Assembly: GCA_001314715.1 (NCBI GenBank)
Contig: LJSV01000001.1
Location: 124,001-188,000 of the forward strand
Source: Rhodobacteraceae bacterium HLUCCA12
GTDB taxonomy: Bacteria; Pseudomonadota; Alphaproteobacteria; Rhodobacterales; Rhodobacteraceae
Length of the DNA: 64,000 bases
Reading direction: 5' to 3'
Numbering within the stretch: the first letter of the stretch is position 1; the number at the start of each line of letters is the position of its first letter. A program made the position numbers and the translations under genes. Shown piece by piece: positions 1-64,000 of the stretch. The notes under the pieces are model-generated. The model saw only the letters and a program-made list of their open reading frames with translations. It was not told the DNA's origin and did no database searches.

Positions 1-665
1 ACGGCGTTGACGAACTTGAAGAAATCGCCGCCTTGCTCGACGCCCAAGGCTATGGCCCCGACCGCATCATCATCGACCCTTCGGTCGTGCGGGGCCTCGG
101 CTATTACACCGGCCCGGTCTATGAGGCCGAGCTGACCTTTGAAATCCTCGACGACAAGGGCCGCAAACGGCAGTTCGGCTCGGTCGCCGGGGGCGGGCGC
201 TATGACGATCTGGTCAAGCGTTTCACCGGGCAGGCGGTGCCGGCGACCGGTGTCAGCATCGGGGTGGACCGGTTGCTGGCGGCGCTGGCGGCCAGGGGAC
301 AGGCGCAAGAGGCCGCGCAGGGCCCGGTGGTCGTCACCGTCATGGACCGCACCCGCATGGCCGACTATCAAGCCATGGCCAGCGACCTGCGCCGTGCCGG
401 TATCCGCGCCGAGGTCTATCTGGGCAACCCCAAGAACTTCGGCAACCAGTTGAAATACGCCGACAAACGCGGCGCGCCGGTCGCCATCATCCAGGGCGAG
501 GACGAGGCGGCGCGCGGCGTCGTCCAGATCAAGGATCTGGTCCTGGGCGCAAAGATCGCCGAAAACGCGACGCTGGAGGAATGGAAGGCCCGCCCGGCCC
601 AGCAAGAGGTCGCGCGCGAAGATCTGGTCGGGGCGGTGCAGCGGATCCTGGACGGGCCGACATGA
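1..665 (+). CDS. hisS: Histidyl-tRNA synthetase, C-terminal part (5' end outside window)
   Basis: The frame is open from base 3, so the start lies upstream of the window. The visible part of this class II synthetase carries the histidine-binding motif RGLGYYTG (about bases 88-112), the GGGRYDDL segment, and class II motif 3 (GVSIGVDRL, bases 250-276). These are followed by the small anticodon-binding domain to the C terminus. It charges tRNA-His in the cytoplasm. Its stop overlaps the start of hisZ by four bases, so translational coupling is likely. The hisS-hisZ-hisG order is usual for Rhodobacterales. Identity is firm; only the N-terminal length is unknown. Confidence 0.96.
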
Positions 666-1771
666 GCATTCCCGGCCTCGATCCGGCGGGCGCGCGCGCC
701 GTCGGCGCAGAGCTTTTCGCCGCCTTCCAGGCCGAAGGTGCGCAACCGGTCGAGGCCGCGATCCTGCAACCGGCCGAAACGCTGCTGGATCTTTACGGCG
801 AGGATATTCGCGCGCGCGCCTATGTCACCACCGATCCGCTGGAAGGCGAGATGATGTTGCGCCCGGACTTCACGGTGCCGGTGGTGCAGGCGCATATGCG
901 CGACGGGGCCGAACCCGCGCGCTATTGCTACCTGGGCGAGGTCTTTCGCAAGCAGGAAAGCCCCGGCGCCATGCGTCTGTCGGAATACCTTCAGGCCGGC
1001 TACGAGGTCTTCGACCGCGACCGCCCGCTGGATGCGGATGCCGAGGTCTTCGCGCTGTTCTCGCGGCTGTTGGCGCCCTTGGGCCTGCGCGCGGCGACCG
1101 GCGACATCGGCATCCTGCGCGCGGCCGTGACGGGCTTGCCGACATCGGCCCCGCGCAAGGCGGCGCTGATGCGCCACCTGTGGCGCCCGCGCCGGTTTCG
1201 GGCGCTTCTGGATCGCTATGCCGGGCGCAGCGCGGTGCCGCCCGCGCGCGCGGCCTTGCTGGCGCGGCTGGCACGCGGCGAGGCGGTGCAATCGGACGCG
1301 CCGCATATCGGGCTGCGCAGCCCGGCCGAGATCGCGGCGCGGCTGAAGACGCTGGCCGAGGACGCCGAGACCCCGCCGCTGGCCGGGGCGCTGGTCGACG
1401 GGCTTGAGGCGGTCACGGCCATTTCCGCCAAATCGCCCGCCGCCCTGACGGCCCTGCGCGAGGCCGCGCGCGCGATGCCCTGGATCGCGGCCTCGGTCGA
1501 GGGGTTCGCGCGCAGGCTGGAAGCGTTGTCGGCGCGCGGGATCGACGTTGAGGCGCTGGATTACGAAGGCAGCTATGGCCGCACGACGCTGGAATACTAC
1601 GACGGCTTCGTGTTCGGCCTTTATGCCGAACGCCGCCCCGACCTGCCGCCCGTCGCCACCGGCGGGCGCTATGACGCGCTGACCGCCGTCCTGGGGCAGG
1701 GGCGTTCGATTCCGGCGGTGGGCGGCGTGATCCGGCCGGCGCTGGTGGCAGCCTTGCAAAGGGGCGCGTGA
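662..1771 (+). CDS. hisZ: ATP phosphoribosyltransferase regulatory subunit HisZ
   Basis: HisZ is a catalytically dead paralogue of histidyl-tRNA synthetase that forms a complex with short-form HisG and makes it active and histidine-sensitive. The 369-residue product has the class II synthetase core ([20 protein letters not shown], a [12 protein letters not shown] segment near the end) but no anticodon-binding domain. The ATG at 662 overlaps the hisS stop, and the next gene is a short HisG. That is the expected partner, which supports HisZ over a second HisS. The upstream in-frame extension to 581 lies wholly inside hisS and is rejected. Confidence 0.93.
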
Positions 1772-2481
1772 TGGGTCTCAAGATCGGTGTGCCGTCCAAG
1801 GGCCGGCTGATGGAACAATGCTTCGACTGGTTCGGGGCGCGCGGCGTGGTCATGCGCCGCACCGGAAACGAGCGCGAGTATTCCGGTGCGATCGACGGGG
1901 TCGAGGGGGCGGCGATGGTGCTGCTGTCGGCAGGCGAGATCCCGCGCGAACTGGCGGCGGGGCGGATTCATCTGGGCGTGACCGGCACCGACCTGGTGCG
2001 CGAGACACTGGCGGACTGGCGTGCCGCGGTGCTGGAACTGGCCGAAATGGGGTTCGGCCATGCCGACCTGATCATCGCCGTGCCCGAGGCCTGGGTCGAT
2101 GTCGAGACGCTGGACGATCTGGACGCTGCCGCCGCCGCGTTTCGTGCCGCGCATGGCTTTCGCCTGCGCATCGCCACCAAGTATCACCGGCTGGTGCGCG
2201 ACTATCTGCGCGCCCATGGCGTGGCCGATTATCAGCTGGTCGACAGCCAGGGCGCGACCGAGGGCACGATCCGCAACCTGACCGCCGAGGCGGTGGCGGA
2301 TATTACCTCGACCGGTGCGACGCTGCGCGCGAACCACCTGAAGATCCTGAATGCCCCGCCGGTGCTGCGCTCGCAGGCGACGCTGTTTGCCGCGCGCTCG
2401 GCCGACTGGGCGCCGGTGCGCGCGGCGGCATCCGCGCTCATGGCGCGGCTTGGCCTGCCGGACGATGCCGGGCTCTGGTGA
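1771..2481 (+). CDS. hisG: ATP phosphoribosyltransferase, short form
   Basis: HisG catalyses the first committed step of histidine biosynthesis, joining ATP and PRPP to give phosphoribosyl-ATP. At 236 residues this is the short form, which lacks the C-terminal regulatory domain and needs HisZ. It begins KIGVPSKGRL, typical of the family, and keeps the late TSTGATLRAN segment that corresponds to the PRPP-binding region. The ATG at 1771 overlaps the hisZ stop (TGATG); a GTG one codon upstream is a less likely start. The rest of the his pathway is not in this window. Confidence 0.95.
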   Translation: MGLKIGVPSKGRLMEQCFDWFGARGVVMRRTGNEREYSGAIDGVEGAAMVLLSAGEIPRELAAGRIHLGVTGTDLVRETLADWRAAVLELAEMGFGHADLIIAVPEAWVDVETLDDLDAAAAAFRAAHGFRLRIATKYHRLVRDYLRAHGVADYQLVDSQGATEGTIRNLTAEAVADITSTGATLRANHLKILNAPPVLRSQATLFAARSADWAPVRAAASALMARLGLPDDAGLW

Positions 2482-2489
2482 GGGCCGGG

Positions 2490-2560
2490 CAGGGGGGCGT
2501 TGCCCCCCTCTTCGGCTGCGCCGAATTCACCCCCCAGCGTATTTTCCGGCAAGATGAAGG
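2490..2560 (+). repeat. Dispersed double-hairpin intergenic element, copy A
   Basis: This 71-base element consists of a GGGGGGC/GCCCCCC hairpin (loop GTT), a second hairpin TTCGGC/GCCGAA (loop TGC), a C-run, and the tail GCGTATTTTCCGGCAAGATG followed by AAGG. It matches the copy at 59542-59611 except for one inserted C. It sits after hisG and just before the aldolase start, whose AAGGAG ribosome-binding site overlaps the tail. The hairpins could act in termination or mRNA 3'-end protection, but there is no U-tract directly after them. Confidence 0.85.
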
Positions 2561-2569
2561 AGCGGCGCG

Positions 2570-3337
2570 ATGCACGAGATGGCAAACGGGTTCAAGGAGG
2601 CGCTGGCGCAGGGGCGGGTGCAGATCGGCTGCTGGCTGGGCATGGCTGACGCCTATGTGGCCGAGATCGCGGGGGAGTGCGGGTTCGACTGGCTGGTGAT
2701 CGATGGCGAACATGCGCCCAACGATCTGCGCAGCATTCTGGCGCAGTTGCAGGCGCTGGGTGGATCGCGGTCGCATCCGGTGGTGCGGGTTGTGGCGGGC
2801 GAGGACTGGATGATCAAGCAGGTTCTGGATATCGGCGCGCGCACGATCCTGGTGCCGATGGTGGAGAGCGGGGCGCAGGCCGCCGCGCTGGTGCGCGCCA
2901 TGCGTTACCCGCCCGCCGGGCGGCGCGGGGTCGGGGCGGCGCTGGCGCGGGCGTCGCGGTTCTCGGGGCTGGGCGATTACATGGCCGGTGCCGATGACGG
3001 CCTCTGCCTGCTGGTGCAGGTGGAAAGCAGGGCGGGTCTGGCCGCGCTCGACGACATCCTGGCGGTCGAGGGGGTGGATGGCGTGTTCATCGGCCCGGCC
3101 GATCTGGCCGCCGACATGGGGTATGGCGCAAACAGCGATGCCCCGCCGGTACGCGCCGCGAGCGCCGATGCGATCGCGCGCATTCGCGCCGCCGGCCGCG
3201 CGCCGGGCCTCTTGGCGCCAGACGAGGCGCATGCCCGCGCCTGCCTGGCGCAGGGGGCGGTCTTTGTCGCGGTGGGGGTGGATGTGCTGGTCTATGGCCG
3301 GGCGATGAAGGCGCTGGCGGCGTCGTTCCGGGCTTGA
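2570..3337 (+). CDS. HpcH/HpaI family class II aldolase
   Basis: The 255-residue protein belongs to the HpaI family of metal-dependent pyruvate aldolases. These cleave 4-hydroxy-2-oxo acids such as 4-hydroxy-2-oxoheptanedioate, or 2-keto-3-deoxy sugar acids, to pyruvate plus an aldehyde. It shows the family pattern: IDGEHAPND with the catalytic His at 48, an Arg at 73, metal ligands Glu152 (VQVES) and Asp178 (GPADLA). The ATG at 2570 has a GGAG site about 8 bases upstream. Neither neighbour is part of a hydroxyphenylacetate pathway, so the substrate cannot be named. Citrate lyase beta subunits are related, but their motifs differ. Confidence 0.88.
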   Translation: MHEMANGFKEALAQGRVQIGCWLGMADAYVAEIAGECGFDWLVIDGEHAPNDLRSILAQLQALGGSRSHPVVRVVAGEDWMIKQVLDIGARTILVPMVESGAQAAALVRAMRYPPAGRRGVGAALARASRFSGLGDYMAGADDGLCLLVQVESRAGLAALDDILAVEGVDGVFIGPADLAADMGYGANSDAPPVRAASADAIARIRAAGRAPGLLAPDEAHARACLAQGAVFVAVGVDVLVYGRAMKALAASFRA

Positions 3338-3368
3338 CCTCGGCACCGCTCTGGCCGCTGATGGCGTC

Positions 3369-4292
3369 ATGCGGATTGCGACGTTCAATGTGCAGAACCT
3401 GCGCCTGCGCACCGGGCCACGCGGACCCCGCTATGACGGGGCGCGCGATCAGGACATGCCCGCCGACAGCGATGCCGGGGCGGCCGCGCTGGATCTGGCG
3501 GACCGGCGGCTGACGGCGGCGGTGATTGCCCGCGCCGATGCCGATGTCATCGGCCTGCAGGAGGTGTTCGACCGCGCGACGCTGGATCATTTCCATGACT
3601 ACCTGCTGCGCCAGGCCGGATGCGCGCCCTATCCGCACCGGGTGTGCCTGCCCGGCAATGATGGCGCCGGGCGCGATCTGGCGCTGATGAGCCGGCGGCC
3701 GCTGGACGCGGTGGCAAGCCATGCCGGGCTGATGCCGGCTGATCTGGGCCTGGACCATCACCCCGGCGCGCGGCCCGGGCGCCCGGTCTTTTGTCGCGAT
3801 TGCCTGGTGGTGCGGATCGGGGCGCTGACGCTGTTTCTGAGCCATTTCAAGGCGCCCTGGCCCGAGCCGGCCTTTCACCAGCGCCAGCTGGAGGCGCTGG
3901 CGGTGCGCGCGCTGATCGCGCGACACTGCCCCGAGCCCGAGGCGCTGTGGCTGGTGCTGGGCGATCTGAACGAGCCGTTCAGCGACGACGACGCGGCCTC
4001 GGCCATCGCGCCCCTGCTGGGCGAGAATTCGGTCGATCTGGTCGCGCGGATGGAACCGGGCGAACGCTGGACCTGGGCCGCGCCGGACGGAACGCACTAT
4101 ACCCGCCCCGATGCCATGCTGGCCTCGCCCGCGCTGGCCGCACGCTTTGCCCAGGCGCGCCCGCGTGCCCTCCGCCAGGGCCTGGGCCACGAGGCGGCGC
4201 GCCATCCGGGGCCGCGGCTGGGGGATGTCGGCACGCATCGGCCGCATGCCAGCGACCATGCGCTGCTTGTGGTTGATTTTCTGGGCCTGTGA
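3369..4292 (+). CDS. Endonuclease/exonuclease/phosphatase-fold protein
   Basis: This 307-residue protein has the DNase I-like fold signatures: FNVQN (Asn7), LQEVF (Glu65), a late GDLNEP (Asp199, Asn201) and a C-terminal SDH (Asp296-His297). These are the metal and catalytic residues of the superfamily, which covers nucleases, sphingomyelinases and inositol phosphatases. No signal peptide is visible, so it probably acts in the cytoplasm. The gene ends just before the Pho box that precedes phoR. The exact substrate cannot be deduced. Confidence 0.85.
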   Translation: MRIATFNVQNLRLRTGPRGPRYDGARDQDMPADSDAGAAALDLADRRLTAAVIARADADVIGLQEVFDRATLDHFHDYLLRQAGCAPYPHRVCLPGNDGAGRDLALMSRRPLDAVASHAGLMPADLGLDHHPGARPGRPVFCRDCLVVRIGALTLFLSHFKAPWPEPAFHQRQLEALAVRALIARHCPEPEALWLVLGDLNEPFSDDDAASAIAPLLGENSVDLVARMEPGERWTWAAPDGTHYTRPDAMLASPALAARFAQARPRALRQGLGHEAARHPGPRLGDVGTHRPHASDHALLVVDFLGL

Positions 4293-4312
4293 CGGCTACG
4301 CGCGCGCGATCC

Positions 4313-4330
4313 CTGTCATCAATCTGTTAC
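4313..4330 (+). promoter_or_regulatory. Pho box upstream of phoR
   Basis: The site reads CTGTCAT-CAAT-CTGTTAC: two 7-base direct half-sites 11 bases apart, matching the PhoB consensus CTGTCAT-N4-CTGTCAY with one mismatch. It lies in the 131-base gap between the upstream gene and the phoR start, about 95 bases before the ATG. This predicts autoregulation of the pho genes by phosphorylated PhoB under phosphate starvation. Confidence 0.8.
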
Positions 4331-4423
4331 GCGCGCGTGGCAATGCGGCCATCGACGCTGCCGTTGCCGCCCGCTATCGTGATCGTGCGGGACCGGGTGG
4401 CGGATCGAGGAAACGGCACGGGT

Positions 4424-5575
4424 ATGGATCAGAACGTGACACAAAATCCGGGCGGCCTGCCCCCCGCGCCGACGCCGCCCGACAGGGTGCGGTTTCGCGC
4501 GATCCTCGACGCCACGCCCGAGCCGGTCTTGCTGATCGGCGCAGAACGCCGGATCGAGCTGGCCAATGCCGCCGCCGTCGAGTTGCTGGGCCCTGGACTT
4601 GAGGGGGCGCAGGTTCTGGCTCATATCCGCCAGCCCGACCCGGTTTCCGCGCTGGAGGCCGGATTCGCCCGGCTGGCCGCGCCCGAGGCCGCGCCGGGCC
4701 CGTTCGAGGCGCGCAAGATCCTCTCGCGCCCCAATTCCGAAACCATCTATCGCATGACGGTGACGCCGCTGTCGCCCGACGCCGGCTTTTCGGGGCTTCT
4801 GGTCTTTTTTCACGATATCAGCCATATCGAGGAGGCCGAGCAGCAGCGGCGGGATTTCGTGGCCAATGTCAGCCATGAGATGCGCTCGCCCCTGACGGCG
4901 CTGGCCGGGTTCATCGAGACCCTGCGCGGATCGGCGCGCGACGACGCGGCCGCGCGCGAGACATTCCTGTCGATCATGGAGCGCGAGGCACAGCGCATGG
5001 CCCGGTTGGTCAGCGATCTCTTGTCGTTGTCCAAGGTCGAAAGCAGCGAGCGCATGCGACCGCGCTCGCAGGTGTCGCTGTCCGAGGTCATCCATGCCAC
5101 GCTGGCGGCGCTGCGCCCGTTGATCGAGGATTCGCGCATCGACGTCGCGTTTGTCGATCTGCCGGACGTCGGACCGATCCCCGGCGATCGGGACCAGTTG
5201 GTGCAGGTGTTTCACAATCTCGTCGAGAACGCGGTGAAATACGGCCGCGCCGGCGGACGCCTGGAGATCGAGATGGCGCGCGCGCCCGAGGTGCCGGGTA
5301 TCGTCGGGCCGGCGCTGCGCGTCAGCGTGCGCGATTTCGGCGACGGGATCGACGCGATCCACCTGCCGCGCCTGACCGAGCGGTTCTACCGCGTCGATGG
5401 CCACCGCTCGCGGGCGATGGGGGGAACCGGGCTGGGGCTGGCGATCGTCAAACACATCATCGGGCGCCACCGGGGCAAGCTGTCGATCCATTCGACGCGG
5501 GGTGAGGGCAGCACGTTCACCGTGTATCTGCCCACAGGAACAGGCCGTCACGAGTTTGTCACAACGCGTGGCTAA
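4424..5575 (+). CDS. phoR: Phosphate regulon sensor histidine kinase PhoR
   Basis: PhoR phosphorylates PhoB when phosphate is scarce. The 383-residue product has a PAS domain (about 22-135, ending FFHDISHIEEAE), a HisKA domain with the phospho-accepting His151 in VSHEMRSPL, and an HATPase_c domain (N box HNLVENAVKYG, G1 DFGDGID, G2 GGTGLGLA). The ATG at 4424 was chosen over a GTG at 4289 because the intervening sequence holds the Pho box and the GTG overlaps the previous gene. From this start no membrane segment is visible, so the kinase looks soluble. phoU and phoB follow directly. Confidence 0.9.
   Translation: MDQNVTQNPGGLPPAPTPPDRVRFRAILDATPEPVLLIGAERRIELANAAAVELLGPGLEGAQVLAHIRQPDPVSALEAGFARLAAPEAAPGPFEARKILSRPNSETIYRMTVTPLSPDAGFSGLLVFFHDISHIEEAEQQRRDFVANVSHEMRSPLTALAGFIETLRGSARDDAAARETFLSIMEREAQRMARLVSDLLSLSKVESSERMRPRSQVSLSEVIHATLAALRPLIEDSRIDVAFVDLPDVGPIPGDRDQLVQVFHNLVENAVKYGRAGGRLEIEMARAPEVPGIVGPALRVSVRDFGDGIDAIHLPRLTERFYRVDGHRSRAMGGTGLGLAIVKHIIGRHRGKLSIHSTRGEGSTFTVYLPTGTGRHEFVTTRG
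5545..5562 (+). promoter_or_regulatory. Second Pho-box-like site at the 3' end of phoR
   Basis: The sequence CCGTCAC-GAGT-TTGTCAC has two GTCAC half-sites spaced 11 bases apart, as in a Pho box. It overlaps the last codons of phoR and lies about 45 bases before the phoU start. It could drive a separate PhoB-dependent phoU-phoB transcript. Because it is inside coding sequence it could also be chance. Confidence 0.55.
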
Positions 5576-5606
5576 GGTTTGACCATAAAGAACGAAAGGC
5601 AGAGTC

Positions 5607-6326
5607 ATGAGCAAACCGCATATCCTTTCGGCCTTCGACGAGGATCTGGGCCGGATCAGGGAACTGATCCTGGCGATGGGCGGGCGCGTCGAGGAAGCGA
5701 TCACGCTGGCGTCGCGCGCGCTGGAAACCCGCGACGAGGAACTTGCTGCCGAAGTGGTCCGCGCCGACAAGGCCATCGACGCCATGGAAGAGGAAATCGA
5801 CCACAAGGTCGTGCTGCTGCTGGCGCTGCGCCAGCCCAAGGCACAGGATCTGCGCGCGGTCATCGCGGTGATGAAGATGGCCGCCGACCTGGAACGGCTG
5901 GGCGACTATGCCAAGAACATGGCCAAGCGCGTACCGGTGCTGGCCGCCGGCCCGCAGATCGAGGGCGCGGGCGGGGCGATCCGGCGCCAGGCGCGCCAGG
6001 TCAACCAGATGCTCAAGGACATGCTGGATGCCTTCGCCCGGCAGGATGTGCCGCTGGCAGAGGACGTGATCGCCCGCGATGCCGAGATCGATCACATGAC
6101 CAACGCGCTGTTTCGGGAATTCATCACCCACATGATGGAAGATCCGCGCCAGATCACGGCCTGCCTGCATTACACATTCATCGCCAAGAACGTCGAACGG
6201 ATGGGCGATCTGATCACCGGGGCGGCCGAACAGGTCGTCTATCTGGCGACCGGGCGCAAGCCGGGCGAACGGGTCAAGGGGGAATCGACCGCGACGCTGG
6301 ACGTGCCGCTGGGGGGCGAGGACTGA
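5607..6326 (+). CDS. phoU: Phosphate signalling protein PhoU
   Basis: PhoU is a cytoplasmic helical protein that links the Pst transporter to PhoR and represses the pho response when phosphate is plentiful. The 239-residue product has two three-helix PhoU repeats. Each carries the metal-binding E/D-x3-D signature, seen as MAADLERLGDYAKN in the first and KNVERMGDLITG in the second. It follows phoR by 31 bases and precedes phoB by 3 bases. In most alphaproteobacteria pstSCAB would stand between phoR and phoU; here they are absent. Confidence 0.95.
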   Translation: MSKPHILSAFDEDLGRIRELILAMGGRVEEAITLASRALETRDEELAAEVVRADKAIDAMEEEIDHKVVLLLALRQPKAQDLRAVIAVMKMAADLERLGDYAKNMAKRVPVLAAGPQIEGAGGAIRRQARQVNQMLKDMLDAFARQDVPLAEDVIARDAEIDHMTNALFREFITHMMEDPRQITACLHYTFIAKNVERMGDLITGAAEQVVYLATGRKPGERVKGESTATLDVPLGGED

Positions 6327-6329
6327 CCC

Positions 6330-7022
6330 ATGCGCAAGACCGACAAGCCGCTGGTTCTGGTGGTGGATGACGAACCGGCGCAACGCGCGCTTCTGAGCTA
6401 CAACCTCGAAGCGGCGGGATACCGGGTCGAACTGGCCGAGGATGGCGAGGAAGCCCTGCTCAAGATCGCCGAGGAAGCGCCCGATGTCATCTTGCTGGAC
6501 TGGATGCTGCCGCATGTCTCGGGGCTTGAGGTCTGCCGCCAGATCAAGGCCCGGCCCGAAGCGCGCGAAACGGCGGTGATCATGGTCTCGGCGCGCAGCG
6601 AAGAGGGCGATCGTATCCGCGGTCTGGAAACCGGCGCCGACGACTATATCGTCAAGCCGTATTCGATCAACGAACTGCTGGCACGCGTGCGCGCCAACCT
6701 GCGCCGCGTGCGTCCGACACAAAGCGGTCAGGTTCTGGAACTGGGCGATCTGCGCCTGGATCCCGAGGCGCATCGCGTCTATCGCGCCGGAAGCGAATTG
6801 CATCTGGGTCCGACCGAGTTTCGGCTTCTGGCCGCCCTGATGGAGCGTCAGGGCCGGGTCTGGAGCCGTGAAGCCCTGCTCGACCGGGTCTGGGGGCGCG
6901 ACATCTATGTCGATACCCGCACGGTTGACGTGCATATCGGGCGCTTGCGCAAGGTTCTGTGCGCGGCGGGCGGCGACGATCCGATCCGGACCGTGCGCGG
7001 CGCGGGGTATGCCATGGGCTGA
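6330..7022 (+). CDS. phoB: Phosphate regulon response regulator PhoB
   Basis: PhoB is an OmpR-family regulator that binds Pho boxes when phosphorylated. The 230-residue protein has a receiver domain (acidic pocket Asp13-Asp14-Glu15, phospho-acceptor Asp57 in LLDWMLP, Ser87 and Lys109). A winged-helix domain (about 128-228) ends with the VDVHIGRLRKVL recognition region and RTVRGAGYAM. It is the last gene of the phoR-phoU-phoB unit and converges with hutC, with only 18 bases between their stops. Confidence 0.95.
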   Translation: MRKTDKPLVLVVDDEPAQRALLSYNLEAAGYRVELAEDGEEALLKIAEEAPDVILLDWMLPHVSGLEVCRQIKARPEARETAVIMVSARSEEGDRIRGLETGADDYIVKPYSINELLARVRANLRRVRPTQSGQVLELGDLRLDPEAHRVYRAGSELHLGPTEFRLLAALMERQGRVWSREALLDRVWGRDIYVDTRTVDVHIGRLRKVLCAAGGDDPIRTVRGAGYAMG

Positions 7023-7040
7023 GGCCCGCTGCGGCGGCGC

Positions 7041-7730
7041 TCAGATCCGCGTGACCATCCGGTAGCCCGGCGCATAGGTCAGCGTGACCGCCGTGATCGG
7101 CTCGGCATCGGAAAAGGTCGTCCGGTCGATGGCGAAAAGGGCCGCCCCCCGGTCGCACATCAGCACTTCGGCCAGGGATGCGTCGGCCGGGGTTGCGTAA
7201 AAGGCGAAACCGCCGCCTGAAAACGCCAGATTGCGCACCAGCCACTCATTGGCACTGATCGTGTCAAAGCGCACCTCGGGCCCGGCGAAGGTGGGGTTGA
7301 TCCAGCGTTCTTCCAGGCAAAAGGGGGCGTCGTCGGCCAGATGCAGGGCGCGCACCATCCGCAGGGGCGTGGCACCGGGAAGACGCAGCGCATCGCGCAC
7401 CGCCAAAGGCGGCGGCGCCAGCCGGTCGGCCAGAAGCCTGTAGTCATAGTGTTGTCCGCGCCCCTCGACATCCTGGCGGATGATCGCGATCTCGAACGTC
7501 GCCTTGCGCACCGGGGTCAGCGGCACGCGCGTGCCGCCCTTGCGCCGGCGCTCCAGATAGCCCGAGGTCGCCAGATCGCGCAGCGCCCGGTTGACCGTGG
7601 CGCGGGCGCAGCCGAATTCGGCGGCCAGATCGGCCTCGTTCGGGATCTGCCCGCCCGGTGGCCATTCGCGTGTGTGGATGCGGCGCAGGGCCTCGGCGCG
7701 CACCGATTGCCAGGTGACGGGGCCATCCAT
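7041..7730 (-). CDS. hutC: Histidine utilisation repressor HutC (GntR family)
   Basis: HutC represses the hut genes and is released by urocanate. The 229-residue protein has an N-terminal GntR winged helix (about 5-70; PNEADLAAEFGCARATVNRA is the helix-turn-helix) and a C-terminal UTRA ligand-binding domain (about 85-225, ending YAPGYRMVTRI). Its ATG overlaps the hutF stop by one base, so the two are translated as a pair. The likely operator is in the hutF/hutI divergent region. Reading the frame further upstream would run into hutF and is not supported. Confidence 0.94.
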   Translation of the reverse strand: MDGPVTWQSVRAEALRRIHTREWPPGGQIPNEADLAAEFGCARATVNRALRDLATSGYLERRRKGGTRVPLTPVRKATFEIAIIRQDVEGRGQHYDYRLLADRLAPPPLAVRDALRLPGATPLRMVRALHLADDAPFCLEERWINPTFAGPEVRFDTISANEWLVRNLAFSGGGFAFYATPADASLAEVLMCDRGAALFAIDRTTFSDAEPITAVTLTYAPGYRMVTRI

Positions 7731-9094
7731 CACGACGTTGCCAGCCGCCCGACGACCGCGCGATAAGCGGCGGTGATCGCCGCGCGGTTGCGGTGCTGGC
7801 CACCGGCCACCACGTGCCGCCCCGCCGCCCAGACATCGCTGACCGCGCGGTCGTCGGCGGCAAAGACATAGGAATCCAGGATCGTATCGCCGTCGCGGCC
7901 ATGCAGGTCGATATGGCCGGTATCCAGCGCCATCAGATCCGCCAGCCTGCCCGGCGCGATCGCCCCGGCGTCGCGCCCGGCCGCCTGGGCACCGCCCTGG
8001 GCCGCCGTTTCGAACAGAACCCGGCCGGTGGATTTTTCCGGCGTGGCCAGCGCCGCGCGTGACTGGTCGCGCAGGCGTTGCGAATAGTCCAGCGTGCGTA
8101 ATTCCTCGGACAGGCTGATGCGGATATTGCTGTCCGATCCGACACCCCACTTGCCACCTGCATCGGCCCAGGCGACCCCGTCGAAAATGCCGTCGCCCAG
8201 GCTGGATTCGGTGATCGGGCACAAGCCCGCGACCGCACCGCTTGCCGCCAGTGCCAGCGTCTCGTGGCGCTCCATCTGCGTGCAATGGATCAGGCACCAG
8301 CGCGCATCGACCTGGGCATTGGCCAAAAGCCATTCCACCGGCCGCGCGCCCCAGGCGGCCTTGACCTCGTCGACCTCGGCGCGCTGTTCGGCCAGATGCA
8401 TGTGCAAGGGCGCTTGCGGGCGCAGCGCGGCGGCGGCGACCAGCCCCTCGGGCGAGACCGCGCGCAGGCTGTGCGGGGCAATGCCAAGGCGGGCATCGCC
8501 GGGCAGGGCGGCCAGCGCCGCCTCGGCCGCGTCCACCAGCCGGGCAAAGCGATCGGGGTCGTTGCCGAACCGGATCTGGCCCGGCCCCAGTGCACGCCCG
8601 TCGCAGCCGCCATGCTGATAGAGCACCGGCAGCAATGTCAGCCCGATGCCGGTTTCTCCGGCGGCCGCGACGACCCGCTGCGCCATTTCGGCGAGCGCGG
8701 CATAGGGCACGCCCCCCGGCGCATGGTGAAGGTAGTGAAACTCGGCCACCGCGGCATAGCCGGCTTCCAGCATCTGCATCTGCACGAAGGCCGTGATCGC
8801 CTGAACGTCGTCGGGCGTCAGCTGGTCCAGAAAGCGAAACATCAACTGCCGCCAGGTCCAGAAGGTATCGCGCGGATCAGGGCCGCGGCGTTCGCTCAGC
8901 CCGGCCATCGCCCGCTGGAAGGCATGTGAATGCAGATTGGTGGGCGCGGGCAGCAGCGCCCCGACCCGGATGTCGCCTGCGCGCGCGTCGCAGCCCGGTT
9001 CAAGCGTGGCGATGCGCCCGTCCGCGATCGTCAGGCGCAGCGAGGGGGTCCAGCCCCCCTCCAGCAGCGCGCGCTCGGCCCAGATCGTGGTCAT
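7730..9094 (-). CDS. hutF: Formimidoylglutamate deiminase
   Basis: HutF hydrolyses N-formimidoyl-glutamate to N-formyl-glutamate and ammonia, the fourth step of the five-step histidine pathway that ends with HutG. The 454-residue amidohydrolase has the metal site LHSHAFQR (His55, His57), the HMHLAEQ motif, an HCTQM segment and a GVGSDSN Asp region. It is transcribed divergently from hutI and is followed by hutC. Having both HutF and HutG means this organism uses the formylglutamate branch rather than HutE/formimidase. Confidence 0.95.
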
Positions 9095-9159
9095 GGCATT
9101 CCCCGTTGACTCGAAAAATAAGTATAGACATAATGCGGCAAGTCGATGGGGGAATCAAG
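9095..9159. promoter_or_regulatory. Divergent hut control region: promoter and probable HutC operator
   Basis: This 65-base region separates divergent hutF and hutI. For hutI I see a -35 TTGACT (9106-9111), a 17-base spacer and a -10 CATAAT (9129-9134). The AT-rich core AAGTATAGACAT (9120-9131) overlaps the -10 and resembles HutC operators of the TTGTATAGACAA type. A repressor bound there would block hutI and probably hutF. A possible hutI start at 9133 falls inside the -10 and is rejected. Confidence 0.6.
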
Positions 9160-10356
9160 ATGGAATCACCGCAACCCATGGTTCTGGCCAACGCGCGCCT
9201 TGCCACCATGGCGGCGCCGGTTTCCGGTCGCGGCGCGGTGGTGATCGCCGGCGATCGCATCCTATGGGCTGGGGCCGAGGCCGATCTGCCCGCCGAACAC
9301 GCCCGCGCCGAACGCCGCGACATGGAAGGGCGGCTGATCACCCCCGCGCCGATCGATTGTCACACCCATCTCGTGCACGGCGGCAACCGCGCGCGCGAGT
9401 TCGAGATGCGGCTCGAAGGTGCGTCCTACGAAGAGATCGCGCGCGCCGGTGGCGGCATCGTCTCGACCGTTGCGGCCACGCGCGCGGCCTCCGAGGATGA
9501 TCTGCTGGTCTCGGCCCTGCCACGGCTGGACGCGCTTTTGGCCGAAGGCGTGTCCACGGTCGAGATCAAGTCGGGCTACGGGCTGGATATCGACACCGAA
9601 CTGGCCATGCTGCGCACCGCCCGCAGGCTGGCCGATCTGCGCCCGGTGCGCGTGCGCACCACCTTTCTGGGCGCGCATGCCGTCCCCAAGGGGCACGAGG
9701 CCGATGCCTATATCGACCAGATCTGCCTGCCCGCGCTGCGTGCGGCCCATGCCGAGGGGCTGGTCGATGCCGTCGACGGCTTTTGCGAAGGCATCGCCTT
9801 TTCGGCCCCGCAGATCGCCCGCGTGTTCGATGCCGCGCGCGCGCTGGGCCTGCCGGTCAAGCTCCATGCCGAACAACTGTCGCATCAGGGCGGCACGGCG
9901 CTGGCCGCGCGTTACGGGGCGCTGTCGGTCGATCATGTCGAATACGCCGATGACGACGACGCGCGCGCACTGGCCGCCGCCGGCACGGTGGCGGTGCTTC
10001 TGCCCGGCGCGTTCTATTTCATCCGCGAGACCCAACTGCCCCCGGTGGCGGCATTTCGCGCTCATGGCGTCCCGATGGCGCTGGCCACCGATTGTAACCC
10101 CGGTTCGTCGCCGCTGACCTCGCTCCTGCTGACGATGAACATGGCCTGCACCTTCTTCCGCCTCACCCCGGCCGAGGCCTTGCGCGGGATCACCGCCAAT
10201 GCCGCGCGCGCGCTGGGGCTCGACGATTGCGGCACGATCGCGGCGGGCAAACGCGCCGATCTGGCGGTCTGGGATGTCGAAACCCCGGCCGAGCTGGCCT
10301 ATCGCATCGGGTTCAACCCGCTCCACGCCCGGATCTTCGGAGGTCGTCCATGCTGA
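9160..10356 (+). CDS. hutI: Imidazolonepropionase
   Basis: HutI opens the ring of imidazolone-5-propionate to give N-formimidoyl-glutamate, the third step of histidine breakdown. The 398-residue amidohydrolase shows the metal ligands in [12 protein letters not shown] (His68, His70), the GYGLD substrate segment, [12 protein letters not shown], and [10 protein letters not shown] with the metal-binding Asp. The ATG at 9160 follows a purine-rich GGGGGAA. The gene leads the plus-strand hut operon, and its stop overlaps the hutH start. Confidence 0.95.
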
Positions 10357-11867
10357 CCCTGACGCCGGGTGCGACCTCGCTCGAACAACTCGAACGGCTC
10401 TGGCGCTTTGGCGATCCCGCGCGGCTCGATCCGTCCGCGCGCGGCCCGGTCGAGGCCGCCGCCGAGGCCGTGCGCCGCGCGGCTGTCGGCAATGAGGCGG
10501 TCTACGGCGTGAACACCGGCTTTGGCAAGCTGGCCTCGGTCAAGATCGCGCCGGGCGATACCGCCACGCTTCAGCGCAACCTGATCCTCAGCCATTGCTG
10601 CGGCGTGGGCGAGCCGCTCGATGCGGCGACCACGCGGCTGATGATGGCGCTCAAGCTGCTCAGCCTCGGGCGCGGGGCATCCGGTGTGCGCTGGGACGTG
10701 ATCGCCCTGATCGAGTCGATGCTGGCGCGCGGCGTGACCCCGGTCGTTCCCGCGCAGGGCTCGGTGGGGGCGTCGGGCGATCTGGCACCGCTGGCGCATA
10801 TGACGGCGGCGATGATCGGCGCGGGCGAGGCGGTGTTCGACGGCCAGCGCATGCCTGGCGACCGGGCCCTGGCCGCGGCGGGGCTGTCGCCCGTCACCCT
10901 TGGCCCCAAGGAAGGGCTTGGCCTGATCAACGGCACGCAGTTTTCCACCGCGCTGGCCCTGGTCGGTCTGTTCGACGGCTGGCGCAACCTGCAGAACGCG
11001 CTCGTGACCTCGTGCCTGTCGACCGATGCGATCATGGGTTCGACCGCGCCGCTTGAGGCCGAGATCCACGCGCTGCGCGGGCATCGCGGCCAGATCGAGG
11101 TTGCGCAGACCATGCGCGATCTGATGGCCGGATCGGCGATCCGCGAAAGCCATCGCACCGATGACGCGCGGGTGCAGGACCCCTATTGCATCCGCTGCCA
11201 GCCGCAGGTGGCGGGCGCGGCGATGGACCTGCTGCGCTTTGCCGCCACCACGCTGGAGACCGAAGCCAACGCCGTCACCGACAACCCGCTGGTGGTCGGC
11301 GCCGGGATCATCTCGGGCGGGAATTTCCACGCCGAACCCGTCGCGTTCGCCGCCGATATCATCGCGCTGGCGCTGGCCGAGATTGGCGCGATCGCGCAGC
11401 GACGTGTCGCGCTGATGGTCGATCCCACGCTCAGCCACGATCTGCCGCCGTTCCTGACCCCCGATCCGGGCCTCAACTCGGGCTACATGATCGCCGAGGT
11501 CACGACCGCCGCGCTGATGAGCGAGAACAAGCACCTTGCCACGCCCTGCGCCACCGATTCCACGCCGACCTCGGCCAACCAGGAGGATCATGTGTCCATG
11601 GCCGCCCATGGTGCGCGGCGGCTGGGTCGGATGAATGCCAATCTTTCCGTGATCCTGGGGGTCGAGGCGCTGTGCGCCGCGCAGGGGATCGCGTTTCGTG
11701 CGCCGCTGCAAACCGCGCCACGCTTGCAGGCCGCGATCGCGGCGCTGCGCGAACGCGCCCCCGCGCTGGACACCGATCGCTATCTCGCCCCCGAGATCGA
11801 GGCCGCCGCCGGCCTGATCCGCGACGGCAGCCTCTTGCGCGCCGCCGGACTGGAGCTTCAGCCATGA
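10350..11867 (+). CDS. hutH: Histidine ammonia-lyase
   Basis: HutH removes ammonia from L-histidine to make trans-urocanate. The 505-residue protein has the Ala141-Ser142-Gly143 triad in [11 protein letters not shown] that cyclises to the MIO electrophile, Tyr52 in [10 protein letters not shown], and the family motifs GTQFSTAL and DNPLVVG. The ATG at 10350 overlaps the end of hutI by seven bases. Confidence 0.96.
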
Positions 11868-11869
11868 CC

Positions 11870-11935
11870 CCTTCATCTTGCCTCAAATACGCCGGGGGGG
11901 ACGCCGCGCAGCGGCGGCGGGGGCAGCGCCCCCTG
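11870..11935 (-). repeat. Dispersed double-hairpin element, copy C (inverted)
   Basis: Read on the minus strand, this gap between hutH and hutG has a GGGGG/CCCCC hairpin and a second hairpin GCCGC/GCGGC with loop TGC. A C-run and the tail GGCGTATTTGAGGCAAGATG plus AAGG follow. The architecture is the same as the copies at 2490 and 59542, but the stems have different bases that still pair. The element runs antisense to the hut operon. Confidence 0.75.
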
Positions 11936-11952
11936 ATCGACGGGGGCCACCC

Positions 11953-12747
11953 ATGACCCCGGTCGAGATTGCGCGCGGCGACGGCCCCGTCGTTCTGGGC
12001 CTGCCCCATACCGGCACCCATGTCCCGCCCGAGATCATGGCCCGGCTGAATGCGCAGGGCCAGGTTCTGGCCGATACCGATTGGCACGTGCACCGCCTCT
12101 ATGACGGTCTCCTGCCTGGCGCGACCACGGTGCGCGCGACCTTTCACCGTTATGTCATCGACGCCAACCGCCCGCCCGACGACCAGAGCCTCTATCCGGG
12201 GCAGAACACGACCGGACTGGTGCCCGCGACCGATTTCGACGGCGAACCCATCTGGACGCAGGCACCCGATGCCGCCGAGATCGAGGCCCGGCGGCGCGCC
12301 TATCACGCGCCCTACCATGCGGCGCTTCTTGCCGAACTCAAGCGCGTGCATGCCCGACACGGGGTGGCGCTGCTCTATGATTGCCATTCGATCCGATCGC
12401 ATATTCCCTACCTGTTCGACGGGACGCTGCCCGATCTCAACATCGGCACGGTCGGCGGGTTGAGCTGTGACCCACGAATTCAGGACGCGGCGATGGAAAT
12501 GGCCGGAAAGGCAAAGCGTTACACCAGTATCCTGAACGGTCGATTCAAGGGTGGCTGGACCACGCGCCATTACGGGCGCCCCCGCGCCGGCTATCATGCG
12601 ATCCAGATGGAACTGGCGCAATCCACCCATCTTGAAACCGAAAGCCCGCCCTTTGCCTATAGCGCGGACAAGGCCGCACGCCTGCGTCCGGTTCTGGCCG
12701 GCCTCTTGCAGCGCCTGGCCGAAACGGTGCTGGAGCTTCGTCCATGA
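11953..12747 (+). CDS. hutG: N-formylglutamate deformylase
   Basis: HutG hydrolyses N-formyl-L-glutamate to glutamate and formate, the last step of the pathway begun by HutH. The 264-residue protein belongs to the metal-dependent FGase family, with VLGLPHTGTHVP near the N terminus, YDCHSIRSHIP in the middle and a MELAQSTHLE segment near the end. The ATG at 11953 was chosen because the upstream in-frame extension covers the dispersed repeat. Its stop overlaps the next start (ATGA). Confidence 0.94.
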   Translation: MTPVEIARGDGPVVLGLPHTGTHVPPEIMARLNAQGQVLADTDWHVHRLYDGLLPGATTVRATFHRYVIDANRPPDDQSLYPGQNTTGLVPATDFDGEPIWTQAPDAAEIEARRRAYHAPYHAALLAELKRVHARHGVALLYDCHSIRSHIPYLFDGTLPDLNIGTVGGLSCDPRIQDAAMEMAGKAKRYTSILNGRFKGGWTTRHYGRPRAGYHAIQMELAQSTHLETESPPFAYSADKAARLRPVLAGLLQRLAETVLELRP

Positions 12748-13940
12748 AGCCATTGGATGGAATAAGAATTCTTGATCTGACACGAGTTCTGGCCGGGCCA
12801 TTCTGCACCGCGCTCATGGCCGATCTGGGGGCCGAGGTGATCAAGCTGGAGCCGCCGCAGGGCGACGACTATCGCCATATCGGCCCGTTCGTGCAGGGCG
12901 AAAGCGCGCTGTTCGCCCTGACCAACCGGGGCAAGCAATCGCTGGCGGTTGACCTGAAAACCCAAGAAGGCCAAGCGCTTGCAAGGCGTCTTGCGCAAGA
13001 CTGCGATGTCGTGGTCGAGAATTTTCGCCCCGGCGTCGCCGACAAGCTGGGCCTGGGCGCCGCGCGTCTGCGCGCCGACAATCCGGGGCTGGTCTATTGC
13101 TCGATCTCGGGTTTCGGCCAGTCCGGCCCGTTCGCCGCACTTCCGGCCTATGACATCATCGTGCAGGCGATGTCGGGCCTGATGGACGCAACCGGCGACG
13201 AGGGCGGCGCCCCGCTGAAGGTGGGTGAGGCGGTGGGCGATCTGATCGCCGGGCTCTATGCCGCCTGGGCGATCTGCGCGGCGCTGGTCGGGCGTGCGCG
13301 GCAGGGTCAGGGCAGCACCCTTGATGTCGCCATGTTCGACGCGCTCTTTGCGCTCTTGCCCACCAGCCATGCGCTGCATCTTTATGCCGACCAGCCCATC
13401 GCCCGCACCGGAAACCGGCATCCGTTGTCCACACCCTTCGGCGCCTATCGCACCCGCGACGGGCATGTCATCATTGCCGCTCTGGGCGCGCGCCAGTTCG
13501 CGGCCCTTTGCGCCGTCGTGGGTCAGCCCGAGGCCGCGCAGGATGCGCGCTTTGTCAACGACGAGGCCCGCACCCGCCATGAACCGGCGGTTCGTGCGCT
13601 GATCGAGGACTATACCGCCAGTCGTCCCACCGACGCCGTGATCGCGGCGCTGCGCGCGGCCCATATTCCGGCAGCGCCGATCCTGACCTTCGCCCAGGCC
13701 GCCGCCACCGACCATGCCCGCCAGCGCGATCTCGTCGCGGCACTACCGCATGACGGGTTGGGGCAGGCGCCGGTGGTCGGGCAGCCGGTACGGTTCGATG
13801 GCATGAAACCGCTTGCCGAAACCGGCGCACCCGCACTGGGGTCGGGCACCCGCAACACCCTGACCGCGCTTGGTCTGACCGAGGCCCAGATCGCCGGTCT
13901 GATCGATGCCGGCATCATCAAGGAGGCCGCGCATGGCTGA
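12744..13940 (+). CDS. Class III (CaiB/BaiF) CoA-transferase within the hut operon
   Basis: Family III CoA-transferases move CoA between carboxylic acids through an aspartyl-CoA intermediate. The 398-residue protein has the N-terminal family signature (LDLTRVLAGPFC; LGAEVIKLEPP), ENFRPG, and the catalytic Asp166 in KVGEAVGDLIAG. It is translationally coupled to hutG (ATGA) and overlaps the downstream acyl-CoA dehydrogenase by 8 bases, so it is an integral operon member. Family knowledge gives the reaction type; the substrate is inferred. A plausible role is activating imidazolepropionate with CoA from urocanoyl-CoA. Glutarate or another dicarboxylate is an alternative. Confidence 0.88.
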   Translation: MKPLDGIRILDLTRVLAGPFCTALMADLGAEVIKLEPPQGDDYRHIGPFVQGESALFALTNRGKQSLAVDLKTQEGQALARRLAQDCDVVVENFRPGVADKLGLGAARLRADNPGLVYCSISGFGQSGPFAALPAYDIIVQAMSGLMDATGDEGGAPLKVGEAVGDLIAGLYAAWAICAALVGRARQGQGSTLDVAMFDALFALLPTSHALHLYADQPIARTGNRHPLSTPFGAYRTRDGHVIIAALGARQFAALCAVVGQPEAAQDARFVNDEARTRHEPAVRALIEDYTASRPTDAVIAALRAAHIPAAPILTFAQAAATDHARQRDLVAALPHDGLGQAPVVGQPVRFDGMKPLAETGAPALGSGTRNTLTALGLTEAQIAGLIDAGIIKEAAHG

Positions 13941-15024
13941 TCTCTATCACATGCTCGATGAGGCCGAGGCCAGCTTCATCACCATGCTGGAACGCTTCGC
14001 GGCCGAGAAACTGGCGCCGAAAGCCGCTGCGACCGATGAGAGCGGCGCGTTCGTCCATGCGCAGCTCGACGGCCTGGCCGAGACCGGCATGATGGGCGCC
14101 AACCTGCCGGAAAAATGGGGCGGCGCCGACATCTCGGCGCAGGCGCTGACGGCGCATTACCTGGCAAGCGATTCCATCCTGATCGGCGGCGACGACGATC
14201 TGCGCGCCCGCTACCTGCCCGATGCGGCGACCGGTGCGAAACTGGGCGCCTTTGGTCTGACCGAACCCACCGCCGGATCGGACCCCGCCGACATCAAGAC
14301 CCGCGCCACGCGCGAGGGCGACGGCTGGCGGGTCAAGGGGCGCAAGTGCTTCATCTCGAACGGCGGTGTGGCCGATTTCGTGGTCATCTACGCCGTCACC
14401 GATCCTGCCGCGCGGCATCGCGGCATCTCGGCCTTCGTCGTTGACAAGGGCACATCGGGCTTCACGCCGGGGCGGGCCGAGAACACGATGGGCCTGCGTG
14501 GCGGCCATGTCTGGGAGCTGGATCTGGACCTCTGGCTGCCCGAAAGCCAGCGGCTGGGCGCCGAGGGCACGGGCTTTCGCACCGCCATGACGGTGCTGGA
14601 CAACGGGCGGCTGGAAGTGGCCGCCATGTGCATCGGCATCGCGCGCGCCGCGCTGACGGCCGCCACCGACTGGGCGAAAACCCGGATCATCAGCGGTGAG
14701 CCCCTCGCCGCGAAACAGGGCATCCGCTGGATGCTGGCCGACATGGCGCTGGATCTGCGCGCATCCGAGTTGCTGGCGCTTGAGGCCGCGCGCCTGCGTC
14801 AGGATGGCGCGCGCTTTTCCGAGGCGGCCAGCATGGCCAAGCTGCATGCCAGCGAAATGGCCCACCGTGTTACCGACAAGGCGATCCAGATCCACGGCGG
14901 TTACGGTTTCACCCGCGATTTCCCGCTCGAACGCCATGCCCGCGACGTGCGCATGATGCGCATCTACGAAGGCTCGTCCGAAATTCAACGCAACATCATC
15001 GCCGGCCACCTTCTGGCCGCCTGA
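13933..15024 (+). CDS. Acyl-CoA dehydrogenase within the hut operon
   Basis: This flavoenzyme family makes an alpha,beta double bond in acyl-CoAs. The 363-residue protein has [12 protein letters not shown] (FAD/substrate region), [13 protein letters not shown], and the terminal YEGSSEIQR with the catalytic Glu346. It starts after a strong AAGGAGG site and overlaps the CoA-transferase by 8 bases. Two oddities: about 15-20 residues of the usual helix between the N-terminal and middle domains are missing (around residues 75-85), and the usual RxQFG loop reads RIISGEP. The genes around it suggest an imidazolyl-propionyl-CoA substrate; this is inference. Confidence 0.88.
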
Positions 15025-15034
15025 GGAGGCATGC

Positions 15035-16720
<1,686 letters not shown>

Positions 16721-16723
16721 CGT

Positions 16724-16762
16724 GCATTTTCTGTCTGAAAATATCCCCGCCGGAGGCTTCCG
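16724..16762 (-). repeat. Degenerate tail of the dispersed element between hutU and the TRAP genes
   Basis: On the minus strand the gap contains a CGGA/TCCG mini-hairpin followed by GGCGGGGATATTTTCAGACA and GAAAATG. This resembles the conserved tail of the other copies, but the two large hairpins are missing. The 102-base gap otherwise holds only the AGGGAG ribosome-binding site for dctP. Confidence 0.45.
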
Positions 16763-16822
16763 CAACCGCAACCTCACCCCACCGGCGGGACAACGACCCA
16801 CCACCAACCAAGGGAGACTCCC

Positions 16823-17911
16823 ATGAAAAGACGTGCCTTTCTGACTACCGCCACCGTCGGTGCGGCCGCGGCCTCGCTGGCCACGCCGGCGCTGTCGCAA
16901 AACACCCGCCAGTGGCGGCTGGTTTCGGCCTGGCCGCGCAACCTGCCCGGACCGGGTGTCGCCGCGCAGATGCTGGCCGATCGCATCACGACCCTGTCGG
17001 GTGGCCGGCTTGAAGTCGAATTGTTCGCCGCGGGCGAGATCGTCCCCGGACCCGGCGTCTTTGATGCCGTGGGCGAGGGCACGGCCGAGATCTATCACGC
17101 CGTTCCCGCCTATTGGGGCTCGAAGTCCAAGGGCATCCTGTTGTTCGGGTCGCAGCCGCTGGGCCTGACGGCCAATGAACAGCACGGCTGGATGCTGCAC
17201 GGCGGCGGCCAGGACCTCTATGACGAGATGTATGCCCGCTTCAATCTCAAGCCCTTCCTGTGCGGCAATTCCGGTCCGCAATGGGGTGGCTGGTTCCGCA
17301 ACGAGATCAATTCGCTCGATGACATCCGCGGGTTGAAATACCGCACCACCGGCCTGAACTCGGAAGTGATGTCGAAGCTTGGCGTCGCGGTCGAGGCGAT
17401 GTCCGGCCCGGCCATGTTCCAGGCACTGCAATCGGGTGCGCTGGATGCGGGCGAGTTCATCGGTCCGTGGTCGGATTCGGCGCTGGGTCTGCAACAGGTT
17501 GCGGACTACTATTACGACAACGGCGTGGGCGAGCCCTCGTCGGCCGAGGAATGCGCGGTCAATCTCGACGCCTGGAACGAGCTTGAGGACGATCTCAAGG
17601 GCGCGGTGCAGATGGCTGCGGAAAGCCTCTATAACGTCGTGCATACCGAGTACAACACCAAGCACGCGATGGCGCTGCGCGAGCTGATCGAGGGCGGCAC
17701 CAAGGTGCGCCAGTGGCCCGAAGAGATCATCATCGCGCAGGGCAACGCCATGGGCGAGATCCTTGAGGAAATGCGCGAGGACGATGACGAACTGGTCGCG
17801 CGCATCACCGAAAGCTTCATCGCCTATCGCGACCTGATGGCCGACTATCAGCCGCATGCCGAGGCCGCGCAACTGGCCGCGCGCAGCCTTGACTTCACCT
17901 ACGCGCGCTGA
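16823..17911 (+). CDS. dctP: TRAP transporter substrate-binding protein (DctP/TakP type)
   Basis: This periplasmic protein captures organic acids for the DctQM membrane subunits. The 362-residue product begins with KRRAFL, a twin-arginine-like signal, and a hydrophobic stretch ending near ATPALSQ, so export by Tat is likely. The mature part resembles the 2-oxo-acid binding TakP group (WRLVSAWPRNLPG near the N terminus; PGPGVFDAVGEG; YYYDNGVGEPSS). It begins about 100 bases after hutU on the same strand, which suggests a ligand from the hut pathway such as urocanate or imidazolyl acids. This is not provable from sequence. Confidence 0.88.
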   Translation: MKRRAFLTTATVGAAAASLATPALSQNTRQWRLVSAWPRNLPGPGVAAQMLADRITTLSGGRLEVELFAAGEIVPGPGVFDAVGEGTAEIYHAVPAYWGSKSKGILLFGSQPLGLTANEQHGWMLHGGGQDLYDEMYARFNLKPFLCGNSGPQWGGWFRNEINSLDDIRGLKYRTTGLNSEVMSKLGVAVEAMSGPAMFQALQSGALDAGEFIGPWSDSALGLQQVADYYYDNGVGEPSSAEECAVNLDAWNELEDDLKGAVQMAAESLYNVVHTEYNTKHAMALRELIEGGTKVRQWPEEIIIAQGNAMGEILEEMREDDDELVARITESFIAYRDLMADYQPHAEAAQLAARSLDFTYAR

Positions 17912-17926
17912 TTGATCGCGTTTCGG

Positions 17927-17949
17927 CCGGGCGGCATCTTGCCGCCCGG
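17927..17949 (+). terminator. Strong hairpin between dctP and dctQ
   Basis: A perfect 10-bp stem CCGGGCGGCA/TGCCGCCCGG with a three-base loop lies 16 bases after the dctP stop. It has no U-run. Such hairpins commonly sit after binding-protein genes and let the binding protein be made in excess over the membrane subunits, by 3'-end protection or partial termination. Confidence 0.75.
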
Positions 17950-17973
17950 TCCTGCCTGCAAGGAGGACACCGG

Positions 17974-18483
17974 ATGACCCGCCTCGCCGATGCTTGCGAC
18001 ACGATCAACCGTGCGGTGGGCGCGGTCGTGATGTGGCTTGCGCTGATCATGGTGCTGCTCCAATTCGGGGTTGTCCTGCTGCGCTATGTCTTCGGGTTCT
18101 CGTCGATCTTTCTCAACGAATCCGTGCTTTACCTGCATGCCACGATCTTCATGCTGGGCGCGGGTTACACGCTCTGGGCGCAGGGGCATGTCCGGGTCGA
18201 TATCTTCTATGCCCGGTTCCCGGCCCATCGCAAGGCGCTGGTCGATCTTCTCGGCCATCTGTTCCTGCTGGTGCCGTCGGTTCTGATGCTGCTCTACTGG
18301 TCCTGGCCGATGGTCCACCGCTCGTGGGCGATCCTCGAAGGGCCGATCTCGGTCGGGGGTATCCCGGCCTCGTTTCTGTTGAAGTCGCTGGTTCCGGCCT
18401 TCTGCCTTCTGCTTCTGGTGCAGGGGGTTTCGGCCCTGATCCGCGATGTCATTCGCCTGCAGGAGACCCGCGATGGCGCTTGA
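17974..18483 (+). CDS. dctQ: TRAP transporter small membrane subunit DctQ
   Basis: DctQ is the four-helix small subunit of tripartite TRAP transporters and joins DctM in the inner membrane. The 169-residue protein shows four hydrophobic segments (about 13-35, 50-70, 88-112, 134-156) and the family patterns NRAVGAVVMW and LNESVLYLHA. An AGGAGG site precedes the ATG. Its 3' end overlaps dctM by 11 bases. Confidence 0.9.
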   Translation: MTRLADACDTINRAVGAVVMWLALIMVLLQFGVVLLRYVFGFSSIFLNESVLYLHATIFMLGAGYTLWAQGHVRVDIFYARFPAHRKALVDLLGHLFLLVPSVLMLLYWSWPMVHRSWAILEGPISVGGIPASFLLKSLVPAFCLLLLVQGVSALIRDVIRLQETRDGA

Positions 18484-20017
18484 TCTGTGGATGTTCGCAG
18501 CCCTGATCGTCTTTATCCTGATCGGGTATCCGGTGGCGTTCACGATCGCCGGCGTGGCGACGATTTTCGCGCTACTGGGCTGGGCGCTGGATGTGTTCTC
18601 GATCAACCTCATGGGCGCGCTGGGGCAGCGGTTTTTCGCGGTGATGACCAACCCGGTGCTGACCGCGATCCCGCTGTTCGTGCTGATGGGTGTCGTGCTG
18701 GAAAAGTCGCGCATCGCCGAGGAATTGCTTGAGACCATGGGGCGGCTCTTCGGCGCGATGCGCGGCGGGCTGGGGGTTTCGGTGATGGTCGTGGGCGCGC
18801 TTCTGGCGGCCTCGACCGGGATCGTCGGGGCGACCGTGGTGGCGATGGGCATGATCGCGCTGCCGGCGATGCTGCGCAATGGCTACAACCCCCGGCTGGC
18901 GGCCGGCACGGTCTGCACGGCCGGCACGCTGGGGCAGATCATTCCGCCCTCGACCCTGCTGATCATCCTGGCCGAGGTCATGTCCTCGGCCTTTCAGCAG
19001 GCGCAATACGAACAGGGCCGGTTCAGCATCGAAACCATTTCCGTGGGCCAGACATTCGCCGCGGCGCTGGTGCCCGGCCTGGTGCTGGTTGTCATCTATA
19101 TCCTGTATATCCTGGGCCGGGCCTGGCTGATCCCTGGCGATGCCCCGGCGCTGCGCGAACGCACGACGACTGTATCGCGCGCCGAGATCACGGGCGCCAT
19201 CGTTCCGCCGGTCCTTCTGATCGTCGCGGTTCTGGGGGCGATCCTGGGCGGTGTCGCCTCTCCGAATGAGGCCGCCAGCGTCGGCGCGGTCGGCGCGATC
19301 CTGCTGGCCGGGTATCGGCGGGGCGCCCCGCGCGGATTGATCCTGGCAGGCGCAGCGGCGCTGTTGATTCTGGCGGTCGTGGCGGGTCTGGCGCCGGTGC
19401 GGCTGCAACGTTCGGACACCGGTTTGCTGCAATACCTGATGGCGGCCGTCTATTCGGGGCTGGCGCTGGTCGGACTGGCCGCGATTGCCAGCGCCCTGCG
19501 CGCGCTGGGGCGTCAGCGGCTGGTGACACCCGCGCTTGCCCAGACCCTGATCGTTACGTCGATGATCTTTGCGACGATCCTCATGGCCTCGTTCTTCAGC
19601 CTGGTCTTTGTCGGTCTGGGCGGCGAACACCGGGTTGCGGCGATTCTGGAATCGCTTCCGGGCGGGGCGACGGGGGCGCTGATCTTCGCGATGGTCTTTG
19701 TCTTCATCCTGGGCTTCTTTCTCGATTTCGTCGAGATCTCGGTCATCCTGCTGCCGCTTCTGATCCCGCCCCTGATCCTGATGGGGCATGATCCGATCTG
19801 GCTGGCGGTTCTGATCGCGGTGAACCTGCAAACCAGTTTCCTGACGCCGCCGTTCGGGTTCTCGCTGTTCTACCTGCGCGGCGCGGCCCCGCCCGAGGTC
19901 ACGACCGGCATGATCTATCAAGGCGTTGCGCCCTATATCGTGCTTCAGGTTGTGGCGATCGCGATCATCTGGCTTGTGCCCAGCATCGCCACCTGGCTGC
20001 CGGGCCTGGCGTTCTGA
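18473..20017 (+). CDS. dctM: TRAP transporter large membrane subunit DctM
   Basis: DctM is the ion-coupled translocation subunit (sodium-driven in characterised members). The 514-residue protein is almost entirely hydrophobic and carries the family motifs GYPVAFTIAG, ASTGIVGATVVAMG, GTLGQIIPPST and TPPFGFSLFYLRG. A central region (about 270-365) adds extra hydrophobic helices compared with the ~425-residue standard form, as in the long TakM-like subgroup. The ATG at 18473 lies inside the end of dctQ. It converges with rsmA. Confidence 0.93.
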   Translation: MALDLWMFAALIVFILIGYPVAFTIAGVATIFALLGWALDVFSINLMGALGQRFFAVMTNPVLTAIPLFVLMGVVLEKSRIAEELLETMGRLFGAMRGGLGVSVMVVGALLAASTGIVGATVVAMGMIALPAMLRNGYNPRLAAGTVCTAGTLGQIIPPSTLLIILAEVMSSAFQQAQYEQGRFSIETISVGQTFAAALVPGLVLVVIYILYILGRAWLIPGDAPALRERTTTVSRAEITGAIVPPVLLIVAVLGAILGGVASPNEAASVGAVGAILLAGYRRGAPRGLILAGAAALLILAVVAGLAPVRLQRSDTGLLQYLMAAVYSGLALVGLAAIASALRALGRQRLVTPALAQTLIVTSMIFATILMASFFSLVFVGLGGEHRVAAILESLPGGATGALIFAMVFVFILGFFLDFVEISVILLPLLIPPLILMGHDPIWLAVLIAVNLQTSFLTPPFGFSLFYLRGAAPPEVTTGMIYQGVAPYIVLQVVAIAIIWLVPSIATWLPGLAF

Positions 20018-20050
20018 GCGTGCGGCGTACTTTCGCCGAACTGTCAGGGG

Positions 20051-20887
20051 TCAGCCCGCGTCCAGGTCGCGGGCCAGCGCGCAAAATGCCTCAAGCCCGA
20101 TCTCTTCGGCGCGGGCGGTGGGGGCAATGCCCAGCCGGGTCAGCCGCGCCTCGATCCCCGGATCGAGGGTGCGCAGGCTCGACCGCAGCATCTTGCGCCG
20201 CTGGTTGAAGGCGGTGGCCACCACCCGTTCCAGCATGGCGGCGGGGGCGGGAAAGCGCGGCTCGGCAAGGCGGGTCAGCTGAACCACGGCCGAGCTGACC
20301 TTTGGCGGCGGGGTAAAGGCCTCGGGCGGCAGGGTCAGCACGATGCGCGCCTCGCAGCGCCATTGCGCCAGCAGCGCCAGGCGGCCATAGGCCTTGCTGC
20401 CGGGTTTCGCGACGATCCGTTCGGCGACCTCGCGCTGGAACATCAGCGTCAGGCTGTCCCAGAATGGCGGCCAGTCGCGCGGCGTCAGCCAGCGCACCAG
20501 AAGTTCGGTGCCCACGTTATAGGGCAGGTTCGACACGACCTTGATCGGCGGTGTCAGATGCGCCAGCGGGTCGATGGCCAGCGCATCGCCCTCGATCACG
20601 CTCAGCCGGCCCGGATAGGCGGCGGCGATCTCGGCCAGGGCGGGCAGGCAGCGCGGATCCTTTTCGATCGCCAGCACCCGGCGCGCGCCCTCGGCCAGAA
20701 GCCCGCGGGTCAGCCCGCCGGGGCCCGGCCCCACCTCCAGCACGTCCGCGCCGCGCAGATCGCCGGCCGCGCGGGCGATGCGCGCGGTCAGGTTCAGATC
20801 CAGCAGGAAGTTCTGCCCAAGGGCCTTTTTCGCGCGCAGATCATGACGCGCGATGACGGCGCGCAGGGGTGGCAGATCGTCGATCAC
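20051..20887 (-). CDS. rsmA: 16S rRNA dimethyladenosine transferase RsmA (KsgA)
   Basis: RsmA dimethylates two adjacent adenines near the 3' end of 16S rRNA late in small-subunit assembly. The 278-residue protein has [11 protein letters not shown], the SAM-binding [11 protein letters not shown] (50-60), and the catalytic NLPYN (120-124), followed by [12 protein letters not shown]. It overlaps the 3' end of pdxA by four bases and is the last gene of the lptF-to-rsmA block. Confidence 0.97.
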
Positions 20888-21870
20888 GGGCGGTGCCGCC
20901 GTTCGGCCAGATTGGCGGCCATGACCAGCGCGGCGCGCAGGCTGGACGGGTCGGCCCGCCCCTGGCCGGCAATGTCATAGGCGGTGCCGTGATCGGGCGA
21001 GGTCCGTATGAACGGAAGACCCAGCGTGACGTTGACGCCGCCGGCAAAGTCGATGGTCTTGATCGGGATCAGTGCCTGGTCGTGATACATGCAGATCGCC
21101 GCGTCGTAGCCCGCGCGCGCGGCGGGGTGGAACATCGTGTCGGCGGGCAGGGGGCCGAAGACATGCATGGCGCGGTCCTTGCAGTCGCGCACGATGGGGG
21201 CGATGAAATCCAGCTCTTCGCGGCCCATCGCGCCCCCCTCGCCGGCATGGGGGTTCAGCCCGGCCACGGCGATGCGCGGATCGGGAATGGCGAAATCGCG
21301 GATCAGCCCGGCATGGGTGATCTCGATGGTCCGGCGCAGCAGATCGGGCGTCAGGGTCTTCGGCACCTCGGACAGCGGAATGTGGATGGTGGCCGGGACG
21401 ACGCGAAGACCGGGGCAGGCCAGCATCATCACGACCTCGCAATCGCCTGCCAGATGCGCCAGAAACTCGGTATGACCCGGAAAGGCGAAACCCGCGCCGT
21501 CGCGCAAAGCCTTCTTGTTGATCGGGCAGGTGACAAGGGCCGATGCCTGCCGCGATTGCACCAGCCTCACCGCCTGTTCGATCGCGGCAATGGTGCCTGC
21601 GGCATTGGCCGGGTCCGGCAGGCCGGGCCGGGCCGGGGCGGCAAACGGGACAGCGATCACCGGCAGCACAGTCGGCGGCAGGTCCGCGGCATCACGCGGC
21701 GCGGCCACTTCGGCCCAGTCGGTTCCGGCGGGCAGATGCCGCGGATCGCCCAGCCAGACGAACGGCGGCAGAGACTGCCCCAGCAGCGCGGCAACGGTTT
21801 CGGGGCCGATCCCCGCGGGATCGCCGCAGGTAACGGCCAACGGCAGGCGCGTGCCGGGCATCGTGGTCAT
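20884..21870 (-). CDS. pdxA: 4-hydroxythreonine-4-phosphate dehydrogenase
   Basis: PdxA oxidises 4-phosphohydroxy-L-threonine in the DXP-dependent pyridoxal phosphate pathway. The 328-residue protein has the divalent metal ligands His163, His208 and His263, spaced as in the E. coli enzyme, plus GDPAGIGPE near the N terminus and PGHTEF. The ATG at 21870 is preferred; a second ATG three codons later is possible. The pdxA-rsmA pairing next to surA and lptD is the common proteobacterial arrangement. Confidence 0.95.
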
Positions 21871-21904
21871 GCCCGGCACCCGTCGCAGTCGTGCGCCGCG
21901 CGCA

Positions 21905-23221
21905 TCACGGTGCGCGGATCTCCGCTTCGGCGCGCAGCGATTGCATGTAGACCTCGGAAATCCCTTCAAGCTTGCGGTTGAACAGCGATTCCTCGATCTG
22001 CGATTCCGAGGGCGCCGGGTCGGGGACAACGTTGCGATGGCACAGCATCAGCACGACCATGTCGCCATCCTCGGTCATGTTCGCGCTCAACTGGCCGGGG
22101 TTGAGCCGACCCAGTTCGGTGGCGATGCCGGTGGGAAGCTCGGTCTGGCGCCGCGAATGGGTCGAGACCGCGCCCTCGGGCAGATCCGGCGCGACCCGGC
22201 CCACCACCCGGCCCAGCCCGTCGCAATCGTCGACCAGGCTTTCGATCTCGGCCAGCCGTTCAAGGTTCTGTTCGCTGCGCCCGCCCGGCAGGTCAAGGCG
22301 GCGGTATTCGACCTCGACGTCGCCGGCCGGCACGTCGCGGGTGTTGCGCCGGTCGCGCAGCATGAAGAAGGCATAGGCGCCGGGCACTTCCACCGGGCCG
22401 ATGATCGTGCCGGGGGCGACATCCGCGGCGGCGGCGGCAACGGGTTCGGGCAGGGTCTCCAGCTCGATCCAGCGATCGATCCGCCCGCCTTGCGGGGCGG
22501 TCGGCGCGGCCGAGACCTGGCGCGCGGCATTGGCGAATTCCTCCATCGAGGTGATCGCCTCGATCTGCGGGATCAGTTCTTCCACGGCCTCTTCATATTG
22601 CGGATCGGCGGGCAGAAAGATCTCCGACAGCATCACCTCGGTCACGGGGCGCACCGATTCGACGGCCAGCGCCTGCTCGATCTCCGCATCGGTCACGCGG
22701 ACGCCGGGGCCGTGGCGTTGGTTGACAAGTTCGCGCCACAACACACCGGCCCGCACGAAGGTTTCGAACGTGTCGCGTTCGATACCCTGTTCTGCCAACC
22801 GCTCGATCATCTCGTCGCGCGACAGTTCGGCGCGGGACGCGAATTCGGACATGCCATCCATAACGTCCTCTTCGGAGACGCGCACGCCAAGGCGCCGGGC
22901 CTCCTGCAGGCGGATGCGGTCCTCGATCAGGCGTTCGCGGGCCTCGGCGTTCGGGTCGCTGGCGCCGACACCCAGGAATTCCAGGAACCGGGCATACTGG
23001 TCGATTTCATAATTTGTGACGGCCTGTTCGTTGACATAGAACGCGGCACTGAAGGGCGATTGCGCCGCCGCCGGCTGCGCCAGCGCGGCACCCGTTGCCA
23101 GACCCAGGATCGCCAGGGCGGTCACGGCCCAACGCCGCGTTCCCGGCCGCTGCGGGCGGTGGCGGATCATTCGGACGGCGGGGCGGTCAGGGTTCGGCAG
23201 CATTCGGGGCAATCCGTTCAT
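21905..23221 (-). CDS. surA: Periplasmic chaperone / peptidyl-prolyl isomerase SurA
   Basis: SurA escorts unfolded outer-membrane proteins across the periplasm. The product (438 residues from ATG 23221) has an arginine-rich N terminus, a hydrophobic segment ending AQPAAAQ that fits a signal peptide, the SurA N-terminal domain (FYVNEQAVTNYEIDQYARFL), and a parvulin-like region (about 175-290, with VMLSEIFLPAD). A GAAGAAAG run directly precedes the chosen ATG; a later ATG at 23203 is possible. Active-site parvulin residues are weak, as in many alphaproteobacterial SurA proteins. It lies just downstream of its client gene lptD. Confidence 0.88.
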   Translation of the reverse strand: MNGLPRMLPNPDRPAVRMIRHRPQRPGTRRWAVTALAILGLATGAALAQPAAAQSPFSAAFYVNEQAVTNYEIDQYARFLEFLGVGASDPNAEARERLIEDRIRLQEARRLGVRVSEEDVMDGMSEFASRAELSRDEMIERLAEQGIERDTFETFVRAGVLWRELVNQRHGPGVRVTDAEIEQALAVESVRPVTEVMLSEIFLPADPQYEEAVEELIPQIEAITSMEEFANAARQVSAAPTAPQGGRIDRWIELETLPEPVAAAAADVAPGTIIGPVEVPGAYAFFMLRDRRNTRDVPAGDVEVEYRRLDLPGGRSEQNLERLAEIESLVDDCDGLGRVVGRVAPDLPEGAVSTHSRRQTELPTGIATELGRLNPGQLSANMTEDGDMVVLMLCHRNVVPDPAPSESQIEESLFNRKLEGISEVYMQSLRAEAEIRAP

Positions 23222-23277
23222 CTTTCTTCGATTCGGCGCGTAGACCGGGCGACGGTGCATCCGCGCGCGGTGCTTCG

Positions 23278-25440
23278 TCAAGTCTGGCAGGCGCGCCCAC
23301 TCGGGGTGGCGCGCGCCCCGCCAATCCCCAGCAGTTCGACCTGCAGGCCGAACGAGGTTGACCGGTTCACATTAGTAGAGGTCGCAAAGCGATGCGAGAG
23401 GGAAAGATCGACCGATACGCAATCGGCGCGGTATTCCAGCCCGGTCCGGGCGGTGCGGAACTCGCTGCGGGTTACGTCGTATTCCCAGCCGACACGGGCG
23501 GTGACGCCGTTGGCGAACTGGTGCGAGACATTGAGATACCATTCCGCGCTGTTGGTGTTGCGCCCCTCGAACCGGTTGGCCGGCAGATAGACATAGACCG
23601 TCGACAGGCCGGTTGCGCGCCCGTTCCAGGTCACGCTGGCCTCGCCGCGGCTGGGGTCTCTGGCGTCATCCAGCAACACCCGCAAGCCCATCGACAGGCC
23701 GCGATCGTTCCACATCCGGCCCGCCAGCAGCCAGTTCGATCGGGTCTGCCCCAGGGGCTGCGGGTTACGCCGGGCGAAAACGTCATAGCCCCCCCGCCGC
23801 CAGATCCGCCCCGCCATCGCCTCGAACGACAGCCCCCGCGGGTCGATCCGGGCCCAGCGTAGCCCCAGATTGGCGCGGCTGCCGATGTCGGGCGCATCGA
23901 AGCCCGTGAACCGGCGGAACGAGAACAGGTTCCCCGGATCAAGCTCGGGCATGACATGGTCCTCATTAGGCAGCCGGACCCGGTTGCGGTGGCTGCCGAT
24001 CACCTGCGCGATCGGCTCAACCACATAGGAGGCACCCGCATCGCCACTGGCCGCCCAGGGCCAGCGCAGTTCGACCATGCCTTCGATGGCCCCGCGATTG
24101 ACCGGACGCGAATAGGCGCGGTCGTTGCCGACGCGCACATGATCCAGCCGTCCCTGCACCGCGCCGGCCGCCAGCAGCCCGCCCGGCAGGATCATCTGGC
24201 GGCGCCATTGCGCCTCGACGCTGAACTGGCCCACGTCGCGTCCGGCCGGCCCATTGCTGCGCGATACCCGCTGGAACGCCTGGCCCGCAAAGCGCAGACG
24301 CAGGTCGCCGCCCGCACGGCCCAGCCCGATCCGCTGTTCCCATTCGGCCTGGACCAGCCGGTTCGGCTGGGTGGTGTTGTCGACGCCGCGGTCGAGCGTG
24401 TAGAAATGCACTGCCCGCGCCCGGATCGCCTGATCGCGGCGATACCGTTCCAGCGTGACATGGCTGCGGATGCGCGTGTCCGAGGTGATCCCGTAGGTGT
24501 CGAGATAGCGCCGGTCGCTTGGCGCCATCAGATCGGCCTCAAGCCGGAAGTCGTTGCGCAAATGAAACAGCCCCCGCAGATAGGCATAGCCGCGCGCGCG
24601 GTCGGGCAGAAGGCGATCGCGCGAGACCTGTCCGCCGATCTCAAGCGCGCCGTTGGCGAATGCCTGACGGTAGCGCAGCGCCAGCACGATCGAGCCGGAG
24701 GAATAAAGCGTGGGCGAGAGGGTCAGGTCGCGGTCGGCGCCGATGGGCACGAAATAGGGCGCGACCACGCCAAAGCCCAGCCCGCTGCGCACCGACAGGC
24801 GCGGCGTCAGAAACCCGCGCGAGCGCCGCAGCGTCGGATCGGGCAGGCGCAGATGGGGCAGATAAAAGACCGGCGTTCCAGCAACCCGGAACTGCGCATG
24901 GTCGAAATAGAGTTGCCGTTCCTGCTGGTCGTGGGTGACGCGCGCAGCGCGGATTTCCCACAGCGGCGTCGGGTTGCTGGCGCAGACCGGGCAGCTTGAC
25001 GCCACGACCGCGTTCATACGGGTCAGGCGCTCATCCTCGCGCTCGACCGAGGCGGCGGCGATCTGAAGCTGCCGGTCCAGCACGACGCGCGCCGACCGGA
25101 TCAACCCGTTGCGCAACCCGTCCGACAGTTCCGCCGAATCGGCCAGGAACATCCGGTCGGGCCCGTCGTTCAGTACGATCGGCCCTTCGATGACCAGCCG
25201 GTCGCCAGCGCGGTCATAGATCACGCGTTCGGCCGTCATCCGCACCGAACCGTGCCAGACCTCGACCGAGCCGCTGGCAACCAGCCGTTGCGCGGCATCG
25301 ACATAGACCTGGTCTGCCATAAGCGTGGCGCGGGTCTGGGCCTGTGCCGGGGCGGCGGGTGCAAGCGTGATGCACAGCGCAAGGCACGCGGCCGATGCCG
25401 CGCCCCGTGTCCACTGAGTCACCATCTTGCGCAAACGCAC
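23278..25440 (-). CDS. lptD: LPS-assembly outer-membrane protein LptD
   Basis: LptD is the beta-barrel that, with LptE, inserts lipopolysaccharide into the outer leaflet. The 720-residue product has a signal peptide (cleavage near APAQA), an OstA-type jellyroll (about 38-135) and a long beta-barrel with alternating hydrophobic strands ending in the strand FGLQVELLGI. Cysteines occur in SCPVC (150, 153) and near the C terminus (Cys718), which could form the disulfides known to be required in LptD. The start is a GTG right after the lptG stop; an ATG at 25425 is the alternative. Confidence 0.92.
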   Translation of the reverse strand: MRLRKMVTQWTRGAASAACLALCITLAPAAPAQAQTRATLMADQVYVDAAQRLVASGSVEVWHGSVRMTAERVIYDRAGDRLVIEGPIVLNDGPDRMFLADSAELSDGLRNGLIRSARVVLDRQLQIAAASVEREDERLTRMNAVVASSCPVCASNPTPLWEIRAARVTHDQQERQLYFDHAQFRVAGTPVFYLPHLRLPDPTLRRSRGFLTPRLSVRSGLGFGVVAPYFVPIGADRDLTLSPTLYSSGSIVLALRYRQAFANGALEIGGQVSRDRLLPDRARGYAYLRGLFHLRNDFRLEADLMAPSDRRYLDTYGITSDTRIRSHVTLERYRRDQAIRARAVHFYTLDRGVDNTTQPNRLVQAEWEQRIGLGRAGGDLRLRFAGQAFQRVSRSNGPAGRDVGQFSVEAQWRRQMILPGGLLAAGAVQGRLDHVRVGNDRAYSRPVNRGAIEGMVELRWPWAASGDAGASYVVEPIAQVIGSHRNRVRLPNEDHVMPELDPGNLFSFRRFTGFDAPDIGSRANLGLRWARIDPRGLSFEAMAGRIWRRGGYDVFARRNPQPLGQTRSNWLLAGRMWNDRGLSMGLRVLLDDARDPSRGEASVTWNGRATGLSTVYVYLPANRFEGRNTNSAEWYLNVSHQFANGVTARVGWEYDVTRSEFRTARTGLEYRADCVSVDLSLSHRFATSTNVNRSTSFGLQVELLGIGGARATPSGRACQT

Positions 25441-26538
25441 TCAGCCATCCTCCAGATGTAGCAATACCCCAAGTGCCAGCAGCATGGAAGCGACAGGCGG
25501 GGTCCAGATTGCCAAGGCGACGGGAATCTGCCCGTTCTCTCCCAGAACCTGCGCGAAGTTACGCAAAAAGAACAGCGCGAATCCAGCCAGAACCGTGATC
25601 AGCACCCTTCTGGAGGCCGAGCCGGCGCGCGTGTGTTGCAAGCATAACACCGCGCCGATCAGCATCATTGCCGCCATCAGCAAGGGCAGCGCCAGCTCGG
25701 CCTGAAACTGCGCGCGGTGATCGCGCGTGGACAGCCCGGCTCGCTCCATCGCGCGGATGAACTCGGGCATCGCCCAGACCGAGATCGTGCCCGACTCGGC
25801 CAGGCTGTCGCGGATGCGATCCGGTGTCAGGTCGGTTTCCAGCGCGACCTCGTCGTAACGTTGCGCCGTGACCTCGGGGTTGGGATCCGACAGGGTCCAT
25901 TGCTTGGCCGTGCTCAGCCGCCAGCGCCCCGGCTCCAGCGTTCCGCGTTCGGCCTCGATGCGCATCAGGGGGGCGTTGGTGTCGCGGTCGAACACCAGAA
26001 AGGTGATGGGCGAAAACGTCAGCCCGTCAGGGCCCACCGATTCGGCGCGGATGACGGTCTGTCCCAGCGAATCGCCCTGGCGCAGCCACAGTGCCGAATC
26101 GCTGAGCGAGATCTGCGCGACCATCTCGGGGTTTTGAAGCGCCTCCAGCCTTTGCTGGTAAAGCCGGGTCGAGGCGGTCGCCAAGGGGTTGAGCAGGGCA
26201 ACAATGACGCAGCCGAACAGCACAACCGCCAGGATCGGCTCGACAAGAATGCGCTTGGCCGAGCGTCCGGCACTGCGCATCACCACCAGTTCCGACGATC
26301 GCGCCAGCGACAGAAACAGCGCCATGGACGACAGGATCATCAACAGCGGCATGATCTGGTAGAACGTGCTGGGCACACGCAGCAGCGACAGGATCAAGAG
26401 CGTCGCCAGATCGGCCTCGTCGCCGAAGCGGCGCACCACCTCGAACACCTCGAACAGGGACAACATGCCGAAAAACACCGCCGCGATCATCGCGAAGGTG
26501 CCAGCCAGCCGCCGCACGACATAAAGCCCCATGGTCAT
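25441..26538 (-). CDS. lptG: LPS export ABC transporter permease LptG
   Basis: LptG pairs with LptF and the ATPase LptB to pull LPS from the inner membrane. The 365-residue protein has the YjgP/YjgQ layout: three N-terminal membrane helices, a periplasmic beta-jellyroll (about 140-265), and three C-terminal helices. ELVVMRSAGRSAKRI is the coupling-helix region. The ATG at 26538 overlaps the lptF stop (ATGA), which rules out the longer in-frame extension. Confidence 0.94.
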   Translation of the reverse strand: MTMGLYVVRRLAGTFAMIAAVFFGMLSLFEVFEVVRRFGDEADLATLLILSLLRVPSTFYQIMPLLMILSSMALFLSLARSSELVVMRSAGRSAKRILVEPILAVVLFGCVIVALLNPLATASTRLYQQRLEALQNPEMVAQISLSDSALWLRQGDSLGQTVIRAESVGPDGLTFSPITFLVFDRDTNAPLMRIEAERGTLEPGRWRLSTAKQWTLSDPNPEVTAQRYDEVALETDLTPDRIRDSLAESGTISVWAMPEFIRAMERAGLSTRDHRAQFQAELALPLLMAAMMLIGAVLCLQHTRAGSASRRVLITVLAGFALFFLRNFAQVLGENGQIPVALAIWTPPVASMLLALGVLLHLEDG

Positions 26539-27665
26539 GGCGCCGCCCCGTCCGTTGCGGCCGGCGCACCGGGCCGTCGCCGCCGCGCGGCGTGGCGCAT
26601 CAGGGCGAAGGCCACGGCAAACGACAGCCCCAGCGGCACCAGCCCCAGCCACGACAGCGCGACCGAGCGCATGGCCTCGCCCGCCAGGAAATTGGCCAGC
26701 GTCTGCAGAACCACCAGCAGGGCCACGGCCAGAAGCACCTCGCGCCAGAATCCCAGCCGGCTGAACCCACCGGCGATCAGTGCGGCATAGCCGACCAGCG
26801 CCGTGGCAACGGCGGCGAAGGCATCGACAAAGCGCGACACCAGTTCGAAACGCAGTTGCGCCGCCGTCGCGCCGGTTTCCGCGATCAGCGCGGGGCCGGG
26901 GCGGAACAACTCGCCCGTCGACAGTTCCTGCACCGAACGCCCGCCACCGGCCGGGCCGATCAGGGCACCCAGGTCATAGGTGAAATCGCTGAAAGTGGTG
27001 GTCGCCAGCCGCCCGGTGCGGTTGTCGTAGATCTGCGCGAAGCCGTCGATCATCACCAGTTTCGGACCGCTGGCCTCGGGCACGATCAGCGCCGAGCTGG
27101 CGGTATAGTCGATTCGCCGTTCCATCGAGCGGGTGTCCGAAAGATAGATACCGTTCAATGCGCCGTCCTGCGTGATCTCGGCGATGAAAAAGGTGATGCC
27201 GCCGCCGGGATGCTGGAACACGCCTTCCTGCAACAGGCCGGCACTGACGTTCTGAGCGATCTCGTTATGGCGTTCGGACAGCTGGCCATAGGCCGAGGGG
27301 ATCAGCAAATGCATCAGGACCAGCAGAAATCCGGCGACGATCAGGCCGAAGACCGCGATCGGCCACGCCAGCCGGTAAGGCGACAATCCCGCCGCCTGCA
27401 TCACCGCCATCTCGTTGCTGCGTAACAGCCCATGCGTGACATAGACCGTCGCAACGAAGGCCGCGACCGGCAGGACCGTGCGGATCAGCATCGGTAGGCT
27501 GAGCGCGGTAAGTTCCAAAAACACCAGCAGCGGCTGGCCATCGCTGATCAACTGGTCGAACAGCCGCGCGGCCCGGTTCACCCAATAGACCGAGATCAGG
27601 ACCAGCGCGAAAAAGGCAAAGACACGCAGCAGTTGCGACAGAATATAACGATCCAGCCGCGCCAC
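26535..27665 (-). CDS. lptF: LPS export ABC transporter permease LptF
   Basis: LptF is the second permease of the LptB2FG extractor. The 376-residue protein begins VARLDRYILSQLL from a GTG at 27665, preceded by a GGAAGGAA ribosome-binding site. This matches the usual family N terminus, and an upstream in-frame start at 27755 lacks support. It has six membrane helices, a central periplasmic domain and the coupling motif NEMAVMQAAGLSP. It heads the lptF-lptG-lptD-surA-pdxA-rsmA run and is divergent from pepA. Confidence 0.94.
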   Translation of the reverse strand: MARLDRYILSQLLRVFAFFALVLISVYWVNRAARLFDQLISDGQPLLVFLELTALSLPMLIRTVLPVAAFVATVYVTHGLLRSNEMAVMQAAGLSPYRLAWPIAVFGLIVAGFLLVLMHLLIPSAYGQLSERHNEIAQNVSAGLLQEGVFQHPGGGITFFIAEITQDGALNGIYLSDTRSMERRIDYTASSALIVPEASGPKLVMIDGFAQIYDNRTGRLATTTFSDFTYDLGALIGPAGGGRSVQELSTGELFRPGPALIAETGATAAQLRFELVSRFVDAFAAVATALVGYAALIAGGFSRLGFWREVLLAVALLVVLQTLANFLAGEAMRSVALSWLGLVPLGLSFAVAFALMRHAARRRRPGAPAATDGAAP

Positions 27666-27708
27666 GCGACATTCCTTCCCACAGACATCCCCGGCGCGCA
27701 CACTAGAA

Positions 27709-27730
27709 GGTTTTTCCGGGCAGGAAAACC
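27709..27730. promoter_or_regulatory. Imperfect inverted repeat between lptF and pepA
   Basis: The 170-base divergent gap contains GGTTTTTCC-GGGCA-GGAAAACC, an inverted repeat with one base of asymmetry. It lies about 45 bases before the lptF start and 106 before the pepA start. It could be an operator serving both directions. No clear -35/-10 pair could be assigned. Confidence 0.35.
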
Positions 27731-27835
27731 GTGAATACAGGGCCTTGCCGGGCACTGGTCAAACCGGCGGCGCGGGGCTACCTTGCGCACAACCGCGCCC
27801 TTGCGGGCGCCCGATCAGACAGCACGGAGACCGCG

Positions 27836-29290
27836 ATGACCCTTGTTCACATCGATTTTGCCAGCGCCGAAGCCGACGCCCTTGCCCGCCACACCGGGCG
27901 GGTCGTGGCGTTCGCCGACGAAAGCCTGGACCCGTGGGCGCGGCGGATCGACCGGCTGACGCGCGGCGCGCTCAAGCGCGCGATGGACAGCGAGGCGTGG
28001 TCCGACCTCAAGCCCGGCGAAGGGTTGGAGCTTGCCTTTCCGGCCGGCATGGCGGCGCGGGCCGTGCACCTGATCCGGTTGCCCCGCAACGCCAAGCCGG
28101 CCGATCTGCGCAAGGCCGGGGCCACAATCGGCCGCGCGCTGGACACCGCCGGGGCGCTGGTCGCGGCGGCTTCGGTGCGCAAGATCGAACATCTGGCCGA
28201 GGGGATCGCGCTGCGCGCCTATGCCTTTGCCCGCAAGGCCGAGGCGCCCAAGGCTCTGGGTGATGTCACGCTGGCCTGCAAGGCCGCCGAGGCCGCCCGC
28301 ACCGCCGCCGCGCCGCTTCTGGCGCGCGCCGATGCGGTTCATTTCAGCCGCGATCTGGTCAACGAGCCGGCCAACATCCTGACCACCGTCGAGTTTGCGA
28401 AACGGCTTGAGGCGATGCGCGATCTCGGCCTCGAGGTCGAGGTGCTGGACGAGGCCGATCTGCACAAGCTGGGGATGCAGGCGCTGCTGGCGGTGGGGCA
28501 GGGGTCCGAGTCCCCGTCGCAGGTCGTCGTCATGCAATGGAAGGGCGGCGGCGATGCCGCGCCGCTGGCGCTGGTCGGCAAGGGCGTTGTGTTCGATACC
28601 GGCGGCATCTCGATCAAGCCGGCGGCCGGGATGGAAGACATGACGATGGACATGGGCGGCGCGGGCGTCGTCGCCGGGGTCATGCGCGCCCTGGCCGCGC
28701 GCAAGGCCAAGGCCAATGTCGTGGGCCTGGTAGGCCTGGTCGAGAACATGCCCGACGGGCGGGCGCAGCGTCCGGGCGACGTGGTTACGTCGATGAAGGG
28801 CGACACGATCGAGGTGATCAACACCGACGCCGAGGGGCGCTTGGTCCTGGCCGATGTGATGTGGTACGCGCAAGACCGCTTCAAGCCTGCCGCGATGGTC
28901 GATCTGGCGACGCTGACGGGGGCGGTGATCATCGGGCTGGGCCATGAAAAGGCGGGTGTCTTTGGCAATGACGACGGGTTGTGCGCCGATTTCCTGAAAG
29001 CGGCCGAGGACACCGGCGAGGGGGCCTGGCGGCTGCCGCTGGACCCGGCCTATGACGCGCAACTGAAGTCGCGCATCGCCGACATGAAGAATGTCGGCGG
29101 GCGCCCGGCGGGCTCGATCACTGCCGCGCAGTTCCTGCAACGCTTCGTCAAGCCCGACGTGCCCTGGATCCACCTCGATATCGCCGGGGTGACGCTGATC
29201 GACAAGGAAACCGCCTTCGCCCCCAAGGGGGCGACCGGCTGGGGCGTGCGGGCGCTGGATACGCTGGTCAGAACCCGCTTCGGCGGCTAG
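27836..29290 (+). CDS. pepA: Leucyl (cytosol) aminopeptidase PepA
   Basis: PepA is a hexameric two-metal M17 aminopeptidase that trims N-terminal residues from peptides in the cytoplasm. The 484-residue protein has the catalytic-domain motifs GKGVVFDTGGISIKP, DMGGAGVV, the NTDAEGRLVL signature that binds metal, and the late GRPAGSITAAQFL. The ATG at 27836 matches the family N terminus better than one 105 bases upstream. Divergence from lptF and linkage to holC are typical of proteobacteria. Confidence 0.95.
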   Translation: MTLVHIDFASAEADALARHTGRVVAFADESLDPWARRIDRLTRGALKRAMDSEAWSDLKPGEGLELAFPAGMAARAVHLIRLPRNAKPADLRKAGATIGRALDTAGALVAAASVRKIEHLAEGIALRAYAFARKAEAPKALGDVTLACKAAEAARTAAAPLLARADAVHFSRDLVNEPANILTTVEFAKRLEAMRDLGLEVEVLDEADLHKLGMQALLAVGQGSESPSQVVVMQWKGGGDAAPLALVGKGVVFDTGGISIKPAAGMEDMTMDMGGAGVVAGVMRALAARKAKANVVGLVGLVENMPDGRAQRPGDVVTSMKGDTIEVINTDAEGRLVLADVMWYAQDRFKPAAMVDLATLTGAVIIGLGHEKAGVFGNDDGLCADFLKAAEDTGEGAWRLPLDPAYDAQLKSRIADMKNVGGRPAGSITAAQFLQRFVKPDVPWIHLDIAGVTLIDKETAFAPKGATGWGVRALDTLVRTRFGG

Positions 29291-29296
29291 GGGCCG

Positions 29297-29770
29297 ATGG
29301 CCGTCGCGCGGTTCTATCACCTGACGCAAGACCCGCTCGAAGGGCTGTTGCCGATCCTGATCGGCAAGGCGTTCGAGGCGGGCTTGCGCGTTGCGCTGCG
29401 CGGCACCGACGGGACACGGATGGAGGCGCTGGACCGCCAGCTCTGGCGCGGCGAGGGGTTCTTGCCGCACGGGCTGGCGGGCGGGCCGCATGACGCCGAT
29501 CAGCCCGCGCTCTTGTGCTGGGACGATCGCGCCGCGCCTGACCTGCCCAACCGCCCCGGCTGCCTGATCGCGCTGGATGCCAGCCCCGTCAGCCCCGACG
29601 AGGCCCGCGCGCTGGACCGGCTGTGCATCGTGTTCGACGGGCTGGATGCCCAGGCGGTCGAGGCGGCGCGCGGGCAGTGGCGCGCCCTGACCCATGCCGG
29701 GATCGCGGCCGAATACTGGAGCCGCGCCAGCGGCCGCTGGACCTGCGAGGCGCGCCACCCCAAGGAATAA
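29297..29770 (+). CDS. holC: DNA polymerase III chi subunit
   Basis: HolC links the clamp-loader complex to single-stranded DNA-binding protein. The 157-residue product has the chi pattern: an N-terminal RFYHLTQDPLE, an early KAFEAGLRVAL helix, LWRGEGFLPHG, and a late WRALTHAGIAAEYW. It follows pepA by six bases, the usual pepA-holC pair. Confidence 0.9.
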   Translation: MAVARFYHLTQDPLEGLLPILIGKAFEAGLRVALRGTDGTRMEALDRQLWRGEGFLPHGLAGGPHDADQPALLCWDDRAAPDLPNRPGCLIALDASPVSPDEARALDRLCIVFDGLDAQAVEAARGQWRALTHAGIAAEYWSRASGRWTCEARHPKE

Positions 29771-29788
29771 GCGCGCGCGGGCTTTTAC

Positions 29789-29805
29789 TTGCGAACGAAT
29801 CGCAA
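29789..29805. promoter_or_regulatory. Palindrome upstream of metal ABC transporter (Fur/Mur-type operator candidate)
   Basis: The site TTGCGA-ACGAA-TCGCAA is a perfect 6-bp inverted repeat with a 5-base centre, 46 bases before the ATPase start. Alphaproteobacterial Fur-family (Mur/Fur) boxes have a similar TGC-rich, 15-19-base palindromic form. Manganese or iron repression of the transporter is the simplest reading. Confidence 0.55.
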
Positions 29806-29851
29806 TAGCGTCAACGCTGGCGACCGCGAGTCGCACTTTGCCGGGGGCCCC

Positions 29852-30649
29852 ATGGACGCGCTGCACGAGCCGCATATCGCCTGCCATATCGAGGATCTGA
29901 CCGTCAGCTACCAGGAACGGCCGGTGCTATGGGATATCGACCTCGATATTCCGCCGGGGGTCATGGCGGCGATCGTGGGCCCCAACGGCGCGGGAAAATC
30001 CACGCTGATCAAGGCCGTGCTGGGTTTGGTGAAGCCGGTGGCGGGCCATGTGCGCATCTTTGGCCAGCCGATCCGCGCCGCGCGCCGCCGGGTGGCCTAT
30101 GTGCCCCAGCGCCAGTCGGTGGACTGGGATTTCCCGGCCACGGTGCTGGAGGTGGTGTTGATGGGCCTGTACGGCCAGCTGGGCTGGCTGCGCCGCCCCG
30201 GCCGCCAAGCGCGCGCGCGCGCCATGGCGGCGCTGGAACAGGTCGGCCTGAGCGACTATGCCCGGCGCCAGATCAGCCAGCTTTCGGGCGGCCAGCAGCA
30301 GCGCGTCTTCATCGCCCGCGCCCTGGTGCAGGAGGCCGATCTCTATTTCCTCGACGAGCCGATGGCCGGGGTCGATGCCGTGACCGAAGCCGCGATCGTC
30401 GCGCTGTTGAAGGCGCAGCGCGATGCGGGCAAGACCGTGATCGTGGTGCATCACGACTTGCAGACCGTTGCGCGGTATTTCGACTGGCTGGTGATGCTGA
30501 ACCAGCGCATCGTCGCACAAGGCCCGGTTGCGCAGGTCTATACGGCCGAGAATTTGCGCGCCGCCTATGGCGGGCAACTGGCACTGATCGGCGCGCTGGA
30601 CGGATCGTTTGAAACCGGCAAGCCGGCACCGACGGACCGCGCGCCATGA
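29852..30649 (+). CDS. Metal ABC transporter ATP-binding protein (MntB/SitB/ZnuC type)
   Basis: This 265-residue ATPase would power import of Mn2+, Zn2+ or Fe2+. It has Walker A GPNGAGKST (43-51), the Q-loop region YVPQRQSVDWDFP that is typical of the metal (cluster 9) group, the signature LSGGQQQR (144-151), Walker B LYFLDEP, and a switch His in VVHHDLQT. The ATG at 29852 was preferred over one at 29789, which falls in the palindrome. It is coupled to the first permease by ATGA. No gene for a solute-binding protein precedes or follows the cluster in this window. Confidence 0.9.
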   Translation: MDALHEPHIACHIEDLTVSYQERPVLWDIDLDIPPGVMAAIVGPNGAGKSTLIKAVLGLVKPVAGHVRIFGQPIRAARRRVAYVPQRQSVDWDFPATVLEVVLMGLYGQLGWLRRPGRQARARAMAALEQVGLSDYARRQISQLSGGQQQRVFIARALVQEADLYFLDEPMAGVDAVTEAAIVALLKAQRDAGKTVIVVHHDLQTVARYFDWLVMLNQRIVAQGPVAQVYTAENLRAAYGGQLALIGALDGSFETGKPAPTDRAP

Positions 30650-31743
30650 GCTTCGACATCAGCCATACCCTTGTCACCGTCGCCATGGCGGCCGCGCTGA
30701 TCGGGGCCTTGGCCGGGGTTTTGGGCAGTTTTCTGGTCCTGCGCGGACAAAGCCTGCTGGGCGATGTCATCTCGCATGCCGCGCTGCCCGGCGTGGTCGG
30801 CGGGTTCCTTATTGCCGGGGGGCGCAGTTTTGCCGCGATCTTGCTTGGCGCGCTGGCGGCCGGGGCGCTGGCGGGCCTGTCGGTTCAGGGTTTGCGCCGC
30901 GTGGCCGGGGTCAAGCCCGATGCGGCCCTGGGCGTGGTTCTGAGCCTGTTCTTTGCCGCGGGCGTGGTGCTTTACAGCCTGGCGCAGGCGCGGCCCGGTG
31001 CGGCCGGGGTCGAGGTGTTCCTCTATGGTCAGGCGGCTTCAGTGCTGCGAACCGACCTGCCGCTGATGGCCGGAGTTGCCCTTGCCGTGCTGGCCGTGAT
31101 CGCGGCCCTGTGGAAGGAGTTCCAGTTCGTCAGCTTCGATCCGCAGGGTGCGCGCGCGGCCGGGTTGCCGGTGGATGCGCTGGAAACGGCGCTCAGCGTT
31201 CTGGTTGCCATCGCCATCGTGCTGGGGCTCGCGCTGGCGGGTGTGGTCCTGATGGTGGCCATGCTGATCGCGCCGGCCGTGGCGGCCCGGCAATGGGTCG
31301 ACCGGCTGGCACCGATGGTGATTCTGGCAGCGCTCTTCGGCGCCGGATCGGGCGTCGTCGGCGCCGCCCTTTCGGCAATGGGTGATGGGGTCGCCACAGG
31401 CCCGGTGATGGTGCTGGCCGCAACCGTCGTCGTTGCGTTGTCACTTGTGCTCGCGCCGGGCCGCGGGGCGCTGGCCCAGGCCCTTGCACGGGTTACGGCG
31501 CGCCGCCGCCTGCAACGGCGGCAGGTGCTGGACGCGCTGCGCGGGCTGTCCGTCGAACACGGCAATCCGGGCCACCGCAGCGAAGAGGCGATGATCGACA
31601 CCTATCTGGGCGCGTCGGCCCGCCCGGTCCTGGAACGCCTTGAGGGCGAGGGGCTCATCCGCCGTGACGTGCATGGCCCGGACCGGCGCCCGCATTGGGC
31701 GCTGACCGCGCGCGGGCAGCAAGCCGCCGAGGGCCGCGAATGA
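30646..31743 (+). CDS. Metal ABC transporter permease with winged-helix-like tail (first)
   Basis: The first about 270 residues form an ABC-3 family permease (hydrophobic helices; LRGQSLLGDVISHAALPG near the N terminus; WKEFQFVSFDP; LMVAMLIAPAVAARQW). Residues 280-365 add a charged cytoplasmic tail with helix-turn-helix-like segments (RRQVLDALRGL; ARPVLERLEGEGLIRRDV; HWALTARGQQAA), resembling a winged helix. Standard family members stop near 280 residues. It overlaps the second permease by four bases. Confidence 0.88.
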   Translation: MSFDISHTLVTVAMAAALIGALAGVLGSFLVLRGQSLLGDVISHAALPGVVGGFLIAGGRSFAAILLGALAAGALAGLSVQGLRRVAGVKPDAALGVVLSLFFAAGVVLYSLAQARPGAAGVEVFLYGQAASVLRTDLPLMAGVALAVLAVIAALWKEFQFVSFDPQGARAAGLPVDALETALSVLVAIAIVLGLALAGVVLMVAMLIAPAVAARQWVDRLAPMVILAALFGAGSGVVGAALSAMGDGVATGPVMVLAATVVVALSLVLAPGRGALAQALARVTARRRLQRRQVLDALRGLSVEHGNPGHRSEEAMIDTYLGASARPVLERLEGEGLIRRDVHGPDRRPHWALTARGQQAAEGRE

Positions 31744-32894
31744 GCGCGCTCTTGCAATCGGTTCCGGCCATGATCCTGATGACCGGCGCGCTGGTGGCGC
31801 TGTCGGGCGCGCTGCTGGGCACGTTTCTGGTGCTGCGCGGGCAGTCCATGGCCAGCGACGCGATCTCGCATGCGATCGTGCTGGGCATCGTGCTGGCCTG
31901 GTTCGTCACCGGCGCGCGGTCCGGGCCGCTGGCGGTGGGCGGCGCGGCGCTGGCCGGGCTTGCCAGCGTGCTGGGCGCCCAGGCGCTGGCGCGCACCCGC
32001 CTGATGGCGCAGGATGCCGCGCTGGGGCTGGTGTTTCCGGCGATGTTCGCGCTGGGGGTGCTGCTGATCAACCTGAATGCGCGCAACCTGCATCTGGATA
32101 TCGACACCGTTCTGCTGGGCGAGATCGGGTTCGTCTGGCTGGAAACGAAAACGCTGCTGGGGCTGGAACTGCCCGCCGCGGCGGTCACGCTGGGCGTGGT
32201 GGCGATGCTGAACGCAGGCTTCATCACCCTGTTTTGGAAAGAGCTGAAACTGGCGTCCTTTGATCCGGGCCTGGCCAGTGCCTTCGGGTTTCGTCCCGGC
32301 CTCATCGGGGCCGTGCTGCTGGCCCTGACCTCGGCCACGGCGGTGGCGGCGTTCGACGCGGTGGGCGTGGTGCTGTTCATGGCGTTCCTGATCGTGCCGC
32401 CCGTCACGGGGCTGTTGCTCAGCCGCAGGCTGTGGGCGATGCTGGCGATCGCCGTCGGCTCGGGGCTGTTCTCGGTCGGGGCGGGATATGCGCTGGCGAT
32501 CCGCTGGGATGTGTCGATCGGCGGCATGATGGCGGTTGCCACCGGCGCGGGACTGGTGGTCGCGCTGGTGGCCGCCCCGCGCAGCGGGCTGGTGGCCGCG
32601 CTGATCCGCCGGCGCCTGCTGCGCGACGAGGAACGGCTCAATACCCTTCTGATCCATCTGGCCAGCCACAGCGATACGCCCGACCGCGCCGAGGAATGCA
32701 CCGAGGCCGCCTTTGTCGAACATCTGCACTGGACGCGCGACGATGCGCGCGCCGTGATCCTGTCGGGGCTGGATCGCGGGCTGATCCGGCGCGACGGGGC
32801 GCTGTTTTCGCTGACCGAGGCGGGCGCGGCCCGTGCGGGGATGCTGATGCGCGCGCATGACCGGCGGCGCGCCCTGCCGCCCGATACCCGCTGA
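31740..32894 (+). CDS. Metal ABC transporter permease with winged-helix-like tail (second)
   Basis: This 384-residue ABC-3 permease probably forms a heterodimer with the product of the previous gene. The membrane part (about 1-285) shows LRGQSMASDAISHAIVLG, LFWKELKLASFDP and FMAFLIVPPVTG. The remaining about 95 residues are soluble and winged-helix-like (EERLNTLLIHLAS; FVEHLHWTRDDARAVI; LDRGLIRRDGALFSLTEAG). The tail is similar in plan to that of its partner but divergent in sequence. It converges with murQ. Confidence 0.88.
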   Translation: MSALLQSVPAMILMTGALVALSGALLGTFLVLRGQSMASDAISHAIVLGIVLAWFVTGARSGPLAVGGAALAGLASVLGAQALARTRLMAQDAALGLVFPAMFALGVLLINLNARNLHLDIDTVLLGEIGFVWLETKTLLGLELPAAAVTLGVVAMLNAGFITLFWKELKLASFDPGLASAFGFRPGLIGAVLLALTSATAVAAFDAVGVVLFMAFLIVPPVTGLLLSRRLWAMLAIAVGSGLFSVGAGYALAIRWDVSIGGMMAVATGAGLVVALVAAPRSGLVAALIRRRLLRDEERLNTLLIHLASHSDTPDRAEECTEAAFVEHLHWTRDDARAVILSGLDRGLIRRDGALFSLTEAGAARAGMLMRAHDRRRALPPDTR

Positions 32895-32908
32895 CGGCAG
32901 GCCCCGGC

Positions 32909-33793
32909 TCAGGCGGGGGCGGCGAGTGCCAGGTGAAGCCGCCCGCCCGCTTCGGCCAGCAGCCTGTCGGCCCCGGTACGGTCGAGCCCGCGCGCCAGCA
33001 TGACGATGGCGTGTTTGATCGTGCCACCCTCGGCCAGCGCGCGGCGCGCGGCCTCGGGCGGGGCATCGGCCAGCTCGGCCACCATCTCGACCGCGCGGGC
33101 GCGCAGCTTGTCGTTGGTCGGTTCCATCTCGACCATGCGCCCGCGCCAGACATGGCCAAGCCGCAGGAAGACGCCGGTCGACAGGATGTTCAGCGCGGCC
33201 TTCTGCGCGGTCCCGGCCTTCATCCGCGTCGATCCGGCGACGATCTCGGCGCCGGTCGGCAACAGGACCGGATGGGTGCAGACGCTTTCCAGCGTGGCGC
33301 CGGGGTTGTTGAACAGCCCGACCGTCAGCGCGCCCTTGGCGCCGGCATGCCTGAGCCCCGCCACAACGAACGGCGTGCGCCCCGATGCCGCGACGCCGAT
33401 CACCGCGTCCTGCGCGCCCATCCCGGCCGCGTCCAGCGCGGCGATCGCGGCGGGTTCGTCATCCTCGGCGCCTTCGACCGCGCGCAAAAGCGCGCTCTCG
33501 CCCCCGGCCATCAGCGCCAGCGCCCGATCCTGCGGCCAGCCAAAGGTGGGCAGCAGTTCGGCCGCGTCCTGCACCGCGATCCGCCCCGATGTGCCCGCCC
33601 CCAGATAGATCAGCCGCCCGCCCGTGCGCAGCCGCGCCGCCACGGCGTCGATGGCCGTGGCCAGTGCGCCCGCAGCGCCTTGCAGGGCGGCAACGGCGGC
33701 CAGTTGCCCCTCGATCATCGTGGTGACCATGTCCTCGGTCGGCCAGGTCTCGACCCCGGCATAACGGGTGGCGGCGGATTCGGTGGTGTTCAT
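32909..33793 (-). CDS. murQ: N-acetylmuramic acid 6-phosphate etherase
   Basis: MurQ cleaves the lactyl ether of MurNAc-6-phosphate to GlcNAc-6-phosphate and lactate in cell-wall recycling. The 294-residue SIS-domain protein has IYLGAGTSGRIAVQDAAELL, the GVAASGRTPFV loop and the AEIVAGSTRMKAGTAQK stretch. It is coupled to the kinase gene upstream (ATGA). With nagA, divergent next door, the set would take MurNAc or GlcNAc to glucosamine-6-phosphate. Confidence 0.95.
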   Translation of the reverse strand: MNTTESAATRYAGVETWPTEDMVTTMIEGQLAAVAALQGAAGALATAIDAVAARLRTGGRLIYLGAGTSGRIAVQDAAELLPTFGWPQDRALALMAGGESALLRAVEGAEDDEPAAIAALDAAGMGAQDAVIGVAASGRTPFVVAGLRHAGAKGALTVGLFNNPGATLESVCTHPVLLPTGAEIVAGSTRMKAGTAQKAALNILSTGVFLRLGHVWRGRMVEMEPTNDKLRARAVEMVAELADAPPEAARRALAEGGTIKHAIVMLARGLDRTGADRLLAEAGGRLHLALAAPA

Positions 33794-34680
33794 GCGCTCT
33801 CCCTGGCGAAATGGGCGGCGGCAAGGGCCGCATCCAGCGTCTTGAAGGCGGGGCTTGCATCCGGCAACAGGGCCGACAGACGTTCGGCGATCGCCGGATG
33901 AAGGGCCAGAACGCCGCCCGCGAAAACCAGCGGCCCGGCCGCGTCGGCACCCATGGCGCCGCGGTCGCGCAGGATACGCGCAAGCCGCGCCAGTTCATCC
34001 GCGGCGCGTTCCAGGATCGCCCGCGCCTCGGCATCGTCATCGGCGGCGGTGGCAACCGCGCGTGCCAGCAGGCCGATCCGCCCGCGATCCCCGCCATAGA
34101 CATGGCGGCGAACCGCGTCCCAGCCGTGGCCGCCGATGGCGGCGAACAGCGCCTGCGCCAGGGGCGTTTCGGCGCGCCCGGTCTCGTCAAGGCGGCGCAG
34201 CACGCAACGCAGCGCCCGCAGCGCGATCCACGCGGCCGAGCCGGCATCGTCGATCAGCGCGCCGTGCCCGCCGATCACCAATGCCGCGCCGTCTACATTG
34301 CGCGTCATGCCGACCGAACCGGTTCCCGCCAGCACCAGATGCCCCGGCCCCCGGCCAAAGGCGGCGCGCCAGGCCAGTTCGATGTCGGTCTCAAGGCTGA
34401 TCGCATCCGCCGGCAGCCCCAGCGCCCGCCCGCAGATCGCAGCGATGGTGGCGTCACCGCCCAGCCCCGCGCCGGTCAGGCCCAGATGGGCGCGCCGCGC
34501 AACAACGGGCACGGCCGCGCGCACCGCGTCCAGCGCGGCGACAAAGGACGGGCCGTTGGCGCCAACGGCATCCAGCGCCGTGGCGCCCGGCGCCGTGCCG
34601 CGCGCCATCGGTGCGCCGGTGCCGTCCAGCAGCACCCAGCGCGTCGCGGTTCCGCCCATGTCGATGCCCACAAACGCCAT
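33790..34680 (-). CDS. BadF/BadG-type amino-sugar kinase (GlcNAc/MurNAc kinase candidate)
   Basis: The 296-residue protein begins AFVGIDMGGTATRWVLLDG, the phosphate-1 motif of the ASKHA kinase fold, followed by GLTGAGLGG, VLAGTGSVG and GGHGALIDDAGS. These fit BadF-type N-acetylglucosamine kinases and the related MurNAc kinase MurK. Position between murQ and nagA argues for phosphorylating GlcNAc and/or MurNAc at O-6. The start at 34680 excludes a long antisense extension over nagA. Confidence 0.82.
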   Translation of the reverse strand: MAFVGIDMGGTATRWVLLDGTGAPMARGTAPGATALDAVGANGPSFVAALDAVRAAVPVVARRAHLGLTGAGLGGDATIAAICGRALGLPADAISLETDIELAWRAAFGRGPGHLVLAGTGSVGMTRNVDGAALVIGGHGALIDDAGSAAWIALRALRCVLRRLDETGRAETPLAQALFAAIGGHGWDAVRRHVYGGDRGRIGLLARAVATAADDDAEARAILERAADELARLARILRDRGAMGADAAGPLVFAGGVLALHPAIAERLSALLPDASPAFKTLDAALAAAHFARESA

Positions 34681-34779
34681 CGCGCCACCCCCTGGCCCAA
34701 GCGATAGCGCCTGCGCCCGATGAATGCCACCGCTTTGCGCCGCGCGCGGCTTGGGGTATGGCAGGGCAAGGGGGTGCGC

Positions 34780-35931
34780 ATGCGGGCAGAGGTATACCGG
34801 GCCGAATGGCTTCATGATGGCGACGCGTTGTACCGGGGCGCGGCCCTGCTGGTGCGCGCGGGGCGGGTGGCGGATGTCCTGCAGGCCGGGCAGCCGTTGC
34901 CGCCCGATGCGCGGTTGCACGACCTGGGCGCGGGCGGGATCGCGCCGGGGATGGTGGATGTGCAGGTCAACGGCGGCGGCGGGGTCATGCTGTCGGGTGC
35001 GGACGGGGTGATCGCGCGGATCTGCGACACCCATGCCCGGCTGGGTGCGACCGCGATCCTGCCGACCCTGATCACCGATACGCCCGATGCCACCGCGGCA
35101 GTGATCTACGCCGCGATCGGGGCGCGCCGCGCCGGTGTCGCGGGCCTTGCCGGTCTGCATCTGGAGGGGCCGCACCTGGATCCGCGCCGCCACGGCGCGC
35201 ATGATCCGGCGCTGATCCGGCCCATGACGGCGGCGGATCTGAAGCTTTATCGCAAGGCCGTGTCGGACCTTGGCGCGCTGATGATCACGCTTGCCCCCGA
35301 GGCCGCGAGCCCCGCGCAGATCGCCGAACTGGTGGCGGCAGGGGTGATCGTCAGCCTGGGTCACAGCGATTGCACCGAGACCGAGGCCCGCGCGGCCATC
35401 GAGGCGGGCGCGCGCTGCGTCACGCATCTGTTCAACGCGATGAGCCCGCTGGGCCATCGCGCGCCGGGTCTGGCCGGGGCGGCGCTGGATGCGCCGGTGG
35501 CCGCGGGCGTGATCGCCGATGGTCTCCATGTGCGCGATCCGGTGTTGCGCATCGCCTTGCGGGCAAAGCCTTCGCACATGTTGTTCCTGGTCAGCGATGC
35601 GATGGCCGTCGCGGGCACCGATCTCGACGCCTTCACGCTGGGCGGCCGGCGAATCCTGCGCCGCGCGGGGCGTCTGACGCTGGCCGATGGCACGCTGGCG
35701 GGGGCCGACATCACCCTGCCGCAAGCGGTGGCGCATCTTGTGGTGGCGGGGTGCGGGTTAGAGCGGGCGCTGGCCATGGCGACCGCGGTGCCCGCCGATG
35801 TGATCGGCGCGCGGGCCGGGCGGCTGATGTCTGGCCGGCCGGCCGATTTCGTGCATCTGGACGACGCCTTGGCGCTGGCCGGGGTCTGGCGCGGCGGGCG
35901 GCGGTTGACCGATCCTGAGCCGTTACCGTAG
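34780..35931 (+). CDS. nagA: N-acetylglucosamine-6-phosphate deacetylase
   Basis: NagA deacetylates GlcNAc-6-phosphate to glucosamine-6-phosphate. The 383-residue amidohydrolase has GMVDVQVNGGGG, the metal and substrate motif HLEGPHLDP, SLGHSDCT, THLFNAMSP, the VIADGLHV segment and VSDAMAVAG with the catalytic Asp. The ATG at 34780 follows AAGGGGG. It is divergent from the kinase and murQ genes, and its last 9 bases overlap the downstream minus-strand gene. Confidence 0.94.
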   Translation: MRAEVYRAEWLHDGDALYRGAALLVRAGRVADVLQAGQPLPPDARLHDLGAGGIAPGMVDVQVNGGGGVMLSGADGVIARICDTHARLGATAILPTLITDTPDATAAVIYAAIGARRAGVAGLAGLHLEGPHLDPRRHGAHDPALIRPMTAADLKLYRKAVSDLGALMITLAPEAASPAQIAELVAAGVIVSLGHSDCTETEARAAIEAGARCVTHLFNAMSPLGHRAPGLAGAALDAPVAAGVIADGLHVRDPVLRIALRAKPSHMLFLVSDAMAVAGTDLDAFTLGGRRILRRAGRLTLADGTLAGADITLPQAVAHLVVAGCGLERALAMATAVPADVIGARAGRLMSGRPADFVHLDDALALAGVWRGGRRLTDPEPLP

Positions 35932-36915
35932 CCCGGCGCGGTCGCGCGCGCGCGCGACCGCCGCGACCACGGTGTCGGGATGGCTGTGATGCGGCATATG
36001 GCCGGCGTCCGGCAGCCGTTCCAGCCGGGCCGAGGCGACCTCGCTTTCCAGGCGCGCGCTGTGGATATCCAGCCCGACGATGGTGTCCTGTTCGCCGTGA
36101 ACCAGTTCGATCGGCAGCGACAGGTCCGCATATCCCGGTTGCATCTGGCGCAGGAACCCGTTGAGGGCGTTGACTTGCCGGGTGTTGTTGGCCTGCGAGG
36201 ATCGGCGCATCGACAGGCCGGCGCCGAAATGATCGACATAGCCGTCGGGCAGCGGATGCGGGTCAAAGACCGACCGGAACGTGATGCGCGCCGCCGTTTC
36301 GGGGACCAGTGCGCTCAGCAGGTGACGGGCGGCGCTGCCCAACGGACCGGCGTTGATGCGATACCACAGACCCAGCGCCCCCTCCCAAGGATAGGTGGCG
36401 CCCGAGACGATCACCAGCGCGGCGGTGTCTTGCGGGGCTTCCAGCGCCCAGGCCATGGCCACCGCCCCCCCATAGGAATGGCCCAGCACGATCGGTTGCC
36501 TCACGCCCAGCCCGGCAACCGCACGGCGCAAGATCCGGGCCTGCACACGCGGGTCGCCGTCGGCGGTGCCCCAACTGTCCGACCAGCCCAGACCCGGCCG
36601 GTCAAGGGCGATGATGCGATAGTCATCCTTCAACCGGTCGGTCAGATCGAACGTGAAATCGCGCAAGTTTCCGTTGGCGCCGTGGATCAGCACCAGATCC
36701 GGGGCGCTGCCGGCCGGTTGACCCATCTCGCGCAGGTGGATCTGGTGCCCCTCGACCGTCACGAACCGGCCGGCGGGCGGGTTCGCGGCCTCCCAGCGCG
36801 CCTCGCGCCGCGTGGCCTGCGCGTCGATGACCGCGGCGCAGCCGGCCAGCAGGACAAGGGCCGCAGTCAGGCCCAGGATCACGGTCAGGGGCGAGGGGAT
36901 CAGTCCGGCGGGCAA
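35923..36915 (-). CDS. Alpha/beta hydrolase with lipoprotein-type N terminus
   Basis: The protein (330 residues from the TTG at 36915, which has a GGAG 8-9 bases upstream) starts with a hydrophobic stretch ending LVLLAGC, a lipobox with Cys26, so it may be a lipoprotein. The hydrolase fold follows: LIHGANG oxyanion loop, nucleophile Ser147 in GHSYGG, a late HGEQD acid region, and the catalytic His in AGHMPH. The substrate is unknown; haloperoxidase- or epoxide-hydrolase-like families are similar. Its stop overlaps the nagA stop region tail to tail. Confidence 0.8.
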   Translation of the reverse strand: MPAGLIPSPLTVILGLTAALVLLAGCAAVIDAQATRREARWEAANPPAGRFVTVEGHQIHLREMGQPAGSAPDLVLIHGANGNLRDFTFDLTDRLKDDYRIIALDRPGLGWSDSWGTADGDPRVQARILRRAVAGLGVRQPIVLGHSYGGAVAMAWALEAPQDTAALVIVSGATYPWEGALGLWYRINAGPLGSAARHLLSALVPETAARITFRSVFDPHPLPDGYVDHFGAGLSMRRSSQANNTRQVNALNGFLRQMQPGYADLSLPIELVHGEQDTIVGLDIHSARLESEVASARLERLPDAGHMPHHSHPDTVVAAVARARDRAGLR

Positions 36916-36976
36916 GGCATCACTCCGTGGCGGCAGCGCCCAAGGTAGGCCGGGGCGCGCGGCTGTCCAGCACCGG

Positions 36977-37264
36977 TCACGTGCGGCCCAGCCGCCCGGC
37001 ACGCCCGCCCCGCCGGCCAGCGGGCGCGGTGGGTGCCCCGGCGGTTTGTGCCATCAGCCGGGTCATCGGGTGATCGGGGGCCTGCGGGCCATAGCGGGCA
37101 TGCAGCCGGGCCAGGGCCTCGGCCTGATCGCGCGAGGCCTCGATGCTCAGCGCCCAGTCGATCAGGATCGAGCGGCATTCGCCATCGCCGATCCCCTCGA
37201 TCCGGTAGCTTTCGCGGATCAGGCCCTTGGGGTCATCGGGGTCGTGCGGGGCGGCGGACGGCAT
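36977..37264 (-). CDS. Small hypothetical protein downstream of pgk
   Basis: This 95-residue product reads SYRIEGIGDGECRSILIDWA in its first third, followed by an Ala/Arg helix and a disordered Arg/Gly-rich C terminus. It begins six bases after the pgk stop and probably shares its transcript. I do not recognise a characterised family. The conserved-looking core, rather than a low-complexity frame, argues that it is a real gene. Confidence 0.65.
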   Translation of the reverse strand: MPSAAPHDPDDPKGLIRESYRIEGIGDGECRSILIDWALSIEASRDQAEALARLHARYGPQAPDHPMTRLMAQTAGAPTAPAGRRGGRAGRLGRT

Positions 37265-37270
37265 GGCGTG

Positions 37271-38455
37271 CTATCCTTCCAGCGCGGCGACGCCGGGCAG
37301 GGTCTTGCCCTCCATCCATTCCAGAAAGGCCCCGCCGGCGGTCGAGATATAGGTGAAATCCGATGCCGCGCCCGCACGGTTGAGCGCGGCCACCGTGTCG
37401 CCGCCGCCGGCCACCGACACCAGCGCGCCCGCGCGGCTGCGTTCGGCGGCGTGGCGCGCCACCGCGTTGGTGGCCGCGTCAAAGGGACTGACCTCGAACG
37501 CGCCGAGCGGGCCGTTCCAGATCAGGGTGCGCGCCGTGTCCAGAACCGCTTTGAACGCCGCGATGCTGTCGGGCCCGGCATCGAGGATCATCGCATCCTC
37601 GGGGCATTCGGCGACCACCTCATGCGGGGCGTTTTCTTGCAGCGCGCGGGCGATCACCAGATCACGCGGCAAATGGATCTGGCAGCCGGTTTCCTGCGCG
37701 CGCGACAGGATCTCGCGCACGGTGTCGGCCATGTCATGCTCGCACAGCGACCTGCCGACCGGCTGATCCTGGGCCGCCAGAAAGGTGTTCGCCATCCCGC
37801 CGCCGATGATCAGGTGATCGACCTTGGCGACGAGGTTGCCCAGCAGATCCAGCTTGGTCGAGACCTTTGCCCCGCCCACGACCGCCGCCACCGGGCGTTC
37901 GGGATGGGCCAGCGCGGCCTCCAGCGCCTTGAGTTCGGCCGCCATCTGCCGCCCGGCACAGGCCGGCAAGAGCCGGGCAATCGCCTCGGTGGAGGCATGG
38001 GCGCGATGGGCGGCGGAAAAGGCGTCATTGACATAGACCTCGCCCAGCGCGGCCATCGCCGCGGCCAGTTCGGCGTCGTTCTGTTCCTCGCCCGGATGAA
38101 AGCGCGTGTTCTCCAGCAGCAGCACATCGCCAGCCGACATGGCCAGAACCGCGCGCTTGGCGGGCAGGCCGATGCAATCCTCGGCAAAGGCCACGGGCTG
38201 ACCGAGTGCCGCCTCAAGTGCCGGGCGCACCTGGGCCAGCGACATCTCGGGGACGACCTTGCCCTTGGGCCGGCCGAAATGGGCCAGCAGAACGACCTTG
38301 CCACCCGCGTCGGCGATATGGCGGATCGTCGGCAAGATGGCCTCGATGCGCGTGGCATCGCTGACGCGCCCGTTCTCGATGGGCACGTTGATATCCACCC
38401 GCACCAGCGCGGTCTTGCCCGCGAAATCCATTGCGTCCAGCGGCTTCCAGCCCAT
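37271..38455 (-). CDS. pgk: Phosphoglycerate kinase
   Basis: Pgk transfers the acyl phosphate of 1,3-bisphosphoglycerate to ADP in glycolysis, and the reverse in gluconeogenesis. The 394-residue protein has [13 protein letters not shown], the HFGRPKG Arg region, [12 protein letters not shown], the hinge [10 protein letters not shown], and [18 protein letters not shown] near the C terminus binds nucleotide. The ATG at 38455 has a CAGGAG site; an upstream in-frame start is weaker. It is divergent from the cyclophilin pair. Confidence 0.97.
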
Positions 38456-38631
38456 CTGCGGCTCCTGTTGCGTATCGTTGGTTCCGGTGATGCCCGCCCG
38501 GCGCGCAGGCGTCAACACCCGGCAGTCGTGCCCGGCGCGGTCAACTTGGCGCGACGGGGCGCCGGCGGGTCTTTTCCTTGCCGGTCAACCCCGTTACGGT
38601 CGCGCCCGAACGACGAACCGAGGAGTGCGGC

Positions 38632-39138
38632 ATGGCCGAGATCAAAGACCCTGAAAACACCATCCTGATGGACCTGAAAGGCGGCACCGTGATGATCGAG
38701 CTTCTGCCCGATGTCGCCCCGCACCATTGCGCGCGCATGAAAGAGCTGGCGCGCGCGGGGGCCTATGACAACGTGGTGTTTCATCGCGTCATCGACGGGT
38801 TCATGGCGCAGACGGGCGACGTGGCCCACGGCAATGCCGCAAAGGATTTCAACCTGCGCCGCGCTGGCACCGGCGGCTCGGACCTGCCCGATCTTCCCGC
38901 CGAATTCTCGGGGGTGCCGCATGATCGCGGCACGCTGGGCGCCGCACGCTCGCAAAACCCGAATTCGGCCAACAGCCAGTTCTTCATCAACTTTTCCGAC
39001 AATCATTTCCTGAACCGGCAATATACCGTCTATGGCCGCGTCATTTCGGGGATGGAACATGTCGATGCCATCACGCGCGGCGAGCCGCCCGCCGAGCCTG
39101 ACCGGATGCTGTCGGTCAAGGTGGCCGCCGATGCTTAA
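38632..39138 (+). CDS. Cyclophilin-type peptidyl-prolyl isomerase, cytosolic
   Basis: This 168-residue cyclophilin catalyses cis-trans isomerisation of X-Pro bonds. It carries [14 protein letters not shown] with the catalytic Arg, and [13 protein letters not shown] of the active site. No signal peptide is present, so it acts in the cytoplasm. The ATG at 38632 has an AGGAG site. Its last 8 bases overlap the start of a second, exported cyclophilin. Confidence 0.94.
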   Translation: MAEIKDPENTILMDLKGGTVMIELLPDVAPHHCARMKELARAGAYDNVVFHRVIDGFMAQTGDVAHGNAAKDFNLRRAGTGGSDLPDLPAEFSGVPHDRGTLGAARSQNPNSANSQFFINFSDNHFLNRQYTVYGRVISGMEHVDAITRGEPPAEPDRMLSVKVAADA

Positions 39139-39721
39139 GCGTTCCTTTCTTGCCGCAAGCCTGGCCCTGCCGCTGAGCGTGATGGTTGCGCTGTCTGCCG
39201 CCGCCCAATCCGACGCGCCCGAGGATGCGCCGGTGCTGGAAATCACCGTCGCCGGTCAGGCCGAGGGCGTGATTCGCATCGCCCTGCGCCCCGATCTGGC
39301 GCCCGATCACGTCGAGCGGGTGATCACCCTGGCCGAAGACGGCGCCTATGACGGTGTCGTGTTTCACCGGGTGATCGATGGCTTCATGGCGCAGACGGGC
39401 GACGTGCAGTACGGCCGTGAAGAGACGCTTGCGCGTGCCGGCACCGGCGGGTCCGAGTTGCCCGACCTTGAGGCCGAGTTTTCCGACGCCCCGTTCGAGC
39501 GCGGGGTGATGGGCATGGCGCGCGCGCAGAACCCGAACAGCGCCAACAGCCAGTTCTTTCTGATGTTCGAACCCGCCACGCATCTGAACGGGCAATACAC
39601 CGTGCTGGGCCAGATCACGGACGGGCTGGACGTGCTGGACGCGATCAAGCGCGGACCCGGCCCCAATGGCGCCGTGACCGATGCGCCCGACCGCATGGAA
39701 CGCGTGCGTGTGATCCGCTGA
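39131..39721 (+). CDS. Cyclophilin-type peptidyl-prolyl isomerase, exported
   Basis: The 196-residue protein is a second cyclophilin with the same active-site motifs ([27 protein letters not shown]). It is preceded by a Lys-Arg N terminus and a hydrophobic signal sequence ending near ALSAAAQ, so it should act in the periplasm. It overlaps its cytosolic paralogue by 8 bases. The two differ throughout, which points to an old duplication rather than a recent copy. A terminator-like hairpin follows. Confidence 0.92.
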
Positions 39722-39730
39722 ACATGGGCG

Positions 39731-39749
39731 GCCCCGGCCCCGCCGGGGC
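39731..39749 (+). terminator. GC hairpin after the cyclophilin pair
   Basis: A perfect 8-bp stem GCCCCGGC/GCCGGGGC with loop CCC begins nine bases after the stop. A TTTATTT stretch follows about 13 bases later, so termination is plausible but not a textbook intrinsic terminator. Confidence 0.6.
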
Positions 39750-39821
39750 TGCCCGACGGGGCTTTATTTCCGCCCCGATCTGGGCCATACGGGTGCCAAT
39801 CCGCAACAAGGGACACTGGCC

Positions 39822-40196
39822 ATGAACTTCCTTCTTCGCCTTCTGACCTGGTGGAACAGCCAGACGCTGGGCACCCAGTTGTTCACATGGCGCAAGGGTA
39901 TCCGCGTCGGCGAGGACGAACAGGGCAACGTGTTCTACCAGACCCACGACGGCAAGCGCCGCTGGGTGATCTACAACGGTGAGGCCGAGGCCAGCCGCAT
40001 CAGTCCCGACTGGCACGGCTGGATGCACCATACCTGGGATGAGCCGCCCAGCGAAAAGCCGCTGCCGCATCGCAGCTGGGAAAAACCGCACCATGAGAAC
40101 CTGACGGGCACGGCGCTGGCCTATGCCCCGCCCGGATCGCTGCGCCAGCCCCAGCCGGCCGAACGCCGCGACTATGAGGCATGGCAGCCCGAATGA
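39822..40196 (+). CDS. NADH:ubiquinone oxidoreductase subunit NDUFA12 family protein
   Basis: This 124-residue protein belongs to the NDUFA12 (B17.2) family, an accessory complex I subunit shared by alphaproteobacteria and mitochondria. It has the conserved core [30 protein letters not shown] and [13 protein letters not shown]. It sits on the matrix-side (here cytoplasmic) arm and stabilises the complex. The gene is away from nuo genes, as is common. An mlaD gene follows. Confidence 0.95.
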
Positions 40197-40237
40197 CCTG
40201 CGCCCACGTCCGTTCCAACCACCCGAGGTGCTGAACC

Positions 40238-40690
40238 ATGGCCTATCGCAACTGGGAAGTCGCGCTGGGGGCGGTGGTGCTGATCGTGGCCGTGGCTTTC
40301 GCGGCCTTTGCCGTGCAAACCACCGGCACAAGGCTGGGCGCGCACAGCGGCTATGAACTGACGGCATCGTTCCGCTCGGCCGAGGGGGTGCGCACCGGGA
40401 CCGAGGTGCGCATCGGCGGCGTGCCGGTCGGCACCGTCAGTGACATGTCGCTGGACCCCGACAGCTTTCGTGCCGCCGTCACCGTCCTGATCGAGGATCG
40501 CATCGTTCTGCCCGAAGACAGCACCATCCAGGTCGCGACCGAGGGTTTGCTGGGCGGCACCTTCGTCGAGATCCTTCCCGGCGGTTCGCCCTATAACCTT
40601 GAGCCCGGCGCCATGTTCCAAGATACCCAAAGCGCGGTCAGCCTGGTGCAGATGATGCTGCGCTTTGTCACCGGATCCGAGGACGAATGA
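40238..40690 (+). CDS. mlaD: MlaD-family outer-membrane lipid asymmetry protein
   Basis: MlaD is the MCE-domain ring of the Mla phospholipid transport system, anchored in the inner membrane. The 150-residue product has one N-terminal membrane helix (about 8-27) and a single MCE domain (about 38-115; ASFRSAEGVRTGTEVRIGG; GLLGGTFVEILPG). It overlaps the downstream DUF2155 gene by four bases. No mlaE/mlaF genes are nearby, so partners lie elsewhere. Confidence 0.88.
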   Translation: MAYRNWEVALGAVVLIVAVAFAAFAVQTTGTRLGAHSGYELTASFRSAEGVRTGTEVRIGGVPVGTVSDMSLDPDSFRAAVTVLIEDRIVLPEDSTIQVATEGLLGGTFVEILPGGSPYNLEPGAMFQDTQSAVSLVQMMLRFVTGSEDE

Positions 40691-41052
40691 CCCTGCGCGC
40701 GGCATATCTGGCCGCGCTGGTCGCGCTTGCCCCGGTCGCACCGGCGGCGGCGCAGGGCACCATGGCGTCAAGCGACGGGGTCATCCTGCGCGGGCTGGAC
40801 AAGATTTCGGGCGAGACGACGGATCTGGAAGTCAGTGTCGGGGAAAGCGTCGAATTCGCGCGGCTGGAGATTTCGCTGATCGCGTGCCGGTTCCCGGCCG
40901 ACGACCCCTCGGCCGATGCCTTTGCCTTTCTGGACATCACCGATGCCCGCCGGGGCGAGCAGTTGTTTCGCGGCTGGATGATCGCATCGAGCCCCGCGCT
41001 CAACGCGCTGGACCATGCGCGCTACGATGTCTGGGTGATCGGCTGCCAATAG
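40687..41052 (+). CDS. Exported DUF2155 protein
   Basis: The 121-residue protein has a signal peptide (cleavage after APAAAQ) and a small beta-rich domain. DLEVSVGESVEFARLEI, ACRFPADDP, the GWMIASSPALNALDH segment and a terminal DVWVIGC match DUF2155, a family found in alphaproteobacteria. Two Cys residues (in IACRF and the C-terminal GCQ) could form a disulfide. Function is unknown. Its 3' end overlaps aat tail to tail by 31 bases. Confidence 0.88.
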   Translation: MTLRAAYLAALVALAPVAPAAAQGTMASSDGVILRGLDKISGETTDLEVSVGESVEFARLEISLIACRFPADDPSADAFAFLDITDARRGEQLFRGWMIASSPALNALDHARYDVWVIGCQ

Positions 41053-41672
41053 GCGCCGTTCGCGGCGTGTGGGTTGGACCTGGCAAAGGCGCGCCCATGA
41101 TCGGCCTCGACCGACAGCGCGGCCTGCAGGCGCCGCTCATAGCTGGCGCGGCTGATCGCGATCCCGCCGAGGCGCGCCAGATGCGGGTTCGGATACTGGG
41201 TATCCATCAGCACGAACCCGCCCCGTCGCAGCCGCGCCACCAGTTCCGCCACCGCCAGTTTCGATGCATCGGTGCGGCGTGAGAACATGCTCTCGGCAAA
41301 GAAAGCCCCTTGCAAGGCCAGCCCGTAGACCCCGCCCGCCAGCGTGTCGTCGGGCGCCCAGACCTCGACCGAATGCGCAAGGCCCAGGGCGTGCAACTCG
41401 CCAAAGGCGCCCGCGATTTCCGCGTTGATCCAGGTTTCCGGGCGGTCAGCGCAGCCGGCCAGAACCGCGTCGAAGGCGGTGTCGCAACTGAACCGCCAAC
41501 CGCCCCGGCGCCAGCTGCGCCTGAGCGAGCGCGCGGCGTGGAACCCGTCCAGCGGCAGGACGCCGCGCCGGGCCGGGCGAAACCAGTGCAGCACGTCGCT
41601 GTCGGCGGTCTCGGCCATGGGGAATATGCCCGCGGCATAGGCGCGCAGAATCAGATCGGGGGTCAGCTCCAT
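41022..41672 (-). CDS. aat: Leucyl/phenylalanyl-tRNA-protein transferase
   Basis: Aat adds Leu or Phe from tRNA to N-terminal Arg/Lys of proteins, marking them for ClpAP in the N-degron pathway. The 216-residue protein has LILRAYAAGIFPM, the WFRPARRGVLPLD stretch, LAGGVYGLALQGAFFAESMF, and FVLMDTQYPNPHLARLGG. The ATG at 41672 lies 37 bases after the accC stop, so aat is the third gene of accB-accC-aat. Confidence 0.95.
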   Translation of the reverse strand: MELTPDLILRAYAAGIFPMAETADSDVLHWFRPARRGVLPLDGFHAARSLRRSWRRGGWRFSCDTAFDAVLAGCADRPETWINAEIAGAFGELHALGLAHSVEVWAPDDTLAGGVYGLALQGAFFAESMFSRRTDASKLAVAELVARLRRGGFVLMDTQYPNPHLARLGGIAISRASYERRLQAALSVEADHGRAFARSNPHAANGAYWQPITQTS

Positions 41673-41709
41673 GCCCACCCCCCGTCCCGGCCGGGGCCGG
41701 GCGCACCGC

Positions 41710-43056
41710 TCATTCCAGGGCTTCCGCCAGGAATTTTTCCAGCCAGTGGATGTTGTAGTCGCCCCCGCGCACGGCTTCCTGTTCCAACAGCGCAAAGAAC
41801 AGCGGCACGGTGGTGTCGATCCCGTCGATGATCAACTCGCCCAGCGCGCGGCGCAGACGCGCCAGTGCCTCGGGCCGGTCGCGCCCATGCACGATCAGCT
41901 TGGCCACGAGGCTGTCGTAATAGGGCGGGATCCGATAGCCGCCGTAAAGGGCCGAATCCATCCGCACGCCCAGCCCGCCGGGGGCATGGAACGTCTTGAC
42001 CTGACCGGGGCAGGGCGCAAAGTTCGGCAACTTTTCGGCGTTGATGCGCACTTCGATGGCATGGCCGTTGATCTGCAAGTCGTCTTGCGTGAACGACAGT
42101 GGATGGCCCGCCGCGACGCGGATCTGTTCGCGCACCAGATCGACGCCGAAGATGGCCTCGGTCACCGGGTGTTCGACTTGCAGGCGGGTGTTCATCTCGA
42201 TGAAATAGAAATTCCCGTCCTCATAAAGAAACTCGATCGTCCCGGCCCCGGAATAGCCCATCTCGGCCACCGCGCGCGCGCAGATCCCGCCGATATGGTC
42301 GCGTTCCCGCTGGCTGATCGAGGGGCCGGGTGCCTCTTCGAGGACCTTCTGGTGGCGGCGCTGCAACGAGCAGTCGCGCTCGCCCAGATGCACGGCGTTG
42401 CCCTTGCCGTCGCCAAAGACCTGAATTTCGATATGACGCGGCCTTTGCAGGTATTTCTCGATATAGACTTCGTCATTGCCAAACGCGGCCTTGGCCTCGG
42501 TCCGGGCGGTGCGGAACGCGGCTTCAAGCTCGGTCTCGGATGTCGCGACCTTCATGCCGCGCCCGCCGCCGCCGGCGGTGGCCTTGATGATCACCGGATA
42601 GCCCATGCCGGCGGCCACGGATCTGGCGGTGTCCAGATCGGGCACCCCGCCTTCCGAGCCCGGCACCACCGGAATGCCCAGTTTCTTGGCGGTTTCCTTG
42701 GCGGTGATCTTGTCGCCCATCATGCGGATATGCGCGGCCGAGGGACCGATGAAGGTCAGGTCGTGATCTTCGACGATCTGCACGAAGCTGGCGTTTTCGG
42801 ACAGGAAGCCATAGCCGGGATGGATCGCCTCGGCGCCCGAAATCTCGCAGGCGGAAATGATGGCCGGCACGCTCAGATAGCTTTCGCTGGATGGGGCGGG
42901 GCCGATGCAGATCGCCTCGTCGGCCATGCGCACATGCATCGCGTCGCTGTCGGCGGTGGAATGGACCGCGACCGAGGCGATGTCCATCTCGCGGCAGGCG
43001 CGGATCACGCGCAGGGCGATTTCGCCCCGGTTGGCGATAAGGATCTTGTTGAACAT
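41710..43056 (-). CDS. accC: Acetyl-CoA carboxylase biotin carboxylase subunit
   Basis: AccC carboxylates biotin on AccB using ATP and bicarbonate, the first half-reaction of fatty acid synthesis. The 448-residue ATP-grasp protein starts with [19 protein letters not shown] and has [13 protein letters not shown], the Gly-rich [10 protein letters not shown], and the [13 protein letters not shown] active-site stretch. It lies 10 bases after accB. Confidence 0.97.
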
Positions 43057-43066
43057 GCGTTCGACC

Positions 43067-43555
43067 CTACTCGACGATCATCAGCGGTGCGCCGTATTCC
43101 ACGGCGGACCCGTCGGCCACCAGGATGCGCTTGACCACGCCCGAATGCGGCGCGGGGATGTGGTTCATGGTCTTCATCGCCTCGATGATCAGCAGGGTCT
43201 GCCCGGCGCTGACCTGCGATCCGACGCTGACAAAGGCGTCGGCGCCCGGTTCGGGCGACAGATAGGCCGTACCGACCATTGGCGAGGCCACGGCACCGGG
43301 ATGATCGGCGGGATCGGCCGATGCCGGGGCCGATTGAGTCGGGGCGGACGCGGCGGCCGAGGGCGCAGGCGCTGCGGCGGGGGTCGCGTATTGCACGTTG
43401 GCCGCTGTCTGGCGCTGCTTGGTCACCCGCACGCTGAGCGTGTCATTCTCGGCGTATTCGCGTTCGACCTTGATTTCGGTCAGGTCGTTGGCATTGAGAA
43501 GTTCGGCCAGGGCCTTGATGAAGGCCACATCGTCCGACGCGTGATCTTTGGTCAT
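43067..43555 (-). CDS. accB: Acetyl-CoA carboxylase biotin carboxyl carrier protein
   Basis: AccB carries biotin between the carboxylase and transferase sites. The 162-residue protein has an N-terminal helical region, an Ala/Pro-rich linker (about 57-85), and the biotinyl domain with Lys128 in EAMKTMN. The ATG at 43555 opens the accB-accC-aat operon. The 161-base gap upstream is shared with a divergent regulator; no definite promoter was assigned there. Confidence 0.96.
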
Positions 43556-43716
43556 TGCCGTCCTCGATTGGATTGGGTCGCGTCTGGCGCGCCCGTTTTT
43601 GTTCGGGGGGTTATACGTCAGCATGCTGCGTGTGAAAAGGCGCAATTCCGGCCCGGCGCGGGCACCCTTGCCGGGCAAGGCGCCGCGTGCTGTAAATCAT
43701 GGGCAGGGAGGATGGC

Positions 43717-45057
43717 ATGCCCAGAACCACGCTTTCGGGAACCCGGATCCGGGCGATGCGGCTTGCGCGCGGCATGTCGCAGGCCGAACTGGCGCGGCTG
43801 GCCGGGGTCTCGCCCTCGTATCTGAACCTAATCGAGCACAATCGCCGCCGGGCACCGGAAACCCTGTTGTCGGCGGTGGCGCAGGCCCTTGACATCGCGC
43901 CCGAAAGCCTGACCGACGATGCTGGCGACGCCTTGCTGGAAGCCTTGAGCACGGCAGCGGCGATGACCGGCGCCGACCCGCCGCCCGAACTGGACCGGAT
44001 CGAGGAATTCGCAGGCCGGTTTCCGGGATGGGCGGCGCATCTGGCCGCCCTTCAGGGCCGCAGCGAAGCGCAGGATCGCATCATCGAGCGCCTGAGCGAC
44101 CGGATGACGCACGATCCCAACCTTTCGGCGGCCCTGCACGAGATCGTGTCGGCGGTGACCTCGGTGCAGTCCACCGCCGCGATCCTGGCCGAAACCGATG
44201 ATCTGGACGGCGAATGGCTGGCGCGGTTTCACCACAATATCCATGCCGACTCGCGCCGCCTGGCCACGGCCGCCGAGGCGCTGGTCGCCTATCTCGATGC
44301 CGCGTCCGAGGAAACCGGCCTCGCCGCCCCGCAGGAAGAGCTGGAAAGCTGGCTGGCGCGGCACGGGTTTCACCTGCCCCAGGTCGAGGACGCGAAAAGC
44401 GATGCCCTGGCCGCGCTGCGCGACGAGCCGCCCGAACTGGCGTCGCAGGCATCGCGGGCACTGGCGCGTGACTGGCTGAAACGCGCGCGTGCCGATGCCC
44501 TGGCACTGCCGCTGTCGCGGCTGGAACCGGCCCTGACCGCGATGCTGGGCGCGGGCGGGGGGCTTTGTCCCGACCAGCTTGCGCAGGACTTCGGCGTCTC
44601 GCTGTCGCGCCTGTTTCGCCGGCTGGCCAGCCTGCCGCCGCTGGCCGGGGTGCCGCGCTTTGGCCTGGTCGTTTGCGACGGGTCGGGCACGCTGACCTAT
44701 CGTCGCCCGGTCGAAGGGTTCGCGCTGCCGCGCTTTGGCGGGGCCTGCCCGGTCTGGCCGCTCTATCAGGCGCTGTTGCAGCCGGGCCGTCCGGTTCGGG
44801 CCCTGGTCGAGACCGCCAGCCGCCCGGCGCATCGCTTCCTGGCCTTCGCGGCGGCTGAGCCTCGTGGCCCCGAACGCTTCGTCCCGCCGTTCGCCTGGGA
44901 ATCCAGCATGCTGCTGACCCCGGCGATCCCGCAGGTCATGCCGCCGCTGGGTGCCGACGCAGCGGCGCCGATGCCGCTGCCGGTAGGTTCGAGCTGCCGG
45001 GTCTGCTTTCGCAGCGATTGTGCGGCCCGGCGCGAGCCGTCGATCCTGGCCAGTTGA
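43717..45057 (+). CDS. XRE-family regulator with DUF2083/ScfR-type C terminus
   Basis: The 446-residue protein has an N-terminal XRE helix-turn-helix (about 1-65; GMSQAELARLAGVSPSYLNL). A long helical middle and a C-terminal domain follow, with the cysteine cluster SSCRVCFRSDCAARRE near residues 428-440. This layout matches regulators of short-chain fatty acid metabolism (RamB/PrpR/ScfR relatives), where the Cys region may bind an Fe-S cluster and CoA-linked signals. The metallopeptidase-like HEXXH seen in some relatives is absent. It is divergent from accB and upstream of a carboxylate-sensing two-component module, which fits this reading. Confidence 0.75.
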   Translation: MPRTTLSGTRIRAMRLARGMSQAELARLAGVSPSYLNLIEHNRRRAPETLLSAVAQALDIAPESLTDDAGDALLEALSTAAAMTGADPPPELDRIEEFAGRFPGWAAHLAALQGRSEAQDRIIERLSDRMTHDPNLSAALHEIVSAVTSVQSTAAILAETDDLDGEWLARFHHNIHADSRRLATAAEALVAYLDAASEETGLAAPQEELESWLARHGFHLPQVEDAKSDALAALRDEPPELASQASRALARDWLKRARADALALPLSRLEPALTAMLGAGGGLCPDQLAQDFGVSLSRLFRRLASLPPLAGVPRFGLVVCDGSGTLTYRRPVEGFALPRFGGACPVWPLYQALLQPGRPVRALVETASRPAHRFLAFAAAEPRGPERFVPPFAWESSMLLTPAIPQVMPPLGADAAAPMPLPVGSSCRVCFRSDCAARREPSILAS

Positions 45058-45148
45058 ACCGGGCCGCGCGCCTTTGACAGCGCCCTGAATTCCCGCGATA
45101 GTCACCTGACAGCGATCATCGCGAGTTTCGCCGGGGGAGGGCGGTCGC

Positions 45149-45613
45149 ATGGATCACGAAAGCGCAGGTGCGCCGGGCGCCGTCACGCGCCCCGCGAACG
45201 GTAATGCCACGCACTCACATGCGCGGCCGACCCATCAGCCCGGCGGCGGGCGAACCATCCTGGTGATCGAGGACGAGCCCAACATATCCGAGGCGATCCG
45301 CTTTATCCTGCACCGCGATGGCTGGACGGTTCTGACCCATGCTGACGGGCGCGACGCGCTGGAACGGGTCGAAAGCTGCCATCCTGCGCTGGTGATCCTG
45401 GATGTCATGTTGCCCGGCCGCAGCGGCTTCGACATCTTGCAGGTGATGCGCGATCATTCCGGGCTGCGTGCCGTGCCGGTGCTGATGCTGACCGCCAAGG
45501 GCCAGGCGGCGGATCGTGACATGGCGATGCGCGCGGGGGCCTCGCGGTTCATGGCCAAGCCCTTTTCCAACGCCGAATTGCTGGCGGCGGTGCGCCAACT
45601 CGTTGACGCATGA
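45149..45613 (+). CDS. Stand-alone receiver-domain response regulator
   Basis: The 154-residue protein has a 34-residue disordered N terminus and one receiver domain: IEDEPN acidic pocket (Glu41-Asp42), phospho-acceptor Asp85 in VILDVMLPG, Thr115 and Lys137. There is no output domain, so it must signal through protein contacts or as a phosphate sink. It overlaps the following small gene by four bases, and the kinase gene follows that, suggesting all three work together. Confidence 0.88.
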   Translation: MDHESAGAPGAVTRPANGNATHSHARPTHQPGGGRTILVIEDEPNISEAIRFILHRDGWTVLTHADGRDALERVESCHPALVILDVMLPGRSGFDILQVMRDHSGLRAVPVLMLTAKGQAADRDMAMRAGASRFMAKPFSNAELLAAVRQLVDA

Positions 45614-45966
45614 ACCCGCGGCGCACCCCCTCGCGGCTTGAGCGCGGCGCGTATCGGCGGCGGCGGATCATGGATGGTGCGCGGATGCTGCCCGTCGCGG
45701 GATTCGTGCTGATCCTGTTGCCGGTGCTGTGGTCGGATGACAGCGGCGACAATGTCGCGGCCGAGGCCGTGTATCTGTTCGGGCTCTGGTGCGTGCTGAT
45801 CGCCGCCGCCGCGATCTTGTCGCGGCCCTTGCGCGCCGGGCTGGGGCGCGAGGGGCCGGGCGGGTACCCGCTCGACGCACCACCCTTTCGGACCACGGGA
45901 CAGGACGGCGCGGCGAAAGGCGGCGATGCCGAGACCGCCCCCGACCGGCCGGAGCCGCCGCGATGA
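45610..45966 (+). CDS. Small membrane protein between receiver and kinase genes
   Basis: The 118-residue product has an Arg-rich N terminus, two predicted membrane helices (about 27-43 and 52-71) and a hydrophilic, disordered tail. It overlaps both neighbours by four bases (ATGA at each end), which argues strongly that it is real and made with them. Small two-helix proteins are encoded next to symporters of the solute:sodium family (as in DUF485/DUF4212 cases), but I could not place this one in a family. Confidence 0.72.
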   Translation: MNPRRTPSRLERGAYRRRRIMDGARMLPVAGFVLILLPVLWSDDSGDNVAAEAVYLFGLWCVLIAAAAILSRPLRAGLGREGPGGYPLDAPPFRTTGQDGAAKGGDAETAPDRPEPPR

Positions 45967-48773
45967 TGTTCAACCTGCTCATCGGCGCCTCGCTCGCCTA
46001 TGTGATCTTTCTGTTTTCCATTGCCTTTTTTGCCGAGCGCCGGGCCGAGGCGCTGCGCAAGGCCGGGCGCGCACCGCGCCTGCTGCGTTCGCCGCTGGTC
46101 TATACGCTGTCGCTGTCGGTCTATTGCACGGCCTGGACCTTTTACGGGGCGGTGGGCTATGCCGCGCGCTCGGGCCTGGAGTTCATGACGATCTACCTGG
46201 GGCCGACGCTGGTCTTTGTCGGCTGGTGGTGGCTCTTGCGCAAGCTGGTGCGCGCGGGCAAGGCGCAGCGCGTGACCTCGATCGCCGACCTGATCGCCTC
46301 GCGCTATGGCAAGTCGAATGCGGTCGGGGTGATCGTCACCTTGCTGGCTGTGGCCGCCGCAACGCCCTATATCGCGCTGCAATTGCAGTCGATTTCGCTG
46401 TCGTTCAACGCCTTTACCGAGGATCAGCCGGTCGCGCCGCGCCAACTGGCGCTTTACGTTGCCGCCGGGCTGGCGGTGTTCACGATCCTGTTCGGCACGC
46501 GCAATCTGGATGCCAACGAACAACATCCCGGCGTGGTGACCGCGATCGCGGTCGAGGCCGTGGTGAAACTGGTCGCGCTGGTCGCGGTTGGGTGTTTCGT
46601 CGTCTGGGGGCTGTCGGACGGGCCGGCCGATGTGATCGCGCGCATCCAGTCCGCCGCGCGCCCGGAATGGGAGATCCAGCCAAGCCGCTGGGTCGGCCTG
46701 ACGCTCTTGTCGGCCATCGCCATCGTGACCTTGCCGCGCATGTTCCAGGTGCTGGTGGTCGAAAACGCGGACGAATCGCATCTGGCCGCCGCATCCTGGG
46801 CGTTTCCGCTGTATCTGATGCTGATGAGCCTCTTTGTCATGCCGATCGCGGTGGTCGGGCTGGACCGCCTGCCCGAGGGTATGAACCCCGACCTGTTCGT
46901 GCTGACCCTGCCCAAGGCGCTGGGGCAGGAAGGGCTGGCGATGCTGGCGTTTCTGGGCGGGTTCTCGGCGGCGACATCCATGGTCATCATCGCCTCGATC
47001 GCGCTGGCCACGATGATCTCGAACCATATCGTGGTGCCGCTGTGGCTGACCTCGCGTGCCGGGCGCGGGCAGGGACAGGGCGACATGCGGGCGCTGGTGC
47101 TGAACGCGCGGCGGCTGTCGATCGGCATCATCCTTGGGCTGGGGTATCTGTATTTCTCGGTCAGCGGCGGATCGCGCGCGCTGGCGGCGATCGGGCTGAT
47201 CGCCTTTGTCGGCATGGCGCAGGTTCTGCCGGCACTGATCGGCGCGCTGTACTGGCAGGGGGCCAGCCGCACCGGGGCGGCCACCGGCCTGATCCTGGGG
47301 GCGTTCATCTGGCTCTATGCACTGTTCCTGCCGTCCTTTGGCCCTGACGTGGTCCTGAGCGCGGCGCTGATGTCGGACGGGCCGTTCGGCATCGGCTGGC
47401 TCAGGCCCTATACGCTGTTCGGGGTCGCGGGGATGGACCCGCTGCTGCATGCGCTGTTCTGGTCGCTGACCATCAACGCCGGGGCCTTCGTGCTGGTCTC
47501 GCTGTTCAGCTATCCCGGCGCGGTCGAGCGGGTTCAGGCGGCGCAGTTCGTCAATGTGCTGGATCAGGGGCGGCGCGGCGATGGGGTCATGACACCGGGC
47601 TGGGTGCGCGGCGGCGGCGATTCCGAAACCGAGGTCGAGGATCTGCTGATCACCGCGCAACGGCTGATGGGCGATACCGAGGCGCAGGGCTTTTTCCAGT
47701 CCGAGGCGCGCGCGCAGGGCAAGGAGGGCTATCTGCCCGATGCCACGCCCGAGTTTCTGGACCGGCTGGAGCGCACACTGGCCGGTTCGGTCGGGACCGC
47801 GACGGCGCATGCGATGATCGTGCAGATCTCGGGGTCCAGCCATGTCTCGGTCGAGGATCTGATGGCGGTCGCCTCGGAGGCCGCGCAGATCATGGAGCAT
47901 TCCGCCCAGCTTGAAGCCAAGTCCGAGGAACTCGCGCGCACCGCGCGCCAGCTGCGCGAGGCCAATGCCATGCTGCAAAAGCTGAGCGTGCAGAAAGACA
48001 GCTTTCTGAGCCAGATCAGCCATGAGCTGCGCACGCCGATGACATCTATCCGGGCGTTTTCGGAAATCCTGATGGACGAAGAGGGTGTCGATGCCGATGC
48101 GCGGATCAAGTATGCCGGCATCATCCATGACGAAAGCATTCGCCTGACCCGGTTGCTGGACGATCTGCTGGATCTGAGCGTGCTGGAAAACGGGCAGGTC
48201 AACCTGGACATTCAATCCGCCACCCTGTCGCATCTGCTGGACCGCGCGCTGATGGCCTCGACCTCGGTGCAGCCCGAGCGCCGGTTCACCATCTTGCGGC
48301 AGGTGGCGGATGAGCAGATCGCGCTCAAGACCGACACCGGGCGCCTGACGCAGGTGTTCATCAACGTGCTGTCGAATGCGCGCAAGTATTGCGATGCCGC
48401 CGATCCGGTCATCCGCATTTCGGTGCGCAGGCGCGGTGGTCGCGTGGTGGTCGATTTCGTCGACAACGGCGCAGGCATCCCCAAGAAAAGCCAGGCCCTG
48501 ATCTTTGAGAAATTCGCCCGGCTGACCGATACCCATCAGGCCGGCGGGGCGGGGCTGGGGCTGGCGATCTGCCGCGAGATCATGCACAACCTTGGCGGCG
48601 ACATCGCCTATGTGCCCGGACAGGGCGGGGCGGCGTTTCGCGTCAGTTTCCCGGCCGAGTTTCCGGGCACGAAAGAGGCGTCGCGCACCGCGGGCGGCGC
48701 CCGGCCACAGGGCGCACGCCGGATGGGGCGGCGACAATCGGACCAAGGCGTGGATACCCGCGCGATGTCATGA
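45963..48773 (+). CDS. Solute:sodium symporter - histidine kinase fusion
   Basis: The 936-residue protein fuses an SLC5-type symporter domain (about 1-520, with more than ten membrane helices; YCTAWTFYGAVGYAA; LADLIASRYGK-like segment) to a helical linker and a kinase. The kinase has HisKA with His687 in SHELRTPMTSIR, an N box VFINVLSNARKYC, G1 VDNGAGIP and G2 GGAGLGLAI. The layout recalls CbrA/CrbS kinases, which respond to nutrient uptake (histidine or acetate). No C-terminal receiver is present; the stand-alone receiver two genes upstream is the likely partner. Confidence 0.9.
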   Translation: MMFNLLIGASLAYVIFLFSIAFFAERRAEALRKAGRAPRLLRSPLVYTLSLSVYCTAWTFYGAVGYAARSGLEFMTIYLGPTLVFVGWWWLLRKLVRAGKAQRVTSIADLIASRYGKSNAVGVIVTLLAVAAATPYIALQLQSISLSFNAFTEDQPVAPRQLALYVAAGLAVFTILFGTRNLDANEQHPGVVTAIAVEAVVKLVALVAVGCFVVWGLSDGPADVIARIQSAARPEWEIQPSRWVGLTLLSAIAIVTLPRMFQVLVVENADESHLAAASWAFPLYLMLMSLFVMPIAVVGLDRLPEGMNPDLFVLTLPKALGQEGLAMLAFLGGFSAATSMVIIASIALATMISNHIVVPLWLTSRAGRGQGQGDMRALVLNARRLSIGIILGLGYLYFSVSGGSRALAAIGLIAFVGMAQVLPALIGALYWQGASRTGAATGLILGAFIWLYALFLPSFGPDVVLSAALMSDGPFGIGWLRPYTLFGVAGMDPLLHALFWSLTINAGAFVLVSLFSYPGAVERVQAAQFVNVLDQGRRGDGVMTPGWVRGGGDSETEVEDLLITAQRLMGDTEAQGFFQSEARAQGKEGYLPDATPEFLDRLERTLAGSVGTATAHAMIVQISGSSHVSVEDLMAVASEAAQIMEHSAQLEAKSEELARTARQLREANAMLQKLSVQKDSFLSQISHELRTPMTSIRAFSEILMDEEGVDADARIKYAGIIHDESIRLTRLLDDLLDLSVLENGQVNLDIQSATLSHLLDRALMASTSVQPERRFTILRQVADEQIALKTDTGRLTQVFINVLSNARKYCDAADPVIRISVRRRGGRVVVDFVDNGAGIPKKSQALIFEKFARLTDTHQAGGAGLGLAICREIMHNLGGDIAYVPGQGGAAFRVSFPAEFPGTKEASRTAGGARPQGARRMGRRQSDQGVDTRAMS

Positions 48774-48787
48774 CCGGAATGCGCGCC

Positions 48788-50611
48788 TCAGGGCGGCGTG
48801 TCGGCAACGGATCGTGCATGAAACTGCAATTCGTGCAGATGCGCATAGACCCCGCCGCGCGCGATCAGCGCATCGTGATTGCCCTCTTCGACCAGCCGGC
48901 CCTTGTCCATGACCACGATCTTGTCGGCCCGGCGCACGGTTGACAGCCGGTGCGCGATCACCAGGGTCGTGCGCCCGGTGCCCAGCCGGTCCAGCGCTGC
49001 CTGCACCAGCGCCTCGGATCGTGCATCCAGCGCCGAGGTCGCCTCGTCCAAAAGCAGGATCGGTGCATCGCGCAACAGCGCGCGGGCAATGGCGACCCGC
49101 TGGCGCTGGCCCCCGGACAGCGCCGATCCGCGCGGGCCGACGCGCGTGTCCAGGCCGTTGGGCAGTTGCGGCAGGAATTCATCGACATGCGCGGCTTCCA
49201 GCGCGGATTTCAGCCGGGCATCGCTGACCCCTTGCGCGTCCAGCAGGATATTGTCGCGCAGGGTCTCGTCGAAAAGCGCGCTGTCCTGTGCGACGACCGA
49301 GAACAGCCCGCGCAGCCCGGCAAGGTCCATCCGGCGGATGTCATGCCCGCCAATCGTGATCTGCCCCGATTGCGGATCGGCCAACCGGGTCAGCAGGGTA
49401 AAGACCGTGCTCTTGCCCGCGCCCGACGGCCCGACCAGCGCCGTGGTTCGCCCCTCGTCGGCGGTGAACGCGAAGTCTTGCAGCACGGGTTCGTGCTCAT
49501 AGGCAAAGCGCACGGCCTCGAACCGGATCGTGCGTTGCCCCGGCTGCGGCAATGGCGCCAGCGGCGGCGCGGGCTGGGTCACGCTGGGCCGGATCTGCAA
49601 CAGCGCATGAACCCGGTCCAGGCTGGCCAGCGCCGCCTGCCAGGTGCCGGTCAGGGCACTGACACGGCGCAGCGGTTCGAACATCAGCGCGAAGGCGGTG
49701 AAAAAGCTCATGAATTCGCCCGCGGTGCGGGTGCCGTCGATGATCTGGCCGCCGCCATAGATCAGGACCAGCGCGAAACCGAGCGCCGCCACCGAATCGG
49801 CCAGCGCGTTCATCCCGGCCTGACCGATGCGCGTGCGGACGCTGGCGGCGATGAACCGTGCCACCGAGCCCTCGAACCGCTGGCTTTCGCGCGCCTCAAG
49901 CCCGCTGCGCTGGATCGTGTGGACGCCGTGAAAGATCTCGTCCAGCCGGTTCGACGCCTCGGCCGAGGCTTCGCGCGCACGGGTTCCGACCCGGCGCACC
50001 AGCCGTTGCAGCGCCAGGATCGGCAGCACGATCAGCGGCGTGCCGATCGCCGCGATCAGGGTCCATTGCCAGTCGATCCATAATGCCACCGCCAGCAGCG
50101 CAACGATCGAGATGAAATCGCGCGCAAGGGCTGGCAGGATCTCGGTAAAGATGACGCCCAGTCCCTGACTGTCGCCCCGTACCCGGTCGATCAGGACGCC
50201 GGGCGGATGACCGTGAAAGAACGCCTGGTCAAGGCCCATCAGATGCGCCAGAAGGCGCTCTTGCATCCGCCCGACCACGCTTTCGGCCAGATAGGTCATC
50301 AGCGGCTTGTGCACGAGCGATGTCGCGCCGCGGATCACGAACACCCCGGCCACGGCCAGCGCGACCCAGGTCAGCGCGTCGGCTTGCCCCGCGACGATGA
50401 CATCGTCGAACATGGGCTGCACCAGCAGGCTCAGCGCCCCCATCATCGAGCCGTCCACGGCCATCAGAACCGTGGCCAGCACCAGAAGCGGCAGATACCG
50501 GCGCACATAGCCTTGCCACAGCCAGCGGGCCAGCATGCGGTCATGGTCGCGGTTGGGGGCGGCGGCGGGCGCGTCCTGCGCGGCGGTCGTGGGCGTCGGA
50601 TCGGCCTGCAT
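48788..50611 (-). CDS. ABC transporter, fused permease/ATPase (MsbA-like exporter)
   Basis: The 607-residue half-transporter has six membrane helices (about 35-335) and a C-terminal ATPase: Walker A VGPSGAGKST, Q-loop VAQDSALFDE, signature LSGGQRQRVAIARALL, Walker B ILLLDEATSALD and the switch His in IAHRLST. It would act as a homodimer exporting lipids or hydrophobic compounds. MsbA is the closest functional model, but this gene is not next to lpxK, so the substrate is uncertain. It converges with the kinase gene and is divergent from the SLC13 gene. Confidence 0.88.
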   Translation of the reverse strand: MQADPTPTTAAQDAPAAAPNRDHDRMLARWLWQGYVRRYLPLLVLATVLMAVDGSMMGALSLLVQPMFDDVIVAGQADALTWVALAVAGVFVIRGATSLVHKPLMTYLAESVVGRMQERLLAHLMGLDQAFFHGHPPGVLIDRVRGDSQGLGVIFTEILPALARDFISIVALLAVALWIDWQWTLIAAIGTPLIVLPILALQRLVRRVGTRAREASAEASNRLDEIFHGVHTIQRSGLEARESQRFEGSVARFIAASVRTRIGQAGMNALADSVAALGFALVLIYGGGQIIDGTRTAGEFMSFFTAFALMFEPLRRVSALTGTWQAALASLDRVHALLQIRPSVTQPAPPLAPLPQPGQRTIRFEAVRFAYEHEPVLQDFAFTADEGRTTALVGPSGAGKSTVFTLLTRLADPQSGQITIGGHDIRRMDLAGLRGLFSVVAQDSALFDETLRDNILLDAQGVSDARLKSALEAAHVDEFLPQLPNGLDTRVGPRGSALSGGQRQRVAIARALLRDAPILLLDEATSALDARSEALVQAALDRLGTGRTTLVIAHRLSTVRRADKIVVMDKGRLVEEGNHDALIARGGVYAHLHELQFHARSVADTPP

Positions 50612-50790
50612 GGGGCTTTTGCCTTTGTCAAAGCGGTCGGGGCGCTATAGCGCGATTCGCCGGCGGTGAGAACCGCCCGCGCCGCCGGGCAAAAGGCATG
50701 GCTGGGGGCTGGAACCCCGCGCCGATTCATGCGCTTGTGTGATCAGACCCGCAAGGCGGCGGGCGACGACAAACCGCAAGAGGCTGGCCG

Positions 50791-52680
50791 ATGACGCTCG
50801 CGCAGATCCTGATCCTGTCCATCCTGGTGTTGACGCTAGCCCTGTTCATGTGGGGGCGCCTGCGCCATGACGTGGTCGCGCTGGCCGCGCTCCTGGCCTG
50901 CGTTCTGGCCGGGCTGGTGCCCGCCGACGAGGCATTCGCCGGCTTCGGCCATCCGGCGGTGATCACGGTGGCCTGCGTTCTGGTGCTCAGCGCGGGGTTG
51001 CAGGCCTCGGGGGCGGTGGATGTTCTGTCGCGGAGCATCCTTCCCAAACAGGCCGGGCAACTGACCTCGGTGGCGGCGCTGATGGGGCTGGGGGCGTTCC
51101 TGTCAGGGTTCATGAACAATGTCGGGGCGATGGCGCTGTTGATGCCGGTGGCGATCCAGCTTTCGGGGCGGCTGGATATCACACCTGGGCAGGTGCTGAT
51201 GCCGTTGTCGTTCGGCACCATCCTGGGGGGCATGACGACACTGGTCGGCACACCGCCGAACCTGATCGTGTCAGGCTTTCGCAACGATGCGGGCATCGGG
51301 CATTTCGGCATTTTCGATTTCACGCCGGTGGGTCTGGCGGTGGCCGCCGTCGGAATCGTGTTCGTGGCGTTTCTGGGCTGGCGGCTGGTTCCCAAGCGCA
51401 AGTCCATTGCGCGCGAGGGTTTCGATACGGGCACCTATCTGACCGAGGTGCGCGTGCCCGAGAAAAGCAAGGCGGTGGGCATGACCTTGCGCCAGTTCGA
51501 GACGGGCATCGAGGGCGCGAACACCCAGGTCGTCGGGCTGGTGCGCAACGAGGTGCGCATGAACGCCCCCCATGGCGCCCGCCGGGTGCGGGCCGATGAC
51601 GTGCTGCTGCTGGAAGCCGATGTCGAAGGCCTGGCCGAGGCCCTGGGCGCGTTCGACATCAAGCTGGAGGAACAGGAATCGAACAAGACCAAGGACGCTG
51701 GCAAGGATGCCGGCAAGGACGCCGACGCCCCGGTTGCGGATGACGACGACACTGCGGCAAAACAAGACGGGGATGGCGATGACGCCGGCGGCAAGACCAG
51801 GCCCGACCCCGCCGCCAGCGACGACGAGATCGAACTGCGCGAACTGGCGGTTCTGCCCGGGTCCAGCATCGTGGGGCGGTCGGCCAGCGATATTCACCTG
51901 CGTTCGCGTTTCGGGCTGAACCTGCTGGCCGTCTCGCGCGAGGGGCGGCGCCCTCAGGCACGGCTGCGCACGCTCAAGCTGAAATCGGGCGATCTGCTGT
52001 TGATGCAGGGGCCGGGCGATGTGCTGACCGAATTCGCCAATGAAACCGGCTGCGTGCCGCTGGGCGAGCGCGAGCTGCGCCTGCCGGACAAGCGCATGGC
52101 GTTGATCGCGACGGCGATCATGGCCGCGTCGGTGCTGGTGGTGACGCTGGGCCTGTTGCCCGCGGCCGCGGCCTTTGCGCTGGGGGTGCTGGCGTCGATG
52201 CTGTTTCGAACGGTGCCCCCGCGCAAGGTCTATACGGCGATCGACTGGCCGGTGGTGGTGCTGCTGGCCGCGCTGATCCCGGTGGCCGGCGCGATGCAGG
52301 AAACCGGCGCTGCCGATCTGGTGTCGCGATTCACCGTCGAAGTCGTCGCCCAGGGACATCCTGTGGCGGCGCTGGTGGCGATCATGGTGACGACGATCCT
52401 GCTGTCGAGCGTGATGAACAACGCCGCCACCGCCGCCACGCTGGCCCCGATCGCACTTGGCATCGCCATGGCGCTCGATGTGAACCCCGACAGCTTTCTG
52501 ATGGCTGTGGCGATCGGGGCCTCCTGCGCGTTCCTGACGCCGATCGGGCATCAGAACAACACGCTGATCCTGGGGCCGGGGGGCTTTCGGTTCGGCGATT
52601 ACTGGCGGCTGGGCCTGCCGCTTGAGGTGCTGGTGGTCGCAGTCTCGGTGCCGCTGCTGCTGATCGTCTGGCCGCTGTGA
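50791..52680 (+). CDS. SLC13/DASS-family transporter with two RCK_C (TrkA-C) domains
   Basis: The 629-residue protein has two membrane halves (about 1-200 and 405-629) with repeated signatures, MNNVGAMALLMP and VGTPPNLIV in the first, MNNAATAATLAP and PIGHQNNT in the second. They flank two cytoplasmic RCK_C domains (about 205-290 and 348-402). The two RCK domains are split by an acidic Lys/Asp/Ala low-complexity linker (292-346). Algal and bacterial relatives with this plan carry sulfate. Facing soeABC tail to tail, sulfate or sulfite movement is a reasonable guess; dicarboxylate transport is the alternative. Confidence 0.85.
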   Translation: MTLAQILILSILVLTLALFMWGRLRHDVVALAALLACVLAGLVPADEAFAGFGHPAVITVACVLVLSAGLQASGAVDVLSRSILPKQAGQLTSVAALMGLGAFLSGFMNNVGAMALLMPVAIQLSGRLDITPGQVLMPLSFGTILGGMTTLVGTPPNLIVSGFRNDAGIGHFGIFDFTPVGLAVAAVGIVFVAFLGWRLVPKRKSIAREGFDTGTYLTEVRVPEKSKAVGMTLRQFETGIEGANTQVVGLVRNEVRMNAPHGARRVRADDVLLLEADVEGLAEALGAFDIKLEEQESNKTKDAGKDAGKDADAPVADDDDTAAKQDGDGDDAGGKTRPDPAASDDEIELRELAVLPGSSIVGRSASDIHLRSRFGLNLLAVSREGRRPQARLRTLKLKSGDLLLMQGPGDVLTEFANETGCVPLGERELRLPDKRMALIATAIMAASVLVVTLGLLPAAAAFALGVLASMLFRTVPPRKVYTAIDWPVVVLLAALIPVAGAMQETGAADLVSRFTVEVVAQGHPVAALVAIMVTTILLSSVMNNAATAATLAPIALGIAMALDVNPDSFLMAVAIGASCAFLTPIGHQNNTLILGPGGFRFGDYWRLGLPLEVLVVAVSVPLLLIVWPL

Positions 52681-52687
52681 CGCGCGC

Positions 52688-53569
52688 CTAGCGGCCGTGG
52701 TGGCCGTAGTAGAGGCCCACCACGTGTTCGGCCTCGGCAAAGAACAGCCAGCGGCTGGCCAGCATCCCCGCGACGTGCAGCACAACGGCAATGCACAGCG
52801 CGACAAGGCTGCCCGGCGCGGCCGACAGGATCAGCGCGGGCAGCGCCGCCGCGCAGGCCAGCGCGATGATCCGCAGTTTCAGCGCATGCTTGCGTGCGAC
52901 GACATGGACCATCTCGCGCAGCAGGTAGTTGGTGCCGGTATGCGGCCCCTCCAGTTGACGGACCCGGCCGCGCGCGCCCAGCCCGGTCGCCGTGCCAAGG
53001 TTCGAACCGGCGGCGCCAAAGCGGCGATCGCCGATCCACCAGTGCGCCAGCAGCGCCAGCCCCAGGATCACCAGCAGAAGGGCCGCAAGCCGTGCGGCGC
53101 CGATCACGATCGCCCCGCCCGCCAGCGCCGCGCTCAGAAACAGGACCGGCGTGGTCCACTGGTTCCAGCGCGGCACGGTCCTGAGCTGGGCATAGATCAT
53201 GGCCGTGGCCAGCACCGTTTGCAGGCTCAAAAACGCCCCCACGAGGCCGAAGCCGCGCAGCGGCGTCGCCCAGAATACCAGGCCCGCGGCATGCGGCGCC
53301 ATGAACAGAAGGGCCGCGGTGGCCAGCACGGCCTCACGCGAGAGCCAGCTGGTGCGCCACTGCGTGAAAGCCTTGAGCGCGCGTTCGGGATGGCCCAGGT
53401 GAAACGCCGAGAGCCCGAGCCCGGCCAGCGTCAGCCCGTAGCCCAGCCCGAACCACCAGAACGCGGCCCAGCCGGTTGGCATGACCAGGCCGAGCCCGAG
53501 AAGACACAGCAATCCCAGGCCCAGGCCTGACAGGACCGTGAACAGGATGATCGACGGGGCTGGATGCAT
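52688..53569 (-). CDS. soeC: Sulfite dehydrogenase (quinone) membrane anchor SoeC
   Basis: SoeC is a DmsC-type anchor that passes electrons from SoeB to the quinone pool. The 293-residue protein has eight or so hydrophobic helices and the family segments AFHLGHPERALKAFTQWRTS, SWLSREAVL, TGTNYLLREM and LYYGHHG. It is the last gene of soeA-soeB-soeC and starts at the soeB stop. Confidence 0.86.
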   Translation of the reverse strand: MHPAPSIILFTVLSGLGLGLLCLLGLGLVMPTGWAAFWWFGLGYGLTLAGLGLSAFHLGHPERALKAFTQWRTSWLSREAVLATAALLFMAPHAAGLVFWATPLRGFGLVGAFLSLQTVLATAMIYAQLRTVPRWNQWTTPVLFLSAALAGGAIVIGAARLAALLLVILGLALLAHWWIGDRRFGAAGSNLGTATGLGARGRVRQLEGPHTGTNYLLREMVHVVARKHALKLRIIALACAAALPALILSAAPGSLVALCIAVVLHVAGMLASRWLFFAEAEHVVGLYYGHHGR

Positions 53570-54321
53570 CAGATCTTTCCCAGTGTCCGGTCGATCCAGC
53601 CCAGAAAGCCGCTCAACCCGTCGGTTGTGGGCTCGCAGAGCGCGGCAAGCTGTTCGGGTGGTTCGCGCAGTTGGTCGCGGGGACGGGGGGGCAGGTACTT
53701 GTTCACCGGGCGCGTGTCCTGCTCGGGCATCAGGTCCATGCCGCCGCGATCGGCCACCAGGCGCGACACTGCGCTGTCGGGATCGGCCAGATCGCCGAAA
53801 TGGCGCGCCCCGGCTGGGCAGGTGCGCACGCAGGCCGGTTCACGGTCTTCCTCGGGCAGGTTCTGGTTGTGGATGCGATCGACGCAGAGCGTGCATTTCT
53901 TCATCACGCCCGCGACCGCGTCCATCTCGCGCGCGCCATAGGGGCAGGCCCAGGCACAGAGACCGCAACCGATGCAATCCTCCTCGTTGACCAGAACGAT
54001 GCCATCCTCGACGCGCTTGTAGCTGGCGCCCGTGGGGCAGACGGTGACGCAGGGGGCATTCTCGCAGTGCAGGCAGGACTTGGGGAAATGCACCACCATC
54101 GGCACCGCGCCGTCCTCGGGCGTCATCTCGTAGCTGTGCACGCGGTTGAGAAACGTGCCCTCGGGCGCGGGGCCATAGGCATCGGTATCGGCCAGCGGCG
54201 CGCCGTAGTTTTCTGTGTTCCAGCCCTTGCAGGCGATCACGCAGGCATGACAGCCGACGCAGGTGTCGAGATCGATCACCAGCCCCAGCTTGCGCGCGGT
54301 GTCGGCGGGCAGGGCTGTCAT
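53569..54321 (-). CDS. soeB: Sulfite dehydrogenase iron-sulfur subunit SoeB
   Basis: This 250-residue ferredoxin-like subunit holds four [4Fe-4S] clusters that wire SoeA to SoeC. The Cys groups include CVGCHACVIAC (21-31), CLHCENAPCVTVCP, CIGCGLCAWACPYG and CTLCVDR/CVRTCP. There is no signal peptide, consistent with the cytoplasmic orientation of SoeABC. DmsB and PsrB are related, but the set of neighbours favours SoeB. Confidence 0.88.
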   Translation of the reverse strand: MTALPADTARKLGLVIDLDTCVGCHACVIACKGWNTENYGAPLADTDAYGPAPEGTFLNRVHSYEMTPEDGAVPMVVHFPKSCLHCENAPCVTVCPTGASYKRVEDGIVLVNEEDCIGCGLCAWACPYGAREMDAVAGVMKKCTLCVDRIHNQNLPEEDREPACVRTCPAGARHFGDLADPDSAVSRLVADRGGMDLMPEQDTRPVNKYLPPRPRDQLREPPEQLAALCEPTTDGLSGFLGWIDRTLGKI

Positions 54322-54326
54322 GGCCG

Positions 54327-54389
54327 CACCCCGTGCCCGGCGTCGGTGCGCGGGGTGGGTGTCGCATGCGTATTTTTTGCAAGATGAAA
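54327..54389 (+). repeat. Degenerate copy of the dispersed element between soeA and soeB
   Basis: A 7-bp stem CACCCCG/CGGGGTG spans 54327-54357 and is followed by GCGTATTTTTTGCAAGATGA and AA (54368-54389), the conserved tail of the element. It lies on the strand opposite to the soe genes, in a 74-base gap. Confidence 0.55.
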
Positions 54390-54395
54390 CATGAA

Positions 54396-57212
54396 TCAGC
54401 GCCCCGTTTTCAGCGTGACGGTTTCGGGGCCGTGGCCCACGGGCGAGGCCTGGGCCGGGTGCAGGGGGTGCGAGGGCCCGCCCGGCGGGGCCTTTTCGAT
54501 GCCAACGCGCAGATCGTACCAGGCGGCCTGCCCGGTGACCGGATCGCTGTTGGCCCAGCGCAACCCGTCGCCCCTCGGCGGCAGAAGTTCGTGGATCAGG
54601 TGATTGAGCAGGAAGCCCTTTTCGGCCTCGGGCGCGTCAGGCGACAGGGCCCAGGCGCCGCGGCGCTTGCCGATCGCGTTCCAGGTCCAGACCGTGTGGT
54701 CGTTGAGGGCGTCCATGCGCGCCACCGGAACCTTGATGCGCCCATGCGCCGAGGTGAGCCAGGCCCAGTCGCCCTCGGCAAAGCCGTGCTCTTGCCAGAC
54801 CCGGCGCGAGACATAGAGCGGGTTCATCCCGTGGATCTGGCGCAGCCAGGCATTCTGGCCGCCCCAGGAATGATACATCGCCGCCGGGCGCTGGGTCAGC
54901 GCGTGCAGGGGGAACTGGCCGATATCGACGCGCTCGTCCTCGAACGGGGGATACCACAGCGGCAGCGGGTCGAGCGTTTCGCGGATGCGCGCGCGCAGGT
55001 GATCGGGGGGCTGGCGATGGCCGTGGCCTTCGGCGGCAAGCTGGAACTTGCGCAACGGTTCGCAATAGAGGTTGAACAGATAGGGCGCGGGTGCGTCGAA
55101 CAGCCCGCGCGCCACCGCCCAGTCCTGGTAGGCGGCGTTCCAGGGCTTGAAGAACTGCGCCTCTTCGGGGATCGGGTCGAGGAAGAACCCGCCGTTGTCG
55201 ATATAGCGTTGCAACTGGTCGGGGTTGGGCGCGCCGCGCCCCGACCCGGTGCCATCGCCGCGCCAGCCCGCCAGCGGCCCGACGCCGGGGCGCCGTTCGT
55301 GGTTGACGATGTAATCGGCATAGTCGCGGTATCGCGCCTTGCCCGCATCATTGACCATGCCCGGCAGACCCAGCCGCGCCCCAAGGTCCAGCAGCACCGA
55401 CTGGAAGCCACGCACGCCGGCGTGTCCGGGGCGATCGGGTTCGACCACCGGCCAGCGAATGGAATCGGCCATGGCCTCGGCTTCGCAGATCGGGCGGTCA
55501 AGCAGGCTGATGCAGTCGTGGCGCTCAAGAAAGGTGGTGTCGGGCAGCACCAGATCGGCATAGGCCACCATTTCCGAGGAATAGGCGTCGGAATAGATGA
55601 TGCGCGGGATCACGTACTCGCCGGCCTCGTCCGTGTCGGTCAGCATCCGCATCACCGCCGAGGTATTCATCGACGAATTCCACGCCATGTTCGCCATGTA
55701 GAGAAACAAGGTGTCGATCTTGTAGGGGTCGCCGGCATGGGCGTTGGAAATCACCATATGCATCAGCCCATGCGCCGACATCGGGTTGTCCCAGGTAAAC
55801 GCCTTGTCGATGCGCAGGGCTTGCCCGTCATCCCCCACCAGCAGGTCTTCCGGCCCCAGCGGATAGCCCAGATGCGGGCCATCGAGCGGCGCACCGGGGG
55901 TGGCGCGGGCATGGGGCCGAGGGTGGGCCTCGGGCGGTTTGGGGTAGGGGGGCTTGAACCGAAAGCCGCCCGGAACCTCGACCGAGCCCAGCAGGATCTG
56001 CAACATGTGCAGCGCGCGGGCGGTCTGAAAGCCGTTGGAATGCGCGCTGATCCCGCGCATCGCGTGAAAGCTGACGGGGCGGCCGATCATGGTTTCGTGC
56101 CGATGGCCGCGAAAATCGGTCCAGGGCTGGTTCAGCGTGATCTCTTCCTCGAACGCGACGCGGGCCAGTTCGGCCGCCACCGCCCGTATCCGCGCAGCCG
56201 GAATGCCGCAGCGGTCGGCCACGGCCTCGGGGGCGTTGTCGGGCGAAAGGTAGCGTTCGGCCATCAGGTGCAGCACGGTGCGATGCCCCAGCCATTGGGC
56301 GCCGGGGTCGGGCTGCACGCCCGGCGCATCCCAGGCGGCGGGCGCGCCGGTGCGGCGGTCGATCACCAGTGGTTTGCCGTCGTCATCGCGCAGGAACAGG
56401 CCCTTGGCGTCACCCTCGGCCGCGTTCACCAGAAACGGCGCGTTGGTATAGCGGATCAGGTAATCCAGGTCGATCCGGCCGAGACGAAACAGCTCGTGCA
56501 CCAGGGCAAGGATCAGCAGGCCATCGGTGCCCGGCGTGATCGCCAGCCAGTCATCGGCGATCGCGTTATAGCCGGTGCGCACCGGGTTGACGGCAATCAC
56601 CCGTGCGCCGCGCGCCTTGAGCGTTCCCAGGCCCATCTTGATCGGGTTGGAATCGTGGTCCTCGGCCACGCCGAAGATCATGAACAGCCTGGTGCGATCC
56701 CAGTCGGGCTGGCCGAATTCCCAGAACGCGCCGCCCATGGTATAGATGCCCGCGGCCGCCATGTTGACGCTGCAAAACCCGCCGTGCGCGGCATAGTTGG
56801 GGGTTCCATAGGCCTGCGCCCACCAGCCGGTGAAGCTTTGCGACTGATCGCGCCCGGTGAAAAAGGCCAGCTTTTCCGGCGCCTTCGCGCGGATCGGTGC
56901 GAGCCAGGACACGGCCAGATCCAGCGCCTCGTCCCAGCCTATTTCCTCGAACTGGCCCGCGCCGCGCGGCCCGACACGCTTGAGCGGCGCGCGAAGGCGT
57001 GCGGGCGACAGGTGCTGCATGATCCCGGCCGACCCCTTGGCGCACAGCACGCCGCGATTGATCGGGTGGTCGCGATTGCCCTCGATATAGGCGACCTTGC
57101 CGTCCTTCAGATGGACATTGATGCCGCAACGACAGGCGCACATGTAGCAGGTCGTCTTGCGGATCTCGTCGGACACCGCTGGCGACAGATCGAGCGCGGG
57201 CTGGCGTGGCAT
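54396..57212 (-). CDS. soeA: Sulfite dehydrogenase molybdopterin subunit SoeA
   Basis: SoeA oxidises sulfite to sulfate at a molybdenum bis-guanine-dinucleotide cofactor. The 938-residue protein has the N-terminal [4Fe-4S] pattern Cys22-x2-Cys25-x3-Cys29-x27-Cys57, then the molybdopterin oxidoreductase core and the C-terminal dinucleotide-binding domain (NDHTVWTWNA; WANSDPVTGQAAWYDLRV). It has no Tat signal, unlike periplasmic DMSO reductases and PsrA, which favours cytoplasmic SoeA. An AGGGAG site precedes the ATG. Thiosulfate/polysulfide reductase is the main alternative. Confidence 0.86.
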   Translation of the reverse strand: MPRQPALDLSPAVSDEIRKTTCYMCACRCGINVHLKDGKVAYIEGNRDHPINRGVLCAKGSAGIMQHLSPARLRAPLKRVGPRGAGQFEEIGWDEALDLAVSWLAPIRAKAPEKLAFFTGRDQSQSFTGWWAQAYGTPNYAAHGGFCSVNMAAAGIYTMGGAFWEFGQPDWDRTRLFMIFGVAEDHDSNPIKMGLGTLKARGARVIAVNPVRTGYNAIADDWLAITPGTDGLLILALVHELFRLGRIDLDYLIRYTNAPFLVNAAEGDAKGLFLRDDDGKPLVIDRRTGAPAAWDAPGVQPDPGAQWLGHRTVLHLMAERYLSPDNAPEAVADRCGIPAARIRAVAAELARVAFEEEITLNQPWTDFRGHRHETMIGRPVSFHAMRGISAHSNGFQTARALHMLQILLGSVEVPGGFRFKPPYPKPPEAHPRPHARATPGAPLDGPHLGYPLGPEDLLVGDDGQALRIDKAFTWDNPMSAHGLMHMVISNAHAGDPYKIDTLFLYMANMAWNSSMNTSAVMRMLTDTDEAGEYVIPRIIYSDAYSSEMVAYADLVLPDTTFLERHDCISLLDRPICEAEAMADSIRWPVVEPDRPGHAGVRGFQSVLLDLGARLGLPGMVNDAGKARYRDYADYIVNHERRPGVGPLAGWRGDGTGSGRGAPNPDQLQRYIDNGGFFLDPIPEEAQFFKPWNAAYQDWAVARGLFDAPAPYLFNLYCEPLRKFQLAAEGHGHRQPPDHLRARIRETLDPLPLWYPPFEDERVDIGQFPLHALTQRPAAMYHSWGGQNAWLRQIHGMNPLYVSRRVWQEHGFAEGDWAWLTSAHGRIKVPVARMDALNDHTVWTWNAIGKRRGAWALSPDAPEAEKGFLLNHLIHELLPPRGDGLRWANSDPVTGQAAWYDLRVGIEKAPPGGPSHPLHPAQASPVGHGPETVTLKTGR

Positions 57213-57460
57213 ATGGCTCCCTTCGCGGCGGCCCTTTGCGGGACTTTCGGGCATCCAACACGCGTTGGGCCCGTTTGTCCATGCACATTTCGGCATGTCT
57301 TGTCTGGCCGCGCCGGCGCACCGGCTGCCGCGTTCACAGCGCTGGCACCGCGAAAATGAGACGGCTCGCGCCCCTTGCGGGGGGTGGGCCGGCGGGCTAA
57401 GTCTTGCGCAAGGTTTGGCACCTAGGCTTGAACCATCCAGACATACGAAAGCCCGAGAAC
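57213..57460. other. Divergent intergenic region soeA/clpP
   Basis: This is the largest gap in the window (248 bases). I see no supported gene in it. It contains short GC-rich inverted repeats (for example CCCCTTGCGGGG near 57372) and must hold the promoters for soeA and clpP, but I could not assign a convincing -35/-10 or RpoH site. Confidence 0.6.
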
Positions 57461-58090
57461 ATGCGAGATCCGATCGAAACCTACATGAACCTCGTTCCGA
57501 TGGTGGTCGAACAGACCAGCCGGGGCGAACGCGCCTATGACATCTTCTCGCGCCTGCTGAAGGAGCGGATCATCTTTGTCACCGGGCCGGTCCATGACGG
57601 GATGGCAAGCCTGGTGGTGGCGCAGCTTCTGCACCTTGAGGCCGACAACCCGTCGAAGGAAATCTCGATGTACATCAACTCGCCCGGTGGCGTGGTGACA
57701 TCGGGGCTGTCGATCTATGATACGATGCAATATATCCGCCCCAAGATCAGCACCCTGGTCGTCGGCCAGGCGGCGTCGATGGGGTCGCTGCTGCTGGCGG
57801 CGGGCGAAAAGGGAATGCGCTTTTCGCTGCCCAATTCGCGGATCATGGTGCACCAGCCCTCGGGCGGGTTCCAGGGACAGGCCACCGATATCTCGATCCA
57901 TGCGCGCGAGATCCTCGAACTGAAAGAGCGGCTCAACCAGATCTATGTCCGGCACACCGGCCAGACGCTGAAAAAGGTCGAGGCGGCGCTCGAGCGCGAC
58001 AATTTCATGACGCCGGAAATGGCCAAGGACTGGGGCCTGATCGACGATATCGTCGAGAATCGCGGCAAGTCCGAACCGGAGGCCACCTGA
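57461..58090 (+). CDS. clpP: ATP-dependent Clp protease proteolytic subunit
   Basis: ClpP is the serine protease barrel used by ClpX and ClpA. The 209-residue protein has the catalytic triad Ser106 (GQAASMGS), His131 (MVHQPSGG) and Asp180, plus the [11 protein letters not shown] oxyanion segment. The ATG at 57461 fits the usual short N-terminal propeptide; an in-frame start 57 bases upstream is possible but lacks family similarity. clpX follows after 111 bases. Confidence 0.97.
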
Positions 58091-58201
58091 CGATGGCGGG
58101 AAATCGGCACATTTTGCATTGTTCCCGCCGCCACACTGGCCTAACCTTGACTGACAAGGCCCGCGAGAAGGCCAGAACCGAACACGAGCACGAGGTGTCG
58201 A

Positions 58202-59470
58202 ATGGCTCATTCCTCCGGCAGTGACAGCAAGAACACGCTGTATTGCTCTTTCTGCGGCAAAAGCCAGCACGAGGTGCGCAAGCTGATTGCGGGCCCGACC
58301 GTGTTCATCTGCGATGAATGCGTCGAATTGTGCATGGACATCATCCGCGAAGAGACCAAGGGCTCGGGCCTGAAATCGGCCGATGGCGTGCCGACACCGC
58401 GCGAGATCTCGAAGGTTCTGGACGACTATGTGATCGGACAGGAGCATGCCAAGCGCGTGCTCTCGGTCGCCGTGCACAACCATTACAAGCGGCTCGATCA
58501 TTCCGGCAAGTCCGGCGAGGTCGAGCTGTCGAAATCCAACATCCTGCTGATCGGCCCCACCGGTTGCGGCAAGACGCTGCTGGCGCAGACGCTGGCGCGC
58601 ATCCTCGATGTGCCCTTCACCATGGCCGATGCAACCACCCTCACCGAGGCCGGTTATGTCGGCGAGGATGTCGAGAACATCATCCTGAAGCTGTTGCAGG
58701 CCAGCGAATACAATGTCGAACGCGCGCAGCGCGGCATCGTCTATATCGACGAGGTCGACAAGATCACGCGCAAATCGGACAACCCGTCAATCACGCGCGA
58801 TGTCTCGGGCGAAGGGGTGCAGCAAGCGCTTCTGAAGCTGATGGAGGGCACCGTTGCCAGCGTGCCGCCGCAGGGCGGGCGCAAGCATCCGCAGCAGGAG
58901 TTCCTGCAGGTCGATACCACCAATATCCTGTTCATCTGCGGCGGGGCCTTTGCCGGTCTGGACCGGATCATCGCCCAGCGTCAAAAGGGCTCGGCGATCG
59001 GGTTCGGGGCCGATGTCAAGGATGAGAGCAAGCGCCAGATCGGCGAGACTCTGAAACAGCTGGAACCCGAGGATCTGTTGAAATTCGGCCTGATCCCCGA
59101 GTTCGTCGGCCGCCTGCCGGTGATCGCGACCCTGACCGACCTGGACGAGGATGCGCTGGTGACGATCCTGTCCGAACCCAAGAACGCGCTGGTCAAGCAA
59201 TACCAGCGCCTGTTCGAGATCGAAGGCGTGGAACTGACCTTTACCGACGATGCGCTGCGCGCCATCGCCAAGCGCGCCATCTCCCGCAAGACCGGTGCGC
59301 GCGGCCTGCGCTCGATCATGGAGGATATCCTGCTGGATACCATGTTCGAACTGCCGGGGATGAACGATGTCGCCGAAGTCGTGGTCAACGAAGAGGCCGT
59401 AAGCGCCGAGGCGCGCCCGCTGATGATCTATTCCGACAGCAAGCGCGAAGCCGCGACCTCGGCCGGGTAA
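58202..59470 (+). CDS. clpX: ATP-dependent Clp protease ATPase subunit ClpX
   Basis: ClpX unfolds tagged proteins and feeds them to ClpP. The 422-residue protein has the N-terminal zinc-binding domain ([16 protein letters not shown]), Walker A GPTGCGKT, Walker [11 protein letters not shown], the pore-loop region and the arginine finger segment [14 protein letters not shown] strong terminator follows, so clpP-clpX transcription probably ends there. Confidence 0.97.
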
Positions 59471-59499
59471 ACGCCGCGTCAAAGACTGTTTGCACGCAT

Positions 59500-59534
59500 G
59501 CCCCGCCCGGACGATCCGGGCGGGGCGTTGTTTT
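59500..59534 (+). terminator. Intrinsic terminator of clpX
   Basis: A perfect 12-bp stem GCCCCGCCCGGA/TCCGGGCGGGGC with loop CGA is followed by GTTGTTTT. This is a convincing Rho-independent terminator 29 bases after the clpX stop. Confidence 0.9.
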
Positions 59535-59541
59535 GCGTGGC

Positions 59542-59611
59542 CAGGGGGGCGTTGCCCCCCTCTTCGGCTGCGCCGAATTCACCCCCCAGCGTATTTTCGG
59601 CAAGATGAAGG
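59542..59611 (+). repeat. Dispersed double-hairpin intergenic element, copy B
   Basis: This 70-base copy is identical to the one at 2490-2560 apart from one missing C in the TTTTC(C) run. It lies directly after the clpX terminator and ends 10 bases from the stop of the convergent decarboxylase gene. The spare hairpins are therefore not needed to end the clpX transcript. Confidence 0.85.
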
Positions 59612-59620
59612 GGCGCGCGG

Positions 59621-61189
59621 TCACATCACCGGAGGTAGAACGACCTCGATGAAGCGGGGGCCTTTCGCGCCTTTGGCAAGGGTTTGCGCCAGGGTTGCAG
59701 GCGTCGACCGGGTGAAGGGCAGGCGGCAGGCACGGGCGAAATCCGCCATGTCGGGCGGTTCCGGGGTGCAGCCGAGCACCTCGGTTCGGGCATCGCGCAT
59801 CGCCTGGGCGATCTCGCCAAAGCCGCGATTGTTGAAGGCGATGACGGTGATGTCGAGCCCTTCCTGCGCGGCGGTGAGAACCTCGCCCGGCGAGAACATC
59901 AACCCACCGTCGCCGATCAGGCACAGGACCGGCGTGTCGGGGGCCGCGAGCGCGGCACCGACTGCGGCGCCGGGGGCATAGCCCAGCGCGCCAAAGCCGG
60001 TTGCGGCGTTGAACCAGCCGCCGGGGCGGTCATGGTCATGAAACAGGTTGCCCGCATAGACGATCTGGGTCGAATCGCCCACCATGATCGCACCAGGGCA
60101 GGCCGCGCGCAGCGCATCGAGAAGCGCGACCTCGTCGCCATAGCCCGGTGGCAAGGCGGCACGTGCCCCCTCGCGCGCCAGTGCCGCGCGCGCGGGGCCG
60201 GCGGGGGCCGGTGCGGCGCGCGTCAGCCGCGGCAGGATCGCCGCGACATCGCCGCGCAGGGTCAGCGCGGCGGGGTGGCGGGCAAGCTGATCTGCGTCGA
60301 TATCGATACGGATCATTGCGGCGGTATCGGGAAAGGCGCCATCGCCATACATGTCGCAATCGGTCGGGCCGAGTTCGGAGCCCGCGACCAGAAGCGGGTC
60401 GGCGTCGCGGATCAGCGCGCGCACGGGGTCGAGGCTGGGCGAGGCCGGCACGGCGAGCGGATGGTGGTGCAGGAGCCCGCGGGCGTTGGTGGTCAGGATG
60501 ACCGGGGCGCCCAGCCGTTCGGCCAGGGCGCGCAGCGCCGGGCCACTGTGTCGGCACCCGCCGCCTGCCAGGATGACCGGGGCCTGACCTGCGCCCAGGA
60601 TTGCGTTAGCTTTATCAATATCTTGCGCATCGTTCCTGTCATGCTGGCCGGGGCGCGCGGGCACCGGGCGCGCCCCTTCGGGCACGGGCGCATCCATCAG
60701 GTCGAGCGGGATTTGCAGATGCACCGGGCCGCCGCGCCCATGGGTCAGGGCCGTGCCGATCCGGTCCAGGATCGTTGCCAGCGCATCGGGCCGGTCGAGG
60801 TGATGCGCGGCGCCGAGGGCGCCGCTGAGGGCCGCCTGATCGGGCAGTTCGTGCAGATGCCCCAGCCCCTTGCCCAGGGTTGCGCGTGGGTTCACGCCCG
60901 AAATCACCAGCATCGGCACGGAATCGGCGCGCGCCTGTGCCATCGGGGTCAGGATGTTGGTCAGCCCCGGCCCGGTGATCACCAGCGCGACACCAAATCG
61001 CCCCGACACACGGGCATAGCCGTCAGCCATGAAACCCGCGCCGGCCTCGGTGCGCGGGGTGACATGGCGGATGCCAGAGGCCGGCAGGGCGCGGTAAAGT
61101 TCGATCGTATGCACGCCGGGGATGCCGAAGATGACCTCGACACCCATGGATTTCAGCCATTCGACAAGGGTTTGCGCGACGGTCTTCAT
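59621..61189 (-). CDS. aruI: ThDP-dependent decarboxylase, AruI-like (5-guanidino-2-oxopentanoate decarboxylase)
   Basis: AruI decarboxylates 2-ketoarginine to 4-guanidinobutanal in the arginine transaminase pathway. The 522-residue enzyme starts with MKTVAQTLVEWLKSMGVEVI and continues into FGIPGVHTIELYR, HVTPRTEAGAGFMADGYARV (catalytic Glu48) and HELPDQAAL, closely like Pseudomonas AruI. The ThDP/Mg site is GDGGLMF...NNRG. It overlaps the transaminase gene (ATGA). General acetolactate synthase-like activity is the alternative, but the pairing with a transaminase favours a 2-oxo-acid decarboxylase. Confidence 0.82.
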   Translation of the reverse strand: MKTVAQTLVEWLKSMGVEVIFGIPGVHTIELYRALPASGIRHVTPRTEAGAGFMADGYARVSGRFGVALVITGPGLTNILTPMAQARADSVPMLVISGVNPRATLGKGLGHLHELPDQAALSGALGAAHHLDRPDALATILDRIGTALTHGRGGPVHLQIPLDLMDAPVPEGARPVPARPGQHDRNDAQDIDKANAILGAGQAPVILAGGGCRHSGPALRALAERLGAPVILTTNARGLLHHHPLAVPASPSLDPVRALIRDADPLLVAGSELGPTDCDMYGDGAFPDTAAMIRIDIDADQLARHPAALTLRGDVAAILPRLTRAAPAPAGPARAALAREGARAALPPGYGDEVALLDALRAACPGAIMVGDSTQIVYAGNLFHDHDRPGGWFNAATGFGALGYAPGAAVGAALAAPDTPVLCLIGDGGLMFSPGEVLTAAQEGLDITVIAFNNRGFGEIAQAMRDARTEVLGCTPEPPDMADFARACRLPFTRSTPATLAQTLAKGAKGPRFIEVVLPPVM

Positions 61190-62364
61190 GCGGCCTCCGC
61201 GCCGGCGAAACGGGCGATGCGGCGGCAGGCCTCGGCCGTGGTGGCGTCGTCGGCATTGAGCGCGAGGCGCAACCACCCTTCGAGCGCCACCCCGAACGAG
61301 GCGCCGGGCATGACCGCGACCCCGGTCGCGTGCAGCAGATCGAGCGCGAATTGCTGCGAATCGCCGCTGATCGCGCGGATGTCGAGCAGGGCGAACATGC
61401 CGGCCTCGGGCCGGTGCACGCGCATGCCCGCCACCCCGTCAAGCGCGTCGTGAATGATGGCGGCGCGTTCGGCCATGCGCCCGGCCATGGCGTGGGCCAG
61501 GCTTGGCGGACTGGCGATGGCCTCGGCCGTCATGTCGGCGATGAAGGGCTGCGAGCCGAAAAGCATGGTTTCCGACAGGGGCAGGGCACGAACGCAGAAC
61601 CCGGCCGGGCCGCACAGCCAGCCCGAACGAAAGCCCGGCGCGGCATGCGATTTCGAGATCGAGGCGGTGGCGATCACCCGGTTTTCATAGGCGGGATTGG
61701 CCAGTGCCGAGGTAAAGACCGCCGCGCCATGGGTCAGATCGCCATAGACCTCGTCCGAGATGACCCAGAGGTCGTGCGCCTCGGCCAGCGCGCAGATCGC
61801 GTCCAGATCGTCAGGGCGCAGGACCGCGCCGGTCGGGTTGTGCGGGGTGTTGAGGAAGATCGCGCGAGTAGCTTGCGTTATCTTTTCTTCAATATCAGAT
61901 GCTTGTATCCGGAAGCTGTATTCGGGCCGCAGCGTGACCGGTACCGGATCAGCGCCCGAGGCGCGGATCAGCCCTTCGTAGGTGGCATACATCGGATCGC
62001 CCAGGATCACCGCGCTGCCGGGGTCGCACAGGGTCTGGAACACCAGATACAGCGCGGTCTGGGTGCCCGGCAGGCACAAGAATCGATCCTGCCCGATCGC
62101 GCGGCCGGTCATCCGCGAATACCGATCCGAAAGCGCGCGCAAGAGCGCGGGTTCGCCCCGGCCGTTGGAATAGCCGGTGCGGCCTGCCGCCATCGCGCGC
62201 GCGGCGGCGTCGATCAGGCTGCCGGGGGTGGGCACATCGGGTTCGCCGATGGTCAGGTTGATCACCTCGAGCCCGGCGCGGGCGCGGGCGATGGCGGCAT
62301 TGCTGAGCAACCATTTATCCGAACCCAGCCCTGCGAGGCGGGTGGTCACAGCGGCGTATTGCAT
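61186..62364 (-). CDS. aruH: PLP-dependent aminotransferase, AruH-like (arginine:pyruvate transaminase)
   Basis: AruH moves the alpha-amino group of arginine to pyruvate, giving 2-ketoarginine for AruI. The 392-residue fold type I enzyme has GEPDVPTP, PMYATYEG, TPHNPTGAVL, DEVYGDL and the PLP lysine Lys238 in SISKSHAAPGFRSGW. Its sequence follows Pseudomonas AruH in several blocks (AHDLWVISDEVY). Substrate is inferred from this likeness and the coupled decarboxylase; citrulline or methylarginine is also possible given the hydrolase gene upstream. Confidence 0.82.
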   Translation of the reverse strand: MQYAAVTTRLAGLGSDKWLLSNAAIARARAGLEVINLTIGEPDVPTPGSLIDAAARAMAAGRTGYSNGRGEPALLRALSDRYSRMTGRAIGQDRFLCLPGTQTALYLVFQTLCDPGSAVILGDPMYATYEGLIRASGADPVPVTLRPEYSFRIQASDIEEKITQATRAIFLNTPHNPTGAVLRPDDLDAICALAEAHDLWVISDEVYGDLTHGAAVFTSALANPAYENRVIATASISKSHAAPGFRSGWLCGPAGFCVRALPLSETMLFGSQPFIADMTAEAIASPPSLAHAMAGRMAERAAIIHDALDGVAGMRVHRPEAGMFALLDIRAISGDSQQFALDLLHATGVAVMPGASFGVALEGWLRLALNADDATTAEACRRIARFAGAEAA

Positions 62365-62367
62365 CGA

Positions 62368-62997
62368 TCACTCCGGAAGTTCGAGATCAAGAAGGCGCTC
62401 GAACGCCTTGATCGCAATGGATTTCATTTCATTCTTGGCAAAGTGTTCGGGCAGCAGCGACCCTTCGATCCAGAGCCCGTCCAGCAGCGCGTTCCCGGCA
62501 ATCGCCAGGGCGCGGGTTCCGCCGGGGGGCGGTTGTCTGCCCGCCGCCTGAAGCGCCTCGGCGATCATCGCCTCCAGCCGGTCGCGAAAGGCCAGATAGG
62601 TGCCTTCGTGCACCGCGCGCATGGCCGGGTCGCGCGGCACAAGCTGCATCGATGCGGCCCAAAGCGCCATCGACCGCGGATCGACCACGGGCGGCGTCAC
62701 CGCATTGGCGATGAACCCCGACAGCCGCGCCAGCGGGTCGGCGGGCAGTTCGTCCAGCCGCGCCGCGCTGGCCTCGGTCAGCCGGGACATCAGCGATTCG
62801 TGGGCGGCGGCGATCAGCTCTTCCTTGGTGGCGAAATAGTGCCGGATCAGCCCTTGCGTCACCCCGGCCCTGAGCGCGATCGCGCGCACGGTCGCGGCCT
62901 GCGGTCCACCCTCGGCGATGCAGTCGAGCGTCGCCTGAATCAGCGCCGCGCGCCGCGCCTCCTCGCCCTCGCGGCGATAGGGGCGGCGCGCGTTCAT
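62368..62997 (-). CDS. TetR-family regulator (BetI-like)
   Basis: This 209-residue protein has an N-terminal TetR helix-turn-helix (about 15-62; ATVRAIALRAGVTQGLIRHYF) and a C-terminal ligand-binding domain similar to BetI. It lies inside the operon, overlapping the hydrolase stop (ATGA) and ending three bases before the transaminase start. It is therefore probably the local, autoregulated repressor, with an operon substrate as inducer. Confidence 0.88.
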   Translation of the reverse strand: MNARRPYRREGEEARRAALIQATLDCIAEGGPQAATVRAIALRAGVTQGLIRHYFATKEELIAAAHESLMSRLTEASAARLDELPADPLARLSGFIANAVTPPVVDPRSMALWAASMQLVPRDPAMRAVHEGTYLAFRDRLEAMIAEALQAAGRQPPPGGTRALAIAGNALLDGLWIEGSLLPEHFAKNEMKSIAIKAFERLLDLELPE

Positions 62998-63863
62998 GCC
63001 CGCAGCACCGGGCGGGTCAGGCAGGTGGGGCCACCCTCGCACGCAATGCAGAGCGCATCGCCCGCGAATGTCTGAACGCGGCAACCCGCCTGTTCCATCA
63101 CTGCGCGCGTGCGGGCAAAGCCGTCGACCATCACCACGTCGCGCGGCGCCAGCGCCAGCACATTCAGGCTGAGCCCGTTCGAGGCCATGAATTCATCCTC
63201 GGGGGCATGAAGCAGGTCCCAGCCGCGATCCTTCATTGCCAGCCACAGCGCATAGGGCACCAGCGGCGCATGGATCAGCGCGATGTCGGGGCCCAGGGGC
63301 GAGACCAGCGACATCAGGTGCAGACAGGCCTCGGGCCCGGTCCACCAAGGCAGGTCATAGGCCTGAACCGCGATGCCATAGGGGGCCAGGATCGCGCCAA
63401 GGGCCTCGATCCCGGCCTGGTTGGTGCGCGCGCCCCGTCCCACGGCAAGGGTCTGAGTGTCGAGCCAGAAGCAATCACCCGATTCGACCGTGGCCGCGCC
63501 GGACAGTCGGCCGATCACCGGCACGCCGATCGTTTCATAGAAGGCGGCATGCAGATCGGGCTCGGCCCGGCGCAGGGGTTTGCCCATGTTCAGCACGACC
63601 GCGCCGTGCCGGGTCACGAAGGACGGATCCTGCACGAAGACCGCGTCCGACAGCCCGTCATCGTTGGACGCAAGCCAATGGATCTGCGCGCCGCTGTCGG
63701 CGACGATCCGCGCCAGCGCGGCATGCTGGATCTCGGCGCGGGCAGGGTCGAACCCGGCGCCGTAATGCCAGGTCTTGGGGTCGGCTGCGGCCATGGCCGG
63801 GCCGGGCGCGCGCATGATCACGCGGGCCAGCGGTTTCGAACGGTCTTCGGCGCCATAGGACAT
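62994..63863 (-). CDS. Dimethylargininase / arginine deiminase-family hydrolase
   Basis: The 289-residue protein has the guanidino-modifying fold of dimethylarginine dimethylaminohydrolase: Asp79 in VQDPSF, Glu127 and Asp130 in VESGDCFW, GRGARTN, the catalytic His182 in CLHLMSL, and the catalytic Cys281 in GGPTCLTRP near the C terminus. DDAH converts methylated arginine to citrulline and (di)methylamine. An upstream ATG at 63881 would add six residues. Being first in an operon with AruH/AruI-like genes, it likely handles arginine or a methylated derivative; activity on another guanidine compound cannot be excluded. Confidence 0.85.
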   Translation of the reverse strand: MSYGAEDRSKPLARVIMRAPGPAMAAADPKTWHYGAGFDPARAEIQHAALARIVADSGAQIHWLASNDDGLSDAVFVQDPSFVTRHGAVVLNMGKPLRRAEPDLHAAFYETIGVPVIGRLSGAATVESGDCFWLDTQTLAVGRGARTNQAGIEALGAILAPYGIAVQAYDLPWWTGPEACLHLMSLVSPLGPDIALIHAPLVPYALWLAMKDRGWDLLHAPEDEFMASNGLSLNVLALAPRDVVMVDGFARTRAVMEQAGCRVQTFAGDALCIACEGGPTCLTRPVLRA

Positions 63864-63881
63864 GGGGATTCCGGACTGCAT

Positions 63882-64000
63882 AAATTATACGCTTGCATAA
63901 TTGCCAATTCTTTGACCACATACAATGGCAAATCTGTCATGATGCCGGGACCGGCATGCAACACGAGCAAGAGGCGCCGGTCGTGCGCCCGGATGATCAA
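63882..64000. promoter_or_regulatory. AT-rich control region before the hydrolase operon; possible divergent gene start
   Basis: The 119 bases are clearly more AT-rich than their surroundings near the gene. They contain two TGCATAA repeats (63878-63884 and 63895-63901) around ATTATACGCT, which could be a TetR operator overlapping the minus-strand promoter. On the plus strand an ATG at 63956 opens a frame (MQHEQEAPVVRPDDQ) to the window edge. It could be the start of a divergent gene, but this cannot be judged from 15 codons. Confidence 0.4.

Follow-up and report, generated by a model that had tools for sequence, protein, structure and literature searches.

The hut operon of Rhodobacteraceae bacterium HLUCCA12 contains a gene pair, encoding a CoA-transferase and an acyl-CoA dehydrogenase, which probably serves as an accessory module feeding into histidine catabolism; it would carry imidazolepropionate, through its CoA ester and urocanoyl-CoA, to urocanate. 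The linkage of this pair to hut genes exceeds chance, and in other bacteria it also occurs as a separate unit with predicted operators for the histidine utilization repressor, HutC.

A CoA-transferase and an acyl-CoA dehydrogenase within a hut operon

The window, by which we mean the whole 64-kb stretch of DNA that was analyzed, carries on its minus strand hutC (repressor, 7041 to 7730; TIGR02018, 229 bits, cut-off 220) and hutF (formimidoylglutamate deiminase, 7730 to 9094; TIGR02022, 551 bits, cut-off 413). On the plus strand lie hutI (imidazolonepropionase, 9160 to 10356, with a start picked from sequence), hutH (histidine ammonia-lyase, 10350 to 11867), hutG (N-formylglutamate deformylase, 11953 to 12747; TIGR02017, 361 bits, cut-off 279), and hutU (urocanate hydratase, 15035 to 16720; TIGR01228, 950 bits, cut-off 375). 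HutC, HutF, HutG, and HutU each exceeded their curated cut-offs in profile searches; the open reading frames of hutI and hutH have relatives in hut loci and were checked at the family level by Pfam only (Amidohydro_1 and, with 595 bits, Lyase_aromatic, respectively). As the earlier note had described, the transferase gene (12744 to 13940) and the dehydrogenase gene (13933 to 15024) are located between hutG and hutU on the plus strand; its coordinates, strands, and overlaps are all correct, with 4 bases shared by hutG and the transferase gene and 8 by the pair. The dehydrogenase start at 13933 is the one that relatives support, and an in-frame ATG is also present upstream at 13906.

A dctPQM TRAP transporter (16823 to 20017, plus strand; PF03480, PF04290, PF06808) follows 3' of hutU. 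We rejected it as the imidazolepropionate carrier because a related dctPQM also adjoins hutU in 4 of 38 hut regions that lack the pair. Since dctP at locus L196 is served by a separate HutC operator (25.7 bits), the transporter probably takes histidine or urocanate-type compounds in general.

The transferase, as judged from its sequence, is a class III (CaiB/BaiF) CoA-transferase: CoA_transf_3 (PF02515) spans residues 4 to 367 of 398 with 423 bits, and the catalytic-type Asp166, which we take to be the equivalent of Frc Asp169, is invariant in all nine aligned sequences. It fell under the cut-off of all seven NCBIfam models that it matched (succinate-glutarate, mesaconate, oxalate/formyl, and carnitine CoA-transferases). 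The dehydrogenase matched the N-terminal, middle, and C-terminal acyl-CoA dehydrogenase domains (PF02771, PF02770, and PF00441), and its catalytic-type Glu346, within the sequence YEGSSEIQR, is invariant in 26 of 26 aligned proteins; the catalytic role of the glutamate in this YEG motif is known from MCAD. A model of the intact relative at L024 gave query TM-scores of 0.91 to 0.97 to solved acyl-CoA dehydrogenase structures among the 50 matches listed.

The window dehydrogenase carries an in-frame deletion

Alone among the 26 aligned proteins, the window dehydrogenase is without 18 residues that are found in all 25 relatives, leaving its N-terminal helical domain incomplete. They were lost through a 54-bp deletion that preserves the frame. 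It lies at a 7-bp direct repeat, copies of which bracket the extra segment in L024; the window keeps one copy, at 14142 to 14148 on the plus strand (junction placed by comparison with L024, L023, L025, and L021). The earlier, sequence-only note had missed this deletion. AlphaFold modeling of the shortened protein showed one helix gone and the next one shorter, with a mean pLDDT of 87.9 vs 92.5 in the comparison model. The genome has no close second copy, its second-best dehydrogenase being 43% identical. Thus, the dehydrogenase step is probably impaired in this strain, and we lean toward a recent loss of the module in which the dehydrogenase has been inactivated by the deletion. Against such a loss, the gene keeps an open reading frame, its remainder is under strong constraint (dN 0.044, dS 0.565 vs L024), the predicted fold is still fairly confident, and the deletion may be an assembly or culture artefact. 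Recent loss concerns the window copy only and is compatible with a feeder module, so its likelihood is judged apart from those of the other explanations. Because of the deletion, function was taken from intact relatives.

The pair recurs beside hut genes

When the transferase alone was used as the query, hut enzyme genes (hutH, hutU, hutI, hutG, or hutF) were present in the available flank of 54 of the best 80 loci, less than 300 bases away in 42 of these 54. These hut-linked loci belong to Alpha- and Betaproteobacteria and have several gene orders. A related dehydrogenase lies directly 3' of the transferase in 73 of the best 80 loci, a count that leaves out two 27%-identical dehydrogenases. 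With the dehydrogenase as the query in a 398-genome sample of the phylum, seven of nine matches were hut-linked, including that of the window's own genome. Recurrence of the pair in or beside other hut operons, which the earlier note had made the test of its idea, is therefore observed. A transferase tree of 91 rows, 8 of them unlabelled (3 thiourocanate-type and 5 with short flanks), showed at least nine switches between the hut-linked and unlinked states among the 83 labelled rows, with differing gene orders. Recurrent linkage, together with the HutC operators described below, led us to reject a chance insertion.

The association also holds at the level of whole genomes. Among 198 genomes of the family, hutU is present in 7 of 7 that bear the pair vs 99 of 198 overall (p = 0.007; p = 0.014 without the window's own genome). 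All six genomes in which the pair is not hut-linked (G086, G114, G200, G255, G564, and G638) have hutU elsewhere, although in G114 and G638 the gene is fragmentary or truncated. A search of 14 genomes, drawn from 15 loci with L088 left out, matched the HutU model in 12 and had no match in two; among the 12, Comamonas testosteroni JL40 has thiourocanate hydratase only and the hutU frames at L068 are broken. Where hutU lies in the flank of a hut-linked pair, its product shares 64 to 94% identity with the window HutU, except at L072, L073, and L097 (50%).

Hut operons of otherwise similar make-up lack the pair cleanly. The 38 hut regions compared were chosen from the 99 hutU genomes by skipping known in-operon pairs, so the absence is no frequency, and G086 was kept among them with its pair elsewhere. 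In the window's genus, only 3 of 18 genomes, its own included, encode the dehydrogenase at E <= 1e-110. No hut enzyme gene was found in the flanks, some of them short, of 23 of the best 80 transferase loci. A LysR-like divergent open reading frame is present at 15 of these 23 (LysR genes were judged by eye from the starts of open reading frames, and at L063 by Pfam), and at 19 of the 23 no HutC site reached 17 bits; the wider transferase/dehydrogenase family may thus have another or a broader substrate.

HutC operators accompany the pair

To score HutC sites we used a matrix trained only on hut operons without the pair from the window's family. It predicted an operator in the hutF-hutI intergenic region (9117 to 9132, plus strand), upstream of the transcription unit, at 29.1 bits; the runner-up in the 64 kb reached 10.0 bits. 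Where the pair forms a separate unit, predicted operators lie at the transferase gene itself, namely at L034 (26.4 and 21.8 bits), L036 (26.4 and 19.8), L078 (26.9), L081 (29.8 and 25.5), and L037 (19.5), and all five have nearby HutC repressors over the cut-off of 220 (235, 237, 287, 287, and 269 bits, respectively). The betaproteobacterial loci L063 and L215 gave no more than 11.5 bits with this matrix, which comes from the window's family and yielded weak hits in Comamonas. We propose that HutC controls the pair in the window and, among Alphaproteobacteria, in most of the forms linked to hut. Because urocanate relieves HutC in P. putida, as stated in PMC12772324, a urocanate-yielding feeder fits this regulation best. 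The HutC regulon survey PMC5343134 names hut enzymes, HutD, transporters and, in two species, an operon for histidine biosynthesis; its main text contains neither "CoA-transferase" nor "acyl-CoA dehydrogenase".

Proposed reaction and alternatives

In the route proposed by the earlier note, imidazolepropionate (dihydrourocanate) would be activated as a CoA thioester by the transferase, the dehydrogenase would oxidize imidazolepropionyl-CoA to urocanoyl-CoA, and the latter would hand its CoA, again through the transferase, to another imidazolepropionate, freeing urocanate for HutU; in our reading, the dehydrogenase would pass electrons to ETF. Hut linkage in differing orders, HutC operators and repressors at five separate copies, and the presence of the pair in C. 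testosteroni strengthen this route; its substrate, CoA cycle, use of ETF, and oxidative direction we infer from family chemistry. A hydratase, a thiolase, and a CoA ligase are all missing from the module's own genes, as would suit a cycle whose end product is a free enoic acid, urocanate for example. This gene content is no proof of a free acid, because the CoA ester could be used by enzymes from other parts of the genome.

CaiB/CaiA of carnitine metabolism are likewise a gene pair of these two enzyme families and, needing no ligase, recycle CoA between an acid and the corresponding enoic acid. The window pair differs from them in falling below both cut-offs (CaiB, 133 of 413 bits; CaiA, 139 of 540), in its hut context, and in the proposed direction, oxidation. 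The caffeate (CarA/CarC) and phenyllactate (FldA) cycles link 3-aryl propionates and 3-aryl acrylates via CoA esters with transferase cycling, and are anaerobic and reductive; the CarC structure 6fah is more distant from the window protein (229 bits) than the top match (272 bits). With the hut pathway and HutC regulon the pair has operon, repressor family, and operator in common, and its proposed product is the substrate of HutU. UrdA, which acts on the free acid, has the same metabolite couple, whereas the reactions proposed for the pair would lead in the other direction, via CoA esters. The UrdA reaction, from urocanate to imidazolepropionate in gut bacteria, is described in PMC13320830.

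Coote and Hassall are said to have studied imidazolylpropionate degradation by Pseudomonas testosteroni in 1973. Their organism, presumably now Comamonas testosteroni, is of the species whose genome L063 carries the pair, and its substrate is that of our proposal; gene assignments are not expected at that date. Of 20 Comamonas hut clusters, 13 carry the transferase together with a LysR gene and an ABC transporter; at L226, one of the 13, the transferase alone is visible, where the retrieved stretch ends.

The enzymes might instead run in reverse, from urocanoyl-CoA to imidazolepropionyl-CoA, draining surplus urocanate or electrons by analogy with CaiB/CaiA and caffeyl-CoA reduction. The dehydrogenase's closest NCBIfam model is indeed acryloyl-CoA reductase (window 330, L024 357, and L063 377 bits, all under the cut-off of 640), and a urocanate-consuming enzyme would suit HutC control equally well. 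We nevertheless consider this direction unlikely: the five HutC-controlled separate copies adjoin uptake systems, which suggests import of an acid, not its disposal, and the named hosts among the best 80 transferase loci are mostly regarded as aerobes or facultative denitrifiers.

About as improbable is that the pair acts on a different acid of imidazole metabolism entering hut, such as a ring-modified imidazole propionate or hydantoin propionate. Imidazolepropionate is itself so far a proposal, and the thiourocanate clusters L072, L073, and L097 contain a related transferase with two other dehydrogenases, which makes ring-variant substrates plausible. Against this, relief of HutC by urocanate favors a urocanate-yielding feeder, and the neighboring hutU genes, those three loci excepted, resemble that of the window. 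A literature search for thiourocanate gene clusters gave no match. Tentatively, and with somewhat more doubt than belief, the aerobic imidazolepropionate module, joined to histidine catabolism several times in Alpha- and Betaproteobacteria and partly under HutC, and a parallel module for the thiourocanate branch of ergothioneine breakdown, with the same transferase family but two different dehydrogenases, could both belong to a general, unnamed salvage that re-oxidizes dihydro-urocanates as CoA esters.

That the pair handles glutarate, an alternative raised by the earlier note, or some other short acid (dicarboxylic or fatty), with shared nitrogen or carbon control as the sole reason for its hut linkage, is very improbable. 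The transferase's nearest NCBIfam model is succinate-glutarate CoA-transferase (312 bits, cut-off 750), but in the window, L024, and L063 both this model and the glutaryl-CoA dehydrogenase model NF045552 (197, 206, and 230 bits, respectively, far short of 470) stayed under their cut-offs, so that glutarate was rejected on family scores, and HutC operators and repressors at the separate pairs point to imidazole acids.

Implications for imidazolepropionate metabolism

Among open-licence papers, our literature search turned up no assignment of genes to the breakdown of imidazolepropionate, and the earlier note knew of none. The compound is a gut-microbial metabolite linked to diabetes; Koh et al. 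reportedly showed in 2018 that this microbial product of histidine impairs insulin signalling, and Schlesinger and Magasanik are said to have reported it in 1965 as a nonmetabolizable hut inducer in Aerobacter. Judging by the aligned genes, the window copy of the module looks recently damaged and copies in other bacteria look intact. For imidazolepropionate breakdown, the feeder module offers two genes, a regulator, and candidate transporters. If the proposal is true, it would explain the degradation elsewhere of a compound known in Aerobacter as a nonmetabolizable inducer, and the module could supply imidazolepropionate-removing enzymes.

Results

Inside 7041-20017 of the window (host genome, 3.73 Mb), open reading frames and profile matches place hutC and hutF on the minus strand and, divergent from these, hutI, hutH, hutG, a class III CoA-transferase gene (12744-13940), an acyl-CoA dehydrogenase gene (13933-15024), hutU, and a TRAP transporter. 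The overlaps described in the earlier note were borne out: hutG and the transferase gene share 4 bases, and the transferase and dehydrogenase genes share 8 with the dehydrogenase start at 13933, the one backed by comparison with related sequences. In profile searches, every NCBIfam model matched by either enzyme scored below its curated cut-off, so no named function is applicable to either. The putative catalytic aspartate of the transferase and glutamate of the dehydrogenase, at the catalytic positions of the respective families, are both present in the alignments. Among 38 hut regions from Rhodobacteraceae genomes, picked for absence of a hut-embedded pair, hutG or hutH adjoins hutU in 36, in the same gene order as read by eye (for example, loci L172, L184, and L189). 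The module is accessory.

The same pair was found at hut operons elsewhere, a check suggested in the earlier note. When the species-genome collection was scanned with the transferase alone, 54 of the best 80 loci had hut enzyme genes in the examined flank, 3 had only a HutU relative (50% identical) nearby, and 23 had neither; a related dehydrogenase directly followed the transferase in 73 of the 80. In 42 of the 54 hut-linked loci, fewer than 300 bases separate the transferase from a hut gene; in the other 12 the distance is up to about 5.5 kb. Hosts among the best 80 include Paracoccus, Gemmobacter, Roseovarius, Rhodobacter, Tabrizicola, Mesorhizobium, Alsobacter, Mycoplana, Variovorax, Polaromonas, Delftia, and Comamonas. 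When 398 genomes, sampled independently from the phylum, were queried with the dehydrogenase, seven of nine matches (own genome counted) were beside hut genes; genomes G255 and G564 are the exceptions. In G309, one of the seven, the transferase directly after hutU is just 49% identical and sits on a long branch of the transferase tree, its position unsure. Within the family, the dehydrogenase was matched at E <= 1e-100 in 9 of 248 genomes, own genome counted; five of the other eight, each a different genus, carry the pair inside a hut operon, and three carry it without hut genes across about 20 kb.

Gene orders vary among linked loci. The pair can separate hutG or hutH from hutU, follow hutU (L096, L198) or hutG (L070), or stand next to the hut cluster with TRAP genes downstream of it (L196). 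In Comamonadaceae, a LysR gene, an ABC transporter, and hutH are divergent from it, and in L077 the transferase precedes hutU with the dehydrogenase about 8 kb distant. On the transferase tree (83 labelled rows), hut linkage switches between present and absent at least nine times; thus, linkage has been gained or lost repeatedly.

Co-occurrence with hutU was also assessed by genome. Of 198 family genomes searched, 99 have hutU, as do all seven known to bear the pair within that set (p = 0.007, or 0.014 without the own genome); the other two of the nine family genomes with the dehydrogenase, G200 and G225, also have it. Six genomes with an unlinked pair (G086, G114, G200, G255, G564, G638) all encode hutU elsewhere, fragmentary in G114 and cut at 377 residues in G638. 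Of the genomes of named loci, 14 could be searched and 12 match the HutU model. Among these 12, Polaromonas P2-4 (L068) has its hutU in broken frames, and in C. testosteroni JL40 the match is a thiourocanate hydratase only; the genomes of L078 and L084 gave no match.

A HutU match occurs in 22 of 41 Comamonas genomes and exceeds 900 bits in 20. Of these 20 clusters, 13 have the transferase together with LysR and ABC transporter genes beside hutC and hutH, and 7 lack the transferase. C. testosteroni JL40 has the same transferase cluster at a contig end (L063). Profile searches found no canonical hutU in this assembly, whose sole match to the HutU model is a thiourocanate hydratase (1046 bits, cut-off 930); five Comamonas genomes (L215-L218, L220) with a transferase and dehydrogenase 97-99% identical to those of L063 have canonical hutU. 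Under its old name, Pseudomonas testosteroni, this species was the subject of a 1973 paper on imidazolylpropionate degradation, which reportedly found conversion by way of urocanate. Elsewhere in JL40 (L200, 7719-10468), the thiourocanate hydratase adjoins a thiohydantoin desulfurase (610 bits, cut-off 440).

A 16-base HutC matrix was trained on hutF-hutI intergenic regions of pair-less hut operons (32 regions, 31 sites). Over 86 loci (1,506,810 bases) it predicted 66 sites of at least 17 bits, 63 of them no more than 400 bases upstream of hutI, hutF, hutC, hutH, dctP, or the transferase. No site of that strength appeared in 673,690 bases from mononucleotide shuffling of seven loci. The window has a single strong predicted site (29.1 bits at 9117; runner-up 10.0). 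In two Mesorhizobium loci where the pair stands apart from hut genes, predicted sites lie between the transferase and a divergent HutC repressor gene (L034, 26.4 and 21.8 bits; L036, 26.4 and 19.8). L078 has the same layout (26.9 bits), repressor and predicted operator being present although its genome lacks a HutU match. In L081, the region that separates the transferase from a divergent ABC transporter holds sites of 29.8 and 25.5 bits, and a HutC gene lies behind the transporter; in Jannaschia rubra (L037) the pair forms its own unit about 5 kb from the hut genes, with a site of 19.5 bits. The repressors of L034, L036, L078, L081, and L037 exceed the HutC cut-off of 220 (235, 237, 287, 287, and 269). 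The predicted operators of these separate copies suggest HutC control of the pair independent of position. General HutC control is countered by the 23 hut-less loci, of which just 4 (L034, L036, L078, L081) have a site of at least 17 bits and 15 have a divergent LysR-like ORF, as judged by eye. Hut-less pairs, mostly with such an ORF, are seen in L080, L082-L083, L085-L094, L015, L016, L193, L194, and L197; their substrate may be the same as or different from that of hut-linked pairs.

The uptake systems next to the pairs are unrelated to one another. They comprise ABC transporters with a binding protein of family 3 (L034, L036, L081), a permease and ATPase of that kind (L037), an NMT1-type ABC transporter (L063), cytosine/purine-type permeases by Pfam (L078, 8386-9807; L198, 7599-9032; L063, 104-1573), and TRAP transporters (window, 16823-20017, downstream of hutU; L196). 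At L196 9008, dctP has its own predicted HutC operator (25.7 bits), and TRAP genes also occur in some hut operons without the pair. COG1457 purine-type permeases belong to HutC regulons, their cargo being left open in the regulon survey PMC5343134; imidazolepropionate or urocanate is a candidate cargo for these and for the permeases near the pair.

The three loci with only a HutU relative are Pandoraea and Afipia clusters (L072, 2049-12533; L097, 3786-12501; L073). All three carry a related transferase of class III, together with two adjacent dehydrogenase-like genes that share about 27% identity with the window's. Profile scans identified thiourocanate hydratase in L072 (1032 bits) and L097 (969 bits; cut-off 930), and L072 also has a thiohydantoin desulfurase. 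These clusters are perhaps a parallel module for a thio-imidazolepropionate from ergothioneine.

The window dehydrogenase lacks 18 residues present in all 25 relatives aligned; the corresponding 54 bases were deleted in frame, between two copies of a direct repeat 7 bases long (14142-14148). In AlphaFold2 models, mean pLDDT is 87.9 for the shortened protein versus 92.5 for the intact relative of L024; helix 63-76 (L024 numbering) is gone and the next is cut from 20 to 12 residues. The rest of the gene is strongly constrained (dN 0.044, dS 0.565 against L024; among six genes compared, only hutU has a lower dN), and the deletion is therefore recent, an artefact, or tolerated. It may be a real loss, a culture change, or an assembly error. 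No close second copy exists in the genome, where the next best dehydrogenase is 43% identical. In the window's genus, 3 of 18 genomes (own counted) have the dehydrogenase at E <= 1e-110, one of which, G644 (L192), carries a full-length hut-embedded pair. The function may just have been lost in the window's strain.

Discussion

The module consists of a CoA-transferase and a dehydrogenase and nothing else, a content compatible with an overall reaction that turns a saturated acid into a free 2-enoic acid; enzymes encoded elsewhere could instead take the CoA ester. CoA would be cycled between product and substrate, by analogy with class III transferases such as CaiB. The hosts are mostly aerobic, and this, with the neighbouring uptake genes, suggests that the reaction would run in the oxidative direction. 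Of the acids that connect with the hut pathway, imidazolepropionate and urocanate form the matching couple. Conversion of imidazolepropionate through its CoA ester and urocanoyl-CoA to urocanate for HutU, as the earlier note proposed, is the best available reading of this recurrent module, and probably the right one.
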